A DNA stretch of 64,000 nucleotides from an uncultured Sulfitobacter sp. (GTDB taxonomy: Bacteria > Pseudomonadota > Alphaproteobacteria > Rhodobacterales > Rhodobacteraceae): NCBI RefSeq assembly GCF_947500075.1, contig NZ_CANMQS010000002.1, forward strand, positions 1 to 64,000. Reading direction: 5' to 3'. How positions within the stretch are numbered: position 1 is the first letter of the stretch; each line of letters opens with the position of its first letter. Below, piece after piece: positions 1 through 64,000 of this stretch. A program made the translations under genes and the position numbers. Below the pieces are notes generated by a model. It had not been told where the DNA came from. It did not search any database and saw only the letters and a program-made list of their open reading frames with translations.

Positions 1-651
1 GCAGCCTTGCTGAGAGATGCTGGCTGGTATGTCAACGACAAGCGGGTCGAAAGACTGTGGCGACGAGAGGGGCTGAAAGTGCCAATGAAACAACCGAAGA
101 AAGGGCGGCTCTGGCTGAATGATAGCTCGTGTGTTCGGTTACGGCCTGAGTATCGCAACCATGTCTGGTCTTACGACTTCGTGCATTGCCGGACCGATGA
201 CGGCAGGGCGTTCCGCACGCTGAACATCATCGATGAATACAGCCGAGAATGCTTGGCCATTCGTGTGGATCGTAAGCTCAACTCAGGCAATGTCATCGAC
301 GTCTTGAGTGATCTGTTCATCCTGCGCGGCATCCCTTCATTCATTCGCTCAGACAATGGCCCGGAGTTTGTTGCTCAGGCCGTCCAAGATTGGATCAAGG
401 CCGTTGGCGCGAAGACCGCCTACATCGAACCAGGGTCACCTTGGGAAAACGGATACTGCGAAAGCTTCAACGCAAGGTTCCGGGACGAGTTCCTGAACGG
501 CGAAATCTTCTACAGCCTGCCCGAGGCACAAATCCTGATTGAGGAATGGAGAAAACACTACAACACGAAACGACCACATAGTGCTCTGGGATACCGCCCA
601 CCGGCCCCAGAAACCATTGTCCAGATGGACCAAAGGCCGATCATGCACTAA
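1..651 (+). CDS. IS3-family transposase OrfB, 5'-truncated by window edge
   Basis: This is the C-terminal two thirds of an IS3-family OrfB with an rve-type integrase core. The DDE triad is visible: the Asp in WSYDFV, the Asp in RSDNGPEF, and the Glu in [10 protein letters not shown]. The usual C-terminal signature follows ([16 protein letters not shown]). The frame is open from base 1 (Ala-Ala-Leu-Leu-Arg-Asp), so the apparent start codon at 7 is an artefact and the real start, probably through OrfA-OrfB frameshifting, lies upstream. No frameshift or stop is seen in the visible part, so this copy may be active. It sits next to a decayed IS3 copy at the left border of the sox island. Confidence 0.9.
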
Positions 652-685
652 CAATCAAATTGGACCACTCAAGTGGGGCTGATCA
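1..685 (+). mobile_element. IS3-family insertion sequence, right part (left part outside window)
   Basis: The transposase gene reaches the left window edge in an open frame, so the 5' part of the element lies outside. About 30 bases beyond the transposase stop there is a plausible terminal segment, whose reverse complement starts TGATCAGCCCC, an IS3-like TG terminus. The left inverted repeat is not visible, so the right boundary near 685 is inferred only. Confidence 0.6.
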
Positions 686-966
686 GCGTTTGCTGCTCAT
701 TCACACTGTGAAGCATGCGCTGTTGGAAGACCCGTCTGGTGAATTTGAGTGTGGCGGAAGAAAACGCCGAAATTAACCGAAGAGGACGTCGAAGGGCTGA
801 ATGCTCAAGTTGGGGCAATGGTTTTTTGGCCAGACACCGCAAACCCAATAGCATGAATTGAGAGGTTGCACGATCAAGCTAGGCACTACCAACCTGTCGA
901 ACATCAAGAAGTGCAAGCTGCTGTCGAACTCAAATAGACAGTTCTACTATCACCTCGAGAACGAGG
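686..966. other. Intergenic debris between two IS elements
   Basis: No convincing gene is seen here. A stretch near 870-966 reads open on the plus strand (containing NLSNIKKCKLL) up to the left inverted repeat of the next element, and may be the tail of a gene broken by insertion. I do not recognise the family. Confidence 0.3.
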
Positions 967-993
967 TGAACCGCGCCGGGTTTGCCGGAGGCT
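967..993 (+). repeat. Left terminal inverted repeat of decayed IS3 element
   Basis: This 27-bp end reads inward TGAA-C-CGC-G-CCGGG..., and pairs with 1781-1807, differing at positions 5 and 9. The 18-bp core (976-993 and 1781-1798) is identical in both ends. Confidence 0.85.
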
Positions 994-1005
994 GATTTTT
1001 TCTAG

Positions 1006-1390
1006 TTACGCTGCCATGTCTGATGTTTCCAGAGCAGCGTAGAAGTTCGCCTCTGCTTCGGCTGGTGGGATACTTCCGATAGGCTCAAGCAGACGACGGT
1101 TATTGAACCAATCGAGCCATTCGAGGGTTGCATATTCCACAGCATCGAAGCTGCGCCATAGGCCACGTCGGTGAATGACCTCGGTCTTGAACAAGCCATT
1201 GATCGTCTCGGCCAGAGCGTTGTCGTAACTGTCCCTCACGCTGCCGACAGACGGTTCGATCCCAGCTTCCGCCAGTCGTTCTGTGTAGCGAATGGACAGG
1301 TATTGCGACCCGCGATTGGAGTGATGTGTCAGGCCTGACCCAGGTTGGCGTTGATGTACCTACCGCCTGTTCCAAAGCAAATCTGCCGGG
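1006..1390 (-). pseudogene. IS3 transposase OrfB remnant (C-terminal end only)
   Basis: The minus strand encodes the OrfB C-terminus: HHSNRGSQYLSIRYTERLAE, then the region with SYDNALAETING, then FNNRRLLEPIG and PPAEAEANFYAALE, which is the usual end of this IS3 subgroup. Upstream, near 1340-1390, the frame shifts (FALEQAV is in another frame), and the first two Asp residues of the DDE core are absent. OrfB is therefore both deleted and frameshifted, and cannot be functional. Confidence 0.88.
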
Positions 1391-1419
1391 AGGGGCCTTC
1401 GATGGGCGGTCGAGCTCCG

Positions 1420-1754
1420 TTACGCTGCGCGGCAGTCGCCGCTTGCGGCGATGAGAGCGGGGGCAAAATATGCGGACGCTTTGCGCAGGATCTCGTTGGC
1501 CTGTCTCAACTCGCGCACTTCGCGTTCCAGGCCTTCATCTTCTCGGCTTGTTCGGTGCTGATGCCGCCGCGCTCACCCCGATCCACTTCGACCTTCTTGA
1601 CCTATTCATTTAGCGTTTGCGGCGCGCAGCCAATCTTCGATGAAATCGATACAATCGCCGCCCAACGGCTTTCATGCTGCCACGCGCCATCCAAAACCAT
1701 CCGTACGGCACGTTCGCGCACTTCTGGTGAAGATTTGTTCGTTGTCTTGCTCAT
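1420..1754 (-). pseudogene. IS3 transposase OrfA remnant, stop and frameshift
   Basis: From ATG at 1754 the minus strand encodes an IS3 OrfA helix-turn-helix protein ([20 protein letters not shown]). It has an in-frame TAG at 1602-1604 where the family normally has Trp (TLNE-W-VKK). A one-base deletion near 1530 then breaks the leucine-zipper segment; LEREVRELRQANEILRKAS continues in the next frame. The expected OrfA end (ELDRPSK) is out of frame and joins directly to the deleted OrfB. Confidence 0.85.
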
Positions 1755-1780
1755 GATGCTCCATCCTACTCATGAGTTGG

Positions 1781-1807
1781 AGCCTCCGGCAAACCCGGTG
1801 CGATTCA
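1781..1807 (-). repeat. Right terminal inverted repeat of decayed IS3 element
   Basis: This is the reverse complement of 967-993 with two mismatches, about 27 bases upstream of the OrfA start, as expected for an IS3 end. Confidence 0.85.
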
Positions 1808-1955
1808 GTCTCGGATTGTGGCCTTTGACCCTGAAGCCCTTTCTTGAGCAGGATCAGCAAATCCGCAGTTCTGTCATCGCGGTACGTCACAACTGGACGG
1901 CACCCATTGCGCACTTATCTGCCATTCGAGGACGTCACCCCCGACAGGGCAGTGC

Positions 1956-3017
1956 CTAGCTGATCCGGCCGAATGGCACACCTTCGATCAACTGCCGCAG
2001 GCCGATCGCTGCGCCGAGGAAGATCGCGCCGAGGACAAGCGGGGCGTTCAGGGTCAGGAGCGAAAAGGCTGAAATGCCCTGTCCGATGGTGCACCCCATG
2101 GCGAGCATTGCACCGGCGCCCATCAGCATCGCGCCCAGAACCTGCCGTTTCAATTCACGCGGGTCTTCGCAGGCTTCCCAGCGGAAATGGCCCTTGATCA
2201 GGCTGCCAGCAAAGGCACCGACCAGAACACCCGAGACGGACCCCACGCCAAAGCTGATCCCGCCGCCGCTTGAGGTCATCAGAAACAGCATGGTCTCTCC
2301 CAGCGGAGCAGTGAAAGTGTGGCTGTTGACCGGAAAGGCGCTGAAGCCGGTGTCCGCGACCCATTGGGTGCCGGCCCAGCCGCTGGCAATCGCCAGCCCG
2401 ATCAGCACGCCCCAGAGGATGGATTTGGGGTGGGAGAGGAAGGATCTGGACAAAAGCGCCGCTCCGGTGATCAACGCGCAGATCAAAAGACCCCAGAGCG
2501 AGACGGAGATGCCCGTCAGCCCGCTCAACACCTCGGGGTAGCTGCGCGGTTCAATCGGGACCTCCGCCAGTGCCAGCGCGGACAGGCGCAGGGCCGCCAG
2601 CGGACCGGAGAGCACGCAATAAGCGCTGAGGCCCATCACCACCACCACCACGAATGACCTCAGATCGCCGCCGCCAAAGCGCGCCAGCGCGCCAAAGCCG
2701 CAATTGCCTGCCAGCGCCATGCCATAGCCGAACAACAACCCGCCCAGCACCGCAACCGCCGGGGACCAGGTGGCCTGATGATAAATGCTCTGCCCCGGAT
2801 CAAGCCATCCGAATGCCACCAGAGCATAGGTGGCCAGTCCCGCCACGCCGATGGCCAGCGCCCACATCCGCAGGCGCGTGTCGTTGCCCTGATAGAGAAA
2901 ATCCTCAATCGCACCCAGCGTGCAAAACCGCCCCAGCCGCGCGGCAAGGCCCAGCACAATGCCTCCTGCCGCGCCAATCAGCGCAAGCATCATTGCGTCA
3001 GAAATCTCGAATCCCAT
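1956..3017 (-). CDS. soxT: YeeE/YedE-family sulfur transporter, SoxT-type
   Basis: This is an integral membrane protein of 353 residues with about nine hydrophobic segments. It carries the three Cys motifs of the YeeE/YedE (TsuA/PmpA) family: RFCTLGAIEDF near residue 32, GNCGFGALARF near 105, and GCTIGQGISAF near 310. In thiosulfate transporters of this family the conserved cysteines relay the substrate through the pore. It is the last gene of a minus-strand soxS-soxR-soxT run, 39 bases after soxR. The same soxT-soxR-soxS order is known from Pseudaminobacter. The likely role is import of thiosulfate or another sulfur species that signals to SoxR; the exact substrate is inferred. Confidence 0.88.
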   Translation of the reverse strand: MGFEISDAMMLALIGAAGGIVLGLAARLGRFCTLGAIEDFLYQGNDTRLRMWALAIGVAGLATYALVAFGWLDPGQSIYHQATWSPAVAVLGGLLFGYGMALAGNCGFGALARFGGGDLRSFVVVVVMGLSAYCVLSGPLAALRLSALALAEVPIEPRSYPEVLSGLTGISVSLWGLLICALITGAALLSRSFLSHPKSILWGVLIGLAIASGWAGTQWVADTGFSAFPVNSHTFTAPLGETMLFLMTSSGGGISFGVGSVSGVLVGAFAGSLIKGHFRWEACEDPRELKRQVLGAMLMGAGAMLAMGCTIGQGISAFSLLTLNAPLVLGAIFLGAAIGLRQLIEGVPFGRIS

Positions 3018-3056
3018 GCGGTCCCCTCCCGATTGTCTACGGGCGTGGCAAGCGCG

Positions 3057-3413
3057 TCAGTTGTTCTTGCAGAACAGGTCGTAGACGAGGTCGAGTATCT
3101 TGATCGCGCGTTCGTCTGTCAAACTATAGTAAATCGCCTTGCCTTCGCGGCGGGGGGAGACCAGCCCCTCCACCCGCAGACGCGACAATTGCTGGGACAC
3201 GGCGGCCTGTCGGGCGGACAGCAGTTCTTCAAGCTCGGTCACGGATTTTTCGCCGGTGGCCAGATGGCACAGGATCATCAACCGTCCCTCATGGCTGATC
3301 GCCTTGAGGAAGTTGGAGGCATCGCAGGCGTTCTCCATCATCCGATCAATCTCAAGATCGGTCATGTCAGGTCGAATGGTAGGAAGTGACATTTCGCGGG
3401 TTTCGTCCAACAT
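3057..3413 (-). CDS. soxR: SoxR, ArsR-family persulfide-type repressor of sox genes
   Basis: This is a 118-residue winged-helix ArsR-family protein. The DNA-recognition region is SARQAAVSQQLSRLRVEGLV, followed by the wing REGKAIYYSL. Cys49 (in LMILCHL) and Cys115 (in LFCKNN) are 66 residues apart, the same spacing as the tetrasulfide-forming Cys41/Cys107 pair of Rhodobacter SqrR. Cys30 is additional. Family knowledge says such proteins repress sox genes until the cysteines are bridged by sulfane sulfur. A second in-frame Met at residue 8 (MSLPTIR) is an alternative start. The gene lies between soxS and soxT. Confidence 0.93.
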   Translation of the reverse strand: MLDETREMSLPTIRPDMTDLEIDRMMENACDASNFLKAISHEGRLMILCHLATGEKSVTELEELLSARQAAVSQQLSRLRVEGLVSPRREGKAIYYSLTDERAIKILDLVYDLFCKNN

Positions 3414-3497
3414 TTTCGGGCCCTCTTACGCGCTATTGCATCTCAAAGCAATTTGTCAGCCTGCCGCAGATCAACCGCATCCACCGCGCCTGGCGGG

Positions 3498-3848
3498 TCA
3501 CTCTGCCCCTGCTGCGCGTTCATTTAGGAGCTTGTTGAGCAAAAACCAGAAGAATTCGTCACCCGCATAGCCTTCGATCCGAGACAGTTCCTGCCCATCT
3601 TCCACCAGCACGAAGGTCGGGGTGAACACCGGCCGGGAGGCAAAGGTGATGTCATCCGGCAGGTCCCGCAGGTCCACCCGGCGCAGTGGCGCCTCTTTGC
3701 CCTCATCCGTCTTGGGGTAGATATGGCCGATTTCGGCGTTCCACCGCGCGCACCAGTGGCAGCCGTCCTGTTCGACCATCACCAGCTCTGCCGCATAGGC
3801 AGGCAGGGCCAGGATTGCGGCCAGCAGGGACGGCAGGAGCATTCTCAT
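3498..3848 (-). CDS. soxS: SoxS, periplasmic thioredoxin
   Basis: This is a 116-residue protein with a Sec signal peptide (cut after AYA, near residue 19) and a thioredoxin-fold CHWC active site at residues 30-33. In Paracoccus, SoxS is a periplasmic thiol-disulfide reductase that reactivates the SoxYZ sulfur carrier. It is the first gene of the leftward soxSRT run and is divergent from soxV, with 78 bases between the two starts containing a candidate SoxR site. The cis-Pro region FTPTFVLVEDG is present. Confidence 0.92.
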   Translation of the reverse strand: MRMLLPSLLAAILALPAYAAELVMVEQDGCHWCARWNAEIGHIYPKTDEGKEAPLRRVDLRDLPDDITFASRPVFTPTFVLVEDGQELSRIEGYAGDEFFWFLLNKLLNERAAGAE

Positions 3849-3876
3849 CGCATTTCCGATTTGACGGGTTCAGTAA

Positions 3877-3898
3877 ACATATAATATCTTGAATATGT
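3877..3898. promoter_or_regulatory. Inverted repeat in soxS-soxV divergent region (candidate SoxR site)
   Basis: ACATAT at 3877-3882 and ATATGT at 3893-3898 form a perfect six-base dyad separated by ten AT-rich bases, and contain one GAAT half-site (3891-3894). In Paracoccus-type clusters SoxR binds the soxS-soxV intergenic region. The match to the ATTC-N8-GAAT form is only partial on the left side. Confidence 0.5.
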
Positions 3899-3926
3899 AA
3901 TTTGACAAGCGCTGGAGCCGGTATCG

Positions 3927-4664
3927 ATGTTTGATGTCACGTTTTTTGGCGCGTTTGCGGGCGGTCTGATCGTCTTTTTCTCGCCCTGTGTGTTGCCGAT
4001 TGTGCCCTTCTACCTCAGCTATATGGCGGGTGCTTCGATGTCTGAGATCAGTGCGGAAGGGGCCCTGGCGCCGGGTGTGCGCAGGCGGGCATTTCTGGCG
4101 TCGGTGATGTTTTCGCTGGGGATCATCACGGTGTTTGTCCTGCTGGGGGCGGCGGCCTACGGTTTGAGCCAGACCTTCCGCAGTGCCCAGACGGAGTTCC
4201 GCATTGTCGCGGCACTGATCGTGCTGGTCATGGGGCTGCATTTTCTGGGGGTGTTGCGGATCGGGTTCCTGAACCGGGTCTTTCAGATGGACGCCGGAGA
4301 GACGCAGAACATGTCGGTGCTGGGGGCCTATGTGGTGGGCTTTGCCTTTGCCGCGGGCTGGACGCCGTGCGTGGGCGGGGTGCTGACGGCGGTGGTCTTC
4401 ACCGCCAGCACGGAGGCCACGGCGGCACGGGGCCTGATCCTGCTGCTGGTCTTTGGCGTGGCGATGACCGCGCCGTTTGTGGTGGCATCGCTGTTCATCG
4501 GCCCCTTTTTGAAGTTCGTCAGCCGGTTTCGCCGCCATTTGCCCAAGGTCGAAAAGGCGATGGGCCTGCTGATGATCCTCTTCGCGGTGCTCATCGCCAC
4601 GGACAGCGTCAACTACATCGCGCAGTGGATGCTGGAAACCTTTCCTGTTTTTCAAGAAATCTAA
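3927..4664 (+). CDS. soxV: SoxV, CcdA-family thiol-electron transporter
   Basis: This is a 245-residue membrane protein of the DsbD-transmembrane/CcdA family with about six membrane segments. It has the two redox-active Cys regions, SPCVLPIVPFYLSYMAG near residue 25 and AAGWTPCVGGVLTAVVF near residue 150. It moves reducing equivalents from cytoplasmic thioredoxin across the membrane to periplasmic SoxW/SoxS, which keep the Sox carrier active. It starts the long rightward soxV-F series, opposite soxS. A TTGACA-like element lies just upstream at 3902. Confidence 0.94.
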   Translation: MFDVTFFGAFAGGLIVFFSPCVLPIVPFYLSYMAGASMSEISAEGALAPGVRRRAFLASVMFSLGIITVFVLLGAAAYGLSQTFRSAQTEFRIVAALIVLVMGLHFLGVLRIGFLNRVFQMDAGETQNMSVLGAYVVGFAFAAGWTPCVGGVLTAVVFTASTEATAARGLILLLVFGVAMTAPFVVASLFIGPFLKFVSRFRRHLPKVEKAMGLLMILFAVLIATDSVNYIAQWMLETFPVFQEI

Positions 4665-4675
4665 GGAGGCGCACA

Positions 4676-5248
4676 ATGAAACGACTGTTGATGGTGATCT
4701 GTCTGCTGGCGATGCCTGCATTTGCGGCGGAGTTGGGAGACGACGGGCTGCATAAAACCGACTGGATGCGCGATACCTTCAAGGACCTGCGCGAGGATCT
4801 GGAGGAGGCAAATGCCGAAGGGAAACGACTGGCCCTGATGGTGGAGCAGCGCGGCTGCATCTATTGCACCAAGATGCACGAGGAGGTCTTTCCGCGCGAA
4901 GACGTGGCCAGCTACATTCGCGACAATTTCTTTGTGGTGCAGATCAATCTGCACGGTGACACCGAAGTCACGGATTTCGACGGTGAGGTCCTGACCGAGA
5001 AACAGGCGGCGCGGAAGTGGGGGCTGCTGTTCACCCCGTCGATCCTGTTCCTGCCCCAGACCGTGGAGGAGGGCGCCACAGCGCAAAGCGCTGCGGTGGC
5101 CCTGATGCCCGGTGCCTTTGGGCCGGGGACCACGTTGGACATGTTCACCTGGGTGAGCGAAGAGCGCTATGCGCTTGAAACAGAAGAAGATTTCCAGCGC
5201 TACCACGCAAGGCGCATTCAAGAGCGTGCAGACGGTTCATTCGATTGA
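4676..5248 (+). CDS. soxW: SoxW, periplasmic thioredoxin
   Basis: This 190-residue protein has an N-terminal signal peptide ending in AFA (residues 1-18) and a thioredoxin-like CIYC motif at residues 61-64. It is the usual partner of SoxV, receiving electrons from it. The ATG at 4676 is chosen because a strong Shine-Dalgarno sequence (AAGGAGG) lies just ahead and the signal peptide starts there; a longer upstream frame is a shadow of soxV. It starts 11 bases after soxV. Family homologs are called thioredoxin SoxW or thioredoxin-fold DUF255-like proteins. Confidence 0.93.
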   Translation: MKRLLMVICLLAMPAFAAELGDDGLHKTDWMRDTFKDLREDLEEANAEGKRLALMVEQRGCIYCTKMHEEVFPREDVASYIRDNFFVVQINLHGDTEVTDFDGEVLTEKQAARKWGLLFTPSILFLPQTVEEGATAQSAAVALMPGAFGPGTTLDMFTWVSEERYALETEEDFQRYHARRIQERADGSFD

Positions 5249-5253
5249 GGTCA

Positions 5254-5281
5254 GATCAAATTCAAATATCCGAATTTGATC
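5254..5281. promoter_or_regulatory. Perfect inverted repeat before soxX, SoxR/SqrR-type operator
   Basis: GATCAAATTC at 5254-5263 and GAATTTGATC at 5272-5281 form a perfect 10-bp dyad with an eight-base spacer. This contains ATTC-N8-GAAT exactly, the form reported for the related repressor SqrR. It sits in the soxW-soxX gap, the second known SoxR-binding region of sox clusters. A promoter for soxXYZA... is therefore expected in 5254-5344. Confidence 0.8.
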
Positions 5282-5344
5282 TTGCTCAATTCCGATTCTG
5301 TGCCCTATGGTATGCGAAATAATGAATGTGTTTTGGGAGGACGC

Positions 5345-5818
5345 ATGAAACGCTCATATCTCGCAATACTGGCTTTGGTTGCCGCACCGCTTGCGGTCTC
5401 GGCAGGGGAGATCACGCCGACGCAGGTTTCCTTCAGTGACGGATCCGTCGAGGCATCCCTGACCGGCGTGCCGGGCGATCCGGCCATGGGCCGGGAGATC
5501 GTCGGGAACAAGTCGCTGGGCAACTGCGTCGCCTGCCACGAAGTCACCGATCTGGCCGATGTGCCGTTCCACGGAGAAATCGGACCGATGCTGGACGGGG
5601 CCGGGGACCGCTGGACCGAGGCAGAACTGCGCGGCATCGTCGCCAACGCCAAGATGATGTTCGAGGACAGCCTGATGCCGTCTTTCTACAAGACCGAAGG
5701 TTTCATCCGGCCCGGCAATGCCTACACCGGCAAAGCGGCAGACGACACGTTTGGCCCGCTGCTGAACGCGCAACAAATCGAAGATGTCGTGGCCTACCTC
5801 GTCACGCTCAAGGACTAA
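5345..5818 (+). CDS. soxX: SoxX, monoheme cytochrome c subunit of SoxXA
   Basis: This is a 157-residue periplasmic c-type cytochrome. It has a signal peptide to about residue 20 and a single heme motif CVACH (Cys61, Cys64, His65); a Met in DSLMPSFYK is the likely second axial ligand. SoxX pairs with SoxA and accepts electrons when thiosulfate is oxidatively joined to the SoxYZ cysteine. The start at 5345 is preceded by GGGAGG and begins the signal peptide, so the 23-codon upstream extension is rejected. It is preceded by the operator-like dyad at 5254-5281. Confidence 0.96.
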   Translation: MKRSYLAILALVAAPLAVSAGEITPTQVSFSDGSVEASLTGVPGDPAMGREIVGNKSLGNCVACHEVTDLADVPFHGEIGPMLDGAGDRWTEAELRGIVANAKMMFEDSLMPSFYKTEGFIRPGNAYTGKAADDTFGPLLNAQQIEDVVAYLVTLKD

Positions 5819-5849
5819 CGCCCCTCGGGGGATCAATCTGGAGGTTCAG

Positions 5850-6266
5850 ATGGAACTGACAAGACGTAATGCAATGATTGCAGGGGCTGGCGCGCTGTTC
5901 GTGGCCGGATTGCCCATCCGGGTGTCTGCGGCGGGCGAAGATGCGATTGCCGCCTTCACGGGCGGTGCCGATGTCGGCGCAGGGGACATCACCCTGACCG
6001 CGCCCGAGATCGCGGAGAACGGCAACACCGTGCCCATCGAAGTCGCGTCCGAGACCGCAGCGGAGATCATGGTGCTGGCGCTTGGCAATCCGACACCGGC
6101 GGTGGCAACCTTCAAGTTCGGCCCCCTCTCAGGGTCACGCGCGGCGTCTACACGCATCCGCCTTGCGGGCACGCAGGACGTGATTGCAATCGCCAAGCTG
6201 GATGACGGGTCGTTCGTGCAAGCGTCCTCGACCGTCAAGGTAACAATCGGCGGCTGCGGCGGCTAA
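5850..6266 (+). CDS. soxY: SoxY, sulfur-carrier subunit of SoxYZ
   Basis: This 138-residue protein has a twin-arginine-type signal (LTRRNAMIAGAG) and ends in GGCGG. The Cys at residue 136 is the swinging-arm cysteine that carries all pathway intermediates. SoxY has no cofactor, so its Tat signal also exports cofactorless SoxZ as a complex. The start follows a GGAGG Shine-Dalgarno at 5839-5844. soxZ follows after 16 bases. Confidence 0.97.
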   Translation: MELTRRNAMIAGAGALFVAGLPIRVSAAGEDAIAAFTGGADVGAGDITLTAPEIAENGNTVPIEVASETAAEIMVLALGNPTPAVATFKFGPLSGSRAASTRIRLAGTQDVIAIAKLDDGSFVQASSTVKVTIGGCGG

Positions 6267-6282
6267 TCAGGAGATTTGAGAC

Positions 6283-6612
6283 ATGGCAAAAGGTGTAAAA
6301 CCCCGCGTTAAAGTGCCCAAGACGGCAGCAGCCGGTGACACGATCACCATCAAGACGCTGATCAGCCACAAGATGGAATCCGGGCAGCGCAAGGACGATG
6401 ATGGCAACGTGATCCCACGGTCGATCATCAACCGCTTCACCTGCGATTTTAATGGCGAGAACGTCATTGATGTAACGCTGGAGCCGGCGATTTCGACAAA
6501 CCCTTACTTCGAGTTCGAGGCAAAAGTGCCCGAAGCGGGGGAATTCAAGTTCACCTGGTATGACGATGACGGGTCGGTCTACGACACCGCCAAGAAAATC
6601 GCGATCGGGTAA
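6283..6612 (+). CDS. soxZ: SoxZ, partner subunit of the SoxYZ sulfur carrier
   Basis: This 109-residue protein has the immunoglobulin-like fold typical of SoxZ (KPRVKVPKTAAAGD at the N-terminus, then TLISHKMESGQRKD, then FTCDFNGENV). It has no signal peptide, as expected, because SoxZ is co-exported with SoxY. It binds SoxY and presents the carrier tail to SoxXA, SoxB and SoxCD. The full usual length is present, and AGGAG lies ahead of the ATG. Confidence 0.97.
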   Translation: MAKGVKPRVKVPKTAAAGDTITIKTLISHKMESGQRKDDDGNVIPRSIINRFTCDFNGENVIDVTLEPAISTNPYFEFEAKVPEAGEFKFTWYDDDGSVYDTAKKIAIG

Positions 6613-6637
6613 TCGAGACGTCTTGGGAGGGACAAAC

Positions 6638-7483
6638 ATGAAAAAGCTGACAAGCGCTTTGCTGGCCAGTGCAGTGTTCTGCACGCCGTTGATGGCCGAT
6701 CCGGTGGAGGACACGCTGATCCTGAACGAAGAGATCACGATGGTCACCCGCACCGCGGCACCCGCACATGTGTCGGATGTGCTGGATGAAGTGATCTCCG
6801 GCTGGCATTTCCGCGGCACCGAGACCCGCGCCATGCAGGCCGATGATTTCGACAACCCCGGCATGATCTTTGTCGAACAGGCTGAAGAGGTCTGGAACAC
6901 CGCCGACGGGTCCGAAGGCAAGTCATGTTCAAGCTGCCATGAGGGCACCGATTCCATGAAAGGTGTCCGCGCGGTCTATCCCAAGTGGAACGAAGCCGCA
7001 GGCGAAGTGCGCACGCTGGAGATGCAGGTCAACGATTGCCGCGAAAACCGGATGGGTGCGGAGAAGTGGAAATACACCGGCGGCGACATGACCAACATGG
7101 TTGCGCTGATTTCCTCCGTCTCGCGCGGTATGCCGGTGGATGTGGCCATCACCGGGCCTGCGCAATCCATGTGGGAGCAGGGCAAGGAGCTTTACTATAC
7201 CCGCACGGGGCAGTTGGAACTGGCGTGTGCCTCCTGTCACGAGGACAACTACGGCAACATGATCCGCGCCGATCACCTCAGCCAGGGGCAGATCAACGGA
7301 TTCCCGACCTACCGTCTGAAGAACACCAAGCTCAATTCCGTCCACGCGCGTTTCAAAGGCTGTGTGCGCGACACACGGGCAGAGACGTTCAAACCCGGCA
7401 GCCCGGAGTTTGTGGCGCTTGAGCTTTACGTTGCTTCGCGCGGCAATGGTCTGTCCGTTGAAGGGCCGTCCATCCGTAACTGA
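6638..7483 (+). CDS. soxA: SoxA, diheme cytochrome c / L-cysteine S-thiosulfotransferase
   Basis: This is a 281-residue periplasmic protein with a signal peptide ending near PLMA (residue 20). It has two heme motifs, CSSCH at 97-101 and CASCH at 197-201, so it is the diheme form. Cys242 in FKGCVRDTRAE is the conserved active-site heme ligand that becomes a persulfide, and Cys134 in VNDCRENRMG matches the ligand of the N-terminal heme. With SoxX it catalyses attachment of thiosulfate to SoxY. The ATG at 6638 follows TTGGGAGG. A hairpin follows the stop, before soxB. Confidence 0.97.
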   Translation: MKKLTSALLASAVFCTPLMADPVEDTLILNEEITMVTRTAAPAHVSDVLDEVISGWHFRGTETRAMQADDFDNPGMIFVEQAEEVWNTADGSEGKSCSSCHEGTDSMKGVRAVYPKWNEAAGEVRTLEMQVNDCRENRMGAEKWKYTGGDMTNMVALISSVSRGMPVDVAITGPAQSMWEQGKELYYTRTGQLELACASCHEDNYGNMIRADHLSQGQINGFPTYRLKNTKLNSVHARFKGCVRDTRAETFKPGSPEFVALELYVASRGNGLSVEGPSIRN

Positions 7484-7492
7484 CACTTGAGG

Positions 7493-7518
7493 GCCCTGCA
7501 TGTTTGCGCATGTGGGGC
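7493..7518 (+). terminator. Hairpin with U-rich tail between soxA and soxB
   Basis: GCCCTGCATG (7493-7502) pairs with CATGTGGGGC (7509-7518) over ten positions including two G-U pairs, with the loop TTTGCG. A pyrimidine-rich tract TTTCTTCTCTC follows directly. It resembles a weak intrinsic terminator or processing element separating soxXYZA from soxBCDEF messages. Confidence 0.6.
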
Positions 7519-7551
7519 TTTCTTCTCTCAAATACATTCAGGAATACGCAT

Positions 7552-9249
7552 ATGATTTCCCGGCGCGACTTTCTCCAGACCTCGATGGCCGCCAGCGCGA
7601 TCCTCGGCGCGTCGGGGTTTGGGCAGTGGAGCAGACTTGCCGCCCAGCAGGCGGTCACGCAGGACCAACTGCTTGAATTTGAGACCTTCGGGAATGTCTC
7701 GCTCATCCATATCACCGACATCCATGCGCAACTGAAGCCGATCTATTTCCGTGAGCCGTCGATCAACATCGGCGTCGGCAGCAACAAGGGTGCTGTGCCT
7801 CATGTGACGGGGGCGGATTTCCGCAAGATGTACGGGATTGATGACGGGTCTTATGCCCATTACGCCCTGTCGGCGGGGGATTTCGCAGCGCTGGCCAAGG
7901 GCTACGGCCGGGTTGGGGGGCTGGACCGGGTGGCGACGGTGATTAACCAGATCAGGTCTGACCGTCCGGACGCGCTTCTGCTGGACGGTGGCGACACCTG
8001 GCACGGCAGCTACACCTGCTACCAGACCCAAGGTCAGGACATGGTCGATGTGATGAACGCGCTGAAGCCCGATGCGATGACCTTCCATTGGGAGTTCACG
8101 CTGGGGTCGGACCGGGTGAACGAGATTGTCGAAGGTCTGCCCTTTGCCGCGCTTGGTCAGAACATCTTTGACGCGGAATGGGACGAACCGGCAGAGCTGT
8201 TCCCGCCCTACCAGTTCTTTGAACGCGGCGGCGTGAAGATCGCGGTGATCGGGCAGGCGTTCCCCTATATGCCCATCGCGAACCCCGGCTGGATGTTCCC
8301 CGAATATGCCTTCGGCATCCGCGATGAGAACATGCAGGAGATGGTGGATGAGGTCCGCGCCCAAGGGGCGGAACTGGTTGTCTGCCTCAGCCACAATGGC
8401 TTTGACGTGGACAAGAAGATGGCCGGCATCGTCAAGGGCATCGACGTGATCCTGTCGGGCCATACCCATGACGCATTGCCCGAACCGGTGATGGTGGAGG
8501 ATACGATCATCGTCGCGTCCGGCTCCAACGGCAAATTCGTCAGCCGGGTGGATCTGGACGTGCAGAACGGGCGCATGATGGGCTTCCGGCACAAGCTGAT
8601 CCCGATCCTGTCGGATGTCATCGCGCCCGACAAGGAGGTCGCCGCCGTGATCGACGGCGTGCGCGCGCCGTTTGAGGCGCAGCTCTCGGAGGTGATCGGC
8701 CAGACCGATAGCCTGCTCTACCGCCGGGGCAACTTCAACGGCACCTGGGATGACCTGATCTGTGACGCGCTGCTGTCCGAACGCGAAGCGGACATCGCCC
8801 TGTCGCCCGGCGTGCGTTGGGGGCCATCGCTGCTGCCGGGACAGGACATCACCCGCGAGGACATCTGGAACGTCACCTCGATGACCTATGGCGCGGCCTA
8901 CCGCACGGAAATGACCGGCGAATTCCTGCATGTGGTGCTGGAAGACGTGGCCGACAACCTGTTCAACCCCGACCCCTATTACCAGCAGGGCGGGGACATG
9001 GTGCGCACCGGTGGCCTTGGCTACCGCATCGACATCACCCAGCCGCAGGGCAGCCGCATCACGGAGATGACGCTGCTCAGCACCCAAGAGAAGATCGACC
9101 CCGCCAGAACCTATCAGGTGGCGGGCTGGGCATCGGTCAACGAAGGCACCGAAGGGCCGCAGATCTGGGATGTGGTGGAAAGCCATATCCGCAAGCAAGG
9201 CACGGTTTCCGTGTCACCAAATGACAGTGTGACAGTTGTCGGGGCCTGA
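7552..9249 (+). CDS. soxB: SoxB, manganese-dependent thiosulfohydrolase
   Basis: This is a 565-residue protein of the 5'-nucleotidase/metallophosphatase superfamily. It has a Tat signal (SRRDFLQTSMAAS) and metal-site motifs ITDIHAQLKP, DGGDTWHG, SHNGFDVDKK and GHTHDALPEP. It hydrolyses the sulfone group of SoxY-bound thiosulfate to release sulfate in the periplasm. The ATG at 7552 is chosen because the Tat peptide starts there; the upstream 16-codon extension overlaps the intercistronic hairpin. Confidence 0.97.
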   Translation: MISRRDFLQTSMAASAILGASGFGQWSRLAAQQAVTQDQLLEFETFGNVSLIHITDIHAQLKPIYFREPSINIGVGSNKGAVPHVTGADFRKMYGIDDGSYAHYALSAGDFAALAKGYGRVGGLDRVATVINQIRSDRPDALLLDGGDTWHGSYTCYQTQGQDMVDVMNALKPDAMTFHWEFTLGSDRVNEIVEGLPFAALGQNIFDAEWDEPAELFPPYQFFERGGVKIAVIGQAFPYMPIANPGWMFPEYAFGIRDENMQEMVDEVRAQGAELVVCLSHNGFDVDKKMAGIVKGIDVILSGHTHDALPEPVMVEDTIIVASGSNGKFVSRVDLDVQNGRMMGFRHKLIPILSDVIAPDKEVAAVIDGVRAPFEAQLSEVIGQTDSLLYRRGNFNGTWDDLICDALLSEREADIALSPGVRWGPSLLPGQDITREDIWNVTSMTYGAAYRTEMTGEFLHVVLEDVADNLFNPDPYYQQGGDMVRTGGLGYRIDITQPQGSRITEMTLLSTQEKIDPARTYQVAGWASVNEGTEGPQIWDVVESHIRKQGTVSVSPNDSVTVVGA

Positions 9250-9274
9250 GATCCCACAGCAGAAAGGCATTGAG

Positions 9275-10543
9275 ATGAGCAAGAACATTCCTTCCCGCCG
9301 CGCGTTCCTGAAAGGGGCCGCTGCAACCGGAGCCGGGCTGGCGGCCAGCAGCGCTGCCGCCGCGACACCCGATCCGTTGATCACCGAGGTCCAGCCCTGG
9401 GCCTCCGGCCTTGGCGATGGTGTGGATGCCACGCCATATGGGCTGCCGATTGAGTTTGAGGACGATGTGATCCGGCGCAATGTGGAATGGCTGACGGCGG
9501 ATACGATCAGTTCGATCAACTTCACGCCCATCCATGCGCTGGATGGCACGATCACCCCGCAGGGCTGCGCGTTTGAGCGGCATCATTCGGGCGCGATTGA
9601 ACTGTCCAAGCCGGATTACCGCTTGATGATCAACGGCTTGGTCGACCGCCCGCTGGTCTTCTCCTACGCTGATCTGGAGCGCTTCCCGCGCGAAAACCAC
9701 GTGTATTTCTGCGAATGCGCGGCCAATACGGGCATGGAATGGGCGGGCGCGCAGCTGAACGGCGCGCAGTTCACCCATGGCATGATCCACAACATGGAAT
9801 ACACCGGCGTGCCGCTGCGCACGATCCTGCAAGAAGCGGGGCTGGATGCCGCGGGCGACCTCAAGGACAAATGGGTCTATGTCGAAGGTGCCGATGCCTC
9901 CTCCAACGGGCGCTCCATCCCGATGGAAAAGGCGCTGGACGACGTGCTGGTCGCCTTCAAGGCCAACGGCGAAGCCCTGCGCAAGGAACACGGCTACCCT
10001 GTGCGGCTGGTGGTGCCGGGCTGGGAAGGCAACATGTGGGTCAAATGGCTGCGCCGGGTGGAGGTCATGGACGGACCCGTCGAAAGCCGCGAGGAGACCT
10101 CGAAATACACCGACACGCTGGAAGACGGCACCAGCCGCAAGTGGACATGGGCGATGGACGCGAAATCCGTCGTCACCTCACCCAGCCCGCAGGCGCCGAT
10201 CACCCACGGCAAGGGGCCACTGGTCATCACCGGGCTGGCGTGGTCCGGCCGGGGCGCGATCACCCGCGTGGATGTCTCCAGGGACGGCGGCAAAAGCTGG
10301 GAAACCGCGCGGCTCGCCAAACCGGGGGAGAAGATGGCGCTGACACGGTTCTATCTGGACACCGAATGGGACGGGGAGGAGATGTTCCTGCAATCCCGCG
10401 CCATGGACGAAACCGGTTATGTCCAGCCCACCAAGACGCAGCTGCGCGAGGTGCGCGGGCTGAATTCCATCTATCACAACAACTGCATCCAGACATGGTG
10501 GGTGCGCGCCAATGGGGAGGCGGAAAATGTTGAAGTTTCTTAA
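9275..10543 (+). CDS. soxC: SoxC, molybdenum subunit of sulfane dehydrogenase SoxCD
   Basis: This 422-residue protein belongs to the sulfite-oxidase molybdopterin family. It has a Tat signal (SRRAFLKGAAATGAG) and the Mo-coordinating Cys within CECAANTGMEW, followed by a C-terminal Mo-co dimerisation domain beginning near GKGPLVITGLAWSG. With SoxD it oxidises SoxY-bound sulfane sulfur, yielding six electrons and making oxidation to sulfate complete without sulfur globules. The start at 9275 is preceded by AGAAAGG. The 3' end overlaps soxD by 17 bases. Confidence 0.96.
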   Translation: MSKNIPSRRAFLKGAAATGAGLAASSAAAATPDPLITEVQPWASGLGDGVDATPYGLPIEFEDDVIRRNVEWLTADTISSINFTPIHALDGTITPQGCAFERHHSGAIELSKPDYRLMINGLVDRPLVFSYADLERFPRENHVYFCECAANTGMEWAGAQLNGAQFTHGMIHNMEYTGVPLRTILQEAGLDAAGDLKDKWVYVEGADASSNGRSIPMEKALDDVLVAFKANGEALRKEHGYPVRLVVPGWEGNMWVKWLRRVEVMDGPVESREETSKYTDTLEDGTSRKWTWAMDAKSVVTSPSPQAPITHGKGPLVITGLAWSGRGAITRVDVSRDGGKSWETARLAKPGEKMALTRFYLDTEWDGEEMFLQSRAMDETGYVQPTKTQLREVRGLNSIYHNNCIQTWWVRANGEAENVEVS

Positions 10544-11537
10544 GGTTACAACCGCGCTTGCGCTGCTTGCCACCCCGGCATTGGCGGGGAATTTCGGATT
10601 GGGCCGCGCGGCATTGCCGGAAGAGATCGCCGCCTGGGATCTCGATGTCAGCCCCGATGGCACCGGCTTGCCCGCAGGCTCTGGCGATGTGCTGACCGGC
10701 GAAGAGGTCTTTGCCGACAAATGTGCGGTCTGCCACGGCGATTTCGCCGAAGGCGTGGACAATTGGCCCAAGCTCGCAGGTGGCTGGGACACGCTGGCGG
10801 ATGACGATCCGCTCAAGACCGTGGGCAGCTATTGGCCCTACCTGTCGACGACATGGGACTATGTGAACCGCTCCATGCCGTTTGGCGATGCGCAGTCGCT
10901 GGAGCCGGATGAGGTCTATGCGATTGTGGCCTATATCCTCTATTCCAACGATCTGGTGGATGAGGATTTCGTCCTGTCCGATGAGACGTTTGGCGATTTT
11001 GAGATGCCCAACGCGGATGGCTTCATCGTCGATGACCGGATGGAGACGGAGTTCACTCAATGGGTGGGGGAGCCCTGCATGCAGGACTGCAAGGATGAGG
11101 TGAAAGTTACCATGCGCGCCATGGTGCTGGATGTGACGCCCGAAGAAGAAGGCGCTGCCGAGGTGACCGAAGCAGCGGTTAAGGAACCAGCGGCGGAGGA
11201 GGTCACGGCGATTGATCCTGCCTTGATCGAAGCCGGAGAGAAGGTCTTCAAGAAGTGCAAATCCTGCCACCAGCTTGGTGAAGGGGCAAAGAACCGTGCA
11301 GGTCCGATCCTGACAGGCATCGTCGGCAGCCCGGCAGGGCAGGTCGACGGGTTCAAGTACTCCAAGGCGCTCACCGCAATGGCCGAGGACGGTCTGGTCT
11401 GGGATGAGGCTGCACTTACGGCATTTCTGGCCAAGCCAAAGGCCTTCATGAAGGGCACCAAGATGAGCTTTGCAGGCCTCCGCAAGGAAGAGGACCTCAT
11501 TGCAATTACCGCCTACCTTCAGAGCTTTAACGAGTGA
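10527..11537 (+). CDS. soxD: SoxD, diheme cytochrome c subunit of SoxCD
   Basis: This is a 336-residue periplasmic protein with a signal peptide ending in ALA (residue 20) and two cytochrome c domains. The first heme motif is CAVCH (66-70) and the second CKSCH (244-248), with a Glu/Ala-rich linker between them. It accepts electrons from SoxC. The start overlaps soxC by 17 bases, with GGGGAGG ahead of the ATG. Met ligands are plausible in KGTKMSFAGL of the C-terminal domain. The stop overlaps the soxE start (TGATG), which indicates coupling. Confidence 0.95.
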   Translation: MLKFLKVTTALALLATPALAGNFGLGRAALPEEIAAWDLDVSPDGTGLPAGSGDVLTGEEVFADKCAVCHGDFAEGVDNWPKLAGGWDTLADDDPLKTVGSYWPYLSTTWDYVNRSMPFGDAQSLEPDEVYAIVAYILYSNDLVDEDFVLSDETFGDFEMPNADGFIVDDRMETEFTQWVGEPCMQDCKDEVKVTMRAMVLDVTPEEEGAAEVTEAAVKEPAAEEVTAIDPALIEAGEKVFKKCKSCHQLGEGAKNRAGPILTGIVGSPAGQVDGFKYSKALTAMAEDGLVWDEAALTAFLAKPKAFMKGTKMSFAGLRKEEDLIAITAYLQSFNE

Positions 11538-12244
11538 TGTTGTTGCGTTCTCTCCTCCCTGCCGTGCTGGCCATGGTTCATATGGCCGGCACGGCCTTTT
11601 CCGAAGATCTTGGTGATGCTGAGGCGGGCGCAAAGGTCTTTGCAAAGTGCAAGGGCTGTCACGAGGTGGGTCAGGGCGCGACAGACCGGATCGGTCCGCA
11701 TCTGAACGGTATCTTTGGCCGCAAGGCGGCGGCGCATGCGGGCTATGCCTATTCCAAATCAATGGAGCGGGCAGGGGCGGACGGGTTGGTCTGGACCGCC
11801 GAAACCCTCGACGCCTATTTCGAAAACCCAAGGGCGCTTGTCTCCAAGACACGGATGAGCTTTCGCGGGTTGAAAAGCGCGCAGGACCGCAGCAACCTTT
11901 TGGCCTACCTGCGGGATTTCTCGGACAACCCGGCGGACATTCCCGAAGCCGAGCCGACGGCTTTGCCGACCGACCACGACATCGACCCTGCGATCCTCGC
12001 GCTGGAGGGGGACCCGGAGTTTGGGGAGTATCTGGCAAGCGAATGCCTGACCTGCCACCAGTCCGATGGCAGTGCCGAAGGCATCCCCTCCATCACCCTG
12101 TGGCCGACGGAGGATTTCGTGATCGCCATGTACGCCTACAAGCGAAAACTACGCCCGCATCCTGTGATGCAGATGATGGCGGGCCGCCTGAATGACGAAG
12201 AGATCGCAGCTCTGGCTGCATATTTCAAAGGCCTCGATCAATAA
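11537..12244 (+). CDS. soxE: SoxE, diheme cytochrome c, FccA-like
   Basis: This is a 235-residue periplasmic diheme cytochrome with a signal peptide to about residue 22, CKGCH at 38-42 and CLTCH at 170-174. The first domain closely resembles the C-terminal domain of SoxD next door (the same GRKAAAHAGYAYS-type and MSFRGLKS motifs), which suggests an old duplication. Its second domain resembles the cytochrome subunit of flavocytochrome c sulfide dehydrogenase, and it precedes the flavoprotein soxF, its expected partner. An ATG overlapping the soxD stop is used; a GTG three bases earlier is an alternative. Confidence 0.93.
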   Translation: MLLRSLLPAVLAMVHMAGTAFSEDLGDAEAGAKVFAKCKGCHEVGQGATDRIGPHLNGIFGRKAAAHAGYAYSKSMERAGADGLVWTAETLDAYFENPRALVSKTRMSFRGLKSAQDRSNLLAYLRDFSDNPADIPEAEPTALPTDHDIDPAILALEGDPEFGEYLASECLTCHQSDGSAEGIPSITLWPTEDFVIAMYAYKRKLRPHPVMQMMAGRLNDEEIAALAAYFKGLDQ

Positions 12245-12274
12245 GACGAAGCGCAATTTCTGGGAGGAAATGAC

Positions 12275-13543
12275 ATGACTTTTAACAGACGTATGTTTTT
12301 GGGCACGGGTGCTGCGGCCGCAGCGGCCTTGAGTGCGCCAGCCGTGTTGGCCGATGGTCATGGCAAACCACGGGTTGTGGTGATTGGCGGCGGTGCGGGC
12401 GGGGCGACCGCCGCGCGTTACATCGCCAAGGACAGCAAGGGGGAGGTTGCCGTCACGCTGATCGAACCCTCGCGGACCTATTTCACCTGCTTCTTCTCCA
12501 ACCTCTATCTGGGGGGCTTCAAGGAGATTGACGATCTGGGCCACAACTACGGCACGCTGGCGGCGAAATACGGGATCAACGTGGTGCATGACTGGGCCGT
12601 GGATGTGGACCGCGATGCCAAGACGGTCAGCCTCGCCGGGGGGGGCGTGCTGCCTTATGACAAGCTGATCCTCAGCCCCGGCATCGATTTTGTCGATGGC
12701 GCCGTGGACGGCTGGGACCTGAGCGCGCAGAACGCGATGCCCCATGCCTATAAAGGCGGATCGCAGACCGAACTGCTGAAGGCGCAGGTCATGGCCATGC
12801 CCGAAGGCGGCACCTTTGCGATGGTCGCCCCGCCCAACCCCTACCGCTGCCCTCCGGGGCCGTATGAGCGGATCTCCATGATCGCGCATCAGTTGAAAGC
12901 CAACAACCCCACGGCCAAGATCATCGTTGCGGATCCCAAGCCGAAGTTCTCCAAGATGGCGCTGTTTCAGGAAGGCTGGGCGGATCACTATGACGGCATG
13001 ATCGACTGGATCGGTGAGGATTTCGGGGGCGGTGATGTCTCTGTCGATCCTGCTGCGATGACGGTGACCATCGACGGCGAGGAAACCAAGGTCGATGTTT
13101 GTAACGTCATTCCGGCCATGAAAGCAGGTCGGATCGCAGAGATGGCCGGCGTGACCGATGGCAACTGGGCGCCTGTGAATGCCGCTGACATGTCGTCGAA
13201 GGCGGATGCGGATGTCTATGTGCTGGGCGATGCGTCCCAGCAGGGTGATATGCCGAAATCGGGCTTCTCTGCCAACAGCCAGGCGAAGGTCTGCGCCAAC
13301 GCGGTGCGCGGCGCGCTGACCGGCTCCAAGGTGTTCCCGGCCAAGTTCTCCAACACCTGCTGGTCGCTGATCGACACCAATGATGGCGTCAAGGTCGGCG
13401 CCACCTATGAAGCCACGGACGAAAAGATCGCCAAGGTGGACGGATTTATCTCTGCCACCGGGGAAAGCGCTGACCTGCGCAAGGCGACCTATGAGGAATC
13501 CGAAGGCTGGTACGCCGGTATTACCTCGGACATGTTCAGCTGA
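12275..13543 (+). CDS. soxF: SoxF, FAD flavoprotein of flavocytochrome c type
   Basis: This 422-residue protein has a Tat signal (NRRMFLGTGAAAA) and the dinucleotide-binding motif VVVIGGGAGGATAARY near residue 35. It has a second FAD motif near VYVLGDASQQGDMPKSG and the C-terminal flavocytochrome-c sulfide dehydrogenase domain. Redox cysteines are at YFTCFFSN and NPYRCPPGPYE, matching the sulfide-reactive pair of FccB. It likely oxidises sulfide or persulfide and passes electrons to SoxE; SoxF in Paracoccus also stimulates the Sox system. A strong GGGAGG precedes the start. Confidence 0.95.
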   Translation: MTFNRRMFLGTGAAAAAALSAPAVLADGHGKPRVVVIGGGAGGATAARYIAKDSKGEVAVTLIEPSRTYFTCFFSNLYLGGFKEIDDLGHNYGTLAAKYGINVVHDWAVDVDRDAKTVSLAGGGVLPYDKLILSPGIDFVDGAVDGWDLSAQNAMPHAYKGGSQTELLKAQVMAMPEGGTFAMVAPPNPYRCPPGPYERISMIAHQLKANNPTAKIIVADPKPKFSKMALFQEGWADHYDGMIDWIGEDFGGGDVSVDPAAMTVTIDGEETKVDVCNVIPAMKAGRIAEMAGVTDGNWAPVNAADMSSKADADVYVLGDASQQGDMPKSGFSANSQAKVCANAVRGALTGSKVFPAKFSNTCWSLIDTNDGVKVGATYEATDEKIAKVDGFISATGESADLRKATYEESEGWYAGITSDMFS

Positions 13544-13548
13544 AAAGC

Positions 13549-13581
13549 CACCCGGACCTGACAAATGTCAAGGTCCGGGTG
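13549..13581 (+). terminator. Strong hairpin after soxF, without U tract
   Basis: CACCCGGACCT (13549-13559) and AGGTCCGGGTG (13571-13581) form a perfect 11-bp stem, with an inner TGACA/TGTCA extension. No T run follows, so it may stabilise the upstream sox message or attenuate read-through to the DUF302 gene and hemA rather than terminate it. Confidence 0.6.
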
Positions 13582-13631
13582 CGGCACCCTCTGTAGGAGT
13601 ATTCCATCAGAGGAAAATGGGGGATGAGACG

Positions 13632-14063
13632 ATGAGGAAAGCGATATGCGCGGCCCTGTTGGCGATGACGGCAAGTGCTGCAACCGCCGGGGATCAGGCG
13701 GTGACCTATCCGTTTGACGGCAGTTTTGAGGACGCGACCTTTGCCGTGGAAAGTGCGATTGTGGGCCGGGGGCTGGTGATTGATTACGTCAGCCACACCG
13801 GTGAAATGCTCAACCGCACAGGCGCAGACGTGGGCAGCACCAAGCCGCTCTTTGCCGAAGCCGACATCTTTTTGTTCTGTTCTGCCAAGCTGTCGCGCAA
13901 GGTGATGGAAGCAGACCCCATGAACATCGCCCATTGTCCCTATGGCATCTTCGTCGCCGATCAGGCAGGGGAGGTCATGGTGGGCTACCGTCAATATCCA
14001 CAAGGCGAGATGCAGGACGTGCAGGCGCTTTTGGACAGCATCGTGAAAGAGGCGATGGAGTAA
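13632..14063 (+). CDS. DUF302-family exported protein
   Basis: This 143-residue protein has a signal peptide (cut after ATA, near residue 19), followed by a DUF302-like domain (YPFDGSFEDATFAVESAIVG... through the region ending in PYGIFV). DUF302 proteins are often found with sulfur-oxidation genes, but their function is not established. Cys residues in FLFCSAK and IAHCPYG could bind metal or take part in thiol chemistry; this is inference. The stop codon directly abuts the hemA ATG, so the two are surely co-transcribed. Confidence 0.75.
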   Translation: MRKAICAALLAMTASAATAGDQAVTYPFDGSFEDATFAVESAIVGRGLVIDYVSHTGEMLNRTGADVGSTKPLFAEADIFLFCSAKLSRKVMEADPMNIAHCPYGIFVADQAGEVMVGYRQYPQGEMQDVQALLDSIVKEAME

Positions 14064-15287
14064 ATGAACTACCAGACTTTCTTTGCCGACCGTCTTGATG
14101 CGCTCAAGGCCGAAGGCAACTATCGCGTGTTTGCCGAGCTTGAGCGGCGCTGCGGAGACTTTCCCCATGCGGCCAACCACGGGGGCGGCACCACCAAACC
14201 CGTCACCATCTGGTGTTCGAACGATTATCTGGGCATGGGCCAGCACCCCAAGGTGCTGACCGCGATGCACGAGGCACTTGACCGCTGCGGCGCAGGCGCA
14301 GGGGGCACGCGCAACATCTCCGGCACGACGCATGACCATGTGCTGCTGGAGGCAGAACTGGCGGACCTGCACGGCAAGGAAGATGCGCTCTTGTTCACCT
14401 CCGGCTATGTGTCGAATTGGGCCGCGCTGGGCACATTGGCCGCGCGCATCCCGGATTGTCTGGTGCTGTCAGATGCGCTCAACCATGCCTCCATGATCGA
14501 AGGCATCCGCCATTCCAAGGCGGACCGGGTGATCTGGAGACACAACGATCTGGCCGATCTCGAAGCCAAGCTGGCCGCGCAACCGCTGGACCGGCCCAAG
14601 CTGATCGCCTTTGAAAGCGTCTATTCCATGGACGGGGACATCGCGCCGATCAAGGAGATTTGCGATCTGGCGGACAGATACAATGCCATGACCTATCTCG
14701 ATGAGGTGCATGCCGTGGGCCTTTACGGCCCGCGCGGCGGCGGCATTGCAGAACGCGAAGGGCTGATGGACCGCCTGACAGTGATCGAAGGCACGCTTGG
14801 CAAGGCCTTTGGCGTGATGGGGGGCTATATCGCCGCGTCAGCCGATCTGTGCGACTTCGTGCGCAGCTTTGCCAGTGGGTTTATCTTTACCACGGCCATC
14901 CCGCCTGCTGTGGCTGCGGGGGCTGCGGCGTCGATCCGGCACTTGAAAACCTCGCAGGTTGAGCGCGCGGCGCATCAGGCCAAGGTGGCCGATTTGCGCG
15001 CGCGGCTGGATGCACAGGGCATCCCCCATGAACGCAACCCCAGCCACATCATCCCGGTGATGGTGGGCGATCCGGTGAAGTGCAAATACATCTCCGACCT
15101 GCTGCTCAAGGATTACGGCATCTACATCCAGCCCATCAACTATCCCACCGTGCCCAAGGGCACTGAGCGGCTGCGCATCACCCCGTCGCCGGTGCATTCG
15201 GAGGCGGATATGGATCAGCTTGTCACCGCGCTGGGCGCGCTGTGGACCCAATGCGAACTGGCCCGGATGCCGCTGGCAGCGCAGTGA
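14064..15287 (+). CDS. hemA: 5-aminolevulinate synthase (ALAS)
   Basis: This 407-residue PLP enzyme of the alpha-oxoamine synthase family condenses glycine and succinyl-CoA to 5-aminolevulinate, the first step of heme synthesis. The PLP lysine is in EGTLGKAFG, and typical ALAS motifs are present ([38 protein letters not shown]). It is full length. Its place directly after the sox genes, with zero spacing after the DUF302 gene, suggests dedicated heme supply for cytochromes SoxX, A, D and E. Rhodobacterales often carry a second ALAS gene elsewhere, which cannot be checked here. Confidence 0.95.
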
Positions 15288-15353
15288 TTTGACCCACATC
15301 AAGGTCGCGCCGGGCAGGGGTTGGTAAAGACCCCCCAAGCGAAAGGTCTGACG

Positions 15354-16415
15354 ATGTTGGAAACCCTGATTGACAGGTTTGGTGACGGCGCGGTGCTGAT
15401 GATGGCGGGGGCCATCGTCGGCATCGTCTTTGGCGTGGCCGCACAGCATTCACGGTTCTGCCTGCGCGCCGCCACGGTGGAGCTGTCCGAAGGACAGGTG
15501 GGCGGCAGGCTGTCGGTCTGGCTGATCGCCTTCAGCGCGGCTGTGCTGTTGGTGCAGGGGGCGATTGCCCTTGGCGCGCTGGATGTCTCGGAGGCGCGGC
15601 AACTAGCGGCCACCGGCAGCATGTCAGGTGCGATCATTGGTGGATTGCTGTTTGGCGTCGGCATGATCCTTGCGCGCGGCTGTGCCAGCCGTCTGCTGGT
15701 GCTGTCGGCCACGGGCAACCTGCGGGCGATCCTGACGGGGCTGGTGCTGACGCTGGTCGCGCAGGCCTCTTTGCGCGGGGTGCTGGCCCCGATGCGCGAA
15801 GCGCTGGCGGGGCTGTGGCTGGTGCCGGGCGGAGAGGCGCGCAACATGCTGGTGCAGCTTGGCCTGTCTTCGGGCGTTGCGGCCGCTGTGGCGGGGCTGG
15901 CCGTTATGGTGGCAATTGCGTTTGCGCTGCGGTTTGAGGTTCAGGCCACCCGGATCATCGCGGCGGTCTTCGTTGGCGGTGCCGTGGCGCTGGGCTGGCT
16001 GCTGACCTATGCCATCGCGCAGACCTCATTCGAGGTTGTCCCGATCTCTTCGGTCACCTTCACCGGCCCTTCCACGGACACACTGATGGGGCTGGTCAAT
16101 GCCACCGATCTGCCGCTCAGCTTTGGCGTCGGGCTGGTGCCGGGGGTTTTTGCCGGGGCAGGGGTGATGGCCCTGATCGCGCGGGAGGCCAAGATCGAAC
16201 GCTTTGGCCCCGACACCCCGATGGAGCGTTACCTGATCGGTGCGGTGCTGATGGGATTTGGCAGCATGCTGGCAGGCGGCTGCGCCGTGGGGGCAGGTAT
16301 GTCAGGCGGATCGGTCTTTGCCATCACCGCATGGGTCGCGGTGTTCTGCATGTGGGTCGGCGCAATGGCCACGAACCGCCTGCTGGCGCATGCGCCTTCT
16401 GCCACCGTGGCCTGA
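15354..16415 (+). CDS. YeeE/YedE-family sulfur transporter (second copy)
   Basis: This 353-residue membrane protein has about nine membrane segments and the family Cys motifs SRFCLRAATVEL, RGCASRLLVLSA and GGCAVGAGMSGG. It is a distant paralog of the protein at 1956-3017 (same length and Cys spacing), so the sox island carries two sulfur permeases, one at each flank. It probably imports thiosulfate or another sulfur compound and may be a SoxT2-type protein. The ATG at 15354 is preceded by GCGAAAGG; the upstream 11-codon extension lacks a ribosome site. Confidence 0.85.
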   Translation: MLETLIDRFGDGAVLMMAGAIVGIVFGVAAQHSRFCLRAATVELSEGQVGGRLSVWLIAFSAAVLLVQGAIALGALDVSEARQLAATGSMSGAIIGGLLFGVGMILARGCASRLLVLSATGNLRAILTGLVLTLVAQASLRGVLAPMREALAGLWLVPGGEARNMLVQLGLSSGVAAAVAGLAVMVAIAFALRFEVQATRIIAAVFVGGAVALGWLLTYAIAQTSFEVVPISSVTFTGPSTDTLMGLVNATDLPLSFGVGLVPGVFAGAGVMALIAREAKIERFGPDTPMERYLIGAVLMGFGSMLAGGCAVGAGMSGGSVFAITAWVAVFCMWVGAMATNRLLAHAPSATVA

Positions 16416-16419
16416 GCGC

Positions 16420-17358
16420 TTACTCAAACTCCATCTGTTCAAACACCCGTCCGGCGTTTTTGGTCGCCAACTCCTCAAACGTATCAAGATGCGCGTAGGC
16501 CGATTGATCGACGTAATAGGCATCGGCCAGCCCGCCGCCTGCCTCCAGATGCGCGCCGATCTGGGCGCGCAGATGCTCCAGATACCCTTTGGTGTAGCGC
16601 CGCACCTGCGCCATGTTGGTCGGGTGCCCGTGGCCGGGGATCACATAGGTGGCCTCCAGCGCTTCGAATGCGGTGTCCCAAGTCTCCAGCCAGTCGGCGG
16701 TGTAGGTATGCTCGAAGATCGGCAGCATCCGCTCGTGAAAGGCCATGTCGCCTGCGATGACGAGGCTTTGTTCCGGCAGCCAGACGACGATGTCGCCCGG
16801 TGAATGCGCAGGGCCCAGATAGCGCGCCTCGATCCGGAAATCGCCCATCTCGACGATGTATTCCTCCTCAAAGGTCTCTGTCGGGCCTTGCAGCACCGTG
16901 CCTTCGGCCCTGTCCCGGTTGTAGCGTTTCATGCCTTCCAGAATAGAACCGCCGTATTCCGCCACTTCCTCTGCCGCATCCACATGGGCAATGACCGGCA
17001 CGCCCAGGTCCGTCCAATAGTTATTGCCCAGAACCGCGTGGCCCTGGCCGTTCTCGTTGAAGACCATCTTCACCGGCTGATCGGTCACCGCCTTGATCTC
17101 TTCATGCAGGGCCTTGGCCAACCCGTAGGCCGCACCGCCGTTGATCACCACAACACCGTCCCCGGTGACAATGAAGCTGAGGTTGTTGTTATGGCCTGCG
17201 TTTTCATAGGTTGGCGGCGCAGTGGCCCCGATGGCAGAGAACACACCGGGGATCACCTCAACCGGTTTGTCATAGAGCAGGGAAGCCGGGTATTTGTCCG
17301 CGATGTCCTCGCTCGCCCAGGCAGGGGCGGCGATCATGAGGGGGAGAAGCCAGCGCAT
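16420..17358 (-). CDS. SoxH-like metallo-beta-lactamase-fold protein with degenerate zinc motif
   Basis: This is a 312-residue exported protein (signal peptide ending AWA) of the MBL fold, like SoxH of Paracoccus. The hallmark HxHxDH motif is replaced by NENGQGHAV, and the preceding strand reads VVVINGG instead of the usual Asp-containing form. Later ligands remain: AHSPGD, the Asp in IAGDMAF, and PGHGHPT. The zinc site is therefore incomplete or altered. Its ATG overlaps the stop of the preceding gene (ATGA), so the two are translated together. Longer upstream starts fall inside that gene and lack a signal peptide. Confidence 0.8.
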   Translation of the reverse strand: MRWLLPLMIAAPAWASEDIADKYPASLLYDKPVEVIPGVFSAIGATAPPTYENAGHNNNLSFIVTGDGVVVINGGAAYGLAKALHEEIKAVTDQPVKMVFNENGQGHAVLGNNYWTDLGVPVIAHVDAAEEVAEYGGSILEGMKRYNRDRAEGTVLQGPTETFEEEYIVEMGDFRIEARYLGPAHSPGDIVVWLPEQSLVIAGDMAFHERMLPIFEHTYTADWLETWDTAFEALEATYVIPGHGHPTNMAQVRRYTKGYLEHLRAQIGAHLEAGGGLADAYYVDQSAYAHLDTFEELATKNAGRVFEQMEFE

Positions 17359-18275
17359 CACGATCCCTCCGCCACAAAACGATACGCCGTGCCCGCGCGT
17401 TCCACCCGGCCCAAGCCCCCGTCCGGCAGGTGAAAGCCCAGAAGCGTCATCTGATCCGTCGCCAGTTGGTCCAGCAGCCGCACCCGCGTCTGCGCGCCCA
17501 GTTGCGGGTCCTGATCGCTTCCGCTGGCCCATTCGGGGCGGGCGAAGGCAACGTGGTGGTTGCCGATGGCATCGCCGCCCACCATCAGCGCATCCGATCC
17601 ATCGCGGATCTCAAACGACATGTGGCCCGGTGTGTGGCCGAAGGTGGCATGGGCCATGACGCCGGGCAGAACTTCCTGCCCGTCGCTGATCATACGCATC
17701 TGGTCCGCAACCGCCTCCAGCCGCCGCGCGGCGCCCACGGCAAAGGAGGCGCGCGCCTCTCCGATGGTGTTGACGGTGTCTGGGTCGGTCCAGTAGTCCC
17801 ATTCGCCTTGTCCGATCATCAGGGTGGCATTGGGAAAGACCAGATCGTCAAAATCATCCAGAATGCCCCACAGGTGGTCGGGATGGGCATGGGTAAAGAT
17901 CACATCGGTGATGTCGCCCGCCGTCAGATCAAGCGCGTCCAGACTGTCCAGCATCATGCCCGCCGTTGGCATGAACCCACTGCCGGAGCCTGCGTCAAAG
18001 AGCACATTCCGGTCGCCCTGCCGCAACAGCGTCAGATTGCAGGGCGGCTCAAGCTGCGCCTGTGTCAGGCCGTGACGGGCAAGGATGGGGGCAAGCTCAT
18101 CTTCCGGCAGATCTTCAAAGAACATCGCACCCGGCAGGGTCAGATGGCCATCGCTGATGCTGTGGATGACGCTGCTTTGGAGGGTGATCGTGGTCTCCGC
18201 AAGGGAGATCGACGGGATGCCGTAGGCGGCAAGACTGCCCAGCCCCAGCAGGGTCTGCCTGCGGTCGATCTGCAT
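17358..18275 (-). CDS. Metallo-beta-lactamase-fold hydrolase, SoxG-like, Tat-exported
   Basis: This is a 305-residue MBL-fold hydrolase with a Tat-type signal (DRRQTLLGLGSLA) and an intact metal site: FTHAHPDHLWG, FGHTPGH and VGGDAIGNHH. The start MQIDRR is chosen because GGGGAGA lies just upstream and the Tat peptide begins there. It is first in a two-gene minus-strand unit with the SoxH-like gene; this matches the soxG-soxH order in Paracoccus, where both encode periplasmic metallohydrolases. Here the pair is separated from soxF by hemA and a transporter, and is inverted. The substrate is unknown; a thioester or sulfur-compound ester is plausible. Confidence 0.8.
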   Translation of the reverse strand: MQIDRRQTLLGLGSLAAYGIPSISLAETTITLQSSVIHSISDGHLTLPGAMFFEDLPEDELAPILARHGLTQAQLEPPCNLTLLRQGDRNVLFDAGSGSGFMPTAGMMLDSLDALDLTAGDITDVIFTHAHPDHLWGILDDFDDLVFPNATLMIGQGEWDYWTDPDTVNTIGEARASFAVGAARRLEAVADQMRMISDGQEVLPGVMAHATFGHTPGHMSFEIRDGSDALMVGGDAIGNHHVAFARPEWASGSDQDPQLGAQTRVRLLDQLATDQMTLLGFHLPDGGLGRVERAGTAYRFVAEGS

Positions 18276-18344
18276 GTTCTGTTCTCCCCCCAAACAAATT
18301 CCTCTTTTTGAATGTGACATGCCTCTCGCCGCAAGACAAGAGGG

Positions 18345-18809
18345 CTATCGCGGTTCGATCTGAATACGGGTTCGGACAGAATTTGCCAGATAGCACCGCG
18401 CATGCGCCTCTGCGTGCAGCGTGGTCAGGGCGTCCGGCGCTGGCCCGTTTCCCGCCCATTGGACCTGAGGGCGCAATGTAACGGTGCTGACCCACTGGTT
18501 GCCGGTCGCGTTGCCCGCCATCACGCCTTCGGCGCAATCATGGTATGTCAAAACGACGTGTCCTGCCTGCCGCGCAATGTCCAGAAACCACAGCATATGG
18601 CATGCGGACAGCGCCGCGATATAGGCCTCCTCCGGGTCCACGTTCTTGGGATCGGCGAAAGGTTCTCGTACAATATGCGGGGAGGCCGACGCGGGAACGC
18701 GCGCGCCGCCGTCAAAGGACCACAGATGCGATCGGCTGTATCTGCCTTTGCTGAAGTATCCGCCATCCAAAGACCATTCCACAACTGCCCTGTGTACTGC
18801 GTCACCCAT
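18345..18809 (-). CDS. OsmC-family peroxiredoxin-like protein
   Basis: This 154-residue protein belongs to the OsmC/Ohr family. Two reactive cysteines are visible, in LSACHMLWFL and in LTYHDCAEGVM, the expected helix and strand positions. OsmC/Ohr proteins reduce organic hydroperoxides using thiol or dithiol reductants. It is divergent from the EamA transporter gene at 18891, and the gap between them holds several GTAGC/GCTAC inverted elements. A link to thiol and peroxide stress next to the sox island is possible. Confidence 0.88.
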   Translation of the reverse strand: MGDAVHRAVVEWSLDGGYFSKGRYSRSHLWSFDGGARVPASASPHIVREPFADPKNVDPEEAYIAALSACHMLWFLDIARQAGHVVLTYHDCAEGVMAGNATGNQWVSTVTLRPQVQWAGNGPAPDALTTLHAEAHARCYLANSVRTRIQIEPR

Positions 18810-18832
18810 TACATTCTCCTGTCAATCCGGTT

Positions 18833-18876
18833 GCTACGCAATGGGTAGCATGTATATACGCTACTGATTAAGTAGC
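18833..18876. promoter_or_regulatory. Clustered GCTAC/GTAGC palindromes between divergent osmC and eamA
   Basis: Four half-sites occur: GCTAC at 18833-18837, GTAGC at 18845-18849, GCTAC at 18860-18864 and GTAGC at 18872-18876. The middle pair flanks the palindrome GTATATAC, and the outer pairs form further dyads. The arrangement fits an operator for a dimeric regulator controlling both divergent genes. The regulator is unknown. Confidence 0.55.
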
Positions 18877-18890
18877 AAGAGGACTTGACG

Positions 18891-19772
18891 ATGTCCGTAT
18901 TGGCAAGTGGTGCGGCGCTGTTGGCGTCAGTGGGGTGGGCATCTGCGATTGTATTGGCCGAACGGCCTGCGCGGGCGCTCGGGGCGTTTGACTTCACCCG
19001 GATCCAGCTGATCATCTGCGCAACAGCCGCCTGCGGCATCTGCACCGCCTTTGGCCTGTGGCAGTCGGTGCAGCTGAGCGATTGGCCTGCATATGCCGTC
19101 AGTGCCTGTGTCGGCGTGATCATCGGCAATCTGGCAATGGTTGGCTGCCTGCGCCTTGGTGGCCCCCGCCGGGCCGAGCTCTTGGTTTCGATGAAGGCGC
19201 TTGTGATCGGCGTGATTGCCTTTTTCTGGTTTGGCGAACTGCCCGACCCGCTTGAGCTTCTGGGGGCGGCCCTCGTGCTCATCGGCATTCTGCTGGCCAT
19301 TGCGCCGGATCCGGAAGAACGCCGACATGCCGCACCGCTGTGGCAGGTCATCGCCCTCGGTGTGATCGCAACCGTCAGTCAGAGCCTTGGCTTTCTGGTC
19401 GTGAAACCCGCCCTGACGGCCGGTGCGGACCCGATTGCGGTCACCGCGATCCGGCTGTCGGGGGCGGCGGTGTTGATCGCGCTTGCGGCTCCTGTTTTGG
19501 GGGCACGGTTGGCAACGGGCGCGGCCAAGACCCCCGGCATGATTGCAGCCGCCGCTGTGCCCGGCTTGATGGGGTATGTGCTGTGTTCGTCTTTGCTGTT
19601 GTATGCGCTGGCCAATATGGATGCCGCCGTGGCGTCAGTGTTGGGATCCCTTTCGCCGGTGCTGGTGCTGCCGATCCTCTGGCGTCGCAACGGTGCCCGT
19701 CCCACCGCGCGCAGCGCCGGGGGCGCATTGGCTTGCTGCCTTGGCATCGCGCTGATCCTGTCTGGCGGCTGA
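18891..19772 (+). CDS. EamA/DMT-family transporter
   Basis: This is a 293-residue protein with about ten hydrophobic segments and an internal repeat of two EamA domains (drug/metabolite transporter superfamily). It probably exports or imports a small metabolite, but the substrate cannot be told from sequence. The ATG at 18891 is preceded by AAGAGG; a TTG two codons earlier is an alternative. It is divergent from the OsmC gene. Confidence 0.85.
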   Translation: MSVLASGAALLASVGWASAIVLAERPARALGAFDFTRIQLIICATAACGICTAFGLWQSVQLSDWPAYAVSACVGVIIGNLAMVGCLRLGGPRRAELLVSMKALVIGVIAFFWFGELPDPLELLGAALVLIGILLAIAPDPEERRHAAPLWQVIALGVIATVSQSLGFLVVKPALTAGADPIAVTAIRLSGAAVLIALAAPVLGARLATGAAKTPGMIAAAAVPGLMGYVLCSSLLLYALANMDAAVASVLGSLSPVLVLPILWRRNGARPTARSAGGALACCLGIALILSGG

Positions 19773-19789
19773 CAGGGCGGCCCGCCGGG

Positions 19790-20137
19790 CTAGCCCGGAT
19801 CGCCCGACCCGATGTGGCTCGCCCACCGGTGGGAGAACGCATCCAGGGGCCGCATTTGCGCCAGCAGATCCTTTCCCAGCGGGCTGAGCGCATAGCCGTC
19901 GGAGCCATGTTCCACAAAGCCGGCTTCGCGCAACTCCTTCAGCCGCCGGTTCAGCACCGTGGGAGAGACCGCGTCACAGGCGTCTTGCAGCTTGCGAAAG
20001 GTCAGGGGGCCGTCCGCCAGTTGCCAGATCACCCCCTGCGCCCAGCTGCGCCCCAGCAGGTCGAAAAGCGCCATCACGGGTTTGCCGGTCTTTGATCCGC
20101 GGACCGGCGCGCCGGGTTTGGGGATTTTGGTGGTCAA
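19790..20137 (-). CDS. HxlR-family winged-helix regulator
   Basis: This is a 115-residue HxlR/MarR-like winged helix protein. The family core is visible: FDLLGRSWAQGVIWQLADGP, then LTFRKLQDACDAVSPTVLNRRLKELREAGFVE, then the wing YALSPLGKDLL. Many HxlR members sense quinones, aldehydes or thiol-reactive compounds, but the usual N-terminal Cys is absent and only one Cys (DACDAV) is present. It faces the EamA gene convergently with 17 bases between the stops. Confidence 0.85.
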   Translation of the reverse strand: MTTKIPKPGAPVRGSKTGKPVMALFDLLGRSWAQGVIWQLADGPLTFRKLQDACDAVSPTVLNRRLKELREAGFVEHGSDGYALSPLGKDLLAQMRPLDAFSHRWASHIGSGDPG

Positions 20138-20288
20138 GACATCCTCGATGCGGAGCGGTTACGTGCAGTCGTGTCTGCCCGTCCCAGCCTAGCTGCCGGG
20201 GCCCGTTCTGTCATGGACCTTCTGCGAGGGGGGATTCTGGCGCCTACGGGATCAAGAGGCACTTTAAGAGTTGTCCGTAGAAGGTTGA

Positions 20289-22559
20289 TTATTCGTCAAG
20301 AATATCTGTATTCAAAGCCCGTTCTACCTCCACCAGACAGGTATGCGCAATCGGCCCCTGCGCCAATGACGACGTCCCCTTGTCTAGCGTCAGCACATTC
20401 GGGTTGCCGTTGCTGCAATGGCCTGCGTCGTCGTCGGGCCTGTACCACGCGCCAGTGCTGACCTGAATGACGCCGGGCCGGACCCCGTCACTGACCACCG
20501 CTGCACACAGACAGGCCCCACGGGCGTTGTGCAGGCGGACAGGGTCGCCATCGCTGATCCCCCGCGCGGCGGCGTCCTGTGCGTTCATATGGGCCGGTTC
20601 CAGCCCGTTCACCCGCTCGGATTGCGCATAGGGGCCGTGATCCAGCTGGCTGTGCAGTTTGTTCTTGGGCTGGTTCGACACCAGATGCAGCTGACCTTCC
20701 TCCGCAGCGCCCAGCCATTCCACCGGCTCCATCCATGTGGGATGGCCGGGGCAATCGGCATATCCGAACCCGGCAATGGTTTCCGAATAGATCTCGATCC
20801 GGCCGCTGGGCGTGGTGAGCGGGTTGGCGACCGGGTCCTTGCGGAACCCTTCCAGCATGACCCGGTGGGTGTCCGTGACCGGCAGCTTGTGCCAGCCCTG
20901 CGCGCGGAAAGTGTCATAGGCGGGCAGGGGGTGGTTGGTCTGCGCGGTCTCCGTGCGAGCCCCATCATAGAGCCAGCGCAGCCAATCGTCTTCGGTCCGG
21001 CCTTCTGAAAACGCCTCTTCCAGCCCCAGATGCCGGGCGATGCCGCGGAAGATGTCATAATCGTTGCGGGCTTGACCCGCAGGGGGCACGGCAGGCTCCA
21101 TGGAGATCATATAGGGATCGCGCGGCGTCATCGTGACATCGCGGCGTTCCAATGGCGTGGTACAGGGCAGCACGATATCCGCATGGCGCGCCAGCGCATT
21201 CCAGCACCATTCGTTGACGATCACTGTATCGGGTCTGGTCCAGGCTTGGCGCAGCCGGTTGAGATCCTGATGGTGATGAAACGGATTGCCCCCTGCCCAC
21301 CAGATCAGCCGGGTGTCTGGGTAGTGGCGGGTCTTGCCGTTGTATTCAAAGGCGCCACCGGGGTTTTCCAGCATCTCCGTGATGCGGGCGACGGGGATGA
21401 AGGTCTCTACCGGGTTCCGGCCTTGCGGCACGGAGGGGAAGTCAGGGCGTTCCCGCTCAAGCCCCACCGTGTTCACCGCGCAATAGCCAAAGCCGATGCC
21501 GCCACCGGGCAGGCCGATCTGCCCCAGCATTGCAGCCAGCACCGTGCCCAGCCAGAAGGGCTGCTCCCCATGGTCCTGCCGTGTGAGCGACCAGGAAACG
21601 GAGATCATTGTGCGCCCCTTCGCCATGCGCCTGGCAAGGGTGCGGATGTCATCCGCTGGCAGATCGCAGATCGCGGCGGCCCAATCGGCGGTCTTGGGGG
21701 TGCCATCCGCATCACCGCGCAGGTAGCTTGCGAAACTGTCGAAACCGGTTGTGTGGGACGCGATGAAATCGCTGTCCGTCAGCCCTTCGTCCAGCAGCGT
21801 ATGGGCAAGCGCGATCATCAACGCCGCATCCGTGGAGGGGCGCGGCGCGAGCCATTGGGCTTCAAGCACATCAATTGCATCAGATTTCAGCGGAGAGATA
21901 CTGACGAACTCAACCCCCGCCGCCTTGGCCGCGCGCAAAGCCGGTCCTGCGCGATGCGCGCCCACGCCACCCTGACCGATCTGCGCGTTCTTGATCGGAA
22001 GCCCGCCAAACGCCACCATCAGGTCGCAATGATCAATGACCGACTGCCATGTGTTCGCGCCTGTCAGGAAACTGCCCGCGCCCAGCACATGGGGCAGAAT
22101 GACCTCACCCGCCGCCAGGCTGTAGGAATTGACCGACCTGGTGAACCCGCCATTCAGGTTCAGGAACCGTTTCAGTTGCCCCTGCGCATGATGAAACCGC
22201 CCCGCACTGGCCCAGCCATAGGACCCGCCAAAGATGCTCTCGTTGCCATGCGCTTCGCGCACCCGCGTCAGCTCTGCCGCGACCAGTTCTTCGGCCTTGT
22301 CCCAGCTGACCTCGACAAAGGGATCGTGGCCCCGTGTGGCACCCGTGCCCGTTGGTCCGTTCTCCAACCAGCTTTTGCGCACATGTGGGGCGGTGATCCG
22401 GTTGCTGTCTTTCAGGACGCCGACGTATCCCTCACCGATGCGCGACGGGTCGGGGTCTTCTTCAAACGGGTGCAGGGCCACAACGTCATCTGCCTCCGTC
22501 TCAACACGGTACGTGCCCCAGTGAAAGCTGGTCAGGGGCAGGCTTTTGAGATCAGTCAT
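20289..22559 (-). CDS. BisC/TorA-type molybdopterin oxidoreductase
   Basis: This 756-residue enzyme belongs to the DMSO-reductase family, BisC/TorA/DorA branch. The Mo-ligand Ser region reads GGSYGWASAGRFHHAQ, and the C-terminal molybdopterin dinucleotide domain (QPKNKLHSQLDHG..., DGDPVRLHNARG) is typical. There is no Fe-S-binding N-terminus and no signal peptide, so it is cytoplasmic and closest to BisC biotin or methionine sulfoxide reductases. The start MTDLKSLP is chosen because the upstream extension has no domain character. It lies downstream of katG, past a terminator, so repair of sulfoxidised metabolites under oxidative stress is a reasonable role. Confidence 0.87.
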   Translation of the reverse strand: MTDLKSLPLTSFHWGTYRVETEADDVVALHPFEEDPDPSRIGEGYVGVLKDSNRITAPHVRKSWLENGPTGTGATRGHDPFVEVSWDKAEELVAAELTRVREAHGNESIFGGSYGWASAGRFHHAQGQLKRFLNLNGGFTRSVNSYSLAAGEVILPHVLGAGSFLTGANTWQSVIDHCDLMVAFGGLPIKNAQIGQGGVGAHRAGPALRAAKAAGVEFVSISPLKSDAIDVLEAQWLAPRPSTDAALMIALAHTLLDEGLTDSDFIASHTTGFDSFASYLRGDADGTPKTADWAAAICDLPADDIRTLARRMAKGRTMISVSWSLTRQDHGEQPFWLGTVLAAMLGQIGLPGGGIGFGYCAVNTVGLERERPDFPSVPQGRNPVETFIPVARITEMLENPGGAFEYNGKTRHYPDTRLIWWAGGNPFHHHQDLNRLRQAWTRPDTVIVNEWCWNALARHADIVLPCTTPLERRDVTMTPRDPYMISMEPAVPPAGQARNDYDIFRGIARHLGLEEAFSEGRTEDDWLRWLYDGARTETAQTNHPLPAYDTFRAQGWHKLPVTDTHRVMLEGFRKDPVANPLTTPSGRIEIYSETIAGFGYADCPGHPTWMEPVEWLGAAEEGQLHLVSNQPKNKLHSQLDHGPYAQSERVNGLEPAHMNAQDAAARGISDGDPVRLHNARGACLCAAVVSDGVRPGVIQVSTGAWYRPDDDAGHCSNGNPNVLTLDKGTSSLAQGPIAHTCLVEVERALNTDILDE

Positions 22560-22659
22560 GGTGTCTTCATCCGTTCGGACATGGCGTGGCGCAGCCGTTG
22601 GCTGCATCTTGAGAAAGTCACATCCTTAACGCAAGGACAAGCACCGATCGCCCAAAACA

Positions 22660-22691
22660 AAACCGCCCCCATGTTTCCATGAGGGCGGTTT
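22660..22691 (-). terminator. Intrinsic terminator downstream of katG
   Basis: The arms AAACCGCCCCCATG and CATGAGGGCGGTTT pair over 14 positions with one mismatch and a four-base loop. Read on the minus strand, a T-rich stretch (GTTTTGTTTTG) follows. It lies 21 bases past the katG stop and upstream of the molybdoenzyme gene. Confidence 0.85.
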
Positions 22692-22712
22692 CAAACTTGG
22701 CGCAGGGTCAGA

Positions 22713-24953
<2,241 letters not shown>

Positions 24954-24959
24954 TTAGAA

Positions 24960-24971
24960 TCGTTATAACGA
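24960..24971. promoter_or_regulatory. 12-bp palindrome in katG-oxyR intergenic region
   Basis: TCGTTATAACGA is a perfect palindrome 30 bases upstream of the katG start. The rest of the gap (24972-25025) contains GATAG and GATCATAAG elements that could be part of an OxyR site, but I cannot align all four OxyR half-sites with confidence. Confidence 0.5.
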
Positions 24972-25025
24972 GCGTAGATCATAAGTTGTAGTTGAATGTT
25001 CTGATGACTGCGATAGTCTGAGGTT

Positions 25026-25958
25026 ATGACGAACTTCACCCTGAAACAGCTCAGATATTTCGAAGCGCTGGCCGAACAGCAGCATTTTGGCCGCGCGGCG
25101 GAGGTCTGCGCGATCTCCCAGCCCGCCTTGTCCGTGCAGATCAAGGAGTTGGAACAGCAAACCGGCAAGGCCCTGTTTGAACGCGGCGCGCGGCAGGTGC
25201 GCCTCACCGCTTTTGGAGAGGATTTTGCAAGCCGCGTGCGCATCCTGCTGCGGCAGGCCGATGATCTGGGTGCCTTTGCTGCGGCCTCGCGGGAGCGGCT
25301 TGCAGGGCGGTTCCGGCTGGGCGTGATCCCCACGGTGGCGCCTTATCTGCTGCCCGGACTGGTGCCGCAGCTGTCCGCGCATTTTCCCGATATTGAGTTG
25401 CGTCTGCGCGAAAGCCAGACGGCAAGACTGGTGGAGGAGTTGTTGCAGGGCCGCCTGGATGCCGCCCTTGTGGCGTTGCCGGTTGAGGAGACGTCACTCA
25501 CCGAAACACCGCTTTTTGCGGAGGATTTTGTGTTGGTGCGGCCCCGTGCGGAGGGCGCGCACCCGGTGCCGCATATCACCGAACTGCGCAACATGCTGCT
25601 GCTGGAAGAAGGGCATTGCCTGCGCGATCAGGCCCTGTCGTTCTGCAACCGCCCCGCGGGCTTTGCACGTGATGATCTGGACGGCAGTTCGCTGTCGACG
25701 CTGGTGCAGATGGTGGGCGCGGGGTTGGGCGTGACCGTGTTGCCGGAAATGGCGGTCCCGCTAGAGACGCGCATGGCCGATGTGACCTGTTCGGCGTTTC
25801 GCGGCTCCGTGCCGGGGCGCACCATCGGCATGGTCTGGCGCCGCACCAACCCGATGACCCAGGAACTGCTGCAAGTGGCGCAGGTCGTGCGCGAGGCCGC
25901 GCGCACGACCTGCAACGGGGCGCGTGTGCTGCACAGTCGATCTGGCGAAACTCTCTAA
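25026..25958 (+). CDS. oxyR: OxyR, LysR-type hydrogen peroxide sensor
   Basis: This 310-residue LysR-family regulator has an N-terminal helix-turn-helix (FGRAAEVCAISQPALSVQIKEL). It carries the OxyR-specific peroxide-sensing cysteines in GHCLRDQALSFC, spaced exactly nine residues apart like Cys199 and Cys208 of E. coli. Oxidation to a disulfide turns on katG. It is divergently arranged with katG and probably autoregulated through the shared 96-base gap. It is full length. Confidence 0.96.
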   Translation: MTNFTLKQLRYFEALAEQQHFGRAAEVCAISQPALSVQIKELEQQTGKALFERGARQVRLTAFGEDFASRVRILLRQADDLGAFAAASRERLAGRFRLGVIPTVAPYLLPGLVPQLSAHFPDIELRLRESQTARLVEELLQGRLDAALVALPVEETSLTETPLFAEDFVLVRPRAEGAHPVPHITELRNMLLLEEGHCLRDQALSFCNRPAGFARDDLDGSSLSTLVQMVGAGLGVTVLPEMAVPLETRMADVTCSAFRGSVPGRTIGMVWRRTNPMTQELLQVAQVVREAARTTCNGARVLHSRSGETL

Positions 25959-26090
25959 AACTCAAAGCAAAGGGCAGGGGGGGCACGAGGGAATGTGCAG
26001 GGTGCTGTTAATCAGCCCGTAAGACCTGTGATCGTAAGGTGCAGAGCCCGCGCTTGTGGGTGCCATACTTTCCCGCAAGAGGAATTGCTG

Positions 26091-28700
26091 ATGACTTCGC
26101 CCGCTACGGACACCTCCCGCGTTCGCCCCCTGCAAAGCCTGTTCTTCAAATGCACCTTCATGGTTGCGCTTTGCACCATTGTCGTGGTCGCGACGATCGT
26201 GACCCGCAATGCCTACGGCATGAACCAGATCCTGCATGAAAAGATGGCCAACCGGGTCGGCGTCGTGACCGGGCTGATCAGTGACAACATCGGCGGGGAA
26301 GTGCGGTTTGCCAATGTCCCTGCGCTGGAAGCAGCAATGGGGCAGTTCATCGAAACCGCCGGCGAGGATGTGCTGGGGGTCCTGATCACGGATGCCTCCG
26401 GCAAGACGATCTACCAGACCGCCTCGCCCGCGTTGGAGGGGACGCGCGCCCAGCAAATGCAGGCGCTTGGGCAACAGGCGCTGGAATCGGGCGGCGGTCG
26501 GTCCTCGGCTGATGGGCTGCAACACGCGGAACCGGTCCTGTTCGGGAAGGATGGGACGGCGGTTGGCAGTGTCGTGACGGCTTGGACTTTCGAGCATCAG
26601 CAGGCAACCCTGGCCGAAAAACAGAAACGCACGCTGCTGCTTGCGCTTGGGGTCTTGCTTGCCGCACTTGTGGTGGCCGGTTTTTCACTGCGCCACCGAA
26701 TGTCCAGGCCGCTGGTGCAGCTTGGTCAGGCCATGAACAAGATTGCGACGGGGGACTACGCGGTTGAGGTGCCCCATACCAAGCGCCGCGATGAAATTGG
26801 TCAGATCGCCGGGCGTCTGGACGGATTCCGCCTTGCCCTGTCCGATGCCGCAGATGCGCAGCACGAAACGATGTTCAAGGGGGCGGCGTTTGATGGCTCC
26901 ACCGCCCCGCTGATGGTCGCGGACGAAAACCTGACCGTGACCTTCTGCAACCCGGCCTGCACGTCGCTGCTTGAAACCTTCGGCGCTGACCTGACGGAGA
27001 TCTGGCCGGGCATCAGCCAGACCGCCCTGATTGGTGCAAAGCTGTCCGACGTGGCACCGCTGAAAGCCGCCTTCGACGGTGGAGGGCAGGGGCCAGCCAT
27101 CAAACCGGCCGAAGTGCTGACATCGATTGGCAACCGCAAGGTGCGCATCCGGCTGAACCCTTCGGTGGCCAGCGACGGCACGGTCTTTGGCTGCGTCGTG
27201 GAATGGTCCGACCGCACCCGGTCAGAGCGGAACGCGGCCCTGCTGAATGCGATCAACGCAAAGCAGGTGAGGATTGAGTTTGACCAAGCCGGCAATGTGA
27301 GCATGTGTAACGACAACTTCCTTGAGGCGATCAAAGGCACTTTTGAAGACACACGTGTGTGTACGCTGTCAAAAATCTTTGCGGGCAATCTGGACAATGA
27401 CCCCGATGGCAAGCTGTTCGCCCGCAAGCTGTTTGAAAAAGCGATACCGCCGGGACGGTTCGGCGCCTACAGCACCCATGCAGACAAACACTTTGTCTTT
27501 GAGGGCAGCTTCTCGACCATCGATGATGAAAATGGCAGGCCCGAACAGATCATCTTTCTGGGCACCGATGTCACCGATCAGGACGCCGCCATGCAGGCCG
27601 CGGAAAAGGCCCGCGCGCGCGCCGTAACCGAACAGGGTCGGATCGTCTCGCTCCTGGGCGCCGCGTTGCGTGATTTTGCCGATGGCGACCTCGATTCCGA
27701 AATCTCCGAAAGCGTGCCGGGGGACTACGAAGCCCTGCGCGCTGATTTCAATGGGGCGGTCGCCGCGTTGCGTCAGGCCATCGGCGGCGTGATGCACAAC
27801 GCCGATTCCATCCGCAATGAAACCAGCGAAATCGCCACCGCGGCGGATGATCTGTCCCGGCGCACCGAAAAGCAGGCAGCAACGCTTGAAGAAACCGCCG
27901 CGGCGCTGGATGAATTGACCGTCTCGGTGAAATCCGCAGCCGAAGGGGCGGATGACGCAGCCAAAATGTCGGCAGAGGCGCAAAAGAACGCCGAACAGGG
28001 CGGCAAAGTTGCCCGCCAGACGGTGGAGGCGATGGATGGGATCAAAAACTCCTCACAGGAAATCTCAAAGATCACCAGCGTGATCGACGACATCGCCTTC
28101 CAGACCAATCTGCTGGCCTTGAACGCAGGCGTCGAAGCCGCGCGCGCGGGCGAAGCGGGCCGTGGCTTTGCGGTGGTCGCAACAGAGGTGCGCGCGCTGG
28201 CACAACGCTCCTCCGACGCTGCGCGGGAGATCAATACACTGATCAGCTCAAGTGGCGATCAGGTGAAACAGGGGGTCGATCTGGTGGACCGCACCGGCAA
28301 GGCGCTGGACGCGATTGTCTCCTCCGTCTCGGACATCTCTGACCGGATCGCGACCATTGCCACCTCCGCCCGCGAACAATCCAGCGGGCTGGCAGAGATC
28401 AACACAGCTGTGAACGAACTCGACCACGTCACCCAGCAGAACGCCGCCATGTTCGAAGAAACAACAGCCGCCAGCCACGCGCTGACGTCAGAGGCGGATG
28501 CGCTGGCCAATGCGGTCTCCCGGTTCCGCATGAAGGGGCAGGAGGTGGCACCGGCGCGGTCAGCGGAAAAATCACCGCCGCCCTCCAGCCGACAGGTGAG
28601 CGCGCCACCTCCCGCAGCCCAGCCCGCTGCTGCGACGCAGGGCAATGCCGCGCTTGATATGAGCGCTGATCTGGATGCCGACGGCTGGGAGGAATTCTAG
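26091..28700 (+). CDS. Methyl-accepting chemotaxis protein with PAS-like linker
   Basis: This is a large transducer of 869 residues. TM1 lies at about 19-38, a periplasmic domain of about 140 residues follows, TM2 is at about 181-200, and a HAMP domain ([18 protein letters not shown]) follows. Two PAS-like regions (about 270-500) and a second HAMP-like segment ([18 protein letters not shown]) come next, then the MA signalling domain with its conserved hairpin tip ([37 protein letters not shown]). The tail is Ala/Pro-rich and ends in GWEEF, resembling the W-x-x-F CheR/CheB tether. The ATG at 26091 follows AAGAGG. The ligand is unknown. Confidence 0.92.
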
Positions 28701-28788
28701 GTCCGCGCGCCCAAAGCACGCGCTGCAAACCGGCCTCTTGAACACAGGGATGGTACCGTAAAAAGCGATGCGACAGGCCTCCGGCCTT

Positions 28789-30543
28789 TCAAAGAGCCTT
28801 CTCGTCGCGGGTGCCCGCAAACCGCGTCGCCCAATCCTCGCGCTGTTCATCGGTGATCTTGGCAAACAGCACCTCCGGCACCTCAAAGGCGTGACCGGGG
28901 GCAAGCTGCGCCAGGGCGGCAGGCACGTCGTCCGGCCATCCGGCATCCTCAACGCCCATGGCCGCCAGCATCGCAGCCCCTGCATCCGGCACAAAGGGGG
29001 ATGACAGCCGCGCGTAAAGCGGGATCAGGTTCAACGCCAGCCGCACCTGTGCGGCGGCCTTGTCGGGGTCGGTCTTGAAGGTGGTCCAGGGCGCTTCGGC
29101 TTGCAGATATTCATTGCCCGCCGCCCAGATCGCCCGAAGCTCCTGCGCGGCCTTGCGCACTTCAATGGCATCCATCGCCGCGCCATACCGCCCCACGCGG
29201 GCCGTCAGATCCGCAATCAGCGCCTCTTCGGGCGCTCCATATGCCCCGGCCTCCGGCACCGCTTCACCGAACTTGGACCGGCAGAACTTGGTGATACGGC
29301 TGACAAAATTGCCCAGCACGTCCGCCAGATCCTTGTTGATCGAGGACTGGAAATTCTCCCAGGTGAACTCCGCATCCGAATTCTCCGGCGCGTGAGACAG
29401 CAGCCACCAGCGCCAGTAATCGCTCGGCAGGATCTCAAGCGCCTGATCCATGAACACACCCCGCCCGCGCGAGGTGGAGAATTGCCCGCCGTCATAATTG
29501 AGGAAATTGAACGACTTGATGTAATCCACCAGCTTCCAAGGCTCACCCGATCCCATGATCGTGGCGGGAAAGCTGAGCGTGTGGAAGGGCACGTTGTCCT
29601 TGCCCATGAACTGGGTATAGCGCACATCATCCGCGCCTTTATCGGTGCGCCACCAGCGCTCCCAGACACTGTCTTTATGTGCGCCCGGTTCGGGCGCGGG
29701 GCCCTTGCCCGCATCGACCCATTCCTGCGCGCAGGCGATGTATTCAATCGGCGCATCGAACCAGACGTAGAAGACCTTGCCCTCCATCCCCGGCCAATCC
29801 GCATTGCCACGTTTGACGGGCACGCCCCATTTCAGGTCCCGCGTGATGCCCCGGTCCTGCAATCCGTCGCCGTCGTGCAGCCATTTCTTGGCAATCGACG
29901 TGGTCAGCACGGGCCAGTCGGTCTTGGATGAAATCCACGCGTCCAGCTGATCCTTCATCGCGCTCTGGCGCAGCATCAGGTGCTTGGTGGGCCGCATCTC
30001 AAGGTCTGTGGCGCCTGATACGGTGGAGCGCGGGTTGATCAGGTCTTCGGGGTCCAACTGCTTGGTGCAATTGTCACATTGATCGCCCCGCGCGTCCTCG
30101 AACCCGCAGTTGGGGCAGGTGCCTTCGACATAGCGGTCTGGCAGGAAACGGCCGTCGGTCTCGGAATAGATCTGGCGCTGTTCAACCTCGTCGATCAGCC
30201 CCTGATCGGCCAGCACCCCGGCGAAATGCTGCGTCAGCTTCTGGTTCTGCGGTCCCGAGGAGCGACCGAAGTGATCAAACGACAGCCGAAAGCCGCGTGC
30301 GATCTCCGCCTGAATGTCGTGCAGTTCGGCGCAATACGCCGCCACCGGCTTGCCTGCCTTGGCTGCGGCCAGTTCGGCGGGCGTGCCGTGTTCGTCCGTC
30401 GCACACAGAAACAGCACCTCATGCCCCCGCGTGCGCAGATAACGTGCATAGAGGTCCGCAGGCAGCTGGCTGCCCACAAGGTTGCCCAGATGCTTGATCC
30501 CGTTGATATAGGGAATGGCGGAAGTGATCAGATGGCGGGCCAT
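28789..30543 (-). CDS. metG: Methionyl-tRNA synthetase
   Basis: This 584-residue class I aminoacyl-tRNA synthetase charges tRNA-Met. The N-terminus has the HIGH-region [15 protein letters not shown]. The zinc-knuckle type insertion has four cysteines (GTCPNCG and GDQCDNCTK), and the KMSKS-equivalent loop reads [11 protein letters not shown], a non-canonical form seen in alphaproteobacterial enzymes. The C-terminal anticodon domain ends without the EMAP/Trbp111 extension. Start and length are ordinary. It lies convergent to the chemoreceptor gene. Confidence 0.95.
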
Positions 30544-30598
30544 GAGGTGTCCTTTAGCGCGTTCAGGCTTCCATAACCGCCTTGCGCGCCCGGATCAA

Positions 30599-31858
30599 TC
30601 AGCGCGGCGCGTCTGATGGCGGATCCGCCCGGCGCGCGCCCGCGTCGCGGTCCTTGCGCAACAGCCTGCCGATCAGGAACGAGGTGCGCGGCGCATAGAC
30701 ATAAGCCGTGCGTTCCTGCGCCGCGGGCCGCGCGCGCATCCGGATCAGGCCAAAGACAACCAGCACCCCATGTCCGACGGAGATCATCGCGAAAAGCGCA
30801 GGTGGTCCGAAATTCTCGATCAGGACCGATGCGGCATAGGGGGCAAAGATCGCGCCGACGGCAAACCAGAACATCAACGCGGCAGACAGCTCCACCCGTT
30901 CTTCGGAACTGGCAAAGTCATGGGCGTGGGCGGCGGCGACCGAATAGATCGGAAAGGTCGTAAGCCCGAACAAGCCGGCCGTCAGATAGACCCCCGTGGT
31001 GCCAAGGCCTGTGGCAAAGATCGTGACCGCGCAACTGCCCATGGCCGCTACCGACAGCCAGATCAGCACCCAGCGGCGGTCGTATTTGTCCGCCAGCCAG
31101 CCCACCGGGAACTGCGCCACCGCGCCGCCAATGACGAAGGCCGACAGGAACCACGCGATCTGCGCCGCCGTGAGCCCCACCTCCTGCCCGTAGATCGGCC
31201 CGACCATCCGGAACGAGGCGCTGGACAGTGCGGCCACCACAACCCCGGCTGCTGCCAGAGGAGAGCGGTCAATCGCCAGCCGGGGCCGCAGGCGGGGCTG
31301 GCTGGGGGTGTCGGGCTGTTGCACCGTGCTCAGCACCACGGGCAGCAGGGCGGCACAGCACAGGATCGCCAGCAGATTGTAGGAAACGTAGGAGGCCGGG
31401 GCGAGGACCCCGACTAGCATCTGCGCACCCAGCGATCCGGTCATGTCCACAACCCGGTACACCCCCATCGCGCGGCCCCGCGTGTCATTGGTGACCTTGG
31501 CCTGCAACCAGGCTTCGATCACTGTATAGCAGCCCGCGACACACAGGCCCGAGGCCATACGCATCACCGTCCAGGCATAGGCGTCCAGCACCAGCATATG
31601 GGCCAAAAGACCAATCGCCCCGGTGGCCGTGAAAGCCGCAAAGGCGCGGCTGTGGCCCACCGATCCCATCAGGCGCGGGGCCCACCAGCAGCCAATAAAG
31701 AAGCCCAGAAAATGCGCTGAGCCCAAGAGACCAATCTCTTGGCGCGAAAAGCCCAGTGCGGTGCCCGACAGCACATCCAGCGGCCCCACACCGCCCGAGG
31801 ACAGCTGCAACAACAGCACCGACAGGAACAGGGCGGCAAAGGAAATGAGCATGCGCAT
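30599..31858 (-). CDS. Major facilitator superfamily transporter (YcaD-like)
   Basis: This is a 419-residue protein with about 12 membrane segments. MFS signature loops are WLADKYDRRWVLI between helices 8 and 9 and VTNDTRGRAMGVYR after helix 4. It resembles the YcaD-like group of uncertain substrate. The C-terminal tail is hydrophilic and Arg/Asp-rich. It is divergent from the aldo/keto reductase gene, with a 180-base gap that holds two GCGC/GCGTC-TTTTCAG elements. Confidence 0.85.
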   Translation of the reverse strand: MRMLISFAALFLSVLLLQLSSGGVGPLDVLSGTALGFSRQEIGLLGSAHFLGFFIGCWWAPRLMGSVGHSRAFAAFTATGAIGLLAHMLVLDAYAWTVMRMASGLCVAGCYTVIEAWLQAKVTNDTRGRAMGVYRVVDMTGSLGAQMLVGVLAPASYVSYNLLAILCCAALLPVVLSTVQQPDTPSQPRLRPRLAIDRSPLAAAGVVVAALSSASFRMVGPIYGQEVGLTAAQIAWFLSAFVIGGAVAQFPVGWLADKYDRRWVLIWLSVAAMGSCAVTIFATGLGTTGVYLTAGLFGLTTFPIYSVAAAHAHDFASSEERVELSAALMFWFAVGAIFAPYAASVLIENFGPPALFAMISVGHGVLVVFGLIRMRARPAAQERTAYVYAPRTSFLIGRLLRKDRDAGARRADPPSDAPR

Positions 31859-32038
31859 GGGATCCTCTTAGGCGCATTTTCAGATGCCGCCCCTCGAATT
31901 CCCGACCCGCCGCGTCGTTTTTCAGCGGCTTGGAGGAATTGTTCAGCTTTTTGTGGCACGCCCTCGGGGATGATGCGCCCTTGCAGCCCGTACTCAGCGG
32001 GGTAGGGTGCGCAAGAGGGCGAACAGAAGGACCACGCA

Positions 32039-33082
32039 ATGAAGCGCAAGAAACTTGGCAGCAGCGATATTGAAGTGACCGATCTGTGCCTCGGCTCCAT
32101 GACCTGGGGCACGCAGAACACCGTGGACGAAGGGCACGAACAGATTGACCGGGCGCTGGATGCCGGGATCAACTTCATCGACACCGCTGAGATGTATCCG
32201 GTCAACCCGGTCAGTGCCGAAACCACCGGCCGGACGGAGCGGATCATCGGGCTGTGGTTTGAACGCGACATGCGCCGGGACGACGTGGTGCTGGCCACCA
32301 AACACTCCGGCGCGGGCGTGGCCCATGTGCGCGAAGGGGCGCCGATCTCCTCCGAGACGATCAGGGAGACGGTGGAGGGATCGCTGCGGCGGCTGAAGAC
32401 GGATTACATCGACCTTTATCAGTTCCACTGGCCCAACCGGGGCAGCTACATGTTCCGGAAGAACTGGACCTATGATCCTTCCGGCCAGAACAGGGCAGAG
32501 ACGATTGCCAATATGGAAGACTGCATGGGCGCGCTTCAGGACGAGATCAAGCGCGGCACCATCCGCGCCTTCGGGCTGAGCAATGAAAGCGCCTGGGGCA
32601 TGGCGCAATGGGCCGCCGTGGCAGAGCGCGTGGGCGGGCCACGGCCCATCTCGGTGCAGAATGAATACTCCTTGTTGTGCCGGATGGCGGACACCGATGT
32701 GGCCGAAGCCTGCATCAACGAAGAAATTGATATGTTTGCCTTTTCCCCGCTCGCCGCAGGTCTGTTGACGGGCAAGTACCAGCGCGGCCGGGTGCCTGAA
32801 GGGTCGCGCATGTCGCTGGTGCCGGAGCTGGGCGGGCGCAAGGGACCGCGCGCGTTCAAGGCGGTTGAGGCCTATCTGGCGCTGGCGCAGGCCCATGATC
32901 TGGAGCCGGTGCATATGGCGCTGGCATGGTGCCGCCAGCGGCCGTTCATGGGCTCGGTGATCTTTGGCGCGACGACGATGGATCAGCTGGAACTGGCGCT
33001 GGGTGCTGCCGACGTGACCTTGAGCGATGAAGTGATGAGCGCGCTGGACGACATCCACCGCAAGCACCCGATGCCCTATTGA
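32039..33082 (+). CDS. Aldo/keto reductase (Tas-like)
   Basis: This is a 347-residue NADPH-dependent aldo/keto reductase. The catalytic tetrad is visible: Asp in FIDTAEM, Tyr in EMYPVNP, Lys in LATKHSG and His in YQFHWPN. The cofactor-binding end reads GSVIFGATTMDQLE. It probably reduces a carbonyl metabolite, but the physiological substrate is unknown. It is divergent from the MFS gene. A pair of tight hairpins (33103-33146) follows the stop. Confidence 0.92.
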   Translation: MKRKKLGSSDIEVTDLCLGSMTWGTQNTVDEGHEQIDRALDAGINFIDTAEMYPVNPVSAETTGRTERIIGLWFERDMRRDDVVLATKHSGAGVAHVREGAPISSETIRETVEGSLRRLKTDYIDLYQFHWPNRGSYMFRKNWTYDPSGQNRAETIANMEDCMGALQDEIKRGTIRAFGLSNESAWGMAQWAAVAERVGGPRPISVQNEYSLLCRMADTDVAEACINEEIDMFAFSPLAAGLLTGKYQRGRVPEGSRMSLVPELGGRKGPRAFKAVEAYLALAQAHDLEPVHMALAWCRQRPFMGSVIFGATTMDQLELALGAADVTLSDEVMSALDDIHRKHPMPY

Positions 33083-33102
33083 GATGAGGCAGCGGCGGGC
33101 AT

Positions 33103-33146
33103 CGGAAACTTTGAAAGTTTCCGTCCGTTTTCTTTGAAAGAAAACG
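33103..33146 (+). repeat. Double-hairpin repeat, copy 1 (after aldo/keto reductase)
   Basis: Two perfect dyads lie side by side. The first (33103-33123) has arms CGGAAACTTT and AAAGTTTCCG around a central G. The second (33126-33146) has arms CGTTTTCTTT and AAAGAAAACG. A run of six T follows. The pair matches copy 2 (38652-38695) read on the minus strand, with compensatory changes in both stems, so it is a shared structural element of the 3' region. Confidence 0.85.
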
Positions 33147-33214
33147 ATTTTTTGACGCAGATCAATGCGCTCTGGGGGGGCGGGCGGTATGCTCTGGCGG
33201 AAAGGTCGGGGGAC

Positions 33215-33706
33215 ATGCCAGCCACAACCAAATCCGCATTGATTGACGTGACTGTGAAGGAACTTGCCAAGCTGGAAAAGCTGCTGGGCGAGGTCGACCC
33301 GGCGCAGGCGATGATCAAGGATGCCGACGACACCTCCATCAAGGATGTGGTGGCGCACCGGGCCCATTGGATCGCGCTGTTTCTGGGGTGGTACGCGGAC
33401 GGGCAGGCGGGCAAAGAGGTGCATTTCCCCGCACCGGGCTACAAATGGAATGACCTCAAACGCTACAACGCCGACCTGCGCGCCCGGCAGAGCGATCTGG
33501 ACTGGCCTGCGGCTGTCGCCCTGTTGCACCGCAATGCCAAGGCCTTGCTGAGCTTCATGCAGGAACGCTCAGACGCGGCGCTCTATGGCGGGCCGATGCA
33601 GGGGGCCAGGAACACCTGGACACCGGGCCGCTGGGCGGAGGCGGCGGGCCCGAGCCATTATCGCTCTGCCACGAAATACCTGCGGCAGCGGTTGAAAGCG
33701 ATGTAG
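33215..33706 (+). CDS. ClbS/DfsB-family four-helix protein
   Basis: This is a 163-residue DinB-like protein of the ClbS/DfsB family (IKDVVAHRAHWIALFLGWYADG, then FPAPGYKWNDLKRYN, ending with SATKYLRQRLKAM). ClbS itself deactivates colibactin as a cyclopropane hydrolase, but most family members have no known role; these folds often bind a metal or a bacillithiol/mycothiol-like cofactor. The start at 33215 is chosen because the domain begins there; the upstream extension runs through the hairpin repeat. Confidence 0.8.
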   Translation: MPATTKSALIDVTVKELAKLEKLLGEVDPAQAMIKDADDTSIKDVVAHRAHWIALFLGWYADGQAGKEVHFPAPGYKWNDLKRYNADLRARQSDLDWPAAVALLHRNAKALLSFMQERSDAALYGGPMQGARNTWTPGRWAEAAGPSHYRSATKYLRQRLKAM

Positions 33707-33722
33707 TGTTGCTGCGTCGGTG

Positions 33723-33757
33723 GCGTCATTTTTCCGCTCCAAAAGCGTCGTTTTCAG
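33723..33757. promoter_or_regulatory. Direct repeats GCGTC-TTTT-C upstream of carnitine operon
   Basis: GCGTCATTTTTC (33723-33734) and GCGTCGTTTTC (33745-33755) repeat with start points 22 bases apart, two helical turns, the layout used by AraC-family activators such as CdhR. Related elements lie before the aldo/keto reductase gene at 31871-31883 and 31912-31925. No regulator gene lies next to the operon. Confidence 0.45.
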
Positions 33758-33823
33758 CATGGTCTTCGCCTGCACCTTGGCCCATGGTCAGCCGCAACAG
33801 GCTTGCCAGAGGAGACCCCGCAC

Positions 33824-34732
33824 ATGCCCCTTACCATGAACAAAGAGGTGTTCATCACCTGCGCCGTCACCGGCTCCGGCAGCACCCAGGACCGCAGCCC
33901 GCATGTGCCGCGTTCGCCCCGGCAAATTGCCGAAAGCGCGATTGCGGCGGCCAAGGCCGGCGCGGCAGTGGTGCATTGCCACGTGCGTGATCCGGAGACC
34001 GGGCACCCTAGCCGCGACAGGTTACTCTATCGTGAAGTCACCGACCGCATCCGTGACAGTGGCACCGATGTGGTGCTGAACCTGACGGCCGGGATGGGCG
34101 GGGACATTGTCTTTGGCGACGTGGAAGCGCCGTTCCCCACACGCGAAGGCACGGACATGGTGGGGGCCACGGAGCGGGTCGCGCATATCGCCGATTGCCT
34201 GCCGGAGATCTGCACGCTGGATTGCGGCACGATGAACTTCGCCGAGGCCGATTACGTGATGACCAACACCCCCGGCATGTTGACGGCCATGGGCCGGATG
34301 ATGACCGATCTGGGCGTGAAGCCGGAGATTGAGGCTTTTGACACGGGCCATTTATGGTATGCAAAACAACTGGTTGCCGATGGTGTGCTGGACAGCCCCG
34401 CTTTGGTGCAGCTCTGCATGGGGGTGCCCTGGGGCGCGCCGGATGATCTCAACACCTTCATGGCGATGGTGAACAATGTGCCGGATGACTGGACGTTCTC
34501 GGCCTTCGGGCTGGGGCGCAATCAGATGGCCTATGTGGCCGCTTCGGTACTGGCCGGGGGCAACGTAAGGGTGGGGCTGGAGGACAACCTGTGGCTCGAC
34601 AAGGGCGTGCTGGCGGAGAACTGGCAACTGGTCGAACGGGCGGGCGCCATCATTGAGAATATGGGGGCGAAAGTCATTGGGCCAAAAGAAGTCCGCGCAA
34701 CACTTGGGCTGACCAAACAGGCGGCGAAGTGA
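33824..34732 (+). CDS. BKACE-family enzyme, probable 3-dehydrocarnitine cleavage enzyme
   Basis: This 302-residue protein is of the beta-keto acid cleavage (BKACE/DUF849) family. Zinc ligands are in VVHCHVRDPETGHPS, and the catalytic Glu is in VRVGLEDNLWLDKG. BKACE enzymes transfer a unit from a beta-keto acid to acetyl-CoA. Next to a carnitine dehydrogenase-thioesterase fusion, the likely reaction is 3-dehydrocarnitine plus acetyl-CoA to betainyl-CoA plus acetoacetate (CdhC). The ATG at 33824 is preceded by AGAGGAG. Its stop overlaps the next GTG start. Confidence 0.85.
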   Translation: MPLTMNKEVFITCAVTGSGSTQDRSPHVPRSPRQIAESAIAAAKAGAAVVHCHVRDPETGHPSRDRLLYREVTDRIRDSGTDVVLNLTAGMGGDIVFGDVEAPFPTREGTDMVGATERVAHIADCLPEICTLDCGTMNFAEADYVMTNTPGMLTAMGRMMTDLGVKPEIEAFDTGHLWYAKQLVADGVLDSPALVQLCMGVPWGAPDDLNTFMAMVNNVPDDWTFSAFGLGRNQMAYVAASVLAGGNVRVGLEDNLWLDKGVLAENWQLVERAGAIIENMGAKVIGPKEVRATLGLTKQAAK

Positions 34733-35274
34733 GGGCAATGGGGCCGTTCCGGGCGGGTCGCGGGCTGTGCACAACCTGTACACAACCTGTACACCGCCGC
34801 AGTGCAGCATGGGCTTTTCTGGGGCTTTTGGGGCTGGCGGGATGTGCTGCTGTCGCCCCGCCCGCATCTGATGCGCTGCGCGATGAGGGCGCGGTTTTGG
34901 CGGGGACAACGCGGTTTGACGCGGCGCGCTTTGCCGGAGACTGGCAGACGGTCGCCTGCATCGGGACCTGCGCAGAGGCGGCGCAATACAGCGTGGCAAC
35001 AGATGATGCCTATGTCCGGGTCGCGGGCGGTGATTCTACAGGGTTTGATATCACGGCCCCCGGCGTGTTGCACGCGCGGGGCGGCGGGCAGACCTTGGTG
35101 GTGATGTGGGTTGACGACGGGTTCCGCACGGCGGCGGTGGGCGATGCGGCGGGCACGTGGGCGGCGGTCATCGACCGGGCGCGGCCCGGCGGGGCGGACC
35201 GGGTGAAAGCGGCCAGGGAAATTTTGGATTTCAACGGCTGGGATGTCAGCCAGATACAGAGAGTTGAGGGATGA
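34729..35274 (+). CDS. Lipoprotein, lipocalin-like, inside carnitine operon
   Basis: This 181-residue protein has a lipobox LLGLAGC (Cys at about residue 39) and a lipocalin-like start, GTTRFDAARFAGDWQTVACI, that recalls the G-x-W motif. The N-terminal region before the hydrophobic segment is unusually long and is coded by a tandem 11-bp repeat (34771-34792). The GTG start overlaps the BKACE stop by four bases, and its own stop overlaps the next start (ATGA), so it is translated in the operon. It may bind carnitine or a product at the membrane, but that is inference. Confidence 0.75.
   Translation: MRAMGPFRAGRGLCTTCTQPVHRRSAAWAFLGLLGLAGCAAVAPPASDALRDEGAVLAGTTRFDAARFAGDWQTVACIGTCAEAAQYSVATDDAYVRVAGGDSTGFDITAPGVLHARGGGQTLVVMWVDDGFRTAAVGDAAGTWAAVIDRARPGGADRVKAAREILDFNGWDVSQIQRVEG
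34771..34792 (+). repeat. Tandem 11-bp direct repeat
   Basis: The unit ACAACCTGTAC occurs twice head to tail within the start of the lipoprotein gene, encoding part of its N-region. It could be a coding slippage or an operator-like element. Confidence 0.7.
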
Positions 35275-36743
35275 GCAAGACAGCAGCAATCATAGGCGGC
35301 GGCGTGATTGGCGGCGGTTGGGCGGCAAGGTTCCTGCTCAATGGTTGGGACGTGCGGGTCTATGATCCGGACCCGGAAGCCGAGCGCAAGATTGGGGAAG
35401 TGCTGGGCAATGCGCGCCGGTCCCTGCCGGGGCTGACGGATGTGGCGTTGCCCGGCGAGGGGGCGTTGTCCTTTCACGGGAGCATTGCCGAGGCGGTGCA
35501 GGGTGCTGCATGGATACAGGAGAGCGTGCCGGAAAGGCTGGAGATCAAACACGCGACCTTTGCGGAGGTGCAGGCGGCATGCGCGCCGGATGCGGTGATT
35601 GGGTCGTCGACCTCGGGGTTCAAACCGTCAGAGTTGCAGCAGGGCGCGGCACGGCCCGGTCAGATCATGGTCGCCCATCCGTTCAACCCGGTCTATCTGC
35701 TGCCGCTGATTGAACTGGTGCCGGGGGATGTGGGGGATGCGGCGCTCATTGAGCGCGCCAAGGCGACGCTCGCTTCGCTGGGGATGCACGCGCTGCATTT
35801 GAAGAAGGAAATTGACGCCCATGTGGCGGACAGGTTCCTTGAAGCCGTCTGGCGCGAGGCGCTGTGGCTGGTCAAGGACGGCATCGCCACGACGGAGGAG
35901 ATTGACGACGCGATCCGCTATGGCTTTGGCATCCGCTGGGCGCAGATGGGCCTGTTTGAGACCTACCGCGTGGCGGGGGGCGAGGCGGGCATGAAGCATT
36001 TCATGGCGCAGTTTGGTCCTGCGTTGAAATGGCCCTGGACCAAGCTGATGGATGTGCCGGAGTTCACCGACGAATTGGTCGATCTGATCGCGGGGCAGTC
36101 GGATGCCCAATCCGGGCACCATTCGATCCGGGAATTGGAGCGCATCCGCGACAACAATCTGGTGGCGATGATGCGCAGCTTAAAGGCGCAGAACTGGGGT
36201 GCGGGGGCACTGATCGCGGCGCAGGAGGCCGCGTTGAAACAGGGCGGGCCGATGGGCGCGGTGGCGGCGGATGTGCCAGCGGACCGGCCGGTGGTGACGG
36301 CGCAGCGCGTGGTGCCGCTGGATTGGACCGATTACAACGGCCATATGACCGAGAGCCGCTATCTGCACGCCTTTGCCGATGCGACGGATCGGTTCATGGA
36401 GATGATCGGCTGTGATGCGGAATATATCTCCTCGGGGGGGAGTTATTTCACGGCGGAGACCCATATCCGGCATCTGGATGAGGTGCATGCGGGGGCACAG
36501 ATCGAGATCACCACGCAGGTCATTCTGGGGGCGGGCAAGAAAATGCACCTCTGGCATGAGATGCGCGAAGGGGATCGGTTGCTGGCCACGGGGGAGCATT
36601 TCCTCCTGCATGTGAGTCTGGAGACCCGCAAGCCCAGCGTGCCGGGACCGGCGGTGGAAGCGGCGCTGGTGCGGATTGCGGAAGGTCATGCGGCGTTGCC
36701 CAAACCCGAAGGCGCGGGGGCGGCGATCCGGCAGCCGGGATGA
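35271..36743 (+). CDS. lcdH: L-carnitine dehydrogenase fused to a hotdog thioesterase
   Basis: This is a 490-residue two-domain protein. Residues 1-320 are a 3-hydroxyacyl-CoA-dehydrogenase-type NAD enzyme (AAIIGGGVIGGGWAARF, then VAHPFNPVYLLPLIELVPG). Residues 335-480 are a 4HBT hotdog thioesterase (LDWTDYNGHMTESRYLH). In Pseudomonas the CdhA dehydrogenase and CdhB betainyl-CoA thioesterase are separate; here they are joined, as known in some rhizobia. Together with the BKACE protein it would convert carnitine to glycine betaine. Start and stop both overlap neighbours (ATGA), a coupled operon. Confidence 0.9.
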   Translation: MSKTAAIIGGGVIGGGWAARFLLNGWDVRVYDPDPEAERKIGEVLGNARRSLPGLTDVALPGEGALSFHGSIAEAVQGAAWIQESVPERLEIKHATFAEVQAACAPDAVIGSSTSGFKPSELQQGAARPGQIMVAHPFNPVYLLPLIELVPGDVGDAALIERAKATLASLGMHALHLKKEIDAHVADRFLEAVWREALWLVKDGIATTEEIDDAIRYGFGIRWAQMGLFETYRVAGGEAGMKHFMAQFGPALKWPWTKLMDVPEFTDELVDLIAGQSDAQSGHHSIRELERIRDNNLVAMMRSLKAQNWGAGALIAAQEAALKQGGPMGAVAADVPADRPVVTAQRVVPLDWTDYNGHMTESRYLHAFADATDRFMEMIGCDAEYISSGGSYFTAETHIRHLDEVHAGAQIEITTQVILGAGKKMHLWHEMREGDRLLATGEHFLLHVSLETRKPSVPGPAVEAALVRIAEGHAALPKPEGAGAAIRQPG

Positions 36744-37489
36744 GCGGGCGGGTTTTGATCACCGCAGGGGCGTCCGGCATCGGGCGCGCCATGGCAGAGG
36801 GGTTTGCCGCTGAGGGGTATGACATCTGGGTGACGGATGTGGATGCTGCGGCTTTGGCGGGCTGTCCCGAAGGGTGGCAGTGTCGTGAGGTCAATGCCAC
36901 CGACGAGGCGGCGATGGCAGCGCTATGCGCCGAGATGGGGCGCCTGGACGTGCTCTGTGCCAATGCGGGCATCGCAGGGCCGACGGCGCTGGTGGAGGAT
37001 GTGGCGCTGGCCGATTGGCGCGCCTGTGTGAGTGTGAACCTTGAGGGTGCGTTTCTGGCCGCGAAACACGCCGCACCGCTGATGAAAGCGGCCGGGGCGG
37101 GGTCGATCGTGCTGACATCCTCAACGGCGGGCCTCTACGGCTATCCCAACCGCGCGCCCTATGCGGCGGCGAAATGGGCGATCATCGGGTTGATGAAGAC
37201 ATTGGCGATGGAGTTGGGGCCGTTTGGCGTGCGCGCCAATGCGATCTGTCCCGGCGCGGTCGAAGGGCCGCGCATGGAGGGCGTGCTGGCGCGGGAAGCG
37301 GCGGCCAAAGGCATGACGCGCGATCAGGTCTATGACGGCTATGCGGCGGGCACCTCCCTGCGGTCCTTTGTCGAGGCGCGGGACATTGCGGAGATGGCGG
37401 TGTTTCTGGGATCTGACCGCGCGCGGATGGTGTCGGGGCAGGTGATTGCGGTGGATGGGCATACGGAGAACCCTGATCCGAAGGTATGA
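36740..37489 (+). CDS. Short-chain dehydrogenase/reductase
   Basis: This 249-residue classical SDR has a TAGASGIGRAM cofactor motif, NAG in CANAGIAG, catalytic Ser in LTSSTAG, and Tyr-Lys in YAAAKWA. It is the last gene of the carnitine operon, coupled to the dehydrogenase by a four-base overlap. Many SDRs act on hydroxy acids or aldehydes, and here a carnitine or 3-hydroxybutyrate-like product is plausible but not shown. No membrane segment or signal is seen. Confidence 0.88.
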   Translation: MSGRVLITAGASGIGRAMAEGFAAEGYDIWVTDVDAAALAGCPEGWQCREVNATDEAAMAALCAEMGRLDVLCANAGIAGPTALVEDVALADWRACVSVNLEGAFLAAKHAAPLMKAAGAGSIVLTSSTAGLYGYPNRAPYAAAKWAIIGLMKTLAMELGPFGVRANAICPGAVEGPRMEGVLAREAAAKGMTRDQVYDGYAAGTSLRSFVEARDIAEMAVFLGSDRARMVSGQVIAVDGHTENPDPKV

Positions 37490-37719
37490 GTCTGTGGTGG
37501 GCTGAGGCGGGAGCTTCGGGTTCACCCATCCGAAAGACCTTTCGGACCAGACCCACCGTCGCCTGATCCCTTGCGTGCCAGAGCCCACCCCGCGCATCCA
37601 GAGAAATAGTCCGTATCCCCCAAGGGGGCCCCTCGGCGATTTCGCTGGACACGCGGGGCGTCCTCGGGCCAGCAGGGCACAGGCGACGGTGGCTCCGATC
37701 CGAAAGGCAGTGCGGGAGG
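37490..37719. other. Gap between SDR and EamA genes
   Basis: No gene is seen. A small dyad, CCGAAAG at 37530-37536 and CTTTCGG at 37539-37545, lies 41 bases after the SDR stop and could help end the carnitine message; no T tract follows. Confidence 0.4.
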
Positions 37720-38628
37720 ATGATGGTGGGACTTTGGATACCGATAACGCTGGCGGCGGCGGCGTTTCAGACCGTGCGGTTCATGTTGCAGAAGGTGATG
37801 GCGGCGCAGACGCTCTCGGCGGCGGGGGCGACGTTTTCGCGGTTTCTTTATTCGCTGCCGTTCATCTGGGTCTTGCTGGCGGGATATGTCGGGCTGCGCG
37901 GGACGGGACTGCCGGAGATCGGGCCGGGGTTCTGGACCTTCGGGGTGATCGGGGCCACGGCGCAGATCTGCGCGACTGTTTGTGTGGTGCTGCTGTTCAA
38001 GGAGCGCAACTTTGCCGTTGGCATCACTTTCAAGAAGACCGAAGTGATCCAGACGGCGTTGGTGGGTTGGATCGTGCTGGGCGAAGGGGTGACGCCGCTG
38101 GGTTTGCTGGCGATTGCCCTGGGCGGTGTCGCACTGCTCCTGTTGTCGGGCGGCAAGGAGACGGGCGGGATCAAGCTGCGCCATCTGGGCAACCGGGCGG
38201 CGGGGCTTGGGATCGCTTCGGGTGTGTTGTTTGCCTTTTCTGCTGTCAGCTACCGCGCGGCATCGCTGGCGGTGCTGAGCGATGATCCGTTGATGCGCGC
38301 CAGTGTGACGCTGGCGGCGGTGGTGGCGATGCAGACGGTGATCATGGTGGTCTGGCTGAGCCTGCGCGAGCCGGGCCAGATTGCCGCCGTCTGGGGCGCG
38401 CGAAAGGTGGCATTGTGGATCGGGTTGACGTCGATGGGCGGATCGCTGTGTTGGTTCATTGCGTTTACCTTGCAGAACGCGGCTTATGTCAAGGCGCTGG
38501 GGCAGGTGGAGCTGATCCTGAGCATCGCTGCCAGCATGTTGTTTTTCAAAGAGAAGATAAGCGGTCGGGAATGGATCGGGATGGCGGTCCTGATGGCGTC
38601 CATCCTGATGCTGGTGATGGTGATCTGA
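37720..38628 (+). CDS. EamA/DMT-family transporter
   Basis: This is a 302-residue membrane protein with about ten segments and two EamA repeats (CVVLLFKERNFAVGITFKKTEVIQ in the first, LFFKEKISGREWIGMAVL at the end of the second). It is a drug/metabolite transporter superfamily member of unknown substrate. ATG codons at 37720 and 37723 and a GTG at 37726 compete; GGGAGG just ahead favours the later ones. It is convergent with the NUDIX gene, and the gap holds the second double-hairpin repeat. Confidence 0.83.
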   Translation: MMVGLWIPITLAAAAFQTVRFMLQKVMAAQTLSAAGATFSRFLYSLPFIWVLLAGYVGLRGTGLPEIGPGFWTFGVIGATAQICATVCVVLLFKERNFAVGITFKKTEVIQTALVGWIVLGEGVTPLGLLAIALGGVALLLLSGGKETGGIKLRHLGNRAAGLGIASGVLFAFSAVSYRAASLAVLSDDPLMRASVTLAAVVAMQTVIMVVWLSLREPGQIAAVWGARKVALWIGLTSMGGSLCWFIAFTLQNAAYVKALGQVELILSIAASMLFFKEKISGREWIGMAVLMASILMLVMVI

Positions 38629-38651
38629 GCGCTTTGCCGTGTGGTGGGGGA

Positions 38652-38695
38652 CGATTTCCTTGAAAGAAATCGGTCGGAATGTTTGAAACATTCCG
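38652..38695 (-). repeat. Double-hairpin repeat, copy 2 (after NUDIX gene, minus strand)
   Basis: Read on the minus strand, the first dyad (38695-38675) has arms CGGAATGTTT and AAACATTCCG, and the second (38672-38652) has arms CGATTTCTTT and AAGGAAATCG. Relative to copy 1, AC/GT has become TG/CA in the first stem and T-A/A-T is exchanged in the second, so pairing is kept. A G-U pair forms only on the minus strand, which fits minus-strand function 21 bases after the NUDIX stop. Confidence 0.85.
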
Positions 38696-38715
38696 ATGGG
38701 TGTCGCGGGCGGTGG

Positions 38716-39456
38716 TCAGTCTTCCATCGGGCGGCCATGCAGGCGCATGAAGAGGCTTTCCTCATCATTGTTGCGGAAGTAGGGGACGGAAGTAGGCGGG
38801 GTCAGATCCTGCGCGCGCGCCTGGACCTCGGCCAGCACCACCTGGGTGATGAAGGGCATGTCGAAAGTGCGGATCTCCGACAGCGGGATCCATTGCAGAT
38901 GCGACAGCTCATCACTGGCGGCATCGAAATCATCGGGGTCCGTGGTCAGCGCATCGGCGTCCACCAGAAAGAACCGCGCGTCAAACCGCCGGGGGCGGCC
39001 CGGAGGGGTCAGCGCGCGGAACACAAATTGCAGGGCATCGGCGGCGGGCAGGTGGCCGGTGGCGGCGAATGTGGTCCAGTCGGGCGGCGGCGGGCTGTGC
39101 CATGTGCCGGGCGCGCCGAGGATCTGGCCGGTTTCCTCCCATAACTCCCGAATGGCGGCGACGGTGATGGCGTGGGCAAGGGTGGCATCCGCTTCCTCCG
39201 ACAGGCGCTGGGCGCAGATGTCGGGCACAGGCGTGGCCAGCGGGACAGCCGCATCGCCCGCATCGACCGCGCCGCCGGGGAAGACGAACTTGTTGGGCAT
39301 GAACGCGGCCTGCGCGCCGCGCTGTCCCATCAGGATACGCGGCGCGGTAAAGCGGTCGCGCAGGACGATCACGGTGGCCGCATTGCGGATCTGGGTCTTG
39401 TCGATTTCAGCCAAATTGCGGTCTTTCGGTTGCCGCGCGTCAGCTGGACCGGCCAA
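38716..39456 (-). CDS. NUDIX hydrolase
   Basis: This 246-residue Nudix-fold pyrophosphatase has an interrupted Nudix box: FVFPGGAVDAGD is followed only about 30 residues later by AAIRELWEETGQI. NUDT19/NUDT7-type enzymes, which act on CoA or its derivatives, also have long insertions here. The start is a TTG at 39456 that overlaps the DUF983 stop by 17 bases; a second TTG at 39414 is an alternative. The substrate is not known. Confidence 0.85.
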   Translation of the reverse strand: MAGPADARQPKDRNLAEIDKTQIRNAATVIVLRDRFTAPRILMGQRGAQAAFMPNKFVFPGGAVDAGDAAVPLATPVPDICAQRLSEEADATLAHAITVAAIRELWEETGQILGAPGTWHSPPPPDWTTFAATGHLPAADALQFVFRALTPPGRPRRFDARFFLVDADALTTDPDDFDAASDELSHLQWIPLSEIRTFDMPFITQVVLAEVQARAQDLTPPTSVPYFRNNDEESLFMRLHGRPMED

Positions 39457-39862
39457 ACCCGCCCATCTCCCGCGCCCATTGGAAGCCGATCATCGCCCCC
39501 TTCAGTCGTGGCAGAAGGTAGAGCGACAGGCCGACGCAGCCAACCGTAAAAATGGTGAACAGCGTCAGCGGCTCTGGGCGCCATGTGACAAAGACCAGAT
39601 GCAGCAGTGGCGCCATCAGGTGGCCCACGATCAGAATGGTCAGATAGGCAGGCCCGTCATCGGCCCGGTGGTGGTGAAATTCCTGACGGCAGACCGTGCA
39701 GTCGTGGTTCACCTTCAGGTAGCCTTTCAGCAAGGGGCCTGATCCGCAACTGGGGCATTTGCCACGCCAGCCGCGCAGCATCGCAGGCCAGCGGGGCCGT
39801 TCGGCGGCATCGCTGTGCTCAAGGGTGGCAGTGTCTGCTTGGGTGGCGCGCTGGTTCATCAT
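39440..39862 (-). CDS. DUF983-family membrane protein
   Basis: This is a 140-residue protein of the DUF983 family. It begins with a zinc-ribbon-like region (GKCPSCGSGPLLKGYLKVNHDCTVC) and ends with two membrane helices (YLTILIVGHLMAPLLHLVFV and FTIFTVGCVGLSLYLLP). The function is unknown. The start MMNQRA follows GGAAGGA; a seven-codon longer form is possible. Its 3' end overlaps the NUDIX gene. Confidence 0.83.
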   Translation of the reverse strand: MMNQRATQADTATLEHSDAAERPRWPAMLRGWRGKCPSCGSGPLLKGYLKVNHDCTVCRQEFHHHRADDGPAYLTILIVGHLMAPLLHLVFVTWRPEPLTLFTIFTVGCVGLSLYLLPRLKGAMIGFQWAREMGGFGRSS

Positions 39863-40055
39863 GGGTCCTTCCGCTGGTCCCATATGGGCGATCCGGCGCT
39901 TTTATGGAAGGGGCGGCGGGCCAGTTGCGGCGCGATGTCGCAAAAAATGGCCTGCGGGCGAAAAAAACTGCGACGGAAAGCAGCAACTGCACCGTTTGAA
40001 GGATATGGCGGCCCGGAAAGGGGCGCTCATCTGAACTGAAAACGGAGAGTACAAG

Positions 40056-40595
40056 ATGAAACGCAAGGCAATCGTACAGGTGATGGCGCTGAGTGGGCTG
40101 ATCGCTGCTGGTGCTGTCGCGGCAGAGGCGCGCGGCAAGGACCCTGCGGCACTGTTTGAGGCAATGGATACGGACAAGAACGGATCGGTCACGGTCGAGG
40201 AGTTGCAGGCCCATGCGGCCGCGCGCTTTGCGGATGCGGATGCGGATGGCGACGGCTTCCTGACGCCGGATGAGATGCGCAGCGCCCGCGCCGCACGGCA
40301 CGGCAAGAACGGCACAGACCGGGCGGCCAAGATGCTGGAACGGCATGACACTGATGGCAACGGCATGCTCGACAAGGCGGAGCTGGAAGCGGCGGGCGAC
40401 AAGCGCAAGGACCGGCGCGGCGCGCGGATGATGAAGCGGCTGGATACCAACGCGGACGGCAAGCTTGATCTGGCAGAGATCACCGCCCGGCGCGATCCGG
40501 CGGACATGCTGGCGCGGCTGGATGCAGACGGCGACGGCGCATTGAGCGCGGAAGAGTTTGCCAAGGCGCGTCATGGAAAGCGGCGCGGCGAGTAA
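40056..40595 (+). CDS. Exported protein with five EF-hand calcium-binding loops
   Basis: This 179-residue protein has a signal peptide (about 1-25) and five calcium-binding loops: DTDKNGSVTVEE, DADADGDGFLTPDE, DTDGNGMLDKAE, DTNADGKLDLAE and DADGDGALSAEE. It probably acts as a periplasmic calcium sensor or buffer. It lies just upstream of an ECF sigma factor gene and could belong to the same system. A GC-rich hairpin follows the stop. Confidence 0.92.
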   Translation: MKRKAIVQVMALSGLIAAGAVAAEARGKDPAALFEAMDTDKNGSVTVEELQAHAAARFADADADGDGFLTPDEMRSARAARHGKNGTDRAAKMLERHDTDGNGMLDKAELEAAGDKRKDRRGARMMKRLDTNADGKLDLAEITARRDPADMLARLDADGDGALSAEEFAKARHGKRRGE

Positions 40596-40604
40596 CGCTG
40601 TGGG

Positions 40605-40631
40605 TCGGGCCCGCTTGTCTTGCGGGCCCGA
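40605..40631 (+). terminator. GC-rich hairpin between EF-hand and sigma factor genes
   Basis: TCGGGCCCGC (40605-40614) and GCGGGCCCGA (40622-40631) form a perfect ten-base stem with a seven-base loop. No T run follows, so it may only stabilise or attenuate the message between the EF-hand gene and the sigma factor gene. Confidence 0.65.
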
Positions 40632-40650
40632 TCCCGACAAAGGTAGCTTG

Positions 40651-41241
40651 ATGGACGCGCGCCTTTCAGATCAGGCGGATCGGGATGCAGATGCCGATTT
40701 GCTCAGCCGCTACGCCGCCGGAGATGCCGCCGCGGCACGGCTGCTGGCGGCGCGTCTGACGCCCCGGCTTTATGCCTATGCCGTGCGCGTTCTGGCGGAT
40801 GAGGCCGCAGCGCAGGACGTGGTGCAGGAGGCGATGCTGCGGGTCTGGAAGATCGCGCCGGACTGGCGCGCCGGTGAGGCGCAGGTCAGCACATGGGCCT
40901 ACCGGGTGGTGGCGAACCTGTGCACGGATCTGCTGCGCAAGCAGCGGACGGTTGCGCTGGATGCGGTGGCCGAGCCGATTGATCCCGCGCCCACGGCCGA
41001 AGGGCGGATGCAGGATGCCGCACGGCTGGACGCTTTGCAGGCCGCCCTGTCCACATTGCCGGACCGGCAGCGGCAGGCGGTTGTGTTGCGCCACATTGAG
41101 GGGCTGTCCAACACCGAGATAGGTGGCATTCTGGGGGTGGGCGTTGAAGCGGTGGAGAGTTTGACGGCACGTGGGAAACGGGGGTTGACCACGGCATTGA
41201 GCGGCCAGCGGGCTGCATTGGGGTTTGAGGATGATGGATAA
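40651..41241 (+). CDS. ECF-type RNA polymerase sigma factor
   Basis: This is a 196-residue ECF sigma factor. Region 2 (YAYAVRVLADEAAAQDVVQEAMLRVWKIAPDW) and region 4 (LDALQAALSTLPDRQRQAVVLRHIEGLSNTEIGGILGVGVEAVESLTARGKRGL) are clear. The ATG at 40651 is preceded by AAAGG. It directs transcription of a stress regulon, probably including this locus. It overlaps the next gene, a likely anti-sigma partner, by about 11 bases. Confidence 0.93.
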   Translation: MDARLSDQADRDADADLLSRYAAGDAAAARLLAARLTPRLYAYAVRVLADEAAAQDVVQEAMLRVWKIAPDWRAGEAQVSTWAYRVVANLCTDLLRKQRTVALDAVAEPIDPAPTAEGRMQDAARLDALQAALSTLPDRQRQAVVLRHIEGLSNTEIGGILGVGVEAVESLTARGKRGLTTALSGQRAALGFEDDG

Positions 41242-41605
41242 AGATAAGGCAGATCAATCGCTTGATGCGCTTTTTGACGCGGCGCGGGCTGCACCCCCGA
41301 AAGTGCCGGATGCGCTGATGGCGGCGGTTGTGGCGGATGCGGCGGCACAGATGCCCGCACCGCGCGGGGGTGGGTCCTTGGTGCAGCGCGCCCTTGCGGC
41401 ACTGGGCGGCCTGCCGGCGCTTGGCGGCATGGTCACGGCCACCTGCGTGGGGTTCTGGCTGGGGCTGGCCCCGCCAGAGGGCCTGCCGGATGTGGGCGAA
41501 GCGATCTGGGCTTTGGGCACGGAAAACACAACGGAACTGGCCATGGTGGATGTCTATGACGGCGGCTGGATTTCCGGGATTGAGGAAGGATTTGAGGATG
41601 AGTGA
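41231..41605 (+). CDS. Small membrane protein, candidate anti-sigma factor
   Basis: This is a 124-residue protein with a cytoplasmic N-terminal helical part (SLDALFDAARAAPPKVPDALMAAVVADAAAQMP) and one membrane segment (residues 62-80, LGGMVTATCVGFWLGLA). Its start (41231 or 41234) overlaps the sigma factor stop, the usual place for an anti-sigma factor, though I recognise no standard anti-sigma domain. Homologs are sometimes misannotated as dihydroorotate dehydrogenase. The C-terminus is acidic (ISGIEEGFEDE). Confidence 0.7.
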   Translation: MMDKDKADQSLDALFDAARAAPPKVPDALMAAVVADAAAQMPAPRGGGSLVQRALAALGGLPALGGMVTATCVGFWLGLAPPEGLPDVGEAIWALGTENTTELAMVDVYDGGWISGIEEGFEDE

Positions 41606-42083
41606 AACGGTTGGAGCAAAGCCCCCCTCCCGGCGCTGGCGCTGGCTGCTGGGGGTGTCACTGGCGCTGAACCTCATGTTCATCGGTCTGGTGGCCGGGG
41701 CCGTCCTGCGCGGTGGCGGGCCGCATGGCGGTGGCAAACACGCCGCAGAGCTGCGCGGCTTTGGCGCGCCTTACTTGCGCGAACTGCCCCGTGCCGAACG
41801 CCGCGCCCTGTTCCGGGCCTTGCGCACAGGCGGCCATCTGCCCGACCGTGCGGCCCGTCGTGCAGCCTATGACACCATGGTGACGGCCCTGCGCACGCAA
41901 CCCTTCGAGCCGACGCAGGCCGAAACAATCCTGCGCCAATACGCAGGCGCCCTGGGCCGCGCGCAAGAGGCTGCGCAGGCCGAATGGCTGCGCCAGGTCA
42001 GCCAGATGAGCGAAGCAGACCGCGCCGCCTATGCCGACCGGCTGGAAGAGCGCATGCAGCGCAGGCCGCGCAAGGACCGCTGA
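41598..42083 (+). CDS. Periplasmic heavy-metal-sensor-like protein
   Basis: This is a 161-residue protein with one N-terminal membrane anchor (residues 15-37) and a helical periplasmic domain (LRELPRAERRALFRALR, then ALGRAQEAAQAEWLRQVSQMS). It resembles the periplasmic heavy-metal-sensor (CnrR/CpxP/Spy-like) family, whose members often control ECF sigma factors. Next to an ECF gene it is a natural signal-sensing partner. Its start overlaps the preceding gene by eight bases. Confidence 0.77.
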   Translation: MSETVGAKPPSRRWRWLLGVSLALNLMFIGLVAGAVLRGGGPHGGGKHAAELRGFGAPYLRELPRAERRALFRALRTGGHLPDRAARRAAYDTMVTALRTQPFEPTQAETILRQYAGALGRAQEAAQAEWLRQVSQMSEADRAAYADRLEERMQRRPRKDR

Positions 42084-42160
42084 AGCAGGCCGCGCCGGGG
42101 CGCTTGCCCCGCCTTGTCCCGCAGGGTATGCCGCCACGGGTGGCGACATGGGGATGGGTG

Positions 42161-42664
42161 ATGATCCAGTTTGAAGACGAGAATGAGGTTCTGGCCACCG
42201 TTGCCGCCTCTGCCGGGCGCCGGTTTCTGGGGCTTGTGTCGCTGGGGCTGCTGGGGGTTCTGCTGATCTACATCGCCCTCGTGCGCCCGCCTGAATTGGT
42301 CTGGCAGATGTTCCTGATCGCCGTGGGCGGCGCGTCCCTGTGGATCGCGGACGCAATGCGCCGCGCCACGGCCAGCCGGGTTGAACTGACCCCCAAGGGC
42401 CTGCGCGACGCCGACGGCACGGTGATCGCCGCCATTGAAGATATCCAGAGCATGGACCGCGGCTTTTTCGCGTTCAAACCCTCCAACGGGTTCTTGCTGA
42501 AACTGCACAGCGGCGCGGGCGACGGGCGGATCTGGCGACCCGGCCTGTGGTGGCGCATGGGGCGGCGGATTGGCATCGGGGGGATGACGCCGGGCAATCA
42601 GACCAAGTTCATGTCCGACGTGCTGGCAACCCTGATGGCGCAGCGGGAAAAGAACCCAGAGTAG
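42161..42664 (+). CDS. Two-helix membrane protein of unknown function
   Basis: This is a 167-residue protein with two membrane helices (residues about 23-42 and 47-64), followed by a cytoplasmic domain (RVELTPKGLRDADGTVIAAIEDIQSMDRGFFAFKPSNG) that looks like a PH-like or YcxB-type fold. I do not recognise a specific family. The ATG at 42161 is preceded by GGGATGGGTG without a strong ribosome site. A strong terminator follows 27 bases after the stop, closing the sigma operon. Confidence 0.7.
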   Translation: MIQFEDENEVLATVAASAGRRFLGLVSLGLLGVLLIYIALVRPPELVWQMFLIAVGGASLWIADAMRRATASRVELTPKGLRDADGTVIAAIEDIQSMDRGFFAFKPSNGFLLKLHSGAGDGRIWRPGLWWRMGRRIGIGGMTPGNQTKFMSDVLATLMAQREKNPE

Positions 42665-42691
42665 GACGCTTCCCCTTTGATCTGAAACGAC

Positions 42692-42721
42692 AAACCCCGC
42701 AGGCGCGAACCTGCGGGGTTT
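42692..42721. terminator. Bidirectional intrinsic terminator
   Basis: AAACCCCGCAGG (42692-42703) and CCTGCGGGGTTT (42710-42721) form a perfect 12-bp stem with a six-base loop, followed by GTTTTGTTTT. It separates the rightward membrane protein gene from the leftward TadE-like gene. Confidence 0.93.
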
Positions 42722-42770
42722 GTTTTGTTTTCAACACGGTTGTGCACCGCTGCGGTGATCCGGGATCAGA

Positions 42771-43343
42771 TCAGTTGCAGCTGTAGTAGCACACGCGCGG
42801 GGCGTAACGTGGACGGGTGAAAACGAAGTTCACGATCTCCCGCTCTTCCAGCCCGGTGTTGAAGGGCGGATCGAAGTTGGTCACGGTTTCCACGATGATG
42901 ATACGCTCTTCATCGACCATGTTGGGCAGGCGGTCATTCCAGTCTGACACCGTTGCATGGTCCAGTGCTGCGATATCGCCGCGTGTGACGGACCAGTCCT
43001 TGTAGAAACGGTCGCCGTCGGCATCGTATTTCACCTGGCTGATCCGCATGTTGGTCTGACCCTGGCTGGACGCCAGATATTCAAACATCTCATGCACACC
43101 GTCGATGTAGTCGTTGTCGATCGGCAGTGTCTCGCGAGAGACCGCATCGGCAATGGTGTAGGATGCCTTCTGGTGGATCCCGTACATCCGATAGGTATCG
43201 AAGATCGAGAAGAGCGCCAAGAAGGTCCAGAACATCATAGGCATGATGATCATGGCTTCGATCGCGATGGTCCCGTCCTCGCGGCGCAGGAAGTCACACC
43301 GCAGGGCGGCACGCAGCCGGTTTTTGATCATGAGCTGTTTCAT
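42771..43343 (-). CDS. TadE/TadG-family pseudopilin-like protein
   Basis: This 190-residue protein has the TadE-like pseudopilin start: basic cytoplasmic residues, then EDGTIAIEAMIIMPMMFWTFLALFSIFDTYRM with the Glu in the hydrophobic segment. The remainder is periplasmic or extracytoplasmic. It is the last of three tad-type genes and follows the second TadE-like gene with a one-base TGATG overlap. The role is assembly of Flp-type adhesive pili, but no tad secretion ATPase genes lie nearby. The C-terminal CYYSCN could form a disulfide. Confidence 0.82.
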   Translation of the reverse strand: MKQLMIKNRLRAALRCDFLRREDGTIAIEAMIIMPMMFWTFLALFSIFDTYRMYGIHQKASYTIADAVSRETLPIDNDYIDGVHEMFEYLASSQGQTNMRISQVKYDADGDRFYKDWSVTRGDIAALDHATVSDWNDRLPNMVDEERIIIVETVTNFDPPFNTGLEEREIVNFVFTRPRYAPRVCYYSCN

Positions 43344-43885
43344 CAGGTTGGCTCCTGTACGAAGGCGGTGACAGAGATCATCTTGGCGCGTCCCTCAACG
43401 TCTTTATCAAAGGCGCGGCCCAGACCCGAGGTCGGGAAAACCGGCTTGAAGCGGACGCAGGCACGCATGATCATCATTTCATGCTGCTGGCCAAGGGCGA
43501 AGCCACGGACCGGATCGGGGTCTTGTGTCACGTCGACACAATCAGGTGTCTGATCCAGTGCAGCGAAGTTACGAGGATCAACGGTGATCATCTCAAGCTT
43601 CAGCTGCTCGTCGCATTCTTCCAGCCAGCCGGCGTTGCGGCAGATCGTGTCCTTGACCCAGTCATGGGTGATCTGCGGTGTGCCGGTGTTCAGGCGAATG
43701 GCACGCACGGCCACATCTGTTCCCCGGTCCAGCATCATGCTGCGCATGGTGTAGAGGCTCATCTCCACGGCCATCAGGAATGATGCGAACAGGAGCGGGA
43801 CAAAGACGACGAATTCAATCATCAGAGCAGAGCCGTTCTCGTCCTCGCGGAAACGTCGAAAGCGGTTTGGGATAAGCTTTCTCAT
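43343..43885 (-). CDS. TadE-family pseudopilin
   Basis: This 180-residue TadE-like protein starts with EDENGSALMIEFVVFVPLLFASFLMAVEMSLYTMR, a classic pseudopilin hydrophobic segment with a Glu. The extracytoplasmic part has several Cys (DTICRNAGWLEECDEQ, TPDCVDV, RACVRFKP) that may form disulfides. It overlaps the VWA-domain gene upstream (ATGA) and the TadE/G gene downstream. This suggests a stoichiometric adhesion or pilus subcomplex. Confidence 0.85.
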   Translation of the reverse strand: MRKLIPNRFRRFREDENGSALMIEFVVFVPLLFASFLMAVEMSLYTMRSMMLDRGTDVAVRAIRLNTGTPQITHDWVKDTICRNAGWLEECDEQLKLEMITVDPRNFAALDQTPDCVDVTQDPDPVRGFALGQQHEMMIMRACVRFKPVFPTSGLGRAFDKDVEGRAKMISVTAFVQEPT

Positions 43886-45294
43886 AGCGTCAACCTCAAC
43901 TGGTTAATCTGGCGCGCAATGGCTTTGAACGCCTCGGAGATTTCGATACCTTCAACCCGGAAGAAGTGGCTGGGTGAAGAAGCACAGTTTTTCATGACGT
44001 TGGCACCGTGGTCGCTGACCTCAAAGCCGATGGACCAGATCACGATGTTCTGTGCCTTGGCCGCGTCACAGACTGCATAAAGCAGGGTGTCGCCTTTGGA
44101 TGCGGAGTACTTCTGGTAGAAGAAGTTGTTGCGGTAACGCCAGCCCACGTAGTTGTCGACATACCAACCTGCGTTGTACCGGTTCCAGTGCACAATCTCG
44201 CTGTTGGAGTTGTAGTACCAGTTCTGGATACGGTCGGTCGCCACGTTCTGACCGTCTGTCATCAGGATGACAGTCTTGAAGGTCTCAGGATCCGAATAGG
44301 CGGCCGGACGGTTGGAGAACACATCGTCGATCAGATTGTCATCCGCCATGTCAGCGGCAATCTGGTTGAACGAGGGATCCAGCAGGATGGACGCCCATTT
44401 CATACCCAGAAAGATCGAGGTGTTGGCCCGCGGTTGCAGGTTGTCGATCTGGTTGTTCAGGGCAGTACGGTCCTGGCTCAGCGCCGTGATGCGCTCATAG
44501 CTGAAGCGCGGGCACACGGTTTCGTCCAGATCGTTGTAGCCTGGGTTCCAGCGTGCGAAGTGCTGCATCTGGTCGTAAGTGTTGTTCCAGTCGAGACCGG
44601 TTGTGCTGAACTGATTGTCGTCAAACTCAACGCAGTGCGAGTAGTTGTGATCGATGTTCATGTTCATGCGGCTCATGATCTCTGGACCCGCGTTCACGTG
44701 GGCGGAGTAAGGCACGATGGAAACGGAGATCAGATCCTCGCTTTCATCCTTGAGAACCGTATTCACGAATTCCTTGGCCGCCGGACGCAGGTTCTGGATG
44801 CGGCTGTTGCGCCCCATCGACCCTGAGATGTCGAGCACCAGTGAGATTTCAACCTTGTTGACCTTCTCTTCCGCTTCGGCAAAGGCCGGAACGTCCAGCG
44901 TGGGCACTCCAAGCAGATCCATGAACTGGGTGCTGACCGTGTTGGTCGCATCCACGGACACCGTGCGGTAGTTCAGCCCTTCATCCACATTCACGGAAGA
45001 GACATAGTCGCCCATGCCGGACTTCTCGAAGTAGTCGCGGACAACGGCTTCAGGATCGAGGGTTTGATCCAGGTCGGCAGCAGCAAGCACCGCGCGGTCG
45101 GCGGTGGCCTGCAATTGTGTGCGTTCCATCTCGTGGCGCATCATGTCAACACCGATGCCCCCCACAAGCACCATGATGGCGATCATGAAACACGCGAAGA
45201 TCGTCACCGACCCGTCTTCATCATCGGCAAAACGCCGCTCAGCGGAAACGAGCCGGTCGCAGAGCGCGTTAATATCGCGTCGTTTGAGTTCCAT
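43882..45294 (-). CDS. TadG-like VWA-domain protein
   Basis: This 470-residue protein has an N-terminal pseudopilin-like segment (EDGSVTIFACFMIAIMVLVGGIGVDMM) and a von Willebrand factor A domain with a MIDAS motif LVLDISGSMGRN and a Thr/Asp region VILMTDGQNV. The aromatic-rich stretch WYYNSNSEIVHWNRYNAGWY near residue 365 is unusual. TadG proteins act with TadE/F in Flp pilus or adhesin surface display. It is the first gene of the tad-type trio. The reading frame is intact. Confidence 0.87.
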   Translation of the reverse strand: MELKRRDINALCDRLVSAERRFADDEDGSVTIFACFMIAIMVLVGGIGVDMMRHEMERTQLQATADRAVLAAADLDQTLDPEAVVRDYFEKSGMGDYVSSVNVDEGLNYRTVSVDATNTVSTQFMDLLGVPTLDVPAFAEAEEKVNKVEISLVLDISGSMGRNSRIQNLRPAAKEFVNTVLKDESEDLISVSIVPYSAHVNAGPEIMSRMNMNIDHNYSHCVEFDDNQFSTTGLDWNNTYDQMQHFARWNPGYNDLDETVCPRFSYERITALSQDRTALNNQIDNLQPRANTSIFLGMKWASILLDPSFNQIAADMADDNLIDDVFSNRPAAYSDPETFKTVILMTDGQNVATDRIQNWYYNSNSEIVHWNRYNAGWYVDNYVGWRYRNNFFYQKYSASKGDTLLYAVCDAAKAQNIVIWSIGFEVSDHGANVMKNCASSPSHFFRVEGIEISEAFKAIARQINQLRLTL

Positions 45295-45754
45295 ACTGTT
45301 TACCTTTCATGATCCGACTCACGACACCCCCATGTCCAAGTCCGGAAATTCCTGGTTCGCTTTTGACCGGTGAAGATGGCTGAAATGGGGCAAAGCCTAG
45401 GCAAAATGACGGGCTTTGAGGAGTTTCTTGGCGATAATCTGGCACAATTGCGGTGGCTGTTTCTGAACCGTGCACAGTCGGTCTGTTTTTGCCCAAATTC
45501 GCCCGAAACCGACGATCTCGATTAACCAATTTCCAACCTGTCGCTTGGTCTGCCGGTCTGGCGGATTCTTGCCCAGTCAAACGGGTCGGCGGGGATTTGC
45601 CATCCTACCCTGCGAATTCCGCTCATCCCGGCAAAGCGGGTGGATCAGGGATGTTTTCAATTCGCTTATTAAATGTGCGAATTTTTGTCGCACTGGCTGC
45701 AACCCCACGTTAGGCTGCGTCTTGTACCGTTCCGGTTGCAAGGAGAAAGAACCG
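45295..45754. other. 460-base intergenic region between tadG-like and glutamate dehydrogenase
   Basis: No gene is seen. It must hold the divergent promoters of both genes. A dyad GTGCGA/TCGCAC at 45675-45693 with a seven-base T-rich spacer lies 62 bases before the dehydrogenase start and is a candidate operator. Confidence 0.5.
45675..45693. promoter_or_regulatory. GTGCGA-N7-TCGCAC dyad upstream of glutamate dehydrogenase
   Basis: This is a perfect six-base inverted repeat, with spacer ATTTTTG, about 60 bases upstream of the dehydrogenase ATG. It could be a regulator site or a weak hairpin in the leader; no family is assigned. Confidence 0.4.
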
Positions 45755-47185
45755 ATGACACCCGCCAACGAGCCGAGTTTCCGCGACAGCGTCGACATCA
45801 TGTTTAACCGCGCTGTGGCTCTGATGGATTTGCCGCCGGGGCTGGAGGAAAAGATACGGGTCTGCAACGCGACCTATACCGTCCGCTTCGGCGTGCGCCT
45901 GCGCGGCCAGATCCAGACCTTCACCGGCTACCGCTCCGTGCATTCCGAACATATGGAACCGGTGAAGGGCGGCATTCGTTTTTCCCTCGGGGTGAACCAG
46001 GATGAGGTGGAGGCGCTGGCCGCCCTGATGACCTACAAATGCGCGCTGGTGGAGGCGCCGTTTGGCGGCTCCAAAGGCGGGCTCTGCGTGGACCCGCGCG
46101 CCTATGACGAACATGAGCTTGAGCTGATCACCCGGCGCTTTGCCTATGAGCTGATCAAGCGCGACATGATCAACCCCGCGCAAAACGTCCCCGCCCCCGA
46201 CATGGGCACCGGTGAACGGGAGATGTCCTGGATCGCCGACCAGTACAAGCGCATGAACACCACCGACATCAACGGCGTGGCCTGCGTCACCGGCAAGCCG
46301 ACCCATGCGGGCGGCATTCAGGGCCGGACCGAAGCCACGGGCCGGGGTGTGCAATACGCGCTGCACGCCTTCTTCCGCGACAAGGACGGCATGAAGAAAG
46401 CCGGTTTCGAAAGCGGGCTGGACGGCAAGCGTGTCGTGGTGCAGGGCCTTGGCAACGTGGGCTACCACGCGGCGAAGTTCCTGTCGGAGGAAGACGGCTG
46501 CAAGATCGTGGCGATCATTGAACGCGACGGCGCGCTTTATGATGAAAACGGTCTGGATGTCGAAGCCGTCCGCGACTGGATCGCGAAACATGACGGCGTC
46601 GCCACCTATCCCAACGCCAAACATGAACCCGACGGGGCCAAACTGCTGGAAGCGGATTGTGACATCCTCATCCCCGCAGCGCTGGAAGGGGTCATTCATC
46701 TGGACAACGCCAAAGGCGTCAAGGCCCGGCTGGTCATCGAAGCTGCCAATGGCCCGGTCACCGCTGGCGCGGATGAGATCCTGCGCAACAAGGGCGTGGT
46801 GATCATCCCGGACATGTACGCCAACGCAGGCGGTGTGACGGTGTCCTATTTCGAATGGGTCAAGAACCTCTCCCACATCCGCTTTGGCCGGATGCAGCGC
46901 CGTCAGGAGGAAACCCGGCACCAACTGGTGGTGGATGAACTGGAACGCCTCAGCGCGGATTCAGGCATCGGTTGGGAACTCAGCCCGAACTTCAAGGAGA
47001 AGTATCTGCGCGGGGCAGGGGAGCTGGAACTGGTGCGCTCGGGTCTCGATGACACGATGCAGACGGCCTACCAATCCATGGCCAATGTCTGGCACGGGCG
47101 CGATGACAACATCGACCTGCGCACCGCGTCCTATCTGGTCGCGATTGAGAAAGTCGCAGCGAGCTACCGCGCCAAAGGCCTCTGA
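45755..47185 (+). CDS. Glu/Leu/Phe/Val-family dehydrogenase, probable glutamate dehydrogenase
   Basis: This is a 476-residue amino acid dehydrogenase. The substrate-binding Lys is in YKCALVEAPFGGSKGGL, the catalytic Asp in NVPAPDMGTGEREMSW, and the Rossmann region is VVVQGLGNVGYHAAKFL. It interconverts glutamate and 2-oxoglutarate plus ammonia. The ATG at 45755 follows AAGGAG; the 95-codon upstream extension is not conserved-looking. The next gene starts on its stop (TGATG). NAD versus NADP preference is not clear. Confidence 0.9.
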   Translation: MTPANEPSFRDSVDIMFNRAVALMDLPPGLEEKIRVCNATYTVRFGVRLRGQIQTFTGYRSVHSEHMEPVKGGIRFSLGVNQDEVEALAALMTYKCALVEAPFGGSKGGLCVDPRAYDEHELELITRRFAYELIKRDMINPAQNVPAPDMGTGEREMSWIADQYKRMNTTDINGVACVTGKPTHAGGIQGRTEATGRGVQYALHAFFRDKDGMKKAGFESGLDGKRVVVQGLGNVGYHAAKFLSEEDGCKIVAIIERDGALYDENGLDVEAVRDWIAKHDGVATYPNAKHEPDGAKLLEADCDILIPAALEGVIHLDNAKGVKARLVIEAANGPVTAGADEILRNKGVVIIPDMYANAGGVTVSYFEWVKNLSHIRFGRMQRRQEETRHQLVVDELERLSADSGIGWELSPNFKEKYLRGAGELELVRSGLDDTMQTAYQSMANVWHGRDDNIDLRTASYLVAIEKVAASYRAKGL

Positions 47186-47589
47186 TGGGCCTGGCGACGA
47201 CACTGCGGGGGGCGGTGGCAGCGATGCTGCTGCTGCCCTCCGCCGCACAGGCCGAATTCGCGGTCTACGGAGAGGTCGAACTGGCAGGCCTCGCGCGGGT
47301 GAATTGGCCGTTGAGCCGTGTGGCGCTGCTTGACGCAATGGTCTGCAACGTGAACGGCCCAGACGGCTTTCTGACAGTGCGCAGCGGGCCGGATACCTCC
47401 TTCCCCAAAGTACGCGCCTTCAACCGGCTGGCGATCCTGACCGTGGATATCCGCGAATGGTCGGGCAATTGGGTGCGTATCGTGGATGGCTACCGCACGG
47501 TGACGCAGAACGGCATCTCCCAGCCGGTGAAGGAACTGCCGGTCTACGGCTGGGCGCACACAGGGTATCTGTGCGACTTCTATCACTGA
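47185..47589 (+). CDS. Exported SH3-like domain protein
   Basis: This is a 134-residue protein with a signal peptide (cut after AQA, about residue 22) and a bacterial SH3-type domain (GFLTVRSGPDTSFPKVRAFNRLAILTV..., WVRIVDG, GWAHTGYL). It may bind the cell wall. Two Cys (MVCNVNG and YLCDFYH) probably form a disulfide. The start overlaps the dehydrogenase stop by one base. The link to glutamate metabolism is unclear. Confidence 0.8.
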   Translation: MGLATTLRGAVAAMLLLPSAAQAEFAVYGEVELAGLARVNWPLSRVALLDAMVCNVNGPDGFLTVRSGPDTSFPKVRAFNRLAILTVDIREWSGNWVRIVDGYRTVTQNGISQPVKELPVYGWAHTGYLCDFYH

Positions 47590-47674
47590 GGCCGGGCGAA
47601 AGGCTGACGCTTTTTGAGGAATAGACGCCTGTTTGCAGGCGGACAGGGGACGGCGATGGGGGTAAGCTGGCCCC

Positions 47675-48745
47675 ATGAAAGATGCTCTGCCAGACAACGA
47701 CACGCTTTATCACGCGCTGCTCACCCGCGACGGCGCGTGGGAGGGGCGGGCCTATGTCGGTGTGACCTCTACGGGGGTGTTTTGTCGGCTGACCTGTCCC
47801 GCGCGCAAACCCAAGCAGGCCAATTGCGTCTTTGTCGGATCGGTGGCAGAGGCGATGCGCGCAGGCTTTCGCGCCTGCAAACGCTGCCACCCGATGGGGC
47901 CGGAGGCGCAGGGCGATCCCGGTGTCGCGCGCTTGCTCAAAGCGCTGGAGGCGGCACCGGAGGAACGGTGGTCCGAAGCGCGGCTGCGGGCGCAAGGGTA
48001 TGATCCCTCCACCGTGCGCCGGGCGTTTCAGCGCCACTTCGGCATGAGCTTTCTGGAGATGGCCCGGCAGAGCCGCCTGCGGCTGGGTGCTGCGGCTTTG
48101 CCAAAGGGAAAGGTGATCGAGGCGCAGATGGATGCGGGGTTCTCCTCCCCCGCTGCCTTCCGGGCGGCATTCGGCAAGTGGTTGGGGTTGGCACCGGGGC
48201 GCTTTGCCAAGGACGCGCTGCTGCGGGCAGAGCTGATCGACACGACGCTGGGCGCGATGATTGTGGTTGCCTCCGCCCAAGCGGTGCATCTGCTGGAATT
48301 CACCGAACGCCGCGCGTTGCCGGGGGAATTGCGGCGGCTCTACGATCACGCGAAAGGGTCGCTGGGGTTCGGGCGTTTCGCGCCCACGGACCGGATCGAG
48401 CAGGAACTGGCTGCTTTCATGCGCGGCGACAGCCCGCAGTTCACCACCCCGCTCGCCCCCCTTGGCCCGCCTTTCGCGCAAAAGGTCTGGACCGCCTTGC
48501 GCACCATCCCGGCGGGGGAGACACGCAGCTATTCCGGCCTCGCTGCCCAGATGGGCCGCCCGGACGCCACCCGCGCAGTGGCACGGGCCAATGGCGCGAA
48601 CCCGATTGCCATCGCCATCCCCTGCCACCGGGTGCTGGGCGCGGATGGGGCCTTGACGGGCTACGGCGGCGGGCTGTGGCGCAAACAGGCTTTGATTGAG
48701 ATGGAGCGGGCCTATGCCCGCGAAAAGACAGGAGTTGAAGGATGA
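47675..48745 (+). CDS. ada: Ada, methylation-responsive transcription factor and DNA repair protein
   Basis: This 356-residue protein has the full three-part E. coli Ada layout. The N-terminal zinc domain has Cys37, Cys41, Cys68 and Cys71, matching Cys38/42/69/72 of E. coli. An AraC-type helix-turn-helix region lies near 90-165, and the C-terminal methyltransferase domain has the catalytic PCHRV motif near residue 315. It removes methyl from phosphotriesters and O6-methylguanine, and then activates repair genes. The next gene starts four bases inside its end. Confidence 0.95.
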   Translation: MKDALPDNDTLYHALLTRDGAWEGRAYVGVTSTGVFCRLTCPARKPKQANCVFVGSVAEAMRAGFRACKRCHPMGPEAQGDPGVARLLKALEAAPEERWSEARLRAQGYDPSTVRRAFQRHFGMSFLEMARQSRLRLGAAALPKGKVIEAQMDAGFSSPAAFRAAFGKWLGLAPGRFAKDALLRAELIDTTLGAMIVVASAQAVHLLEFTERRALPGELRRLYDHAKGSLGFGRFAPTDRIEQELAAFMRGDSPQFTTPLAPLGPPFAQKVWTALRTIPAGETRSYSGLAAQMGRPDATRAVARANGANPIAIAIPCHRVLGADGALTGYGGGLWRKQALIEMERAYAREKTGVEG

Positions 48746-49491
48746 CGGACAAGGCAAAGGCGTTTCATGCGCTGCACGTGAAGGGGACGCCGCTGGTATT
48801 GTGGAACGTCTGGGACGCGGGATCGGCCAAAGCGGTGGCAGAGGCAGGTGCCAAAGCAATTGCCACAGGCAGCTGGTCCGTCGCCGCCGCCCAGGGGTTC
48901 GCCGATGGAGAGGCGCTGCCGCTGGAGGACGTGCTGCGCGCGGCCAGACAAGTGGTCGGAGCGGTCGATCTGCCGGTGAGCGTGGATTTCGAAGGCGGCT
49001 ATGCGGTTGCGCCGGAGGAGATGGCAGAGAACCTCAGCGCGCTTTTGGAAACCGGCGTGATCGGCATCAACGTCGAGGACCGCATCGTCGGCGGCAAGGG
49101 CCTGCACGGCATCGACGCGCATGCCGCCCGTCTCGCCGCCCTGCGCGCTGCGGCGGATGCGGCAGGTGTTAACCTCTTCATCAACGCCCGCACAGATGTG
49201 TTCTTTCAAGGCAAGGACGCCCCGCCTGCCGGTGACCTGATGGCCGAAGCACTGGAGCGCGCCGCCGCCTATCACGCGGCTGGTGCCAGCGGGTTGTTTG
49301 TGCCGGGGCTAGGCGATCTGGACCTGATTGCCCGGATGGCGGAAGAACAGGCGCTGCCGATCAACGTCATGCGGATGGGCGACAAGGTATCGGTAGAGAC
49401 CTACGCGCAAGCCGGAGTCGCAAGGATCAGCCACGGACCGGGGCCGTATCTGGCCGCGATGAAAGCCGTGACCGAGGCTGCGCTCATCTAA
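48742..49491 (+). CDS. Isocitrate lyase/PEP-mutase superfamily enzyme
   Basis: This is a 249-residue TIM-barrel protein of the ICL/PEPM superfamily: WNVWDAGSAKAVAEAGAKAIATGSW, DFEGGYAVAPEEM, GINVEDRIVGGKG and NARTDVFFQG. The DxEGG and VEDR motifs supply Mg-binding acids. It resembles oxaloacetate decarboxylase/PEP-phosphonomutase-like proteins, but the classical isocitrate lyase KKCGH motif is absent. The reaction is unknown. It overlaps ada by four bases and converges with the SGNH gene (four-base stop overlap). Confidence 0.85.
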   Translation: MTDKAKAFHALHVKGTPLVLWNVWDAGSAKAVAEAGAKAIATGSWSVAAAQGFADGEALPLEDVLRAARQVVGAVDLPVSVDFEGGYAVAPEEMAENLSALLETGVIGINVEDRIVGGKGLHGIDAHAARLAALRAAADAAGVNLFINARTDVFFQGKDAPPAGDLMAEALERAAAYHAAGASGLFVPGLGDLDLIARMAEEQALPINVMRMGDKVSVETYAQAGVARISHGPGPYLAAMKAVTEAALI

Positions 49492-50363
49492 CTCGGATCA
49501 GGCATCGCATCGCCGATCTCCTTGTAGATGGCGGTGCAGATCGTCTCCATCTCAATGGCAAAGAAGTTTTTCGCAGCCTTTTCATTGGGATGGAACGGGT
49601 CCTTCACCCGGCCTGACTTGTTCAGCCGGAAGTATTGCTTGTTGCCCTGATTGGCCGCAACCGTGCGCGGTGTGGCCCCTTCGATGAAGGTGCACTCTGC
49701 ACCCGCTTCCTCAAACGCCCATTTGATGTTGGCCTGCGCCTTCAGCCGGCGTTTGATGATCTTTTCGGAATAGGCCGGCGCAGTGGTCATGAAGATACAC
49801 GGCATGCCCGCCGGGATCTGCGCCATGGTCTTTTGTACGTCCTCCAGCGCCTTTTCGCGGCTGGTCCCCCAGCGTTTGGTCGCATTGCCCAGAAAGGACA
49901 TCAGCAGCAGACGGGGTTTGTAATAATCCGGCGCGAACATCGCCTCAAAGGCGGATTTGCCCGGTTTGCAGAACTGATAGGGCTTGCCGCGCCCGATCTG
50001 CACATATTTGTGGCTGGAGCGGTTGATGAACCCGAAGGTGCCCGCATTGGCTTTCCACTTTTTGTCCACATCACAGATCGCCCCCTTGCCGCGCCCCTTG
50101 CGTGCTGTCCATGAATGCAGGGAGGTTGAGCGCACACCGATCACGGCCACTTTCATCTCTCCCAGCGTCTTGAGATCCTTGGCTTGCGCCTCTGTCGGGG
50201 GGCAGTGGGTTTTGATGTTCTCGAAGAAGTCCAGAAAGGCGGGGCCGGAGCCGAAAGGGATCTGGCTGTCGCCCAGAATGACAATATCGGGAGAGACGAA
50301 GTCTTCTGCCTGCGCAGGTGTGGCCAGCAGAAGGGCGGAGAGAAGGGCAGGGATCAGGCGCAT
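49488..50363 (-). CDS. Exported SGNH/GDSL-hydrolase-like protein
   Basis: This 291-residue protein has a signal peptide (ATPAQA, about residue 19), a GDSQIPFGSG block I, and a C-terminal His in DPFHPNEKA, compatible with an SGNH hydrolase (Ser replaced by GDSQ in the same spot). Gly and Asn motifs (GVRSTSLHSW and FLGNATKRW) are present. It is a paralog of the next gene (GVRST, FLGNAT, MTT-P-A), arranged in tandem. The substrate could be an acylated polysaccharide or peptidoglycan. Confidence 0.8.
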   Translation of the reverse strand: MRLIPALLSALLLATPAQAEDFVSPDIVILGDSQIPFGSGPAFLDFFENIKTHCPPTEAQAKDLKTLGEMKVAVIGVRSTSLHSWTARKGRGKGAICDVDKKWKANAGTFGFINRSSHKYVQIGRGKPYQFCKPGKSAFEAMFAPDYYKPRLLLMSFLGNATKRWGTSREKALEDVQKTMAQIPAGMPCIFMTTAPAYSEKIIKRRLKAQANIKWAFEEAGAECTFIEGATPRTVAANQGNKQYFRLNKSGRVKDPFHPNEKAAKNFFAIEMETICTAIYKEIGDAMPDPS

Positions 50364-50371
50364 GGGGTCTT

Positions 50372-51250
50372 TCAGTCGGTCAGGGCGGCCCGCAGACCGG
50401 TGCAGAGGGTGGATTGATTGGCGGCCAGGAACCGCGCGGCAGAGGCTGCGGTGGGATGGGTCGCGTCCGTCACATTGCCCGCAGCATCGGTGCGGAAATT
50501 CTCAGGGCGGCCTTCGATGGCCTGCAAGGTCTCCGGGGTGATGCCGGGCGCAAAGCTGCATCTGCCGGAGGCGCTGACCGCCGCGCCAAGGTTGTCCTGC
50601 GCGATGCGCCTGCGCTGGTTTTCCGCAGGCGCGAAAGCGGGGATGGTGGTCATCACCATGCAAGGCAGGTCGGGCGGCAATTGGCGCATCGCATCCTGCC
50701 AGTCGCTGCGCGCCACGCCCGCGTTCTGCCAGCGCGCCGTGGCATTGCCCAGAAACGCCAGAATGATCAGGTCGGGATCGACATGGTCGGCAGCCGCCTT
50801 CAGCGGCGTGGTGCCGCCACCGCAATAGGGATAGTCCGCCGTGCCGATCTGCACATAGCTCAACCCCGCAGAGCTGACCCCGTAGCTGCCCGCATTCACG
50901 CCATAGGTCTGGTCGACCTCACAAATCGTGTCCCGGTCCGGCGCACTGCGCGCCGTCCAGTTGTGCAGCGCGGTGGAGCGCACCCCGATGGCTTGCGCGG
51001 TGGCGCGCGCATAGGCAGGAGGCAGGCCCGCGCAGGTCTGCCCGAGGGATTGCAGGAATTGGATGTACGGCCCACCCGCGCCGAAGGAAATCTGGCTGTC
51101 GCCCAGCATCAGGATCTGCGCCGTGCCGACCTGCTGCGGGGGCAGGGACGGTGGTGCCGGTGGCACGGGCGCGCGGATCACGGCAGGGGTGCAGGACAGC
51201 ATCGCCAGCGCAAGGGCGGCGCAGATCCAAAGGGGGCGGTGCAACGTCAT
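50372..51250 (-). CDS. SGNH-hydrolase-like lipoprotein, tandem paralog
   Basis: This 292-residue protein has a lipobox LAMLSC and a Pro-rich linker, then the same domain as its neighbour: GDSQISFGAGG, GVRSTALHNW, FLGNATARW, VMTTIPAFAPAE and a C-terminal THPTAAS. Start MTLHRP is chosen because the lipoprotein signal begins there; the longer frame begins outside it. It is eight bases upstream of the first copy, so both are co-transcribed. One copy is secreted free and the other is membrane-anchored. Confidence 0.8.
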   Translation of the reverse strand: MTLHRPLWICAALALAMLSCTPAVIRAPVPPAPPSLPPQQVGTAQILMLGDSQISFGAGGPYIQFLQSLGQTCAGLPPAYARATAQAIGVRSTALHNWTARSAPDRDTICEVDQTYGVNAGSYGVSSAGLSYVQIGTADYPYCGGGTTPLKAAADHVDPDLIILAFLGNATARWQNAGVARSDWQDAMRQLPPDLPCMVMTTIPAFAPAENQRRRIAQDNLGAAVSASGRCSFAPGITPETLQAIEGRPENFRTDAAGNVTDATHPTAASAARFLAANQSTLCTGLRAALTD

Positions 51251-51365
51251 GCCCCGGATTGGACGCGAGGTTGTGGTTTTTGGGAAGCGTTTTTTTGGGC
51301 CGGTGACAGGAAGGTGATGGGCGCGTGCCCTGCCTGCGGCGATCAACCTGCGGGGGTGTCGCCCC

Positions 51366-52235
51366 TCAGAACCACTGCCCCGGCTCCATCAGCCCCAGAT
51401 CCAGCAATTGCCGCGAATGCCATTCAAACGGGGCGGAGTTGTGCCATTTGAAGGTATGAATGTCATACCGGCTGCCCGGATTGCTTTTGAGCGCCTTGGC
51501 GGCGCGGAACGAACAGATCGCGGCGGTGATGTTGTGGTGCCAGGGGCAGGCGTAGGTGTTGTATTCCTCATCCTCGAAGGTGTGATCGTCGCGCAGGCGC
51601 AGGCCTTTCTTTGCGCGAAACAGCGGGATGCGGTCGATCTTGCGGCGCGCGGGGGGCACGTGTTCCTCAAACCGCCAGCGCAATCCGCCGAAGAAATCCA
51701 GCTGCCGCTCTTTCGGCTCCCCCCCTTTGTTCATGTCCGCCCGCGCCAGCGCGTAATACCCCGACCGGTCCAGATGCGCCTCATCCAGTGACACCGCATC
51801 GGGGTAGGTTTCCAGATCACCGGCATAGAGGTCGATCACATAGGCCAGCATCGCATGGCGCCGTTCCTCGGTATGAAAGGCGAGCATTTCTTTGACGTTG
51901 CGCGTCTCACAGAAGGGAAAGAACAGGTATTCGGCGTTGAAACAATAATAGACCCATTGCCCCGGCACCGCGTCACTGACCGTATCCACCGCCCGCTCCA
52001 TCGCGCGGTCGGCATACATGTCATAATCGACCCGCAGCACGGTCAGGGCCAGATCGGCAGGCAGATCAAAGTCGCGCGGCATCAGCGCCACGACACTGTC
52101 AAACCCCATCTGCTGGTGGTGGCGCAGGGTGGTCGCAATCTCCACGTCATCCTCCACCATGATCAGCGCCACGGGCCCTGCCGCCAGCGCGGCCTGCTCC
52201 GCCGCGATCATTGCGGAAAGGGAAGGATAGCTCAT
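51366..52235 (-). CDS. Putative glycosyltransferase, family 2-like
   Basis: This is a 289-residue protein that reads like the DUF/Glyco_tranf_2_4 group of cytoplasmic glycosyltransferase-like proteins. Features are an N-terminal PVALIMVEDDVEIATTL strand-turn, VLRVDYDMYADRAMERAV, WVYYCFNAEYLFFPFCETR, and an acidic-aromatic C-terminal half. The start MSYPSL is favoured; two longer starts (MRADM and MHKTNM) are possible. No membrane segment is seen. The function is not known with confidence; a sugar transfer to a surface polymer is possible. Confidence 0.55.
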   Translation of the reverse strand: MSYPSLSAMIAAEQAALAAGPVALIMVEDDVEIATTLRHHQQMGFDSVVALMPRDFDLPADLALTVLRVDYDMYADRAMERAVDTVSDAVPGQWVYYCFNAEYLFFPFCETRNVKEMLAFHTEERRHAMLAYVIDLYAGDLETYPDAVSLDEAHLDRSGYYALARADMNKGGEPKERQLDFFGGLRWRFEEHVPPARRKIDRIPLFRAKKGLRLRDDHTFEDEEYNTYACPWHHNITAAICSFRAAKALKSNPGSRYDIHTFKWHNSAPFEWHSRQLLDLGLMEPGQWF

Positions 52236-52347
52236 GTCTGCTCTCATATTGGTTTTGTGCACCAGAATCGGTTAATTTCGCCTGCATTGCAAGCGTCCAG
52301 ACACGCTGTTAGACCCCGCCCAATCCCAACCTCACGCAGGTGCCGCC

Positions 52348-53652
52348 ATGTCCGCCCCGAAGAAGCTCTTTATCAAGACCTACGGCTGTCAGATGAATGT
52401 CTATGACAGCGAACGCATGGCCGAAGCGCTGGGCGGGCAGGGGTATGTGGAAACCTCTGAGGCGGCGGAGGCGGATATGATCCTGCTCAACACCTGCCAC
52501 ATCCGCGAAAAGGCGGCGGAGAAGGTCTATTCCGAACTGGGCCGTCTGAAGAAGCTGAAGACCGACAAACCGGATTTGAAGATCGGCGTCGCGGGCTGTG
52601 TGGCCCAAGCCGAAGGCGAAGAGATCATGCGCCGCCAGCCTGCCGTCGATCTGGTGGTCGGGCCGCAAAGCTACCACCGTCTGCCCGCGATGGAGGAACG
52701 TCTGGCGAAGGGTCAGACCGCTCTGGACACCGACTTCCCCGAGGAAGACAAGTTTGAGCACCTCAAGAGCCGCCCCAAGGCCCGCCGCGCGCCGGCAGCC
52801 TTCCTGACGGTGCAAGAAGGCTGCGACAAGTTTTGCGCCTTCTGCGTGGTGCCCTACACCCGGGGTGCCGAAGTCAGCCGCCCCGCCGAACGTGTGATCG
52901 CCGAAGCGCGCGATCTGGTCGAACGCGGCGTGCGCGAAATCACGCTACTGGGCCAGAACGTCAACGCCTACCACGGCGGCATGGGGCTGGCGGCGCTGAT
53001 CCGCAAACTGGCCAAGGTCGACGGGCTGGAGCGCATCCGCTACACCACCAGCCACCCCAACGACATGGAAGACGACCTGATCGCCGCCCACGGCGAGGTG
53101 CCCGAACTGATGCCCTACCTGCATCTGCCCGTGCAATCCGGCAGCGACCGCATCCTCAAACGCATGAACCGCAAGCACACCGCCGAGGGCTATCTGCGCC
53201 TGCTCGAACGCTTCCGCGCCGCGCGCCCCGACATCGTGCTGTCAGGCGATTTCATCGTCGGCTTCCCCGAAGAGACGGACGCCGATTTCGAGGCGACGAT
53301 GCAGCTCGTCGAAGAGGTCAAATACGGCTACGCCTATTCCTTCAAATACTCCGCCCGTCCGGGGACCCCTGCGGCAGAGCGTGCAAACGTCGACCCGGAT
53401 GTCGCCGACGCCCGCCTGCAACGCCTGCAAACGCTGATCACAAAACACCAGCGGGAGGTGCAGGACGCCATGGTTGGCCGTGAGGTGTCTGTGCTGGTGG
53501 AGCGTGAAGGCCGTGAGGCCGGGCAGGTCGTGGGCAAATCCGATCACCTGCATTCGGTGCATATCGAGGAAGCAACCGCGCAGGTCGGCGACATCGCGCG
53601 GGTGCGGGTGGTGGCGTCGAAGACCAACTCTCTGTCGGCGGTGGAGGTTTGA
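52348..53652 (+). CDS. miaB: MiaB, tRNA-2-methylthio-N6-dimethylallyladenosine synthase
   Basis: This 434-residue radical-SAM methylthiotransferase binds two [4Fe-4S] clusters. N-terminal cluster cysteines are in TYGCQMN, NTCHIRE and VAGCVAQ; the radical-SAM motif is CDKFCAFC; a TRAM domain lies at the C-terminus ([20 protein letters not shown]). It adds methylthio at C2 of i6A37 in tRNAs reading U-starting codons. Start and length are ordinary for the family. Confidence 0.97.
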
Positions 53653-53728
53653 GGCCAAGGTCGGCTGAGTGGGACTTAGCACTACTTCGCTGCGCTTGCG
53701 CCAATGTCCGGTTTTTCGCGTTGGCTGG

Positions 53729-54328
53729 TTAGTCCACGATAACGACCTGTCCGGTCAAGGCACCTTCAACGCATTTTGCATAGGCCAGCCCGACATCATG
53801 GGATGAAACCGGCTTGTGACCCTGAAACCATGCGCCATAGCGAGGCGCGGACACGTCGAGCATTCCGGGACTGACGACATTCACTCTCAGCCCCCGTGGT
53901 ATCTCAATCGCGGCACCTTTGACGAAGCCCGCCAACGCACCGTTTGCGGTCGCTGCATTTGTCCCCATGCGGATTGGGTCACGATCAAGCACGCCGCTTG
54001 TCAGCGTGAATGACCCGCCATCAGCGGTGAAGTCGAGGCCAGCCAAAACGAGGTTAACCTGTCCCATGACCTTTTGCTGAAGACCGACCATGAATGACTT
54101 CTGATCCATCTCCGCTAAAGGCGCGAAGGTCGCATCGCCCGCACATGACACAACTGCATCAAAATCGCCGACTGCCTCATATAGCGATTTCACCGCAGAT
54201 ATGTCGGCTACATCAACGCGATAGTCTCCGCCTGAGCGACCAACCTTGATGACTTCATGCCTTTGCTCAAGCTCCTTGCAGGCGGCTTGTCCAATATCGC
54301 CAGCCGCGCCAACCATGATTATTCTCAT
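53729..54328 (-). CDS. Short SDR-like protein with altered active site
   Basis: This is a 199-residue SDR-fold protein (RIIMVGAAGDIGQAACKEL; SCAGDATFAPLAEM; FTLTSGVLDRDP). At the place of the catalytic YxxxK it reads GTNAATANGALAGF, so Tyr and Lys are both missing. It keeps the Rossmann binding motif and may bind a nucleotide without redox activity, or use another mechanism, as in short atypical SDRs. Its ATG overlaps the MerR stop by four bases. Confidence 0.82.
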   Translation of the reverse strand: MRIIMVGAAGDIGQAACKELEQRHEVIKVGRSGGDYRVDVADISAVKSLYEAVGDFDAVVSCAGDATFAPLAEMDQKSFMVGLQQKVMGQVNLVLAGLDFTADGGSFTLTSGVLDRDPIRMGTNAATANGALAGFVKGAAIEIPRGLRVNVVSPGMLDVSAPRYGAWFQGHKPVSSHDVGLAYAKCVEGALTGQVVIVD

Positions 54329-54687
54329 GTCTGATCCTTCATTATATCATCATACTTTTTCAGTTTTTGGTCTAGGATCGTGCGGCAGAGGTCCAACTCT
54401 GCCTGGCGGTCTTCAAGGCTCTGCCTATGTGCAAGGAGTGCGGCCCTGCGCTCGGGGACTGTGCTGTCACCTGATGCGTAAAGGTCCGCGAATGCTCGCA
54501 TTTCTGCCGTGGGCATCCCGGTCGCGCGCAAAGATGCAAGCAACGCCAGCCAGTCTGAGTCCGTCGTTGAAAACCTGCGCTTCCCGTCAGGGCCGCGCTC
54601 TATGAACGGGCACAGCCCCGATTTCTCATAGAAACGTATTGTGGGGATACTTAGCCCCGTGCGCTCAGCAACTTCTGAAATTTTCAT
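54325..54687 (-). CDS. MerR-family regulator
   Basis: This 120-residue MerR-type regulator has an N-terminal helix-turn-helix (ISEVAERTGLSIPTIRFYEKSGLCP), the DNA-binding wing RFSTTDSDWL and a dimerisation coiled coil (AALLAHRQSLEDRQAELDL). It probably controls the SDR-like gene, with which it is coupled. One Cys (LDLCRTIL) is in the coiled coil. The effector is unknown. Confidence 0.88.
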   Translation of the reverse strand: MKISEVAERTGLSIPTIRFYEKSGLCPFIERGPDGKRRFSTTDSDWLALLASLRATGMPTAEMRAFADLYASGDSTVPERRAALLAHRQSLEDRQAELDLCRTILDQKLKKYDDIMKDQT

Positions 54688-55096
54688 GCGTTCTGATCCT
54701 TCCGTCCGGCTTCATACCGACCTGAAGCTACGTTAGGTTAAACGCTTTCTTTCAGAATTGTCGTGGAAGCCGACACTCGTGCATCTCGCAGCATCTGTGA
54801 CATTGGACTCAAAACATGCCATCCCACAGTTTCAGCCGGCCTCATGCGCCCCTTCTGCTGCCACCGATCTCGGCTGTTCGGGACAAACCCGGCCTCAAAC
54901 GGTTTGGCTGCTGGTGATGTAGGATCCTCTCGCCTGTGCAGCGATCTTGGGTCTGCGATGCGGCAAAAGCTGGCAGACCGGTCCGTCGCAGCCGGGGCGC
55001 GCCTTGAGCACATGCCGCGCTGTCCCCACGACCCGCATCGGCAATCGGGTCACCTGCAAACGGGCCTTATCCACGCAAGGTCATTGTCGTCGCGCC
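54688..55096. other. Gap between MerR and PhnM-like genes
   Basis: About 409 bases hold no recognisable gene. Short open frames in both directions have no family resemblance. It may contain the MerR promoter (near 54690-54740) and decayed sequence from an older insertion. Confidence 0.3.
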
Positions 55097-56326
55097 TCAG
55101 GCTGGTCTTGATGACACCCGGGTTTCGGCAGGCATACCCCGATACGCGCAGCGGCCAGCGACCCAGGTTCCCAGAATTGCCGGAGCCGCGCCATTGGGCC
55201 AGTCCACCAAAACGAGATCCGCGCGTTTGCCAAGTGCGATCTCACCCCGGTCGGGCAGCTTCATCGCTTGCGCAGGCCCGGTTGAGACCAGGGACCAAAG
55301 CGAAAGGCGGTCCGCGCGGCGCTCTGCGTCCAGTCTGACGATGGCCGCAAGCATGGATGGATAGAAATAGTCAGAGGCCAACGCATCACACAGGCCCGCC
55401 TCAACCATGTCGCCTGCACCGAGTGAGCCGATATGGCTGCCACCACGCGCTGCATTGGGGGCTCCGAAGATGATGGGTTCACCTGCCGAACGCGCTGCCT
55501 TTACCGCCTCCATGACCATGGGAAATTCGGCGACGTTGGCGCCCAGTTCACGGTAGTAGGCGCGGGTGTCGGCCCGAGTGTCATCATGGCTCAGCATCGG
55601 GGCACCGGCATCCAGGCCCATTTGTGCGACCTTCGCGATGACGTCCGGCACGTCACCTCGCCGGTCCCAGACGTGGGCCAGAAGCGCGATGTAATCCTCT
55701 TGGCTCAGACCCGCGCGATGCGCCTTGGAGGCTGTGCGCGCCTTCATCCGCTCATCATCCAGCGCCGCAATCGAGAAATCAGGCGACAGTTCAAACGCGC
55801 GATCCTGAAGGGACATGTCATAGGCGCGCATCGTCATGGATGTGTGGTCGTTGAACGCGATGGACGGCAGCAGCGGCCCGGAAAGCGCCCATTCGATGAC
55901 GTCCAGTGCCTCAAAGGCGAAGGTCTCCCAGCGCAGCTGCACCCGGTTCTCCACCGTGAGCCGCGGTGCCAGATCGCGCATCGCCTGTATCAGATCGCGG
56001 CCGCGTGCAACGTCGCGCAGGCCCGGTTCCCATCCAAGGGTAATGGCGTGATAGGCCGTCGCGATGCCGTTGGACGCCAGTTGTCTGTCCGTATCTATCA
56101 GCGCCGTTTCAGTGGGAAAGAAAACGCCGGGCCGGGGCATCAGCTGGCGTTCAAACGCATCGCCGTGCACGTCGATCAAGGCAGGGGCCAGGATCAACCC
56201 GCGCGCATCTATCACCTGACCTTGGGCGGGACCGCCAATCTCGGCAATCTGGCCCTCCGCCACGGTAACGGTTGTTTCCGCAATCTCGTTCGGCAGGTAG
56301 ACCTGCGCGCCTTCAAAGGTAATCAT
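55097..56326 (-). CDS. phnM: PhnM-like amidohydrolase
   Basis: This 409-residue amidohydrolase-superfamily protein resembles PhnM: LILAPALIDVHGDAFERQLMPRPG near residue 43, then ITLGWEPGLRDVARG, FNDHTSMTMRAYDM, and a C-terminal GEIALGKRADLVLVDW. PhnM is normally the diphosphatase that makes alpha-D-ribose 1-methylphosphonate 5-phosphate in C-P lyase systems. Here no phnGHIJKL genes are nearby; its neighbours are transport, phosphodiesterase and methyltransferase genes. The true substrate is therefore uncertain. It is the last gene of a long minus-strand operon; the methyltransferase gene directly abuts it. Confidence 0.8.
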   Translation of the reverse strand: MITFEGAQVYLPNEIAETTVTVAEGQIAEIGGPAQGQVIDARGLILAPALIDVHGDAFERQLMPRPGVFFPTETALIDTDRQLASNGIATAYHAITLGWEPGLRDVARGRDLIQAMRDLAPRLTVENRVQLRWETFAFEALDVIEWALSGPLLPSIAFNDHTSMTMRAYDMSLQDRAFELSPDFSIAALDDERMKARTASKAHRAGLSQEDYIALLAHVWDRRGDVPDVIAKVAQMGLDAGAPMLSHDDTRADTRAYYRELGANVAEFPMVMEAVKAARSAGEPIIFGAPNAARGGSHIGSLGAGDMVEAGLCDALASDYFYPSMLAAIVRLDAERRADRLSLWSLVSTGPAQAMKLPDRGEIALGKRADLVLVDWPNGAAPAILGTWVAGRCAYRGMPAETRVSSRPA

Positions 56327-56971
56327 CTAGAGCCGTTCCAAGGTCAGGTGCCAGTGCCAGGAGCCGGGTTTGTCATGCTCCCGGTCCTTCAGACTGAGGC
56401 ACTCGAAGCCTGAGAACAAGGCCAGGAGGTCAGCCGCAGAGCAGAAGTAGTGTGGATGGACCTTGTCGGTGCCCGGTGCATCAAAAACCCAGGCGTTGCG
56501 GCCGATTTCGCGGCCCCGATACCTGGCCTGTTCATGGGGCAGGCGGCGTTTGGACAGCATGGTGCCCATATAGCTGCCGCCAGGCTTCAGGACCCGCCGG
56601 ATTTCAGCGATGGTGCGCAGCAGGACGTCCTCGTCCCCGTGATAGATCACGTTCCAGCTCAGCACATGATCGAAACTGTGATCCTCAAAAGGCAGGCTGT
56701 CCATCCGGGCCAGCACCGTTTTTACGCCGCCTGACGTGGCAATCTCGTCCAGACCCTCGGGGGCTGCATCCAGGGCTGTCACGTCGAACCCTTGGCCTGC
56801 AAGCCACAACGCATGACGTCCGACGCCTGCGCCCAGATCGAGGATGCGTGCACCTTTCGGCAGCCCGGTTGCCCAGACCTTCACGTCCTCTTCGGGGGTC
56901 AGCCATTTGCTTCCCGGCTCAATGCCCGCCCACTGGTCATTCCAGTGCTGATCGGCTGTATCTGTCTTCAC
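56327..56971 (-). CDS. Class I SAM-dependent methyltransferase
   Basis: This 214-residue methyltransferase has Rossmann motif I (ILDLGAGVGRHALWLAGQG), motif II (VTALDAAPEGLDE) and motif IV (FDHVLSWNVIYH). It overlaps the phnE stop by four bases and abuts phnM, so it is firmly in the transport operon. The substrate cannot be told; methylation of a phosphonate or phosphoester head group, or of a sugar intermediate, is an inference only. There is no signal peptide. Confidence 0.85.
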   Translation of the reverse strand: MKTDTADQHWNDQWAGIEPGSKWLTPEEDVKVWATGLPKGARILDLGAGVGRHALWLAGQGFDVTALDAAPEGLDEIATSGGVKTVLARMDSLPFEDHSFDHVLSWNVIYHGDEDVLLRTIAEIRRVLKPGGSYMGTMLSKRRLPHEQARYRGREIGRNAWVFDAPGTDKVHPHYFCSAADLLALFSGFECLSLKDREHDKPGSWHWHLTLERL

Positions 56972-57771
56972 CTTTGTTCTCCGATGATTTTGGTACGGGT
57001 CCAGCCGCTCAACTGTTCTATTCCGATAACCACAACGGCGATCATCAGGATCACCGTCATCGCCGTGGGGTAGTCGAAAAGATCAAAACCGACCTTCAGT
57101 TCGATGCCAATCCCGCCTGCGCCCACCAGACCAAGGATGGTCGATGACCGCATCGCTTTTTCCAGAGCGTAGAGCGAGGTTGAGATAAAGGCGGGCAGGG
57201 CGGCGGGGATGGTGGCGCAGGCGACCACGTCGATCTTGCGCGCACCAGTGGCCGTCAGGCTTTCGGCTGGCCCCCTTTCGGTCGCTTCCATGTCGTCGGC
57301 AAAAAAGCGTCCACAAAAACCGATCGTGTCGATCACGATGGCCAGCATGCCCGCAAAAGGGCCAAGCCCCACAGCGACAACAAAAACCAGCGCCCAAGCG
57401 ATGTCGGGCACGGCACGGATGAAACCCAACGTTGTGCGCACAATCTGGTTGGCCCATGGCGCAGCGATCAGCCCGCGCGCCGCCACAAGCGCAACGGGCA
57501 CCGACAGGATGACACCGATCACGGCCCCAGCGACAGCGATTTGCAGTGTTTCAACCATTTTCCAACCCAACCGGACCAAAACGTCCGGCTCAAGGTTCGG
57601 AGGGAACGCGCGGGAGGCGAAATCGGCAAAGCGTGGCGGGGCGCTGGCGACTTTTTCAAGCGAGAACCCGGCACCTGCGAGGCACCAGAAAATGATCGAC
57701 ACACCCAGGATATAGCCGAGGAACGCAAGGGCCGACGGGCGCTCAAAGCGTTTAAGTGCGGCGTCAGTCAT
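56968..57771 (-). CDS. phnE: PhnE-type ABC transporter permease
   Basis: This is a 267-residue membrane permease with about six segments and the binding-protein-dependent transport motif (GFIRAVPDIAWALVFVVAVGLGPFAG; LTATGARKIDVVACATIPAALPAF). It is homologous to phosphonate permease PhnE. The start MTDAAL is chosen because a longer form adds eight codons without a ribosome site. It overlaps phnC by eight bases and the methyltransferase by four. Confidence 0.88.
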   Translation of the reverse strand: MTDAALKRFERPSALAFLGYILGVSIIFWCLAGAGFSLEKVASAPPRFADFASRAFPPNLEPDVLVRLGWKMVETLQIAVAGAVIGVILSVPVALVAARGLIAAPWANQIVRTTLGFIRAVPDIAWALVFVVAVGLGPFAGMLAIVIDTIGFCGRFFADDMEATERGPAESLTATGARKIDVVACATIPAALPAFISTSLYALEKAMRSSTILGLVGAGGIGIELKVGFDLFDYPTAMTVILMIAVVVIGIEQLSGWTRTKIIGEQR

Positions 57772-58582
57772 AAAGCCCCCGCAGGTCTTCTGCACTCAAG
57801 GAGGCAGCGGTTGCGTCAAGCTGCATGCGGCCTTGCGCCAGGCCAAGCACCCGGTCGCCATATCTCAGCGCATGCGCGACGTTGTGAGAGGTAAAGACGA
57901 CCGTGACCCCTTCGTCCCGGACAAGACGAAAGAACAAGTCCATCACGTCCTCGCCTGCGGCGGGGTCGAGTGAGGCGCAGGGTTCATCGGCAAAAAGCAC
58001 CTTTGGTGCACCGACAATGGCGCGCGCGATCGCGACCCGCTGCGATTGTCCGCCCGACAGACGGTCCGCGCGGCGGCCCGCAAATTCCCCCAGTCCCACA
58101 CGTTCCAACGCATGCAGGGCAGCCGCAGGAGAGGATTGCGGGGCCAGCGTATGGCTCCAGTGGCGCATGCCGGGGTGTTTCCCCAACAGCCCGTGAACGA
58201 CGTTTGAAAGCACACTCAGGCGCGGCACCAGGTTGTGTTTCTGAGAAACCAGCCCAGCCTTTGCCCTCAACTGACGCAAGGCAGCGGCACCCGACGTATC
58301 GGTCTGCTGACCCAGCAAATGCACATTGCCGCCGGTCACCGGGATAAGCCCCATCAGGCAGCGCAGCAGCGTGGACTTGCCGGTCCCGTTGGCGCCCACC
58401 AGCGCCACCGCCTCGCCGCGCGCCAGACGAAAGCTCACGTCGGAGAAAACTTTCGTCTTGCCAAAGTGTTTGGTAACGCCGCGCGCTTCGATGTCGACGG
58501 GTGACACCGGCGCAAATGCCGCCCCGGTGGGTTCGGACTGCGCAAGGGGCGCAGCCCGTTTTGTGACGACAAGATCAGTCAC
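57764..58582 (-). CDS. phnC: PhnC-type ABC transporter ATP-binding protein
   Basis: This is a 272-residue ATPase. Walker A is VGANGTGKST, the ABC signature RLSGGQSQRVAIARA, Walker B KVLFADEPCASLDP and the switch His FTSHNV. It is most like phosphonate import ATPases. The start is a GTG at 58582 that overlaps the phnD stop by eight bases; a longer frame upstream is a shadow of phnD. Confidence 0.88.
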   Translation of the reverse strand: MTDLVVTKRAAPLAQSEPTGAAFAPVSPVDIEARGVTKHFGKTKVFSDVSFRLARGEAVALVGANGTGKSTLLRCLMGLIPVTGGNVHLLGQQTDTSGAAALRQLRAKAGLVSQKHNLVPRLSVLSNVVHGLLGKHPGMRHWSHTLAPQSSPAAALHALERVGLGEFAGRRADRLSGGQSQRVAIARAIVGAPKVLFADEPCASLDPAAGEDVMDLFFRLVRDEGVTVVFTSHNVAHALRYGDRVLGLAQGRMQLDATAASLSAEDLRGLYD

Positions 58583-59444
58583 CGATGAAGTTGTCGAACT
58601 GGGGGAAGCCCGCGTTTGAATACATCGAGCGCACGTAGTCATAGGCGCTGTCATCAATCGCGACGAGGTCCATGCCGACATATTTGTCGTTCTCTTCATG
58701 GGCGGTGATGCCGGCAATGATCTGGGTCTTGTTTTCAAGTATCGCGTTCTTGACCATCTCTGCGGCTTCAGACGGCACATGCGCGCCCACCATGATCATG
58801 TCATTGGGCAGATCCCCCGACCGCGCGATCATCTTGAAGAAGCCGTAAGGCAGGTCGGTCTCCTTGTTCCGCACGTTCAGCCAGGAGCCGGCGTTGGAGC
58901 CAATGGCGTCCACGTCGCCTGCCTTCAGCGCCTCGTGGGCGATGTTGCGCGAGGTGTGGGTCCTGTCGATGTCATTCACAGGATCGACACCGTGATCGGC
59001 GAGCACCTGCATCGGGCACAGCATATTCGATGTCGAACCGATATCGCCGAATGCAACCTTTTTGCCTTTCAGGTCGGCCGGCACGTTGATGCCACTGTCC
59101 GCGCGCACGATGATGGCGCAGTGATAGTCCGGGCGACCCAGGCCGATCAGGGGCGTGGCATTGGTCAGCTTGTTCACAACGACATATTCAGCAGGGCCTG
59201 ACACCACAAAATCCACCGTCTCGCCGCGCAATGCCTCGGCTGCCGCGGTGCGCGAGTTTACGGCGTAGAATTCAAATGTGTCGCCCGTTGCGGCTTCCAG
59301 CGCATCCTTGAAGGGCCCCCACTCCAGTTGCAGGCGCTCCATGCCTTCGACGTCCGTGACGGCCAGTTTCCAGGTCTCCGCCGCGACGGACAGGGCGGAT
59401 ACAGCGGCAAGGCCGATACCGAGGATAAGTGATCTGAGGTTCAT
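58575..59444 (-). CDS. phnD: PhnD-type phosphonate/phosphoester-binding protein
   Basis: This is a 289-residue periplasmic binding protein with a signal peptide (cut after VAA, about residue 22). It carries the PhnD-like series VNSRTAAAEALRGETVDFVVSGPAEYVVV and GKKVAFGDIGSTSNMLCPMQVL, the region that contacts the phosphonate. The mature chain has one Cys (MLCPM). It delivers substrate to PhnE/C. It lies downstream of the second phosphodiesterase gene with a 65-base gap. Confidence 0.87.
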   Translation of the reverse strand: MNLRSLILGIGLAAVSALSVAAETWKLAVTDVEGMERLQLEWGPFKDALEAATGDTFEFYAVNSRTAAAEALRGETVDFVVSGPAEYVVVNKLTNATPLIGLGRPDYHCAIIVRADSGINVPADLKGKKVAFGDIGSTSNMLCPMQVLADHGVDPVNDIDRTHTSRNIAHEALKAGDVDAIGSNAGSWLNVRNKETDLPYGFFKMIARSGDLPNDMIMVGAHVPSEAAEMVKNAILENKTQIIAGITAHEENDKYVGMDLVAIDDSAYDYVRSMYSNAGFPQFDNFIGD

Positions 59445-59509
59445 AAGTCTCTCCAGGTTGGGGGGGGTAGGTTGAGGGTTTCGGGGACAGCCTTGAGTGG
59501 CAATTGACG

Positions 59510-60292
59510 CTACAAGTCGAACCTTTCGGAGCTGTCAGTGAAGTCATGCAGGTGCACCGTGACCTGATCCTCCCCCAGCAGAACCACGCCGTAAGCGGCA
59601 GGTTCGAAGGTGCCGGAGATGCGGTCTTTGGGACCACCTAGGTCAAGCGCGACCTGATGGTTCAGCCCGCGCATGCATGAATAGCTGATGCCGCGCCAGT
59701 TGCCCCAGATGGCACGGTGCACATGGCCGAAAAACAGGTGGCGAATGCGGGCGATGTGCGGTGCGATTACGTCGAAAAATGCCTCGGCTTCGTGCAGCAT
59801 GATCCGGTCCATGGCGGGGATCCCTACCGGACAAGGCGGGTGGTGCATGAACATCACAATGGGATCATCCGACCCGTCGAGTTGTCGCCGCAACCAGTCA
59901 CGCCGCAGGGCGCAATAGGCCCCGCCCGCGCCTTCGGGGGCCTTGGTATCAAGCAGCAGAAACCGCCCGGCCTCTGTGTGGAGCACCGTTTGGACAAACC
60001 CGTTTTCGTCTCTTGGTGTCTTGGGAAATGCCGCTGCGAACGCCGGTGTGTCGTCATGGTTTCCCACCATCAGATACGCGGGCACGTGCAGCTTACCCAT
60101 CTCACCAGCGAAACGCGCATAGGCGTCAGCATCACCCCAGTGGGTCAGATCCCCTGTCACCACGACAAAGGCGGCATCACCATGCGCGTCGTTGATCGAC
60201 TGCACGGCGCGCGCCAAAGCAGCCGCAGGGTCTTGGCCATAAAGCAAGCCGCCGCCAACAACGTGTGTATCGGTGAGATGGATGAATTTCAT
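59510..60292 (-). CDS. Calcineurin-like metallophosphoesterase (first copy)
   Basis: This 260-residue calcineurin-fold phosphoesterase has the full metal set: HLTDTHVVGGG, VVTGDLTHWGD, VGNHDD, FMHHPPCP and FFGHVHRAIWG. It resembles the CpdA/Icc-type cyclic-nucleotide and phosphodiester hydrolases. There is no signal peptide, so it acts in the cytoplasm. It overlaps the second copy by four bases (ATGA). In this operon it could cleave an imported phosphodiester. Confidence 0.88.
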   Translation of the reverse strand: MKFIHLTDTHVVGGGLLYGQDPAAALARAVQSINDAHGDAAFVVVTGDLTHWGDADAYARFAGEMGKLHVPAYLMVGNHDDTPAFAAAFPKTPRDENGFVQTVLHTEAGRFLLLDTKAPEGAGGAYCALRRDWLRRQLDGSDDPIVMFMHHPPCPVGIPAMDRIMLHEAEAFFDVIAPHIARIRHLFFGHVHRAIWGNWRGISYSCMRGLNHQVALDLGGPKDRISGTFEPAAYGVVLLGEDQVTVHLHDFTDSSERFDL

Positions 60293-61116
60293 TCTGCCGC
60301 CACCGGCTTGGCCCAGTCATCCCATGCGGTGCCGGTCTTGTGCACCGGCCCGTCCCAGGCAAAGGGGATCTGGTGGATGGTGGTTGCCCCCTCATCAACC
60401 ACAAGGACGAAATAGGCGGGGGGCAGTGGACCGCCGATCAACATCTCCGTCTCCCGCAGATCCGGAATGGACTGGTTCCCGGTCGAAGGCACGCTGGCGA
60501 AGGGAATGCCGCAATAGGTGCCGTGGATCGGCGCGTGCACATGGCCGAAATGGAGGTATTCGATCCGATCCTGATAGGCTTCAAGGATCGCGCGGAAACC
60601 GGGGCGGTCTGCGGGCACCAGGGCGATTTTGTCTTCCGCGGGCAGGCCCAGCGTCATCGGGTTGTGGTGCAGAAACAGCCGTGCGCGGGGGGCACCCTCA
60701 AGCGCCTCTGCAAGCCAATCGCAGCGGTCCGCGCCAAAGTGGCCCGCATGTGTCTTGGGCGCGCATGTGTCGAGATAGATCAGCCGCAGCCCATCCACGT
60801 CATCGGTGTAGTTGATGTACCCGGAGGGATCTGCCGGGTGATCGGGAAAGGCGCTCTGAAACGCCCCGCGATCATCGTGATTGCCAATCATCAGGCGAAC
60901 CGGCACGACAAAATCATCAATCGCTTCTTTCAGCGCGCCGTATGCCTCGGGCTCCCCCCAATGGGTCAGATCACCGGTGATGATCAGACGCAGGGCATCG
61001 CTGTGATGGGCCGCGACATGCGCCAGAGCTTGCGCAAAGCGTGCATGGGGATCGAGGCCGCCCATCTGTTCACCGGGCACGCTGAGATGGATGTCGGACA
61101 TGTGGATGAGCTTCAT
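60289..61116 (-). CDS. Calcineurin-like metallophosphoesterase (second copy)
   Basis: This is a 275-residue paralog of the neighbour: MSDIHLSVPGEQ, IITGDLTHWGE, IGNHDDRGAFQ, FLHHNPMTLG, HFGHVHAPIHG. The start MKLIHM is chosen since a longer frame adds seven codons without domain value. The two copies match over their whole length but have diverged, so they may act on different ends of one substrate or on two related substrates. Confidence 0.88.
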   Translation of the reverse strand: MKLIHMSDIHLSVPGEQMGGLDPHARFAQALAHVAAHHSDALRLIITGDLTHWGEPEAYGALKEAIDDFVVPVRLMIGNHDDRGAFQSAFPDHPADPSGYINYTDDVDGLRLIYLDTCAPKTHAGHFGADRCDWLAEALEGAPRARLFLHHNPMTLGLPAEDKIALVPADRPGFRAILEAYQDRIEYLHFGHVHAPIHGTYCGIPFASVPSTGNQSIPDLRETEMLIGGPLPPAYFVLVVDEGATTIHQIPFAWDGPVHKTGTAWDDWAKPVAAE

Positions 61117-61158
61117 GGCGGCTCCTGCTGTGTTCAAAAGTCAGATTTCGTCCAGAAC

Positions 61159-61186
61159 GTGCGGGGGAGAAAGATCCCCCCCGCAC
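61159..61186 (-). terminator. GC-rich hairpin after the substrate-binding protein gene
   Basis: GTGCGGGGG (61159-61167) and CCCCCGCAC (61178-61186) form a perfect nine-base stem, 15 bases after the stop of the binding-protein gene (minus strand). No T run follows, so partial read-through to the phosphodiesterase genes is likely. Confidence 0.6.
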
Positions 61187-61200
61187 GGGTCACCGCATGC

Positions 61201-62448
61201 TCAGCCGTTTGGCAAAAGGTCAGCAACCTCTTCCACCATCTCTTGCTGAAGCGCGTTCATGTCGGTGGCATCCCCCGTCACGATCCGCTCAATGCTGTCA
61301 TAGATCACTTGCGTGATCGCCAGACCGTTGTCGCCGGGATAGGCAAGCCAGTCGCGCAGCAGGGGCAGCTGATCCACTGCTGTCTGCTTGTTGGGGTTCT
61401 GCTCGTAGAAATCGGCGAGGATGATCTCATTGGCGGCCTTGTTGGGCGGCATGTAACCTGTCGTTTTGGCCACTTCCGCCGCGCCATCGCCCGACGTGAT
61501 GTACTTGAGCCATGTCCATGCAGCGTCACGCACCTTCGGGTCGTCCGAGGTAGAGGTCAGCATCGCCGCGTTACCCCCCGCAGGCAGGCCCATCGGCGCG
61601 CCATCGAGGCCCGGAAACGGGCCGGTCACGAGTTCGAAGTCACCTTGGCTCCGCTCCACGGCACCCAGCGCGGATGTGGACCAGAACATCATACCAATGT
61701 CACCGGCTGAGAAAGAGGACAGCGCCGCTTTCCATTCGAGGTTTTGCATCTCGCATTCCGTGAAAATCTCTTGCATCTGCTCAAGAGCGACCAGCGCCTC
61801 TGGGCTGTCCAGCGTCACGCGGCCGCCGTCAACAATTGCGCTGTCCTGGCTCCACAACAGGGCCTGAACGAACCAGTTGCCGGTGATGTTCCAGCCCCAG
61901 AAAATCGGGTTGTCGATGCCGTTGGCTTTCATGGTCTTGCAGGCTGCGATCACTTCATCCCAGGTGGTTGGCAGCTCTTCGATGCCACCCGCGCGCAGGA
62001 TGTCTATGTTGTAGTATCCCACCGGCAGGGAGATGGAGAACGGCAGGCCATAGACGGTGTTATCGAAGGTCGACAGCGACAGCATCGCCTCGTGATACCC
62101 GTCCTTCTCGAAATCGGCCTCCGAAGCGATGAAGGGCTCCAGCGACTGCGCGATGCCCTTGTCGATCAGCGGCGCCTGACGGTTCAGACCCTGCATGGTC
62201 ACATCGGGCAGGTTCCCTGCAACCGCTTCGCGGAGGATTGTGTTTGTGGCATCCTCGTAGCTCTCGTAGGTGGCGCGAAACTTCACCTCGATGTTCGGAT
62301 GGGCTTCCTTGAAGGCGGGCATCATCGCCTCATAGGTCACGTCAAAGAGGTGGCTGTAGGGATAGGCAAACTCGATCGTTACCTTTTCCTCGGCGAAGAC
62401 GGCGCTGGCCGACAATACCAGGACCATTGCAGTTGTGGTCAGTTTCAT
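61201..62448 (-). CDS. CUT1-type ABC transporter substrate-binding protein
   Basis: This 415-residue extracytoplasmic binding protein (family 1, UgpB/MalE-like) has a signal peptide (SASAVFA, about 1-19) and typical motifs (FSISLPVGYYNIDILRAGG; MMFWSTSALGAVE; GLPAGGNAAML). The start MKLTTT is preceded by a ribosome site AGGAGT; a longer open frame running upstream from here is not real. It would bind a sugar or glycerol-phosphate-type molecule; the neighbouring phosphodiesterases favour a glycerophosphodiester. The permeases are upstream, which is unusual. Confidence 0.88.
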   Translation of the reverse strand: MKLTTTAMVLVLSASAVFAEEKVTIEFAYPYSHLFDVTYEAMMPAFKEAHPNIEVKFRATYESYEDATNTILREAVAGNLPDVTMQGLNRQAPLIDKGIAQSLEPFIASEADFEKDGYHEAMLSLSTFDNTVYGLPFSISLPVGYYNIDILRAGGIEELPTTWDEVIAACKTMKANGIDNPIFWGWNITGNWFVQALLWSQDSAIVDGGRVTLDSPEALVALEQMQEIFTECEMQNLEWKAALSSFSAGDIGMMFWSTSALGAVERSQGDFELVTGPFPGLDGAPMGLPAGGNAAMLTSTSDDPKVRDAAWTWLKYITSGDGAAEVAKTTGYMPPNKAANEIILADFYEQNPNKQTAVDQLPLLRDWLAYPGDNGLAITQVIYDSIERIVTGDATDMNALQQEMVEEVADLLPNG

Positions 62449-62508
62449 TAGGTTTACTCCTGTTGCTGAGGCCTGACGGTTTGGCGATTGGCAGACCTCA
62501 ATGATTTT

Positions 62509-62542
62509 CCCCTGCAGGGGAGGTGATGGTCCCCTTGCGGGG
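62509..62542. repeat. Paired GC-rich dyads between permease and binding-protein genes
   Basis: CCCCTGCAGGGG (62509-62520, a perfect palindrome) and CCCC-TTGC-GGGG (62531-62542) lie in the 122-base gap between the permease stop and the binding-protein start. On the minus strand AAAATC follows the first dyad. They may stabilise the message or boost the downstream gene relative to the permeases. Confidence 0.6.
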
Positions 62543-62570
62543 CTATGGGTAGGGCGGGAGCGATCCCGCC

Positions 62571-63533
62571 TTACTTCATTCCAGACAATGTGATCCCCTC
62601 GATGAAGCGGCGCTGCGCGATCAGAAACGCGACGATCAGCGGTGTGACGATGACAGTGGCTGTGGCCATCATGGGACCGAAGAACGACCCGTCTCCATCG
62701 CCCTTGAACTCGCGCAGACCCAGCGGCGGCGTGAAGAGGTCCCGGTTGCCGGTCACGACGATGCGCGGCCAGAAGTAATCGTTCCAATGGGCCACGATGC
62801 TGAAGATGGCGAAAGCCAGCAGCGCGGGGATTGCCGTGGGCAGCATGACGCGCCAGACGATGGCAAACTCGCTCATCCCATCCATCCGTGCCGCGTCGAT
62901 CAGGTCATCGGGCACGGTCATGAAGAACTGGCGCATCAGGAAGATGCCAAAGACGGAGATCGTCCAGGGCAAGACCAAAGCCGCATAGGTGTTGGTCAGC
63001 CCCAGCTTGGCCAGCATGATGTAAAGCGGCAGTGCAATGGCATGGACCGGGATCAGCAGGCAGAACAGAACCAGCCCGAACACCGCCTCGCGGCCCCAGA
63101 ACTTCAGCTTGGCAAGCGCATAGGCAGCAGGCAGCGCCACGACAATCTGGATCAGAAAGATCGAGACGGTGACGACCACCCCGTTGAGCAGGTAGCGTAT
63201 CAAAGGCGCTTCGGTGAACGCCTTGGTGTAGTTGAAGACAACAGGGCGCATCGCGCATGCCGCTGTCGTTTCCGTCAGCAAAGCCTCCTGCACGCCAGCA
63301 TCATCCTCGTTGGGAAAACGCGACCGCGCCGCTTCAATATCGGCCCGGTCAGGCTGGCGCAGCGCAACGCAACGCGGATCGATCATCATCTCCTGCCGCC
63401 CAAAGAAGCCGCCTTCGCCTCGGTCGATCTCACCGGGGCTTTTGAAGGAGTAGCTGACCATCATGTAAAATGGGGCAAGCACAATGATTGCGCCAAAGAT
63501 CAGGACAAGATGTTTGAGCCAGTCGCGTGTCAT
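62571..63533 (-). CDS. CUT1 ABC transporter permease, UgpE/MalG-like, with insertion
   Basis: This is a 320-residue permease with about six membrane segments and the EAA-like loop DAARMDGMSEFAIVWRVMLPTAIP near residue 225. Between the first and second segments (residues about 35-110) there is a long hydrophilic stretch with two Cys (DPRCVALR and ACAMRP), longer than in ordinary UgpE/MalG proteins of about 280 residues. The start overlaps the preceding permease stop by four bases. The insertion might touch the binding protein. Confidence 0.85.
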   Translation of the reverse strand: MTRDWLKHLVLIFGAIIVLAPFYMMVSYSFKSPGEIDRGEGGFFGRQEMMIDPRCVALRQPDRADIEAARSRFPNEDDAGVQEALLTETTAACAMRPVVFNYTKAFTEAPLIRYLLNGVVVTVSIFLIQIVVALPAAYALAKLKFWGREAVFGLVLFCLLIPVHAIALPLYIMLAKLGLTNTYAALVLPWTISVFGIFLMRQFFMTVPDDLIDAARMDGMSEFAIVWRVMLPTAIPALLAFAIFSIVAHWNDYFWPRIVVTGNRDLFTPPLGLREFKGDGDGSFFGPMMATATVIVTPLIVAFLIAQRRFIEGITLSGMK

Positions 63534-64000
63534 CCGTAATGCACCTTTCGCTCGACCAGCCAGCGCTGGATCAGGGTCAGAAACATCACGAAGACCAGAA
63601 ACAAGACGGTGATGGCGGATCCAATGCCGATCAGGTTCTGCTGAACGCCTTTCTCGAAAATCGCGAACATCATCACATAGGCAGATTTGTTCGGACCGCC
63701 GCCTTGTGGCCAGAAGGCCTCGATTGTGTCAAAGACCTGAAAGGCGCGGATGCAGGAAATGGTCACAACAAACACGGTTGTCGGCCCAAGCGCAGGCCAG
63801 GTGACCAACCGGAACCGCTCCCAGGCGCTTCTCGCCCCGTCCATTTCAGCAGCGTGATACAACTCGCGGTGCACGGAGGTCAGCCCTGCAAGGTACAGCA
63901 CCATGTTGAAGCCAAAACCCTGCCAGATGCCAATGAAGCACACGACCCAGATGGCATAGTCACGATCCCTCAGCCACAGCGGAAACCCGTCAGCGCAGCC
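63530..64000 (-). CDS. CUT1 ABC transporter permease, UgpA/MalF-like (5' part outside window)
   Basis: The C-terminal part of the other permease of the CUT1 importer: an open frame runs to the right window edge (codons for FPLWLRDRDYAIWVV before the visible M). The EAA loop is LYHAAEMDGARSAWERFRLVTWPALGP, and the last membrane segments follow. It is the first visible gene of the leftward operon; any ATPase and regulator lie outside. Confidence 0.85.
   Translation of the reverse strand, partial: GCADGFPLWLRDRDYAIWVVCFIGIWQGFGFNMVLYLAGLTSVHRELYHAAEMDGARSAWERFRLVTWPALGPTTVFVVTISCIRAFQVFDTIEAFWPQGGGPNKSAYVMMFAIFEKGVQQNLIGIGSAITVLFLVFVMFLTLIQRWLVERKVHYG

Follow-up and report, generated by a model that had tools for sequence, protein, structure and literature searches.

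C–P lyase is an enzyme system that degrades phosphonates. Its PhnM component is the RPnTP diphosphatase, and the usual substrate is ribose 1-phosphonate 5-triphosphate. The C–P lyase phn operons of E. coli and Rhodobacteraceae are among the closest described relatives of the locus analysed here. They share with it a PhnC/D/E-type importer and a PhnM-family hydrolase, and they occur in the same genomes, often nearby. However, phnGHIJKL are absent from our operon and its PhnM-family protein, PhnM2, lacks two histidines.

Second copies of such genes have been described. In the HIMB59 island fGIphn-A, C–P lyase is accompanied by auxiliary genes: another phnDCE, a methyltransferase gene, a hydrolase gene and one for a transmembrane protein (PMC10734472). 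Compared by description, these auxiliary genes are probably equivalent to the second of the two cassettes discussed below. However, the excerpt of that paper available to us gives them no function and mentions neither a CUT1 importer nor a calcineurin-like diesterase. On fosmid B3_TF_MPn_2, a Rhodobacteraceae C–P lyase cluster includes phnM1, an additional phnM-like gene whose role is undefined (PMC3840354, PMC5649143; excerpts). This phnM1, which may be of the PhnM2 or the PhnM3 type, sits in a phnCDE1E2-transferase stretch; the sole locus comparable to that stretch (L116) has a PhnM3-type gene there. As far as these excerpts go, extra phnM genes, and phnDCE with a methyltransferase beside C–P lyase, are already in print without a function. 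Among the matches listed in our literature search, no paper joined a UgpCAEB-phosphodiesterase cassette to C–P lyase and none gave a function to PhnDCE-methyltransferase-PhnM2.

An eleven-gene row in a genome with C–P lyase

We analysed a stretch of 64,000 nucleotides (the window) from an uncultured Sulfitobacter sp. A row of eleven genes shares the minus strand: those for a CUT1 importer resembling UgpC-A-E-B, for two phosphodiesterases of the calcineurin-like type, for PhnD-C-E, for a methyltransferase and for the PhnM-like protein. The row exceeds the window at the right edge. The UgpC-like ATPase gene is outside (minus strand, 64497–65651 of contig C2), as is an adjoining, divergent LysR gene (plus strand, 65718–66623). 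From UgpC to PhnM2, the intergenic gaps are 1, −4, 122, 84, −4, 65, −23, −32, −4 and 0 bp, the −23 being only approximate because the phnC start is not certain. The initial annotation had placed all of the named genes on the minus strand from 64000 to 55097, in these families, with many overlaps. Our data agree; junctions are tight and several genes overlap. The row is probably one transcript. MerR-like and SDR-like ORFs follow PhnM2. A check for Pho boxes upstream of the operon had been suggested; a simple scan of the 66-bp gap with a consensus found nothing above background (best match 7/14, or 8 with flanks, no better than the window background). Rfam at gathering thresholds and a tRNA scan gave no matches in the whole window.

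The same annotation described a gene set without C–P lyase. Locally, this holds: when the phn genes of this genome served as tblastn queries, no phnF/G/H/I/J/N was found in C2:50000–80000, and no complete phn operon follows there to the right of position 64000. Genome-wide it does not. Contig C3 encodes phnFGHIJKLNM, with phnJ at 364899–365729 (E 1.5e-142). PhnF, G, H, K, L, N and M of this set exceed NCBIfam equivalog cut-offs; PhnI was named from position and conservation. The premise of the annotation is weakened because a phn operon sits on this other contig. We rejected a route without C–P lyase, since the genome encodes that system and since, among the 43 genomes of the family that carry PhnM2, 41 also contain PhnJ. 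A search of this genome for a TIM barrel, run without a positive control, found none.

Our preferred reading, to which we assign a probability of roughly 0.5, is that the operon imports esterified phosphorus, that the two diesterases cut it in the cytoplasm and that the freed phosphonate passes to the C–P lyase encoded elsewhere, acting in trans. Of the two-importer ester route first suggested, import, cutting and passing on fit the data: both cassettes track C–P lyase genes and the UgpB-like protein keeps its phosphate-binding residues. The bypass of C–P lyase does not fit.

The Ugp-like importer and the two phosphodiesterases

The first cassette comprises the LysR gene, UgpC-A-E-B and the phosphodiesterase genes. 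It resembles UgpBAEC with UgpQ in placing a CUT1 importer beside a phosphodiesterase. However, its proteins score under every Ugp cut-off and the phosphodiesterases are calcineurin-like, not GDPD. The UgpA-like permease (PF00528; minus strand, 63530..64000 and on to 64495 past the window edge) reaches 67.6 bits on the UgpA model (cut-off 335). The UgpE-like permease (PF00528; minus strand, 62571..63533) reaches 123.8 bits (cut-off 297). The UgpB-like substrate-binding protein (SBP_bac_8/SBP_bac_1; minus strand, 61201..62448) reaches 66.8 bits on NF008211 (cut-off 411). A separate, true UgpB is encoded at C1:699131–700387 (534.9 bits, cut-off 411) and a GDPD at C3:208755–209381. With both present, we rejected the idea that glycerol-phosphate uptake in this genome falls to the Ugp-like importer.

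The phosphate clamp and the glycerol contacts of phospho-ligand CUT1 binding proteins have been defined (PMC12718374, excerpt). We mapped these columns through E. coli UgpB, at about 20–25% identity. The clamp (Tyr64, Ser143, Ser266, Tyr342) is kept in 28/28 UgpB-like proteins. Among the glycerol contacts, Glu88 is replaced by Gly or Ala, next to an alignment gap, and Arg393 by Thr in all 28; Gly303 is kept. Cassette 1 is predicted to import esters, which may be phosphonate esters, phosphodiesters or both.

The phosphodiesterases, PDEa (minus strand, 60289..61116) and PDEb (minus strand, 59510..60292), are both PF00149 proteins and are 37.6% identical. Each has the full metal motif, D-x-H...GD...GNH[DE]...H...GHxH, and neither has a signal peptide, which for PDEa follows because the protein begins at the metal motif. 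These features match SpdA, CpdA and GpdQ, which include the best solved relatives, but the window proteins fall under every equivalog cut-off. PDEa and PDEb score 187 and 238 bits on the SpdA model (cut-off 400), and the window pair 66 and 81 bits on the CpdA equivalog (cut-off 225). SpdA is a 2',3'-cyclic nucleotide phosphodiesterase. The nearest solved sequences to PDEb are 2zo9/2dxl, labelled 'phosphohydrolase' (83 bits), which we take to be GpdQ. GpdQ accepts phosphonate esters; a literature search on GpdQ with phosphonate monoesters found nothing. A regular expression for the metal motif matched 15, then 19, of 37 PDE-like ORFs. Several misses were spacing or start artefacts and two were short ORFs, and the full motif is claimed for the window proteins only. 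PDEa and PDEb are predicted to hydrolyse the imported esters in the cytoplasm.

Alternatively, the importer and diesterases may serve general phosphodiester scavenging. They would then handle glycerophosphodiesters, nucleotide fragments and 2',3'-cyclic nucleotides, and C–P lyase would be nearby only via gene islands for phosphorus starvation. The closest curated family (SpdA, albeit below cut-off) and the closest solved structures (2zo9/2dxl) fit this account. So does the absence of PhnJ from 5 of 25 UgpB-like genomes (G071, G100, G236, G254 and G354). Furthermore, a HAD phosphatase follows the cassette in L163, from a genome without PhnJ, and in L172, where PhnJ is present; such a neighbour would be a better match for phosphate esters than for phosphonates. 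In Phaeobacter, the proteins MED193_11288, 11293 and 11308, putative orthologues in a matching gene order, are up under phosphorus stress (PMC10132767, Table 1). Against scavenging stands the linkage to C–P lyase. In 7 of the 24 other UgpB-like genomes, the stretch around the cassette (≤20 kb) also holds C–P lyase genes, in several layouts, where about 0.2–0.4 would be expected under assumed sizes; the count covered C–P lyase genes. No C–P lyase gene was seen in the other 17 stretches. PhnJ is present in 13 of the 14 genomes with a UgpB-like protein of at least 81% identity. In addition, the cassette is fused to PhnDCE-methyltransferase-PhnM2 both here and in Roseobacter insulae. We regard scavenging as a strong alternative, though with the odds somewhat against it.

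The PhnDCE, methyltransferase and PhnM2 genes

The second cassette begins with a PhnD-type (PhnT family) substrate-binding protein (PF12974; minus strand, 58575..59444; 80 bits on the PhnD equivalog, cut-off 261). The PhnC-type ATPase follows (minus strand, 57764..58580, start codon uncertain, the ORF reaching 58780; 231.5 bits on TIGR02315, cut-off 266). The PhnE permease (minus strand, 56968..57795) passes TIGR01097 with 258 bits (cut-off 217). Next are a class I SAM-dependent methyltransferase, MT (PF13649/PF08241; minus strand, 56327..56971), and PhnM2 (minus strand, 55097..56326).

Both cassettes also recur separately in other genomes. The conserved gene order that the initial annotation suggested looking for is borne out beyond chance, and the possibility that they do not co-occur elsewhere is contradicted. 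PhnD-C-E lies directly upstream of PhnM2 in 30 of 44 fetched loci and MT in 29. At 14 loci PhnD-C-E is not directly upstream, although a contig end truncates 2 of these, and 3 of the 30 loci that have PhnD-C-E contain no MT. Hence, the block is not obligate. C–P lyase genes are in the same stretch at 22 of the 44 loci. The 41/43 PhnM2 genomes with PhnJ (G142 and G426 lack it) compare with 161/352 family genomes without PhnM2 (p=3.5e-11, kinship ignored). At least two PhnJ genes occur in 15/43 PhnM2 genomes and 6/352 without.

PhnM2 had been called PhnM-like. Family membership stands (NF011987 subfamily, 352 bits, cut-off 253), but PhnM function is doubtful. On the TIGR02318 PhnM equivalog PhnM2 scores 281.8 bits, below the cut-off of 390.55; the genome's C–P lyase PhnM scores 428.7. 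The PhnM2 clade is separate from C–P lyase PhnM with support 100/96, in a midpoint-rooted tree with some long branches. The histidine pair corresponding to E. coli H131 and H134 is His in 32/32 C–P lyase PhnMs; in the PhnM2 clade these positions are Asn (60/66) and Gln (65/66). H54, D56, H161, H247 and D319 are conserved in both groups and, judged from sequence, are the presumed amidohydrolase metal ligands of PhnM2. Matches to the PhnM2 structure model indicate the general amidohydrolase fold only (allantoinase, dihydroorotase and others). On clade, equivalog score and pocket, we rejected PhnM2 as a plain duplicate of C–P lyase PhnM. It may hydrolyse an intermediate differing from the usual ribose-phosphonate triphosphate.

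The MT alignment has conserved columns across 22 sequences and its structure model a pLDDT of 88.9. Structure gave no lead on the function of MT: the matches listed belong to class I methyltransferases that act on a wide range of substrates. TehB-type methyltransferases are among the many families that MT resembles. DhpI is a phosphonate O-methyltransferase; it was not among the 60 sequence or 50 structure matches listed for MT.

The cassette could instead be a second, ordinary importer of phosphite or alkylphosphonates with a redundant PhnM. The closest solved relative of PhnD is indeed PtxB (5o2j). On plasmid L044 the cassette adjoins a set of phnCDE, a 2-hydroxyacid-dehydrogenase-family gene and LysR, which looks like a phosphite operon; that set, however, has its own phnCDE. 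In a similar island, phnDCE was interpreted as a phosphite transporter, an analogy drawn from Prochlorococcus (PMC10734472, excerpt). The binding pocket argues otherwise. In the excerpts available, the PhnT-family proteins GpxB and PtxB/HtxB have a Ser-x-Ser phosphorus-binding loop (PMC12718374, PMC5700983), and a pocket Tyr and His hold the phosphite oxygens while another Tyr caps the site (PMC5700983). The loop is kept in our PhnD as Ser-Thr-Ser (37/37 proteins). However, the pocket Tyr is Arg in 37/37, the His is Arg in 34/37 and the capping-Tyr column is Asp in 37/37; the residues in this genome are R65, R166 and D215. The 14 other PhnD-type proteins from the same loci have Tyr (14/14) and His (14/14). 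Together with the separate clade and changed pocket of PhnM2, these substitutions make an ordinary importer improbable. Instead, cassette 2 is predicted to bring in a further phosphorus oxyanion that differs from both phosphite and simple alkylphosphonates.

Oxyanion detoxification, in which PhnDCE would admit an arsenic- or selenium-type analogue for methylation by MT and export by an ArsK-like MFS protein, draws on an MFS gene downstream of PhnM2 in 10/44 loci (best curated match ArsK, 283 bits, cut-off 400) and on the TehB-type resemblance of MT, but it is very improbable given that no such MFS gene follows PhnM2 here, that the MFS and MT family scores are below cut-off and that the PhnJ tie points to phosphonates.

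A candidate route for phosphonate esters

A fuller version of the import, cutting and C–P lyase reading is more tentative, and as a whole somewhat unlikely. Marine Rhodobacteraceae might have a dedicated route, capable of being plasmid-borne, by which whole phosphonate esters of ocean dissolved organic matter enter the cell and are cut by the cytoplasmic diesterases, the freed phosphonate going on to C–P lyase. PhnM2 and MT would then form a side branch of the C–P lyase pathway with an undescribed substrate. Metagenome counts of 'phnM' and 'phnDCE' can mix proteins with differing pockets. In genera that can be cultured, the cassettes point to specific targets for deletion and assay, namely an importer, its two diesterases, a regulator and a pair of accessory enzymes.

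Organisation of the row and the C-P lyase genes of the genome

The initial annotation had all the named genes running one way, from 64000 to 55097. This was borne out; they occupy the minus strand throughout, in the order UgpC-UgpA-UgpE-UgpB-like, PDEa, PDEb, PhnD, PhnC, PhnE, MT, PhnM2. We refer to the CUT1 importer (UgpB-like being its binding protein) with the calcineurin-like phosphodiesterases PDEa and PDEb as cassette 1. Cassette 2 comprises PhnDCE, a class I SAM-dependent methyltransferase (MT) and a PhnM-family amidohydrolase (PhnM2). The first gene, encoding the CUT1 ATPase UgpC, lies past the window edge at 64497-65651 of the same contig (C2) and adjoins a divergent LysR gene (65718-66623), counted with cassette 1 (LysR | UgpC-A-E-B-PDE). 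Intergenic distances along the row are 1, -4, 122, 84, -4, 65, -23, -32, -4 and 0 bp (the phnC start is uncertain). Judged from sequence, the spacing of the 11 genes is as expected for a single operon. Elsewhere in the window, adjacent minus-strand genes at 49488-50363 and 50372-51346 encode similar exported proteins that both carry LGDSQI close to the N-terminus; by eye, the pair resembles tandem SGNH-type proteins.

The row had also been described as lacking C-P lyase. That is correct for the locus but not for the cell. Using the genome's own phn genes as tblastn queries, phnF, G, H, I, J and N had no match in C2:50000-80000, and what phnE, K, L and M matched there were the row's own PhnE, ATPases and PhnM2. 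A phn set that includes PhnJ (364899-365729) is found on contig C3. Near PhnJ, NCBIfam equivalog cut-offs are passed by PhnF (209 vs 157 bits), PhnG (176 vs 89), PhnH (160 vs 91.5), PhnK (393 vs 303), PhnL (315 vs 256), PhnN (183 vs 156) and PhnM (429 vs 390.55), and by the one scored of two PhnE-type permeases. PhnI was named from position and conservation. The stretch compared ends inside the next upstream gene, placing phnC and phnD of this operon outside the comparison. Between phnN and phnM, an opposite-strand open frame resembles the "putative phosphonate metabolism protein" of locus L039 and scores 229 bits, slightly below its cut-off of 249. A third PhnM-family gene (C1:169526-170740; L009) lies apart from both the row and the C-P lyase genes; together with a similar gene of L116 it makes up another PhnM branch (PhnM3).

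Distribution of the two cassettes

Of 395 family genomes, 43 encode PhnM2 (E<=1e-100) and 202 encode PhnJ. PhnJ accompanies PhnM2 in 41/43 genomes, the exceptions being G142 and G426, compared with 161/352 others (p=3.5e-11, relatedness ignored). At least two PhnJ genes are found in 15/43 PhnM2 genomes and 6/352 others (p=1e-11, again ignoring relatedness). UgpB-like proteins (E<=1e-100) occur in 25/395 genomes, counting the window's own. Twenty of these 25 encode PhnJ (p=0.002) and eight encode PhnM2, compared with 35/370 others (p=0.003); neither test accounts for relatedness. PhnJ is present in 13 of 14 genomes where UgpB-like is at least 81% identical, and in 7 of the remaining 11.

A PhnM2 scan of GTDB genome contigs gave 25 loci at 70-88% identity. 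Most are from Roseobacter-group records, and some bear the labels SAR116, Rhodospirillaceae or Altererythrobacter. PhnD-C-E precedes PhnM2 in 18/25, with MT between in 15 of the 18; several of the other seven are interrupted by contig ends. Partly overlapping these in species are 44 further loci, 43 from 42 family genomes and one from a same-genus genome. Directly upstream of PhnM2, these carry PhnD-C-E (30/44), MT (29/44) or both (27/44). Downstream are a xylose-isomerase-like TIM barrel (15/44) or an ArsK-like MFS protein, under its cut-off (10/44). By a scripted rule, C-P lyase genes share the stretch in 22/44, a count in which the L109 call is a single phnM-like gene beside a transferase and the L100 call is phnM plus importer genes. 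In L020, L022, L023, L024, L078, L079, L081 and L121, cassette 2 comes immediately after a C-P lyase phnM and shares its strand. In the other layout, cassette 2 adjoins C-P lyase genes of the opposite strand, which in many cases (L030, L037, L084, L088 and others) form a second, diverged operon.

Many PhnM2 genomes have such a C-P lyase operon, with ~40-50% identity to the usual one; the loci are L030, L031, L037, L038, L084-L088, L092, L095-L099, L110, L148, L150 and L165. PhnM2 is present in 15 of the 21 family genomes with at least two PhnJ genes. In a SAR116 record (L035:5335-6261), a CehA/McbA-type PHP metallohydrolase (72 bits vs a cut-off of 80) follows PhnM2 and may be a further ester hydrolase that accompanies the cassette.

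For cassette 1, we fetched the neighbourhoods of all 24 other UgpB-like genes (L147-L166, L170-L172 and L086), some of which end at contig ends (L171 is 3.8 kb). A phosphodiesterase immediately follows UgpB in 22/24, the exceptions being L164 and L171. C-P lyase genes lie within the stretch in 7/24, against a chance expectation of 0.18-0.37 with assumed sizes. In L148, L150 and L165, cassette 1 leads into phnF and core genes on the same strand, with phnG missing from the L150 matches. In L149, it is followed by phnC, phnE and phnE and, farther along, phnF, G and H. Cassette 1 sits tail to tail with phnM in L153 and L161. In L086, C-P lyase genes are followed by PhnDCE-MT-PhnM2-TIM and then by cassette 1 on the other strand. 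Among loci examined, the window genome shares its consecutive, one-strand arrangement of both cassettes only with Roseobacter insulae (L019).

Plasmids also carry the cassettes: cassette 2 on a Pseudosulfitobacter plasmid (L044) and cassette 1 on Phaeobacter plasmids (L168, L169), all predicted by PLSDB to be mobilizable or conjugative. Cassette 1 was found in 17 Phaeobacter plasmid records (UgpB identity 85.7-90.3%; two of the 17 regions opened). In L151 and L169 (Phaeobacter porticola plasmid region) the second diesterase gene appears broken, with an open frame in its later part alone; the gene for the first is intact.

Residues of the binding pockets and of PhnM2

In a midpoint-rooted tree of 100 PhnM-family proteins, in which the program flags long branches, 66 PhnM2 proteins form one clade (100/96) and 32 C-P-lyase PhnMs, including that of E. 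coli, another (100/99). Presumed metal ligands H54, D56, H161, H247 and D319 are common to both. E. coli H131 and H134 are His in 32/32 C-P-lyase PhnMs; in PhnM2 they are Asn (60/66) and Gln (65/66). PhnM2 also has an insertion at 172-194. The PhnM2 model (mean pLDDT 86.3) places the positions of the two E. coli His on strand 126-133, and residues 170-185 have pLDDT <50.

In PtxB and marine PhnD, Tyr and His are described as holding the phosphite oxygens (PMC5700983). Among 37 orthologues of the row's PhnD (>=65% identity, window counted), Ser-Thr-Ser is always kept, the Tyr position is always Arg, the capping-Tyr column is always Asp and the His position is Arg (34), Lys (2) or Ala (1). Nine remoter orthologues (38-64%) have Arg (7) or Gln (2) at the Tyr position and Arg (7) or Lys (2) at the His position. 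Fourteen other PhnD-type proteins of the same loci, including the phosphite-like one of L044, have Tyr and His in 14/14, with Gly (13) or Tyr (1) in the cap column.

For UgpB-like, nine contacts described for Phaeobacter UgpB (PMC12718374) were transferred via E. coli UgpB. In this low-identity alignment, with a constant four-residue shift from Trp188 onward, all 28 proteins retain the phosphate clamp (two Tyr, two Ser), Gly303 and both Trp, and all 28 carry Gly or Ala in place of Glu88 and Thr in place of Arg393. According to the same source, phospho-ligand CUT1 proteins strictly conserve the two Tyr and two Ser, and glucose-binding CUT1 proteins do not. The window genome encodes a separate UgpB above the equivalog cut-off. 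A Phaeobacter MED193 ugpB gpxB double mutant is reported not to grow on glycerol phosphates (PMC12718374). Therefore, a further CUT1 system in that strain, if orthologous to cassette 1, would not be a glycerol-phosphate importer.

A predicted route and its rival

The pocket and neighbouring genes suggest that the CUT1 importer admits a phosphorus diester or phosphonate ester. Judged by their family and motif, and by the missing signal peptide, PDEa and PDEb would cleave it in the cytoplasm. Co-occurrence and linkage point to C-P lyase as the destination of a freed phosphonate. More tentatively than these steps, PhnDCE might take up another phosphorus oxyanion and PhnM2 hydrolyse an intermediate; MT, absent from some lineages, could be an accessory. 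Close behind is the reading of cassette 1 as a general phosphodiester scavenger. This is favoured by the HAD-family phosphatase immediately after the Ugp-PDE cassette in L163 and L172, one of whose two genomes lacks PhnJ, and by the genomes that encode UgpB-like but no PhnJ (G071, G100, G236, G254, G354).

Sulfitobacter is described as consuming phosphonate esters of marine polysaccharides, with ester hydrolysis merely postulated in that account (PMC5649143). One text mentions an additional gene resembling phnM, with a role that "remains to be defined" (PMC3840354). Another describes an island in which C-P lyase is joined by a second phnDCE, a methyltransferase, a hydrolase and a transmembrane protein (PMC10734472). 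Cassette 2 has thus probably been published already, without a function. Parts of cassette 1 have probably appeared as a P-stress system, since a phosphodiesterase (MED193_11288), a binding protein (11293) and an ATPase (11308) reported as P-stress proteins are spaced like cassette 1 (PMC10132767). Literature searches found no paper connecting the two cassettes. We conclude that they are a genuine and conserved accessory arm of C-P lyase metabolism in marine bacteria, in part already described and here arranged in a single row, with a predicted function.
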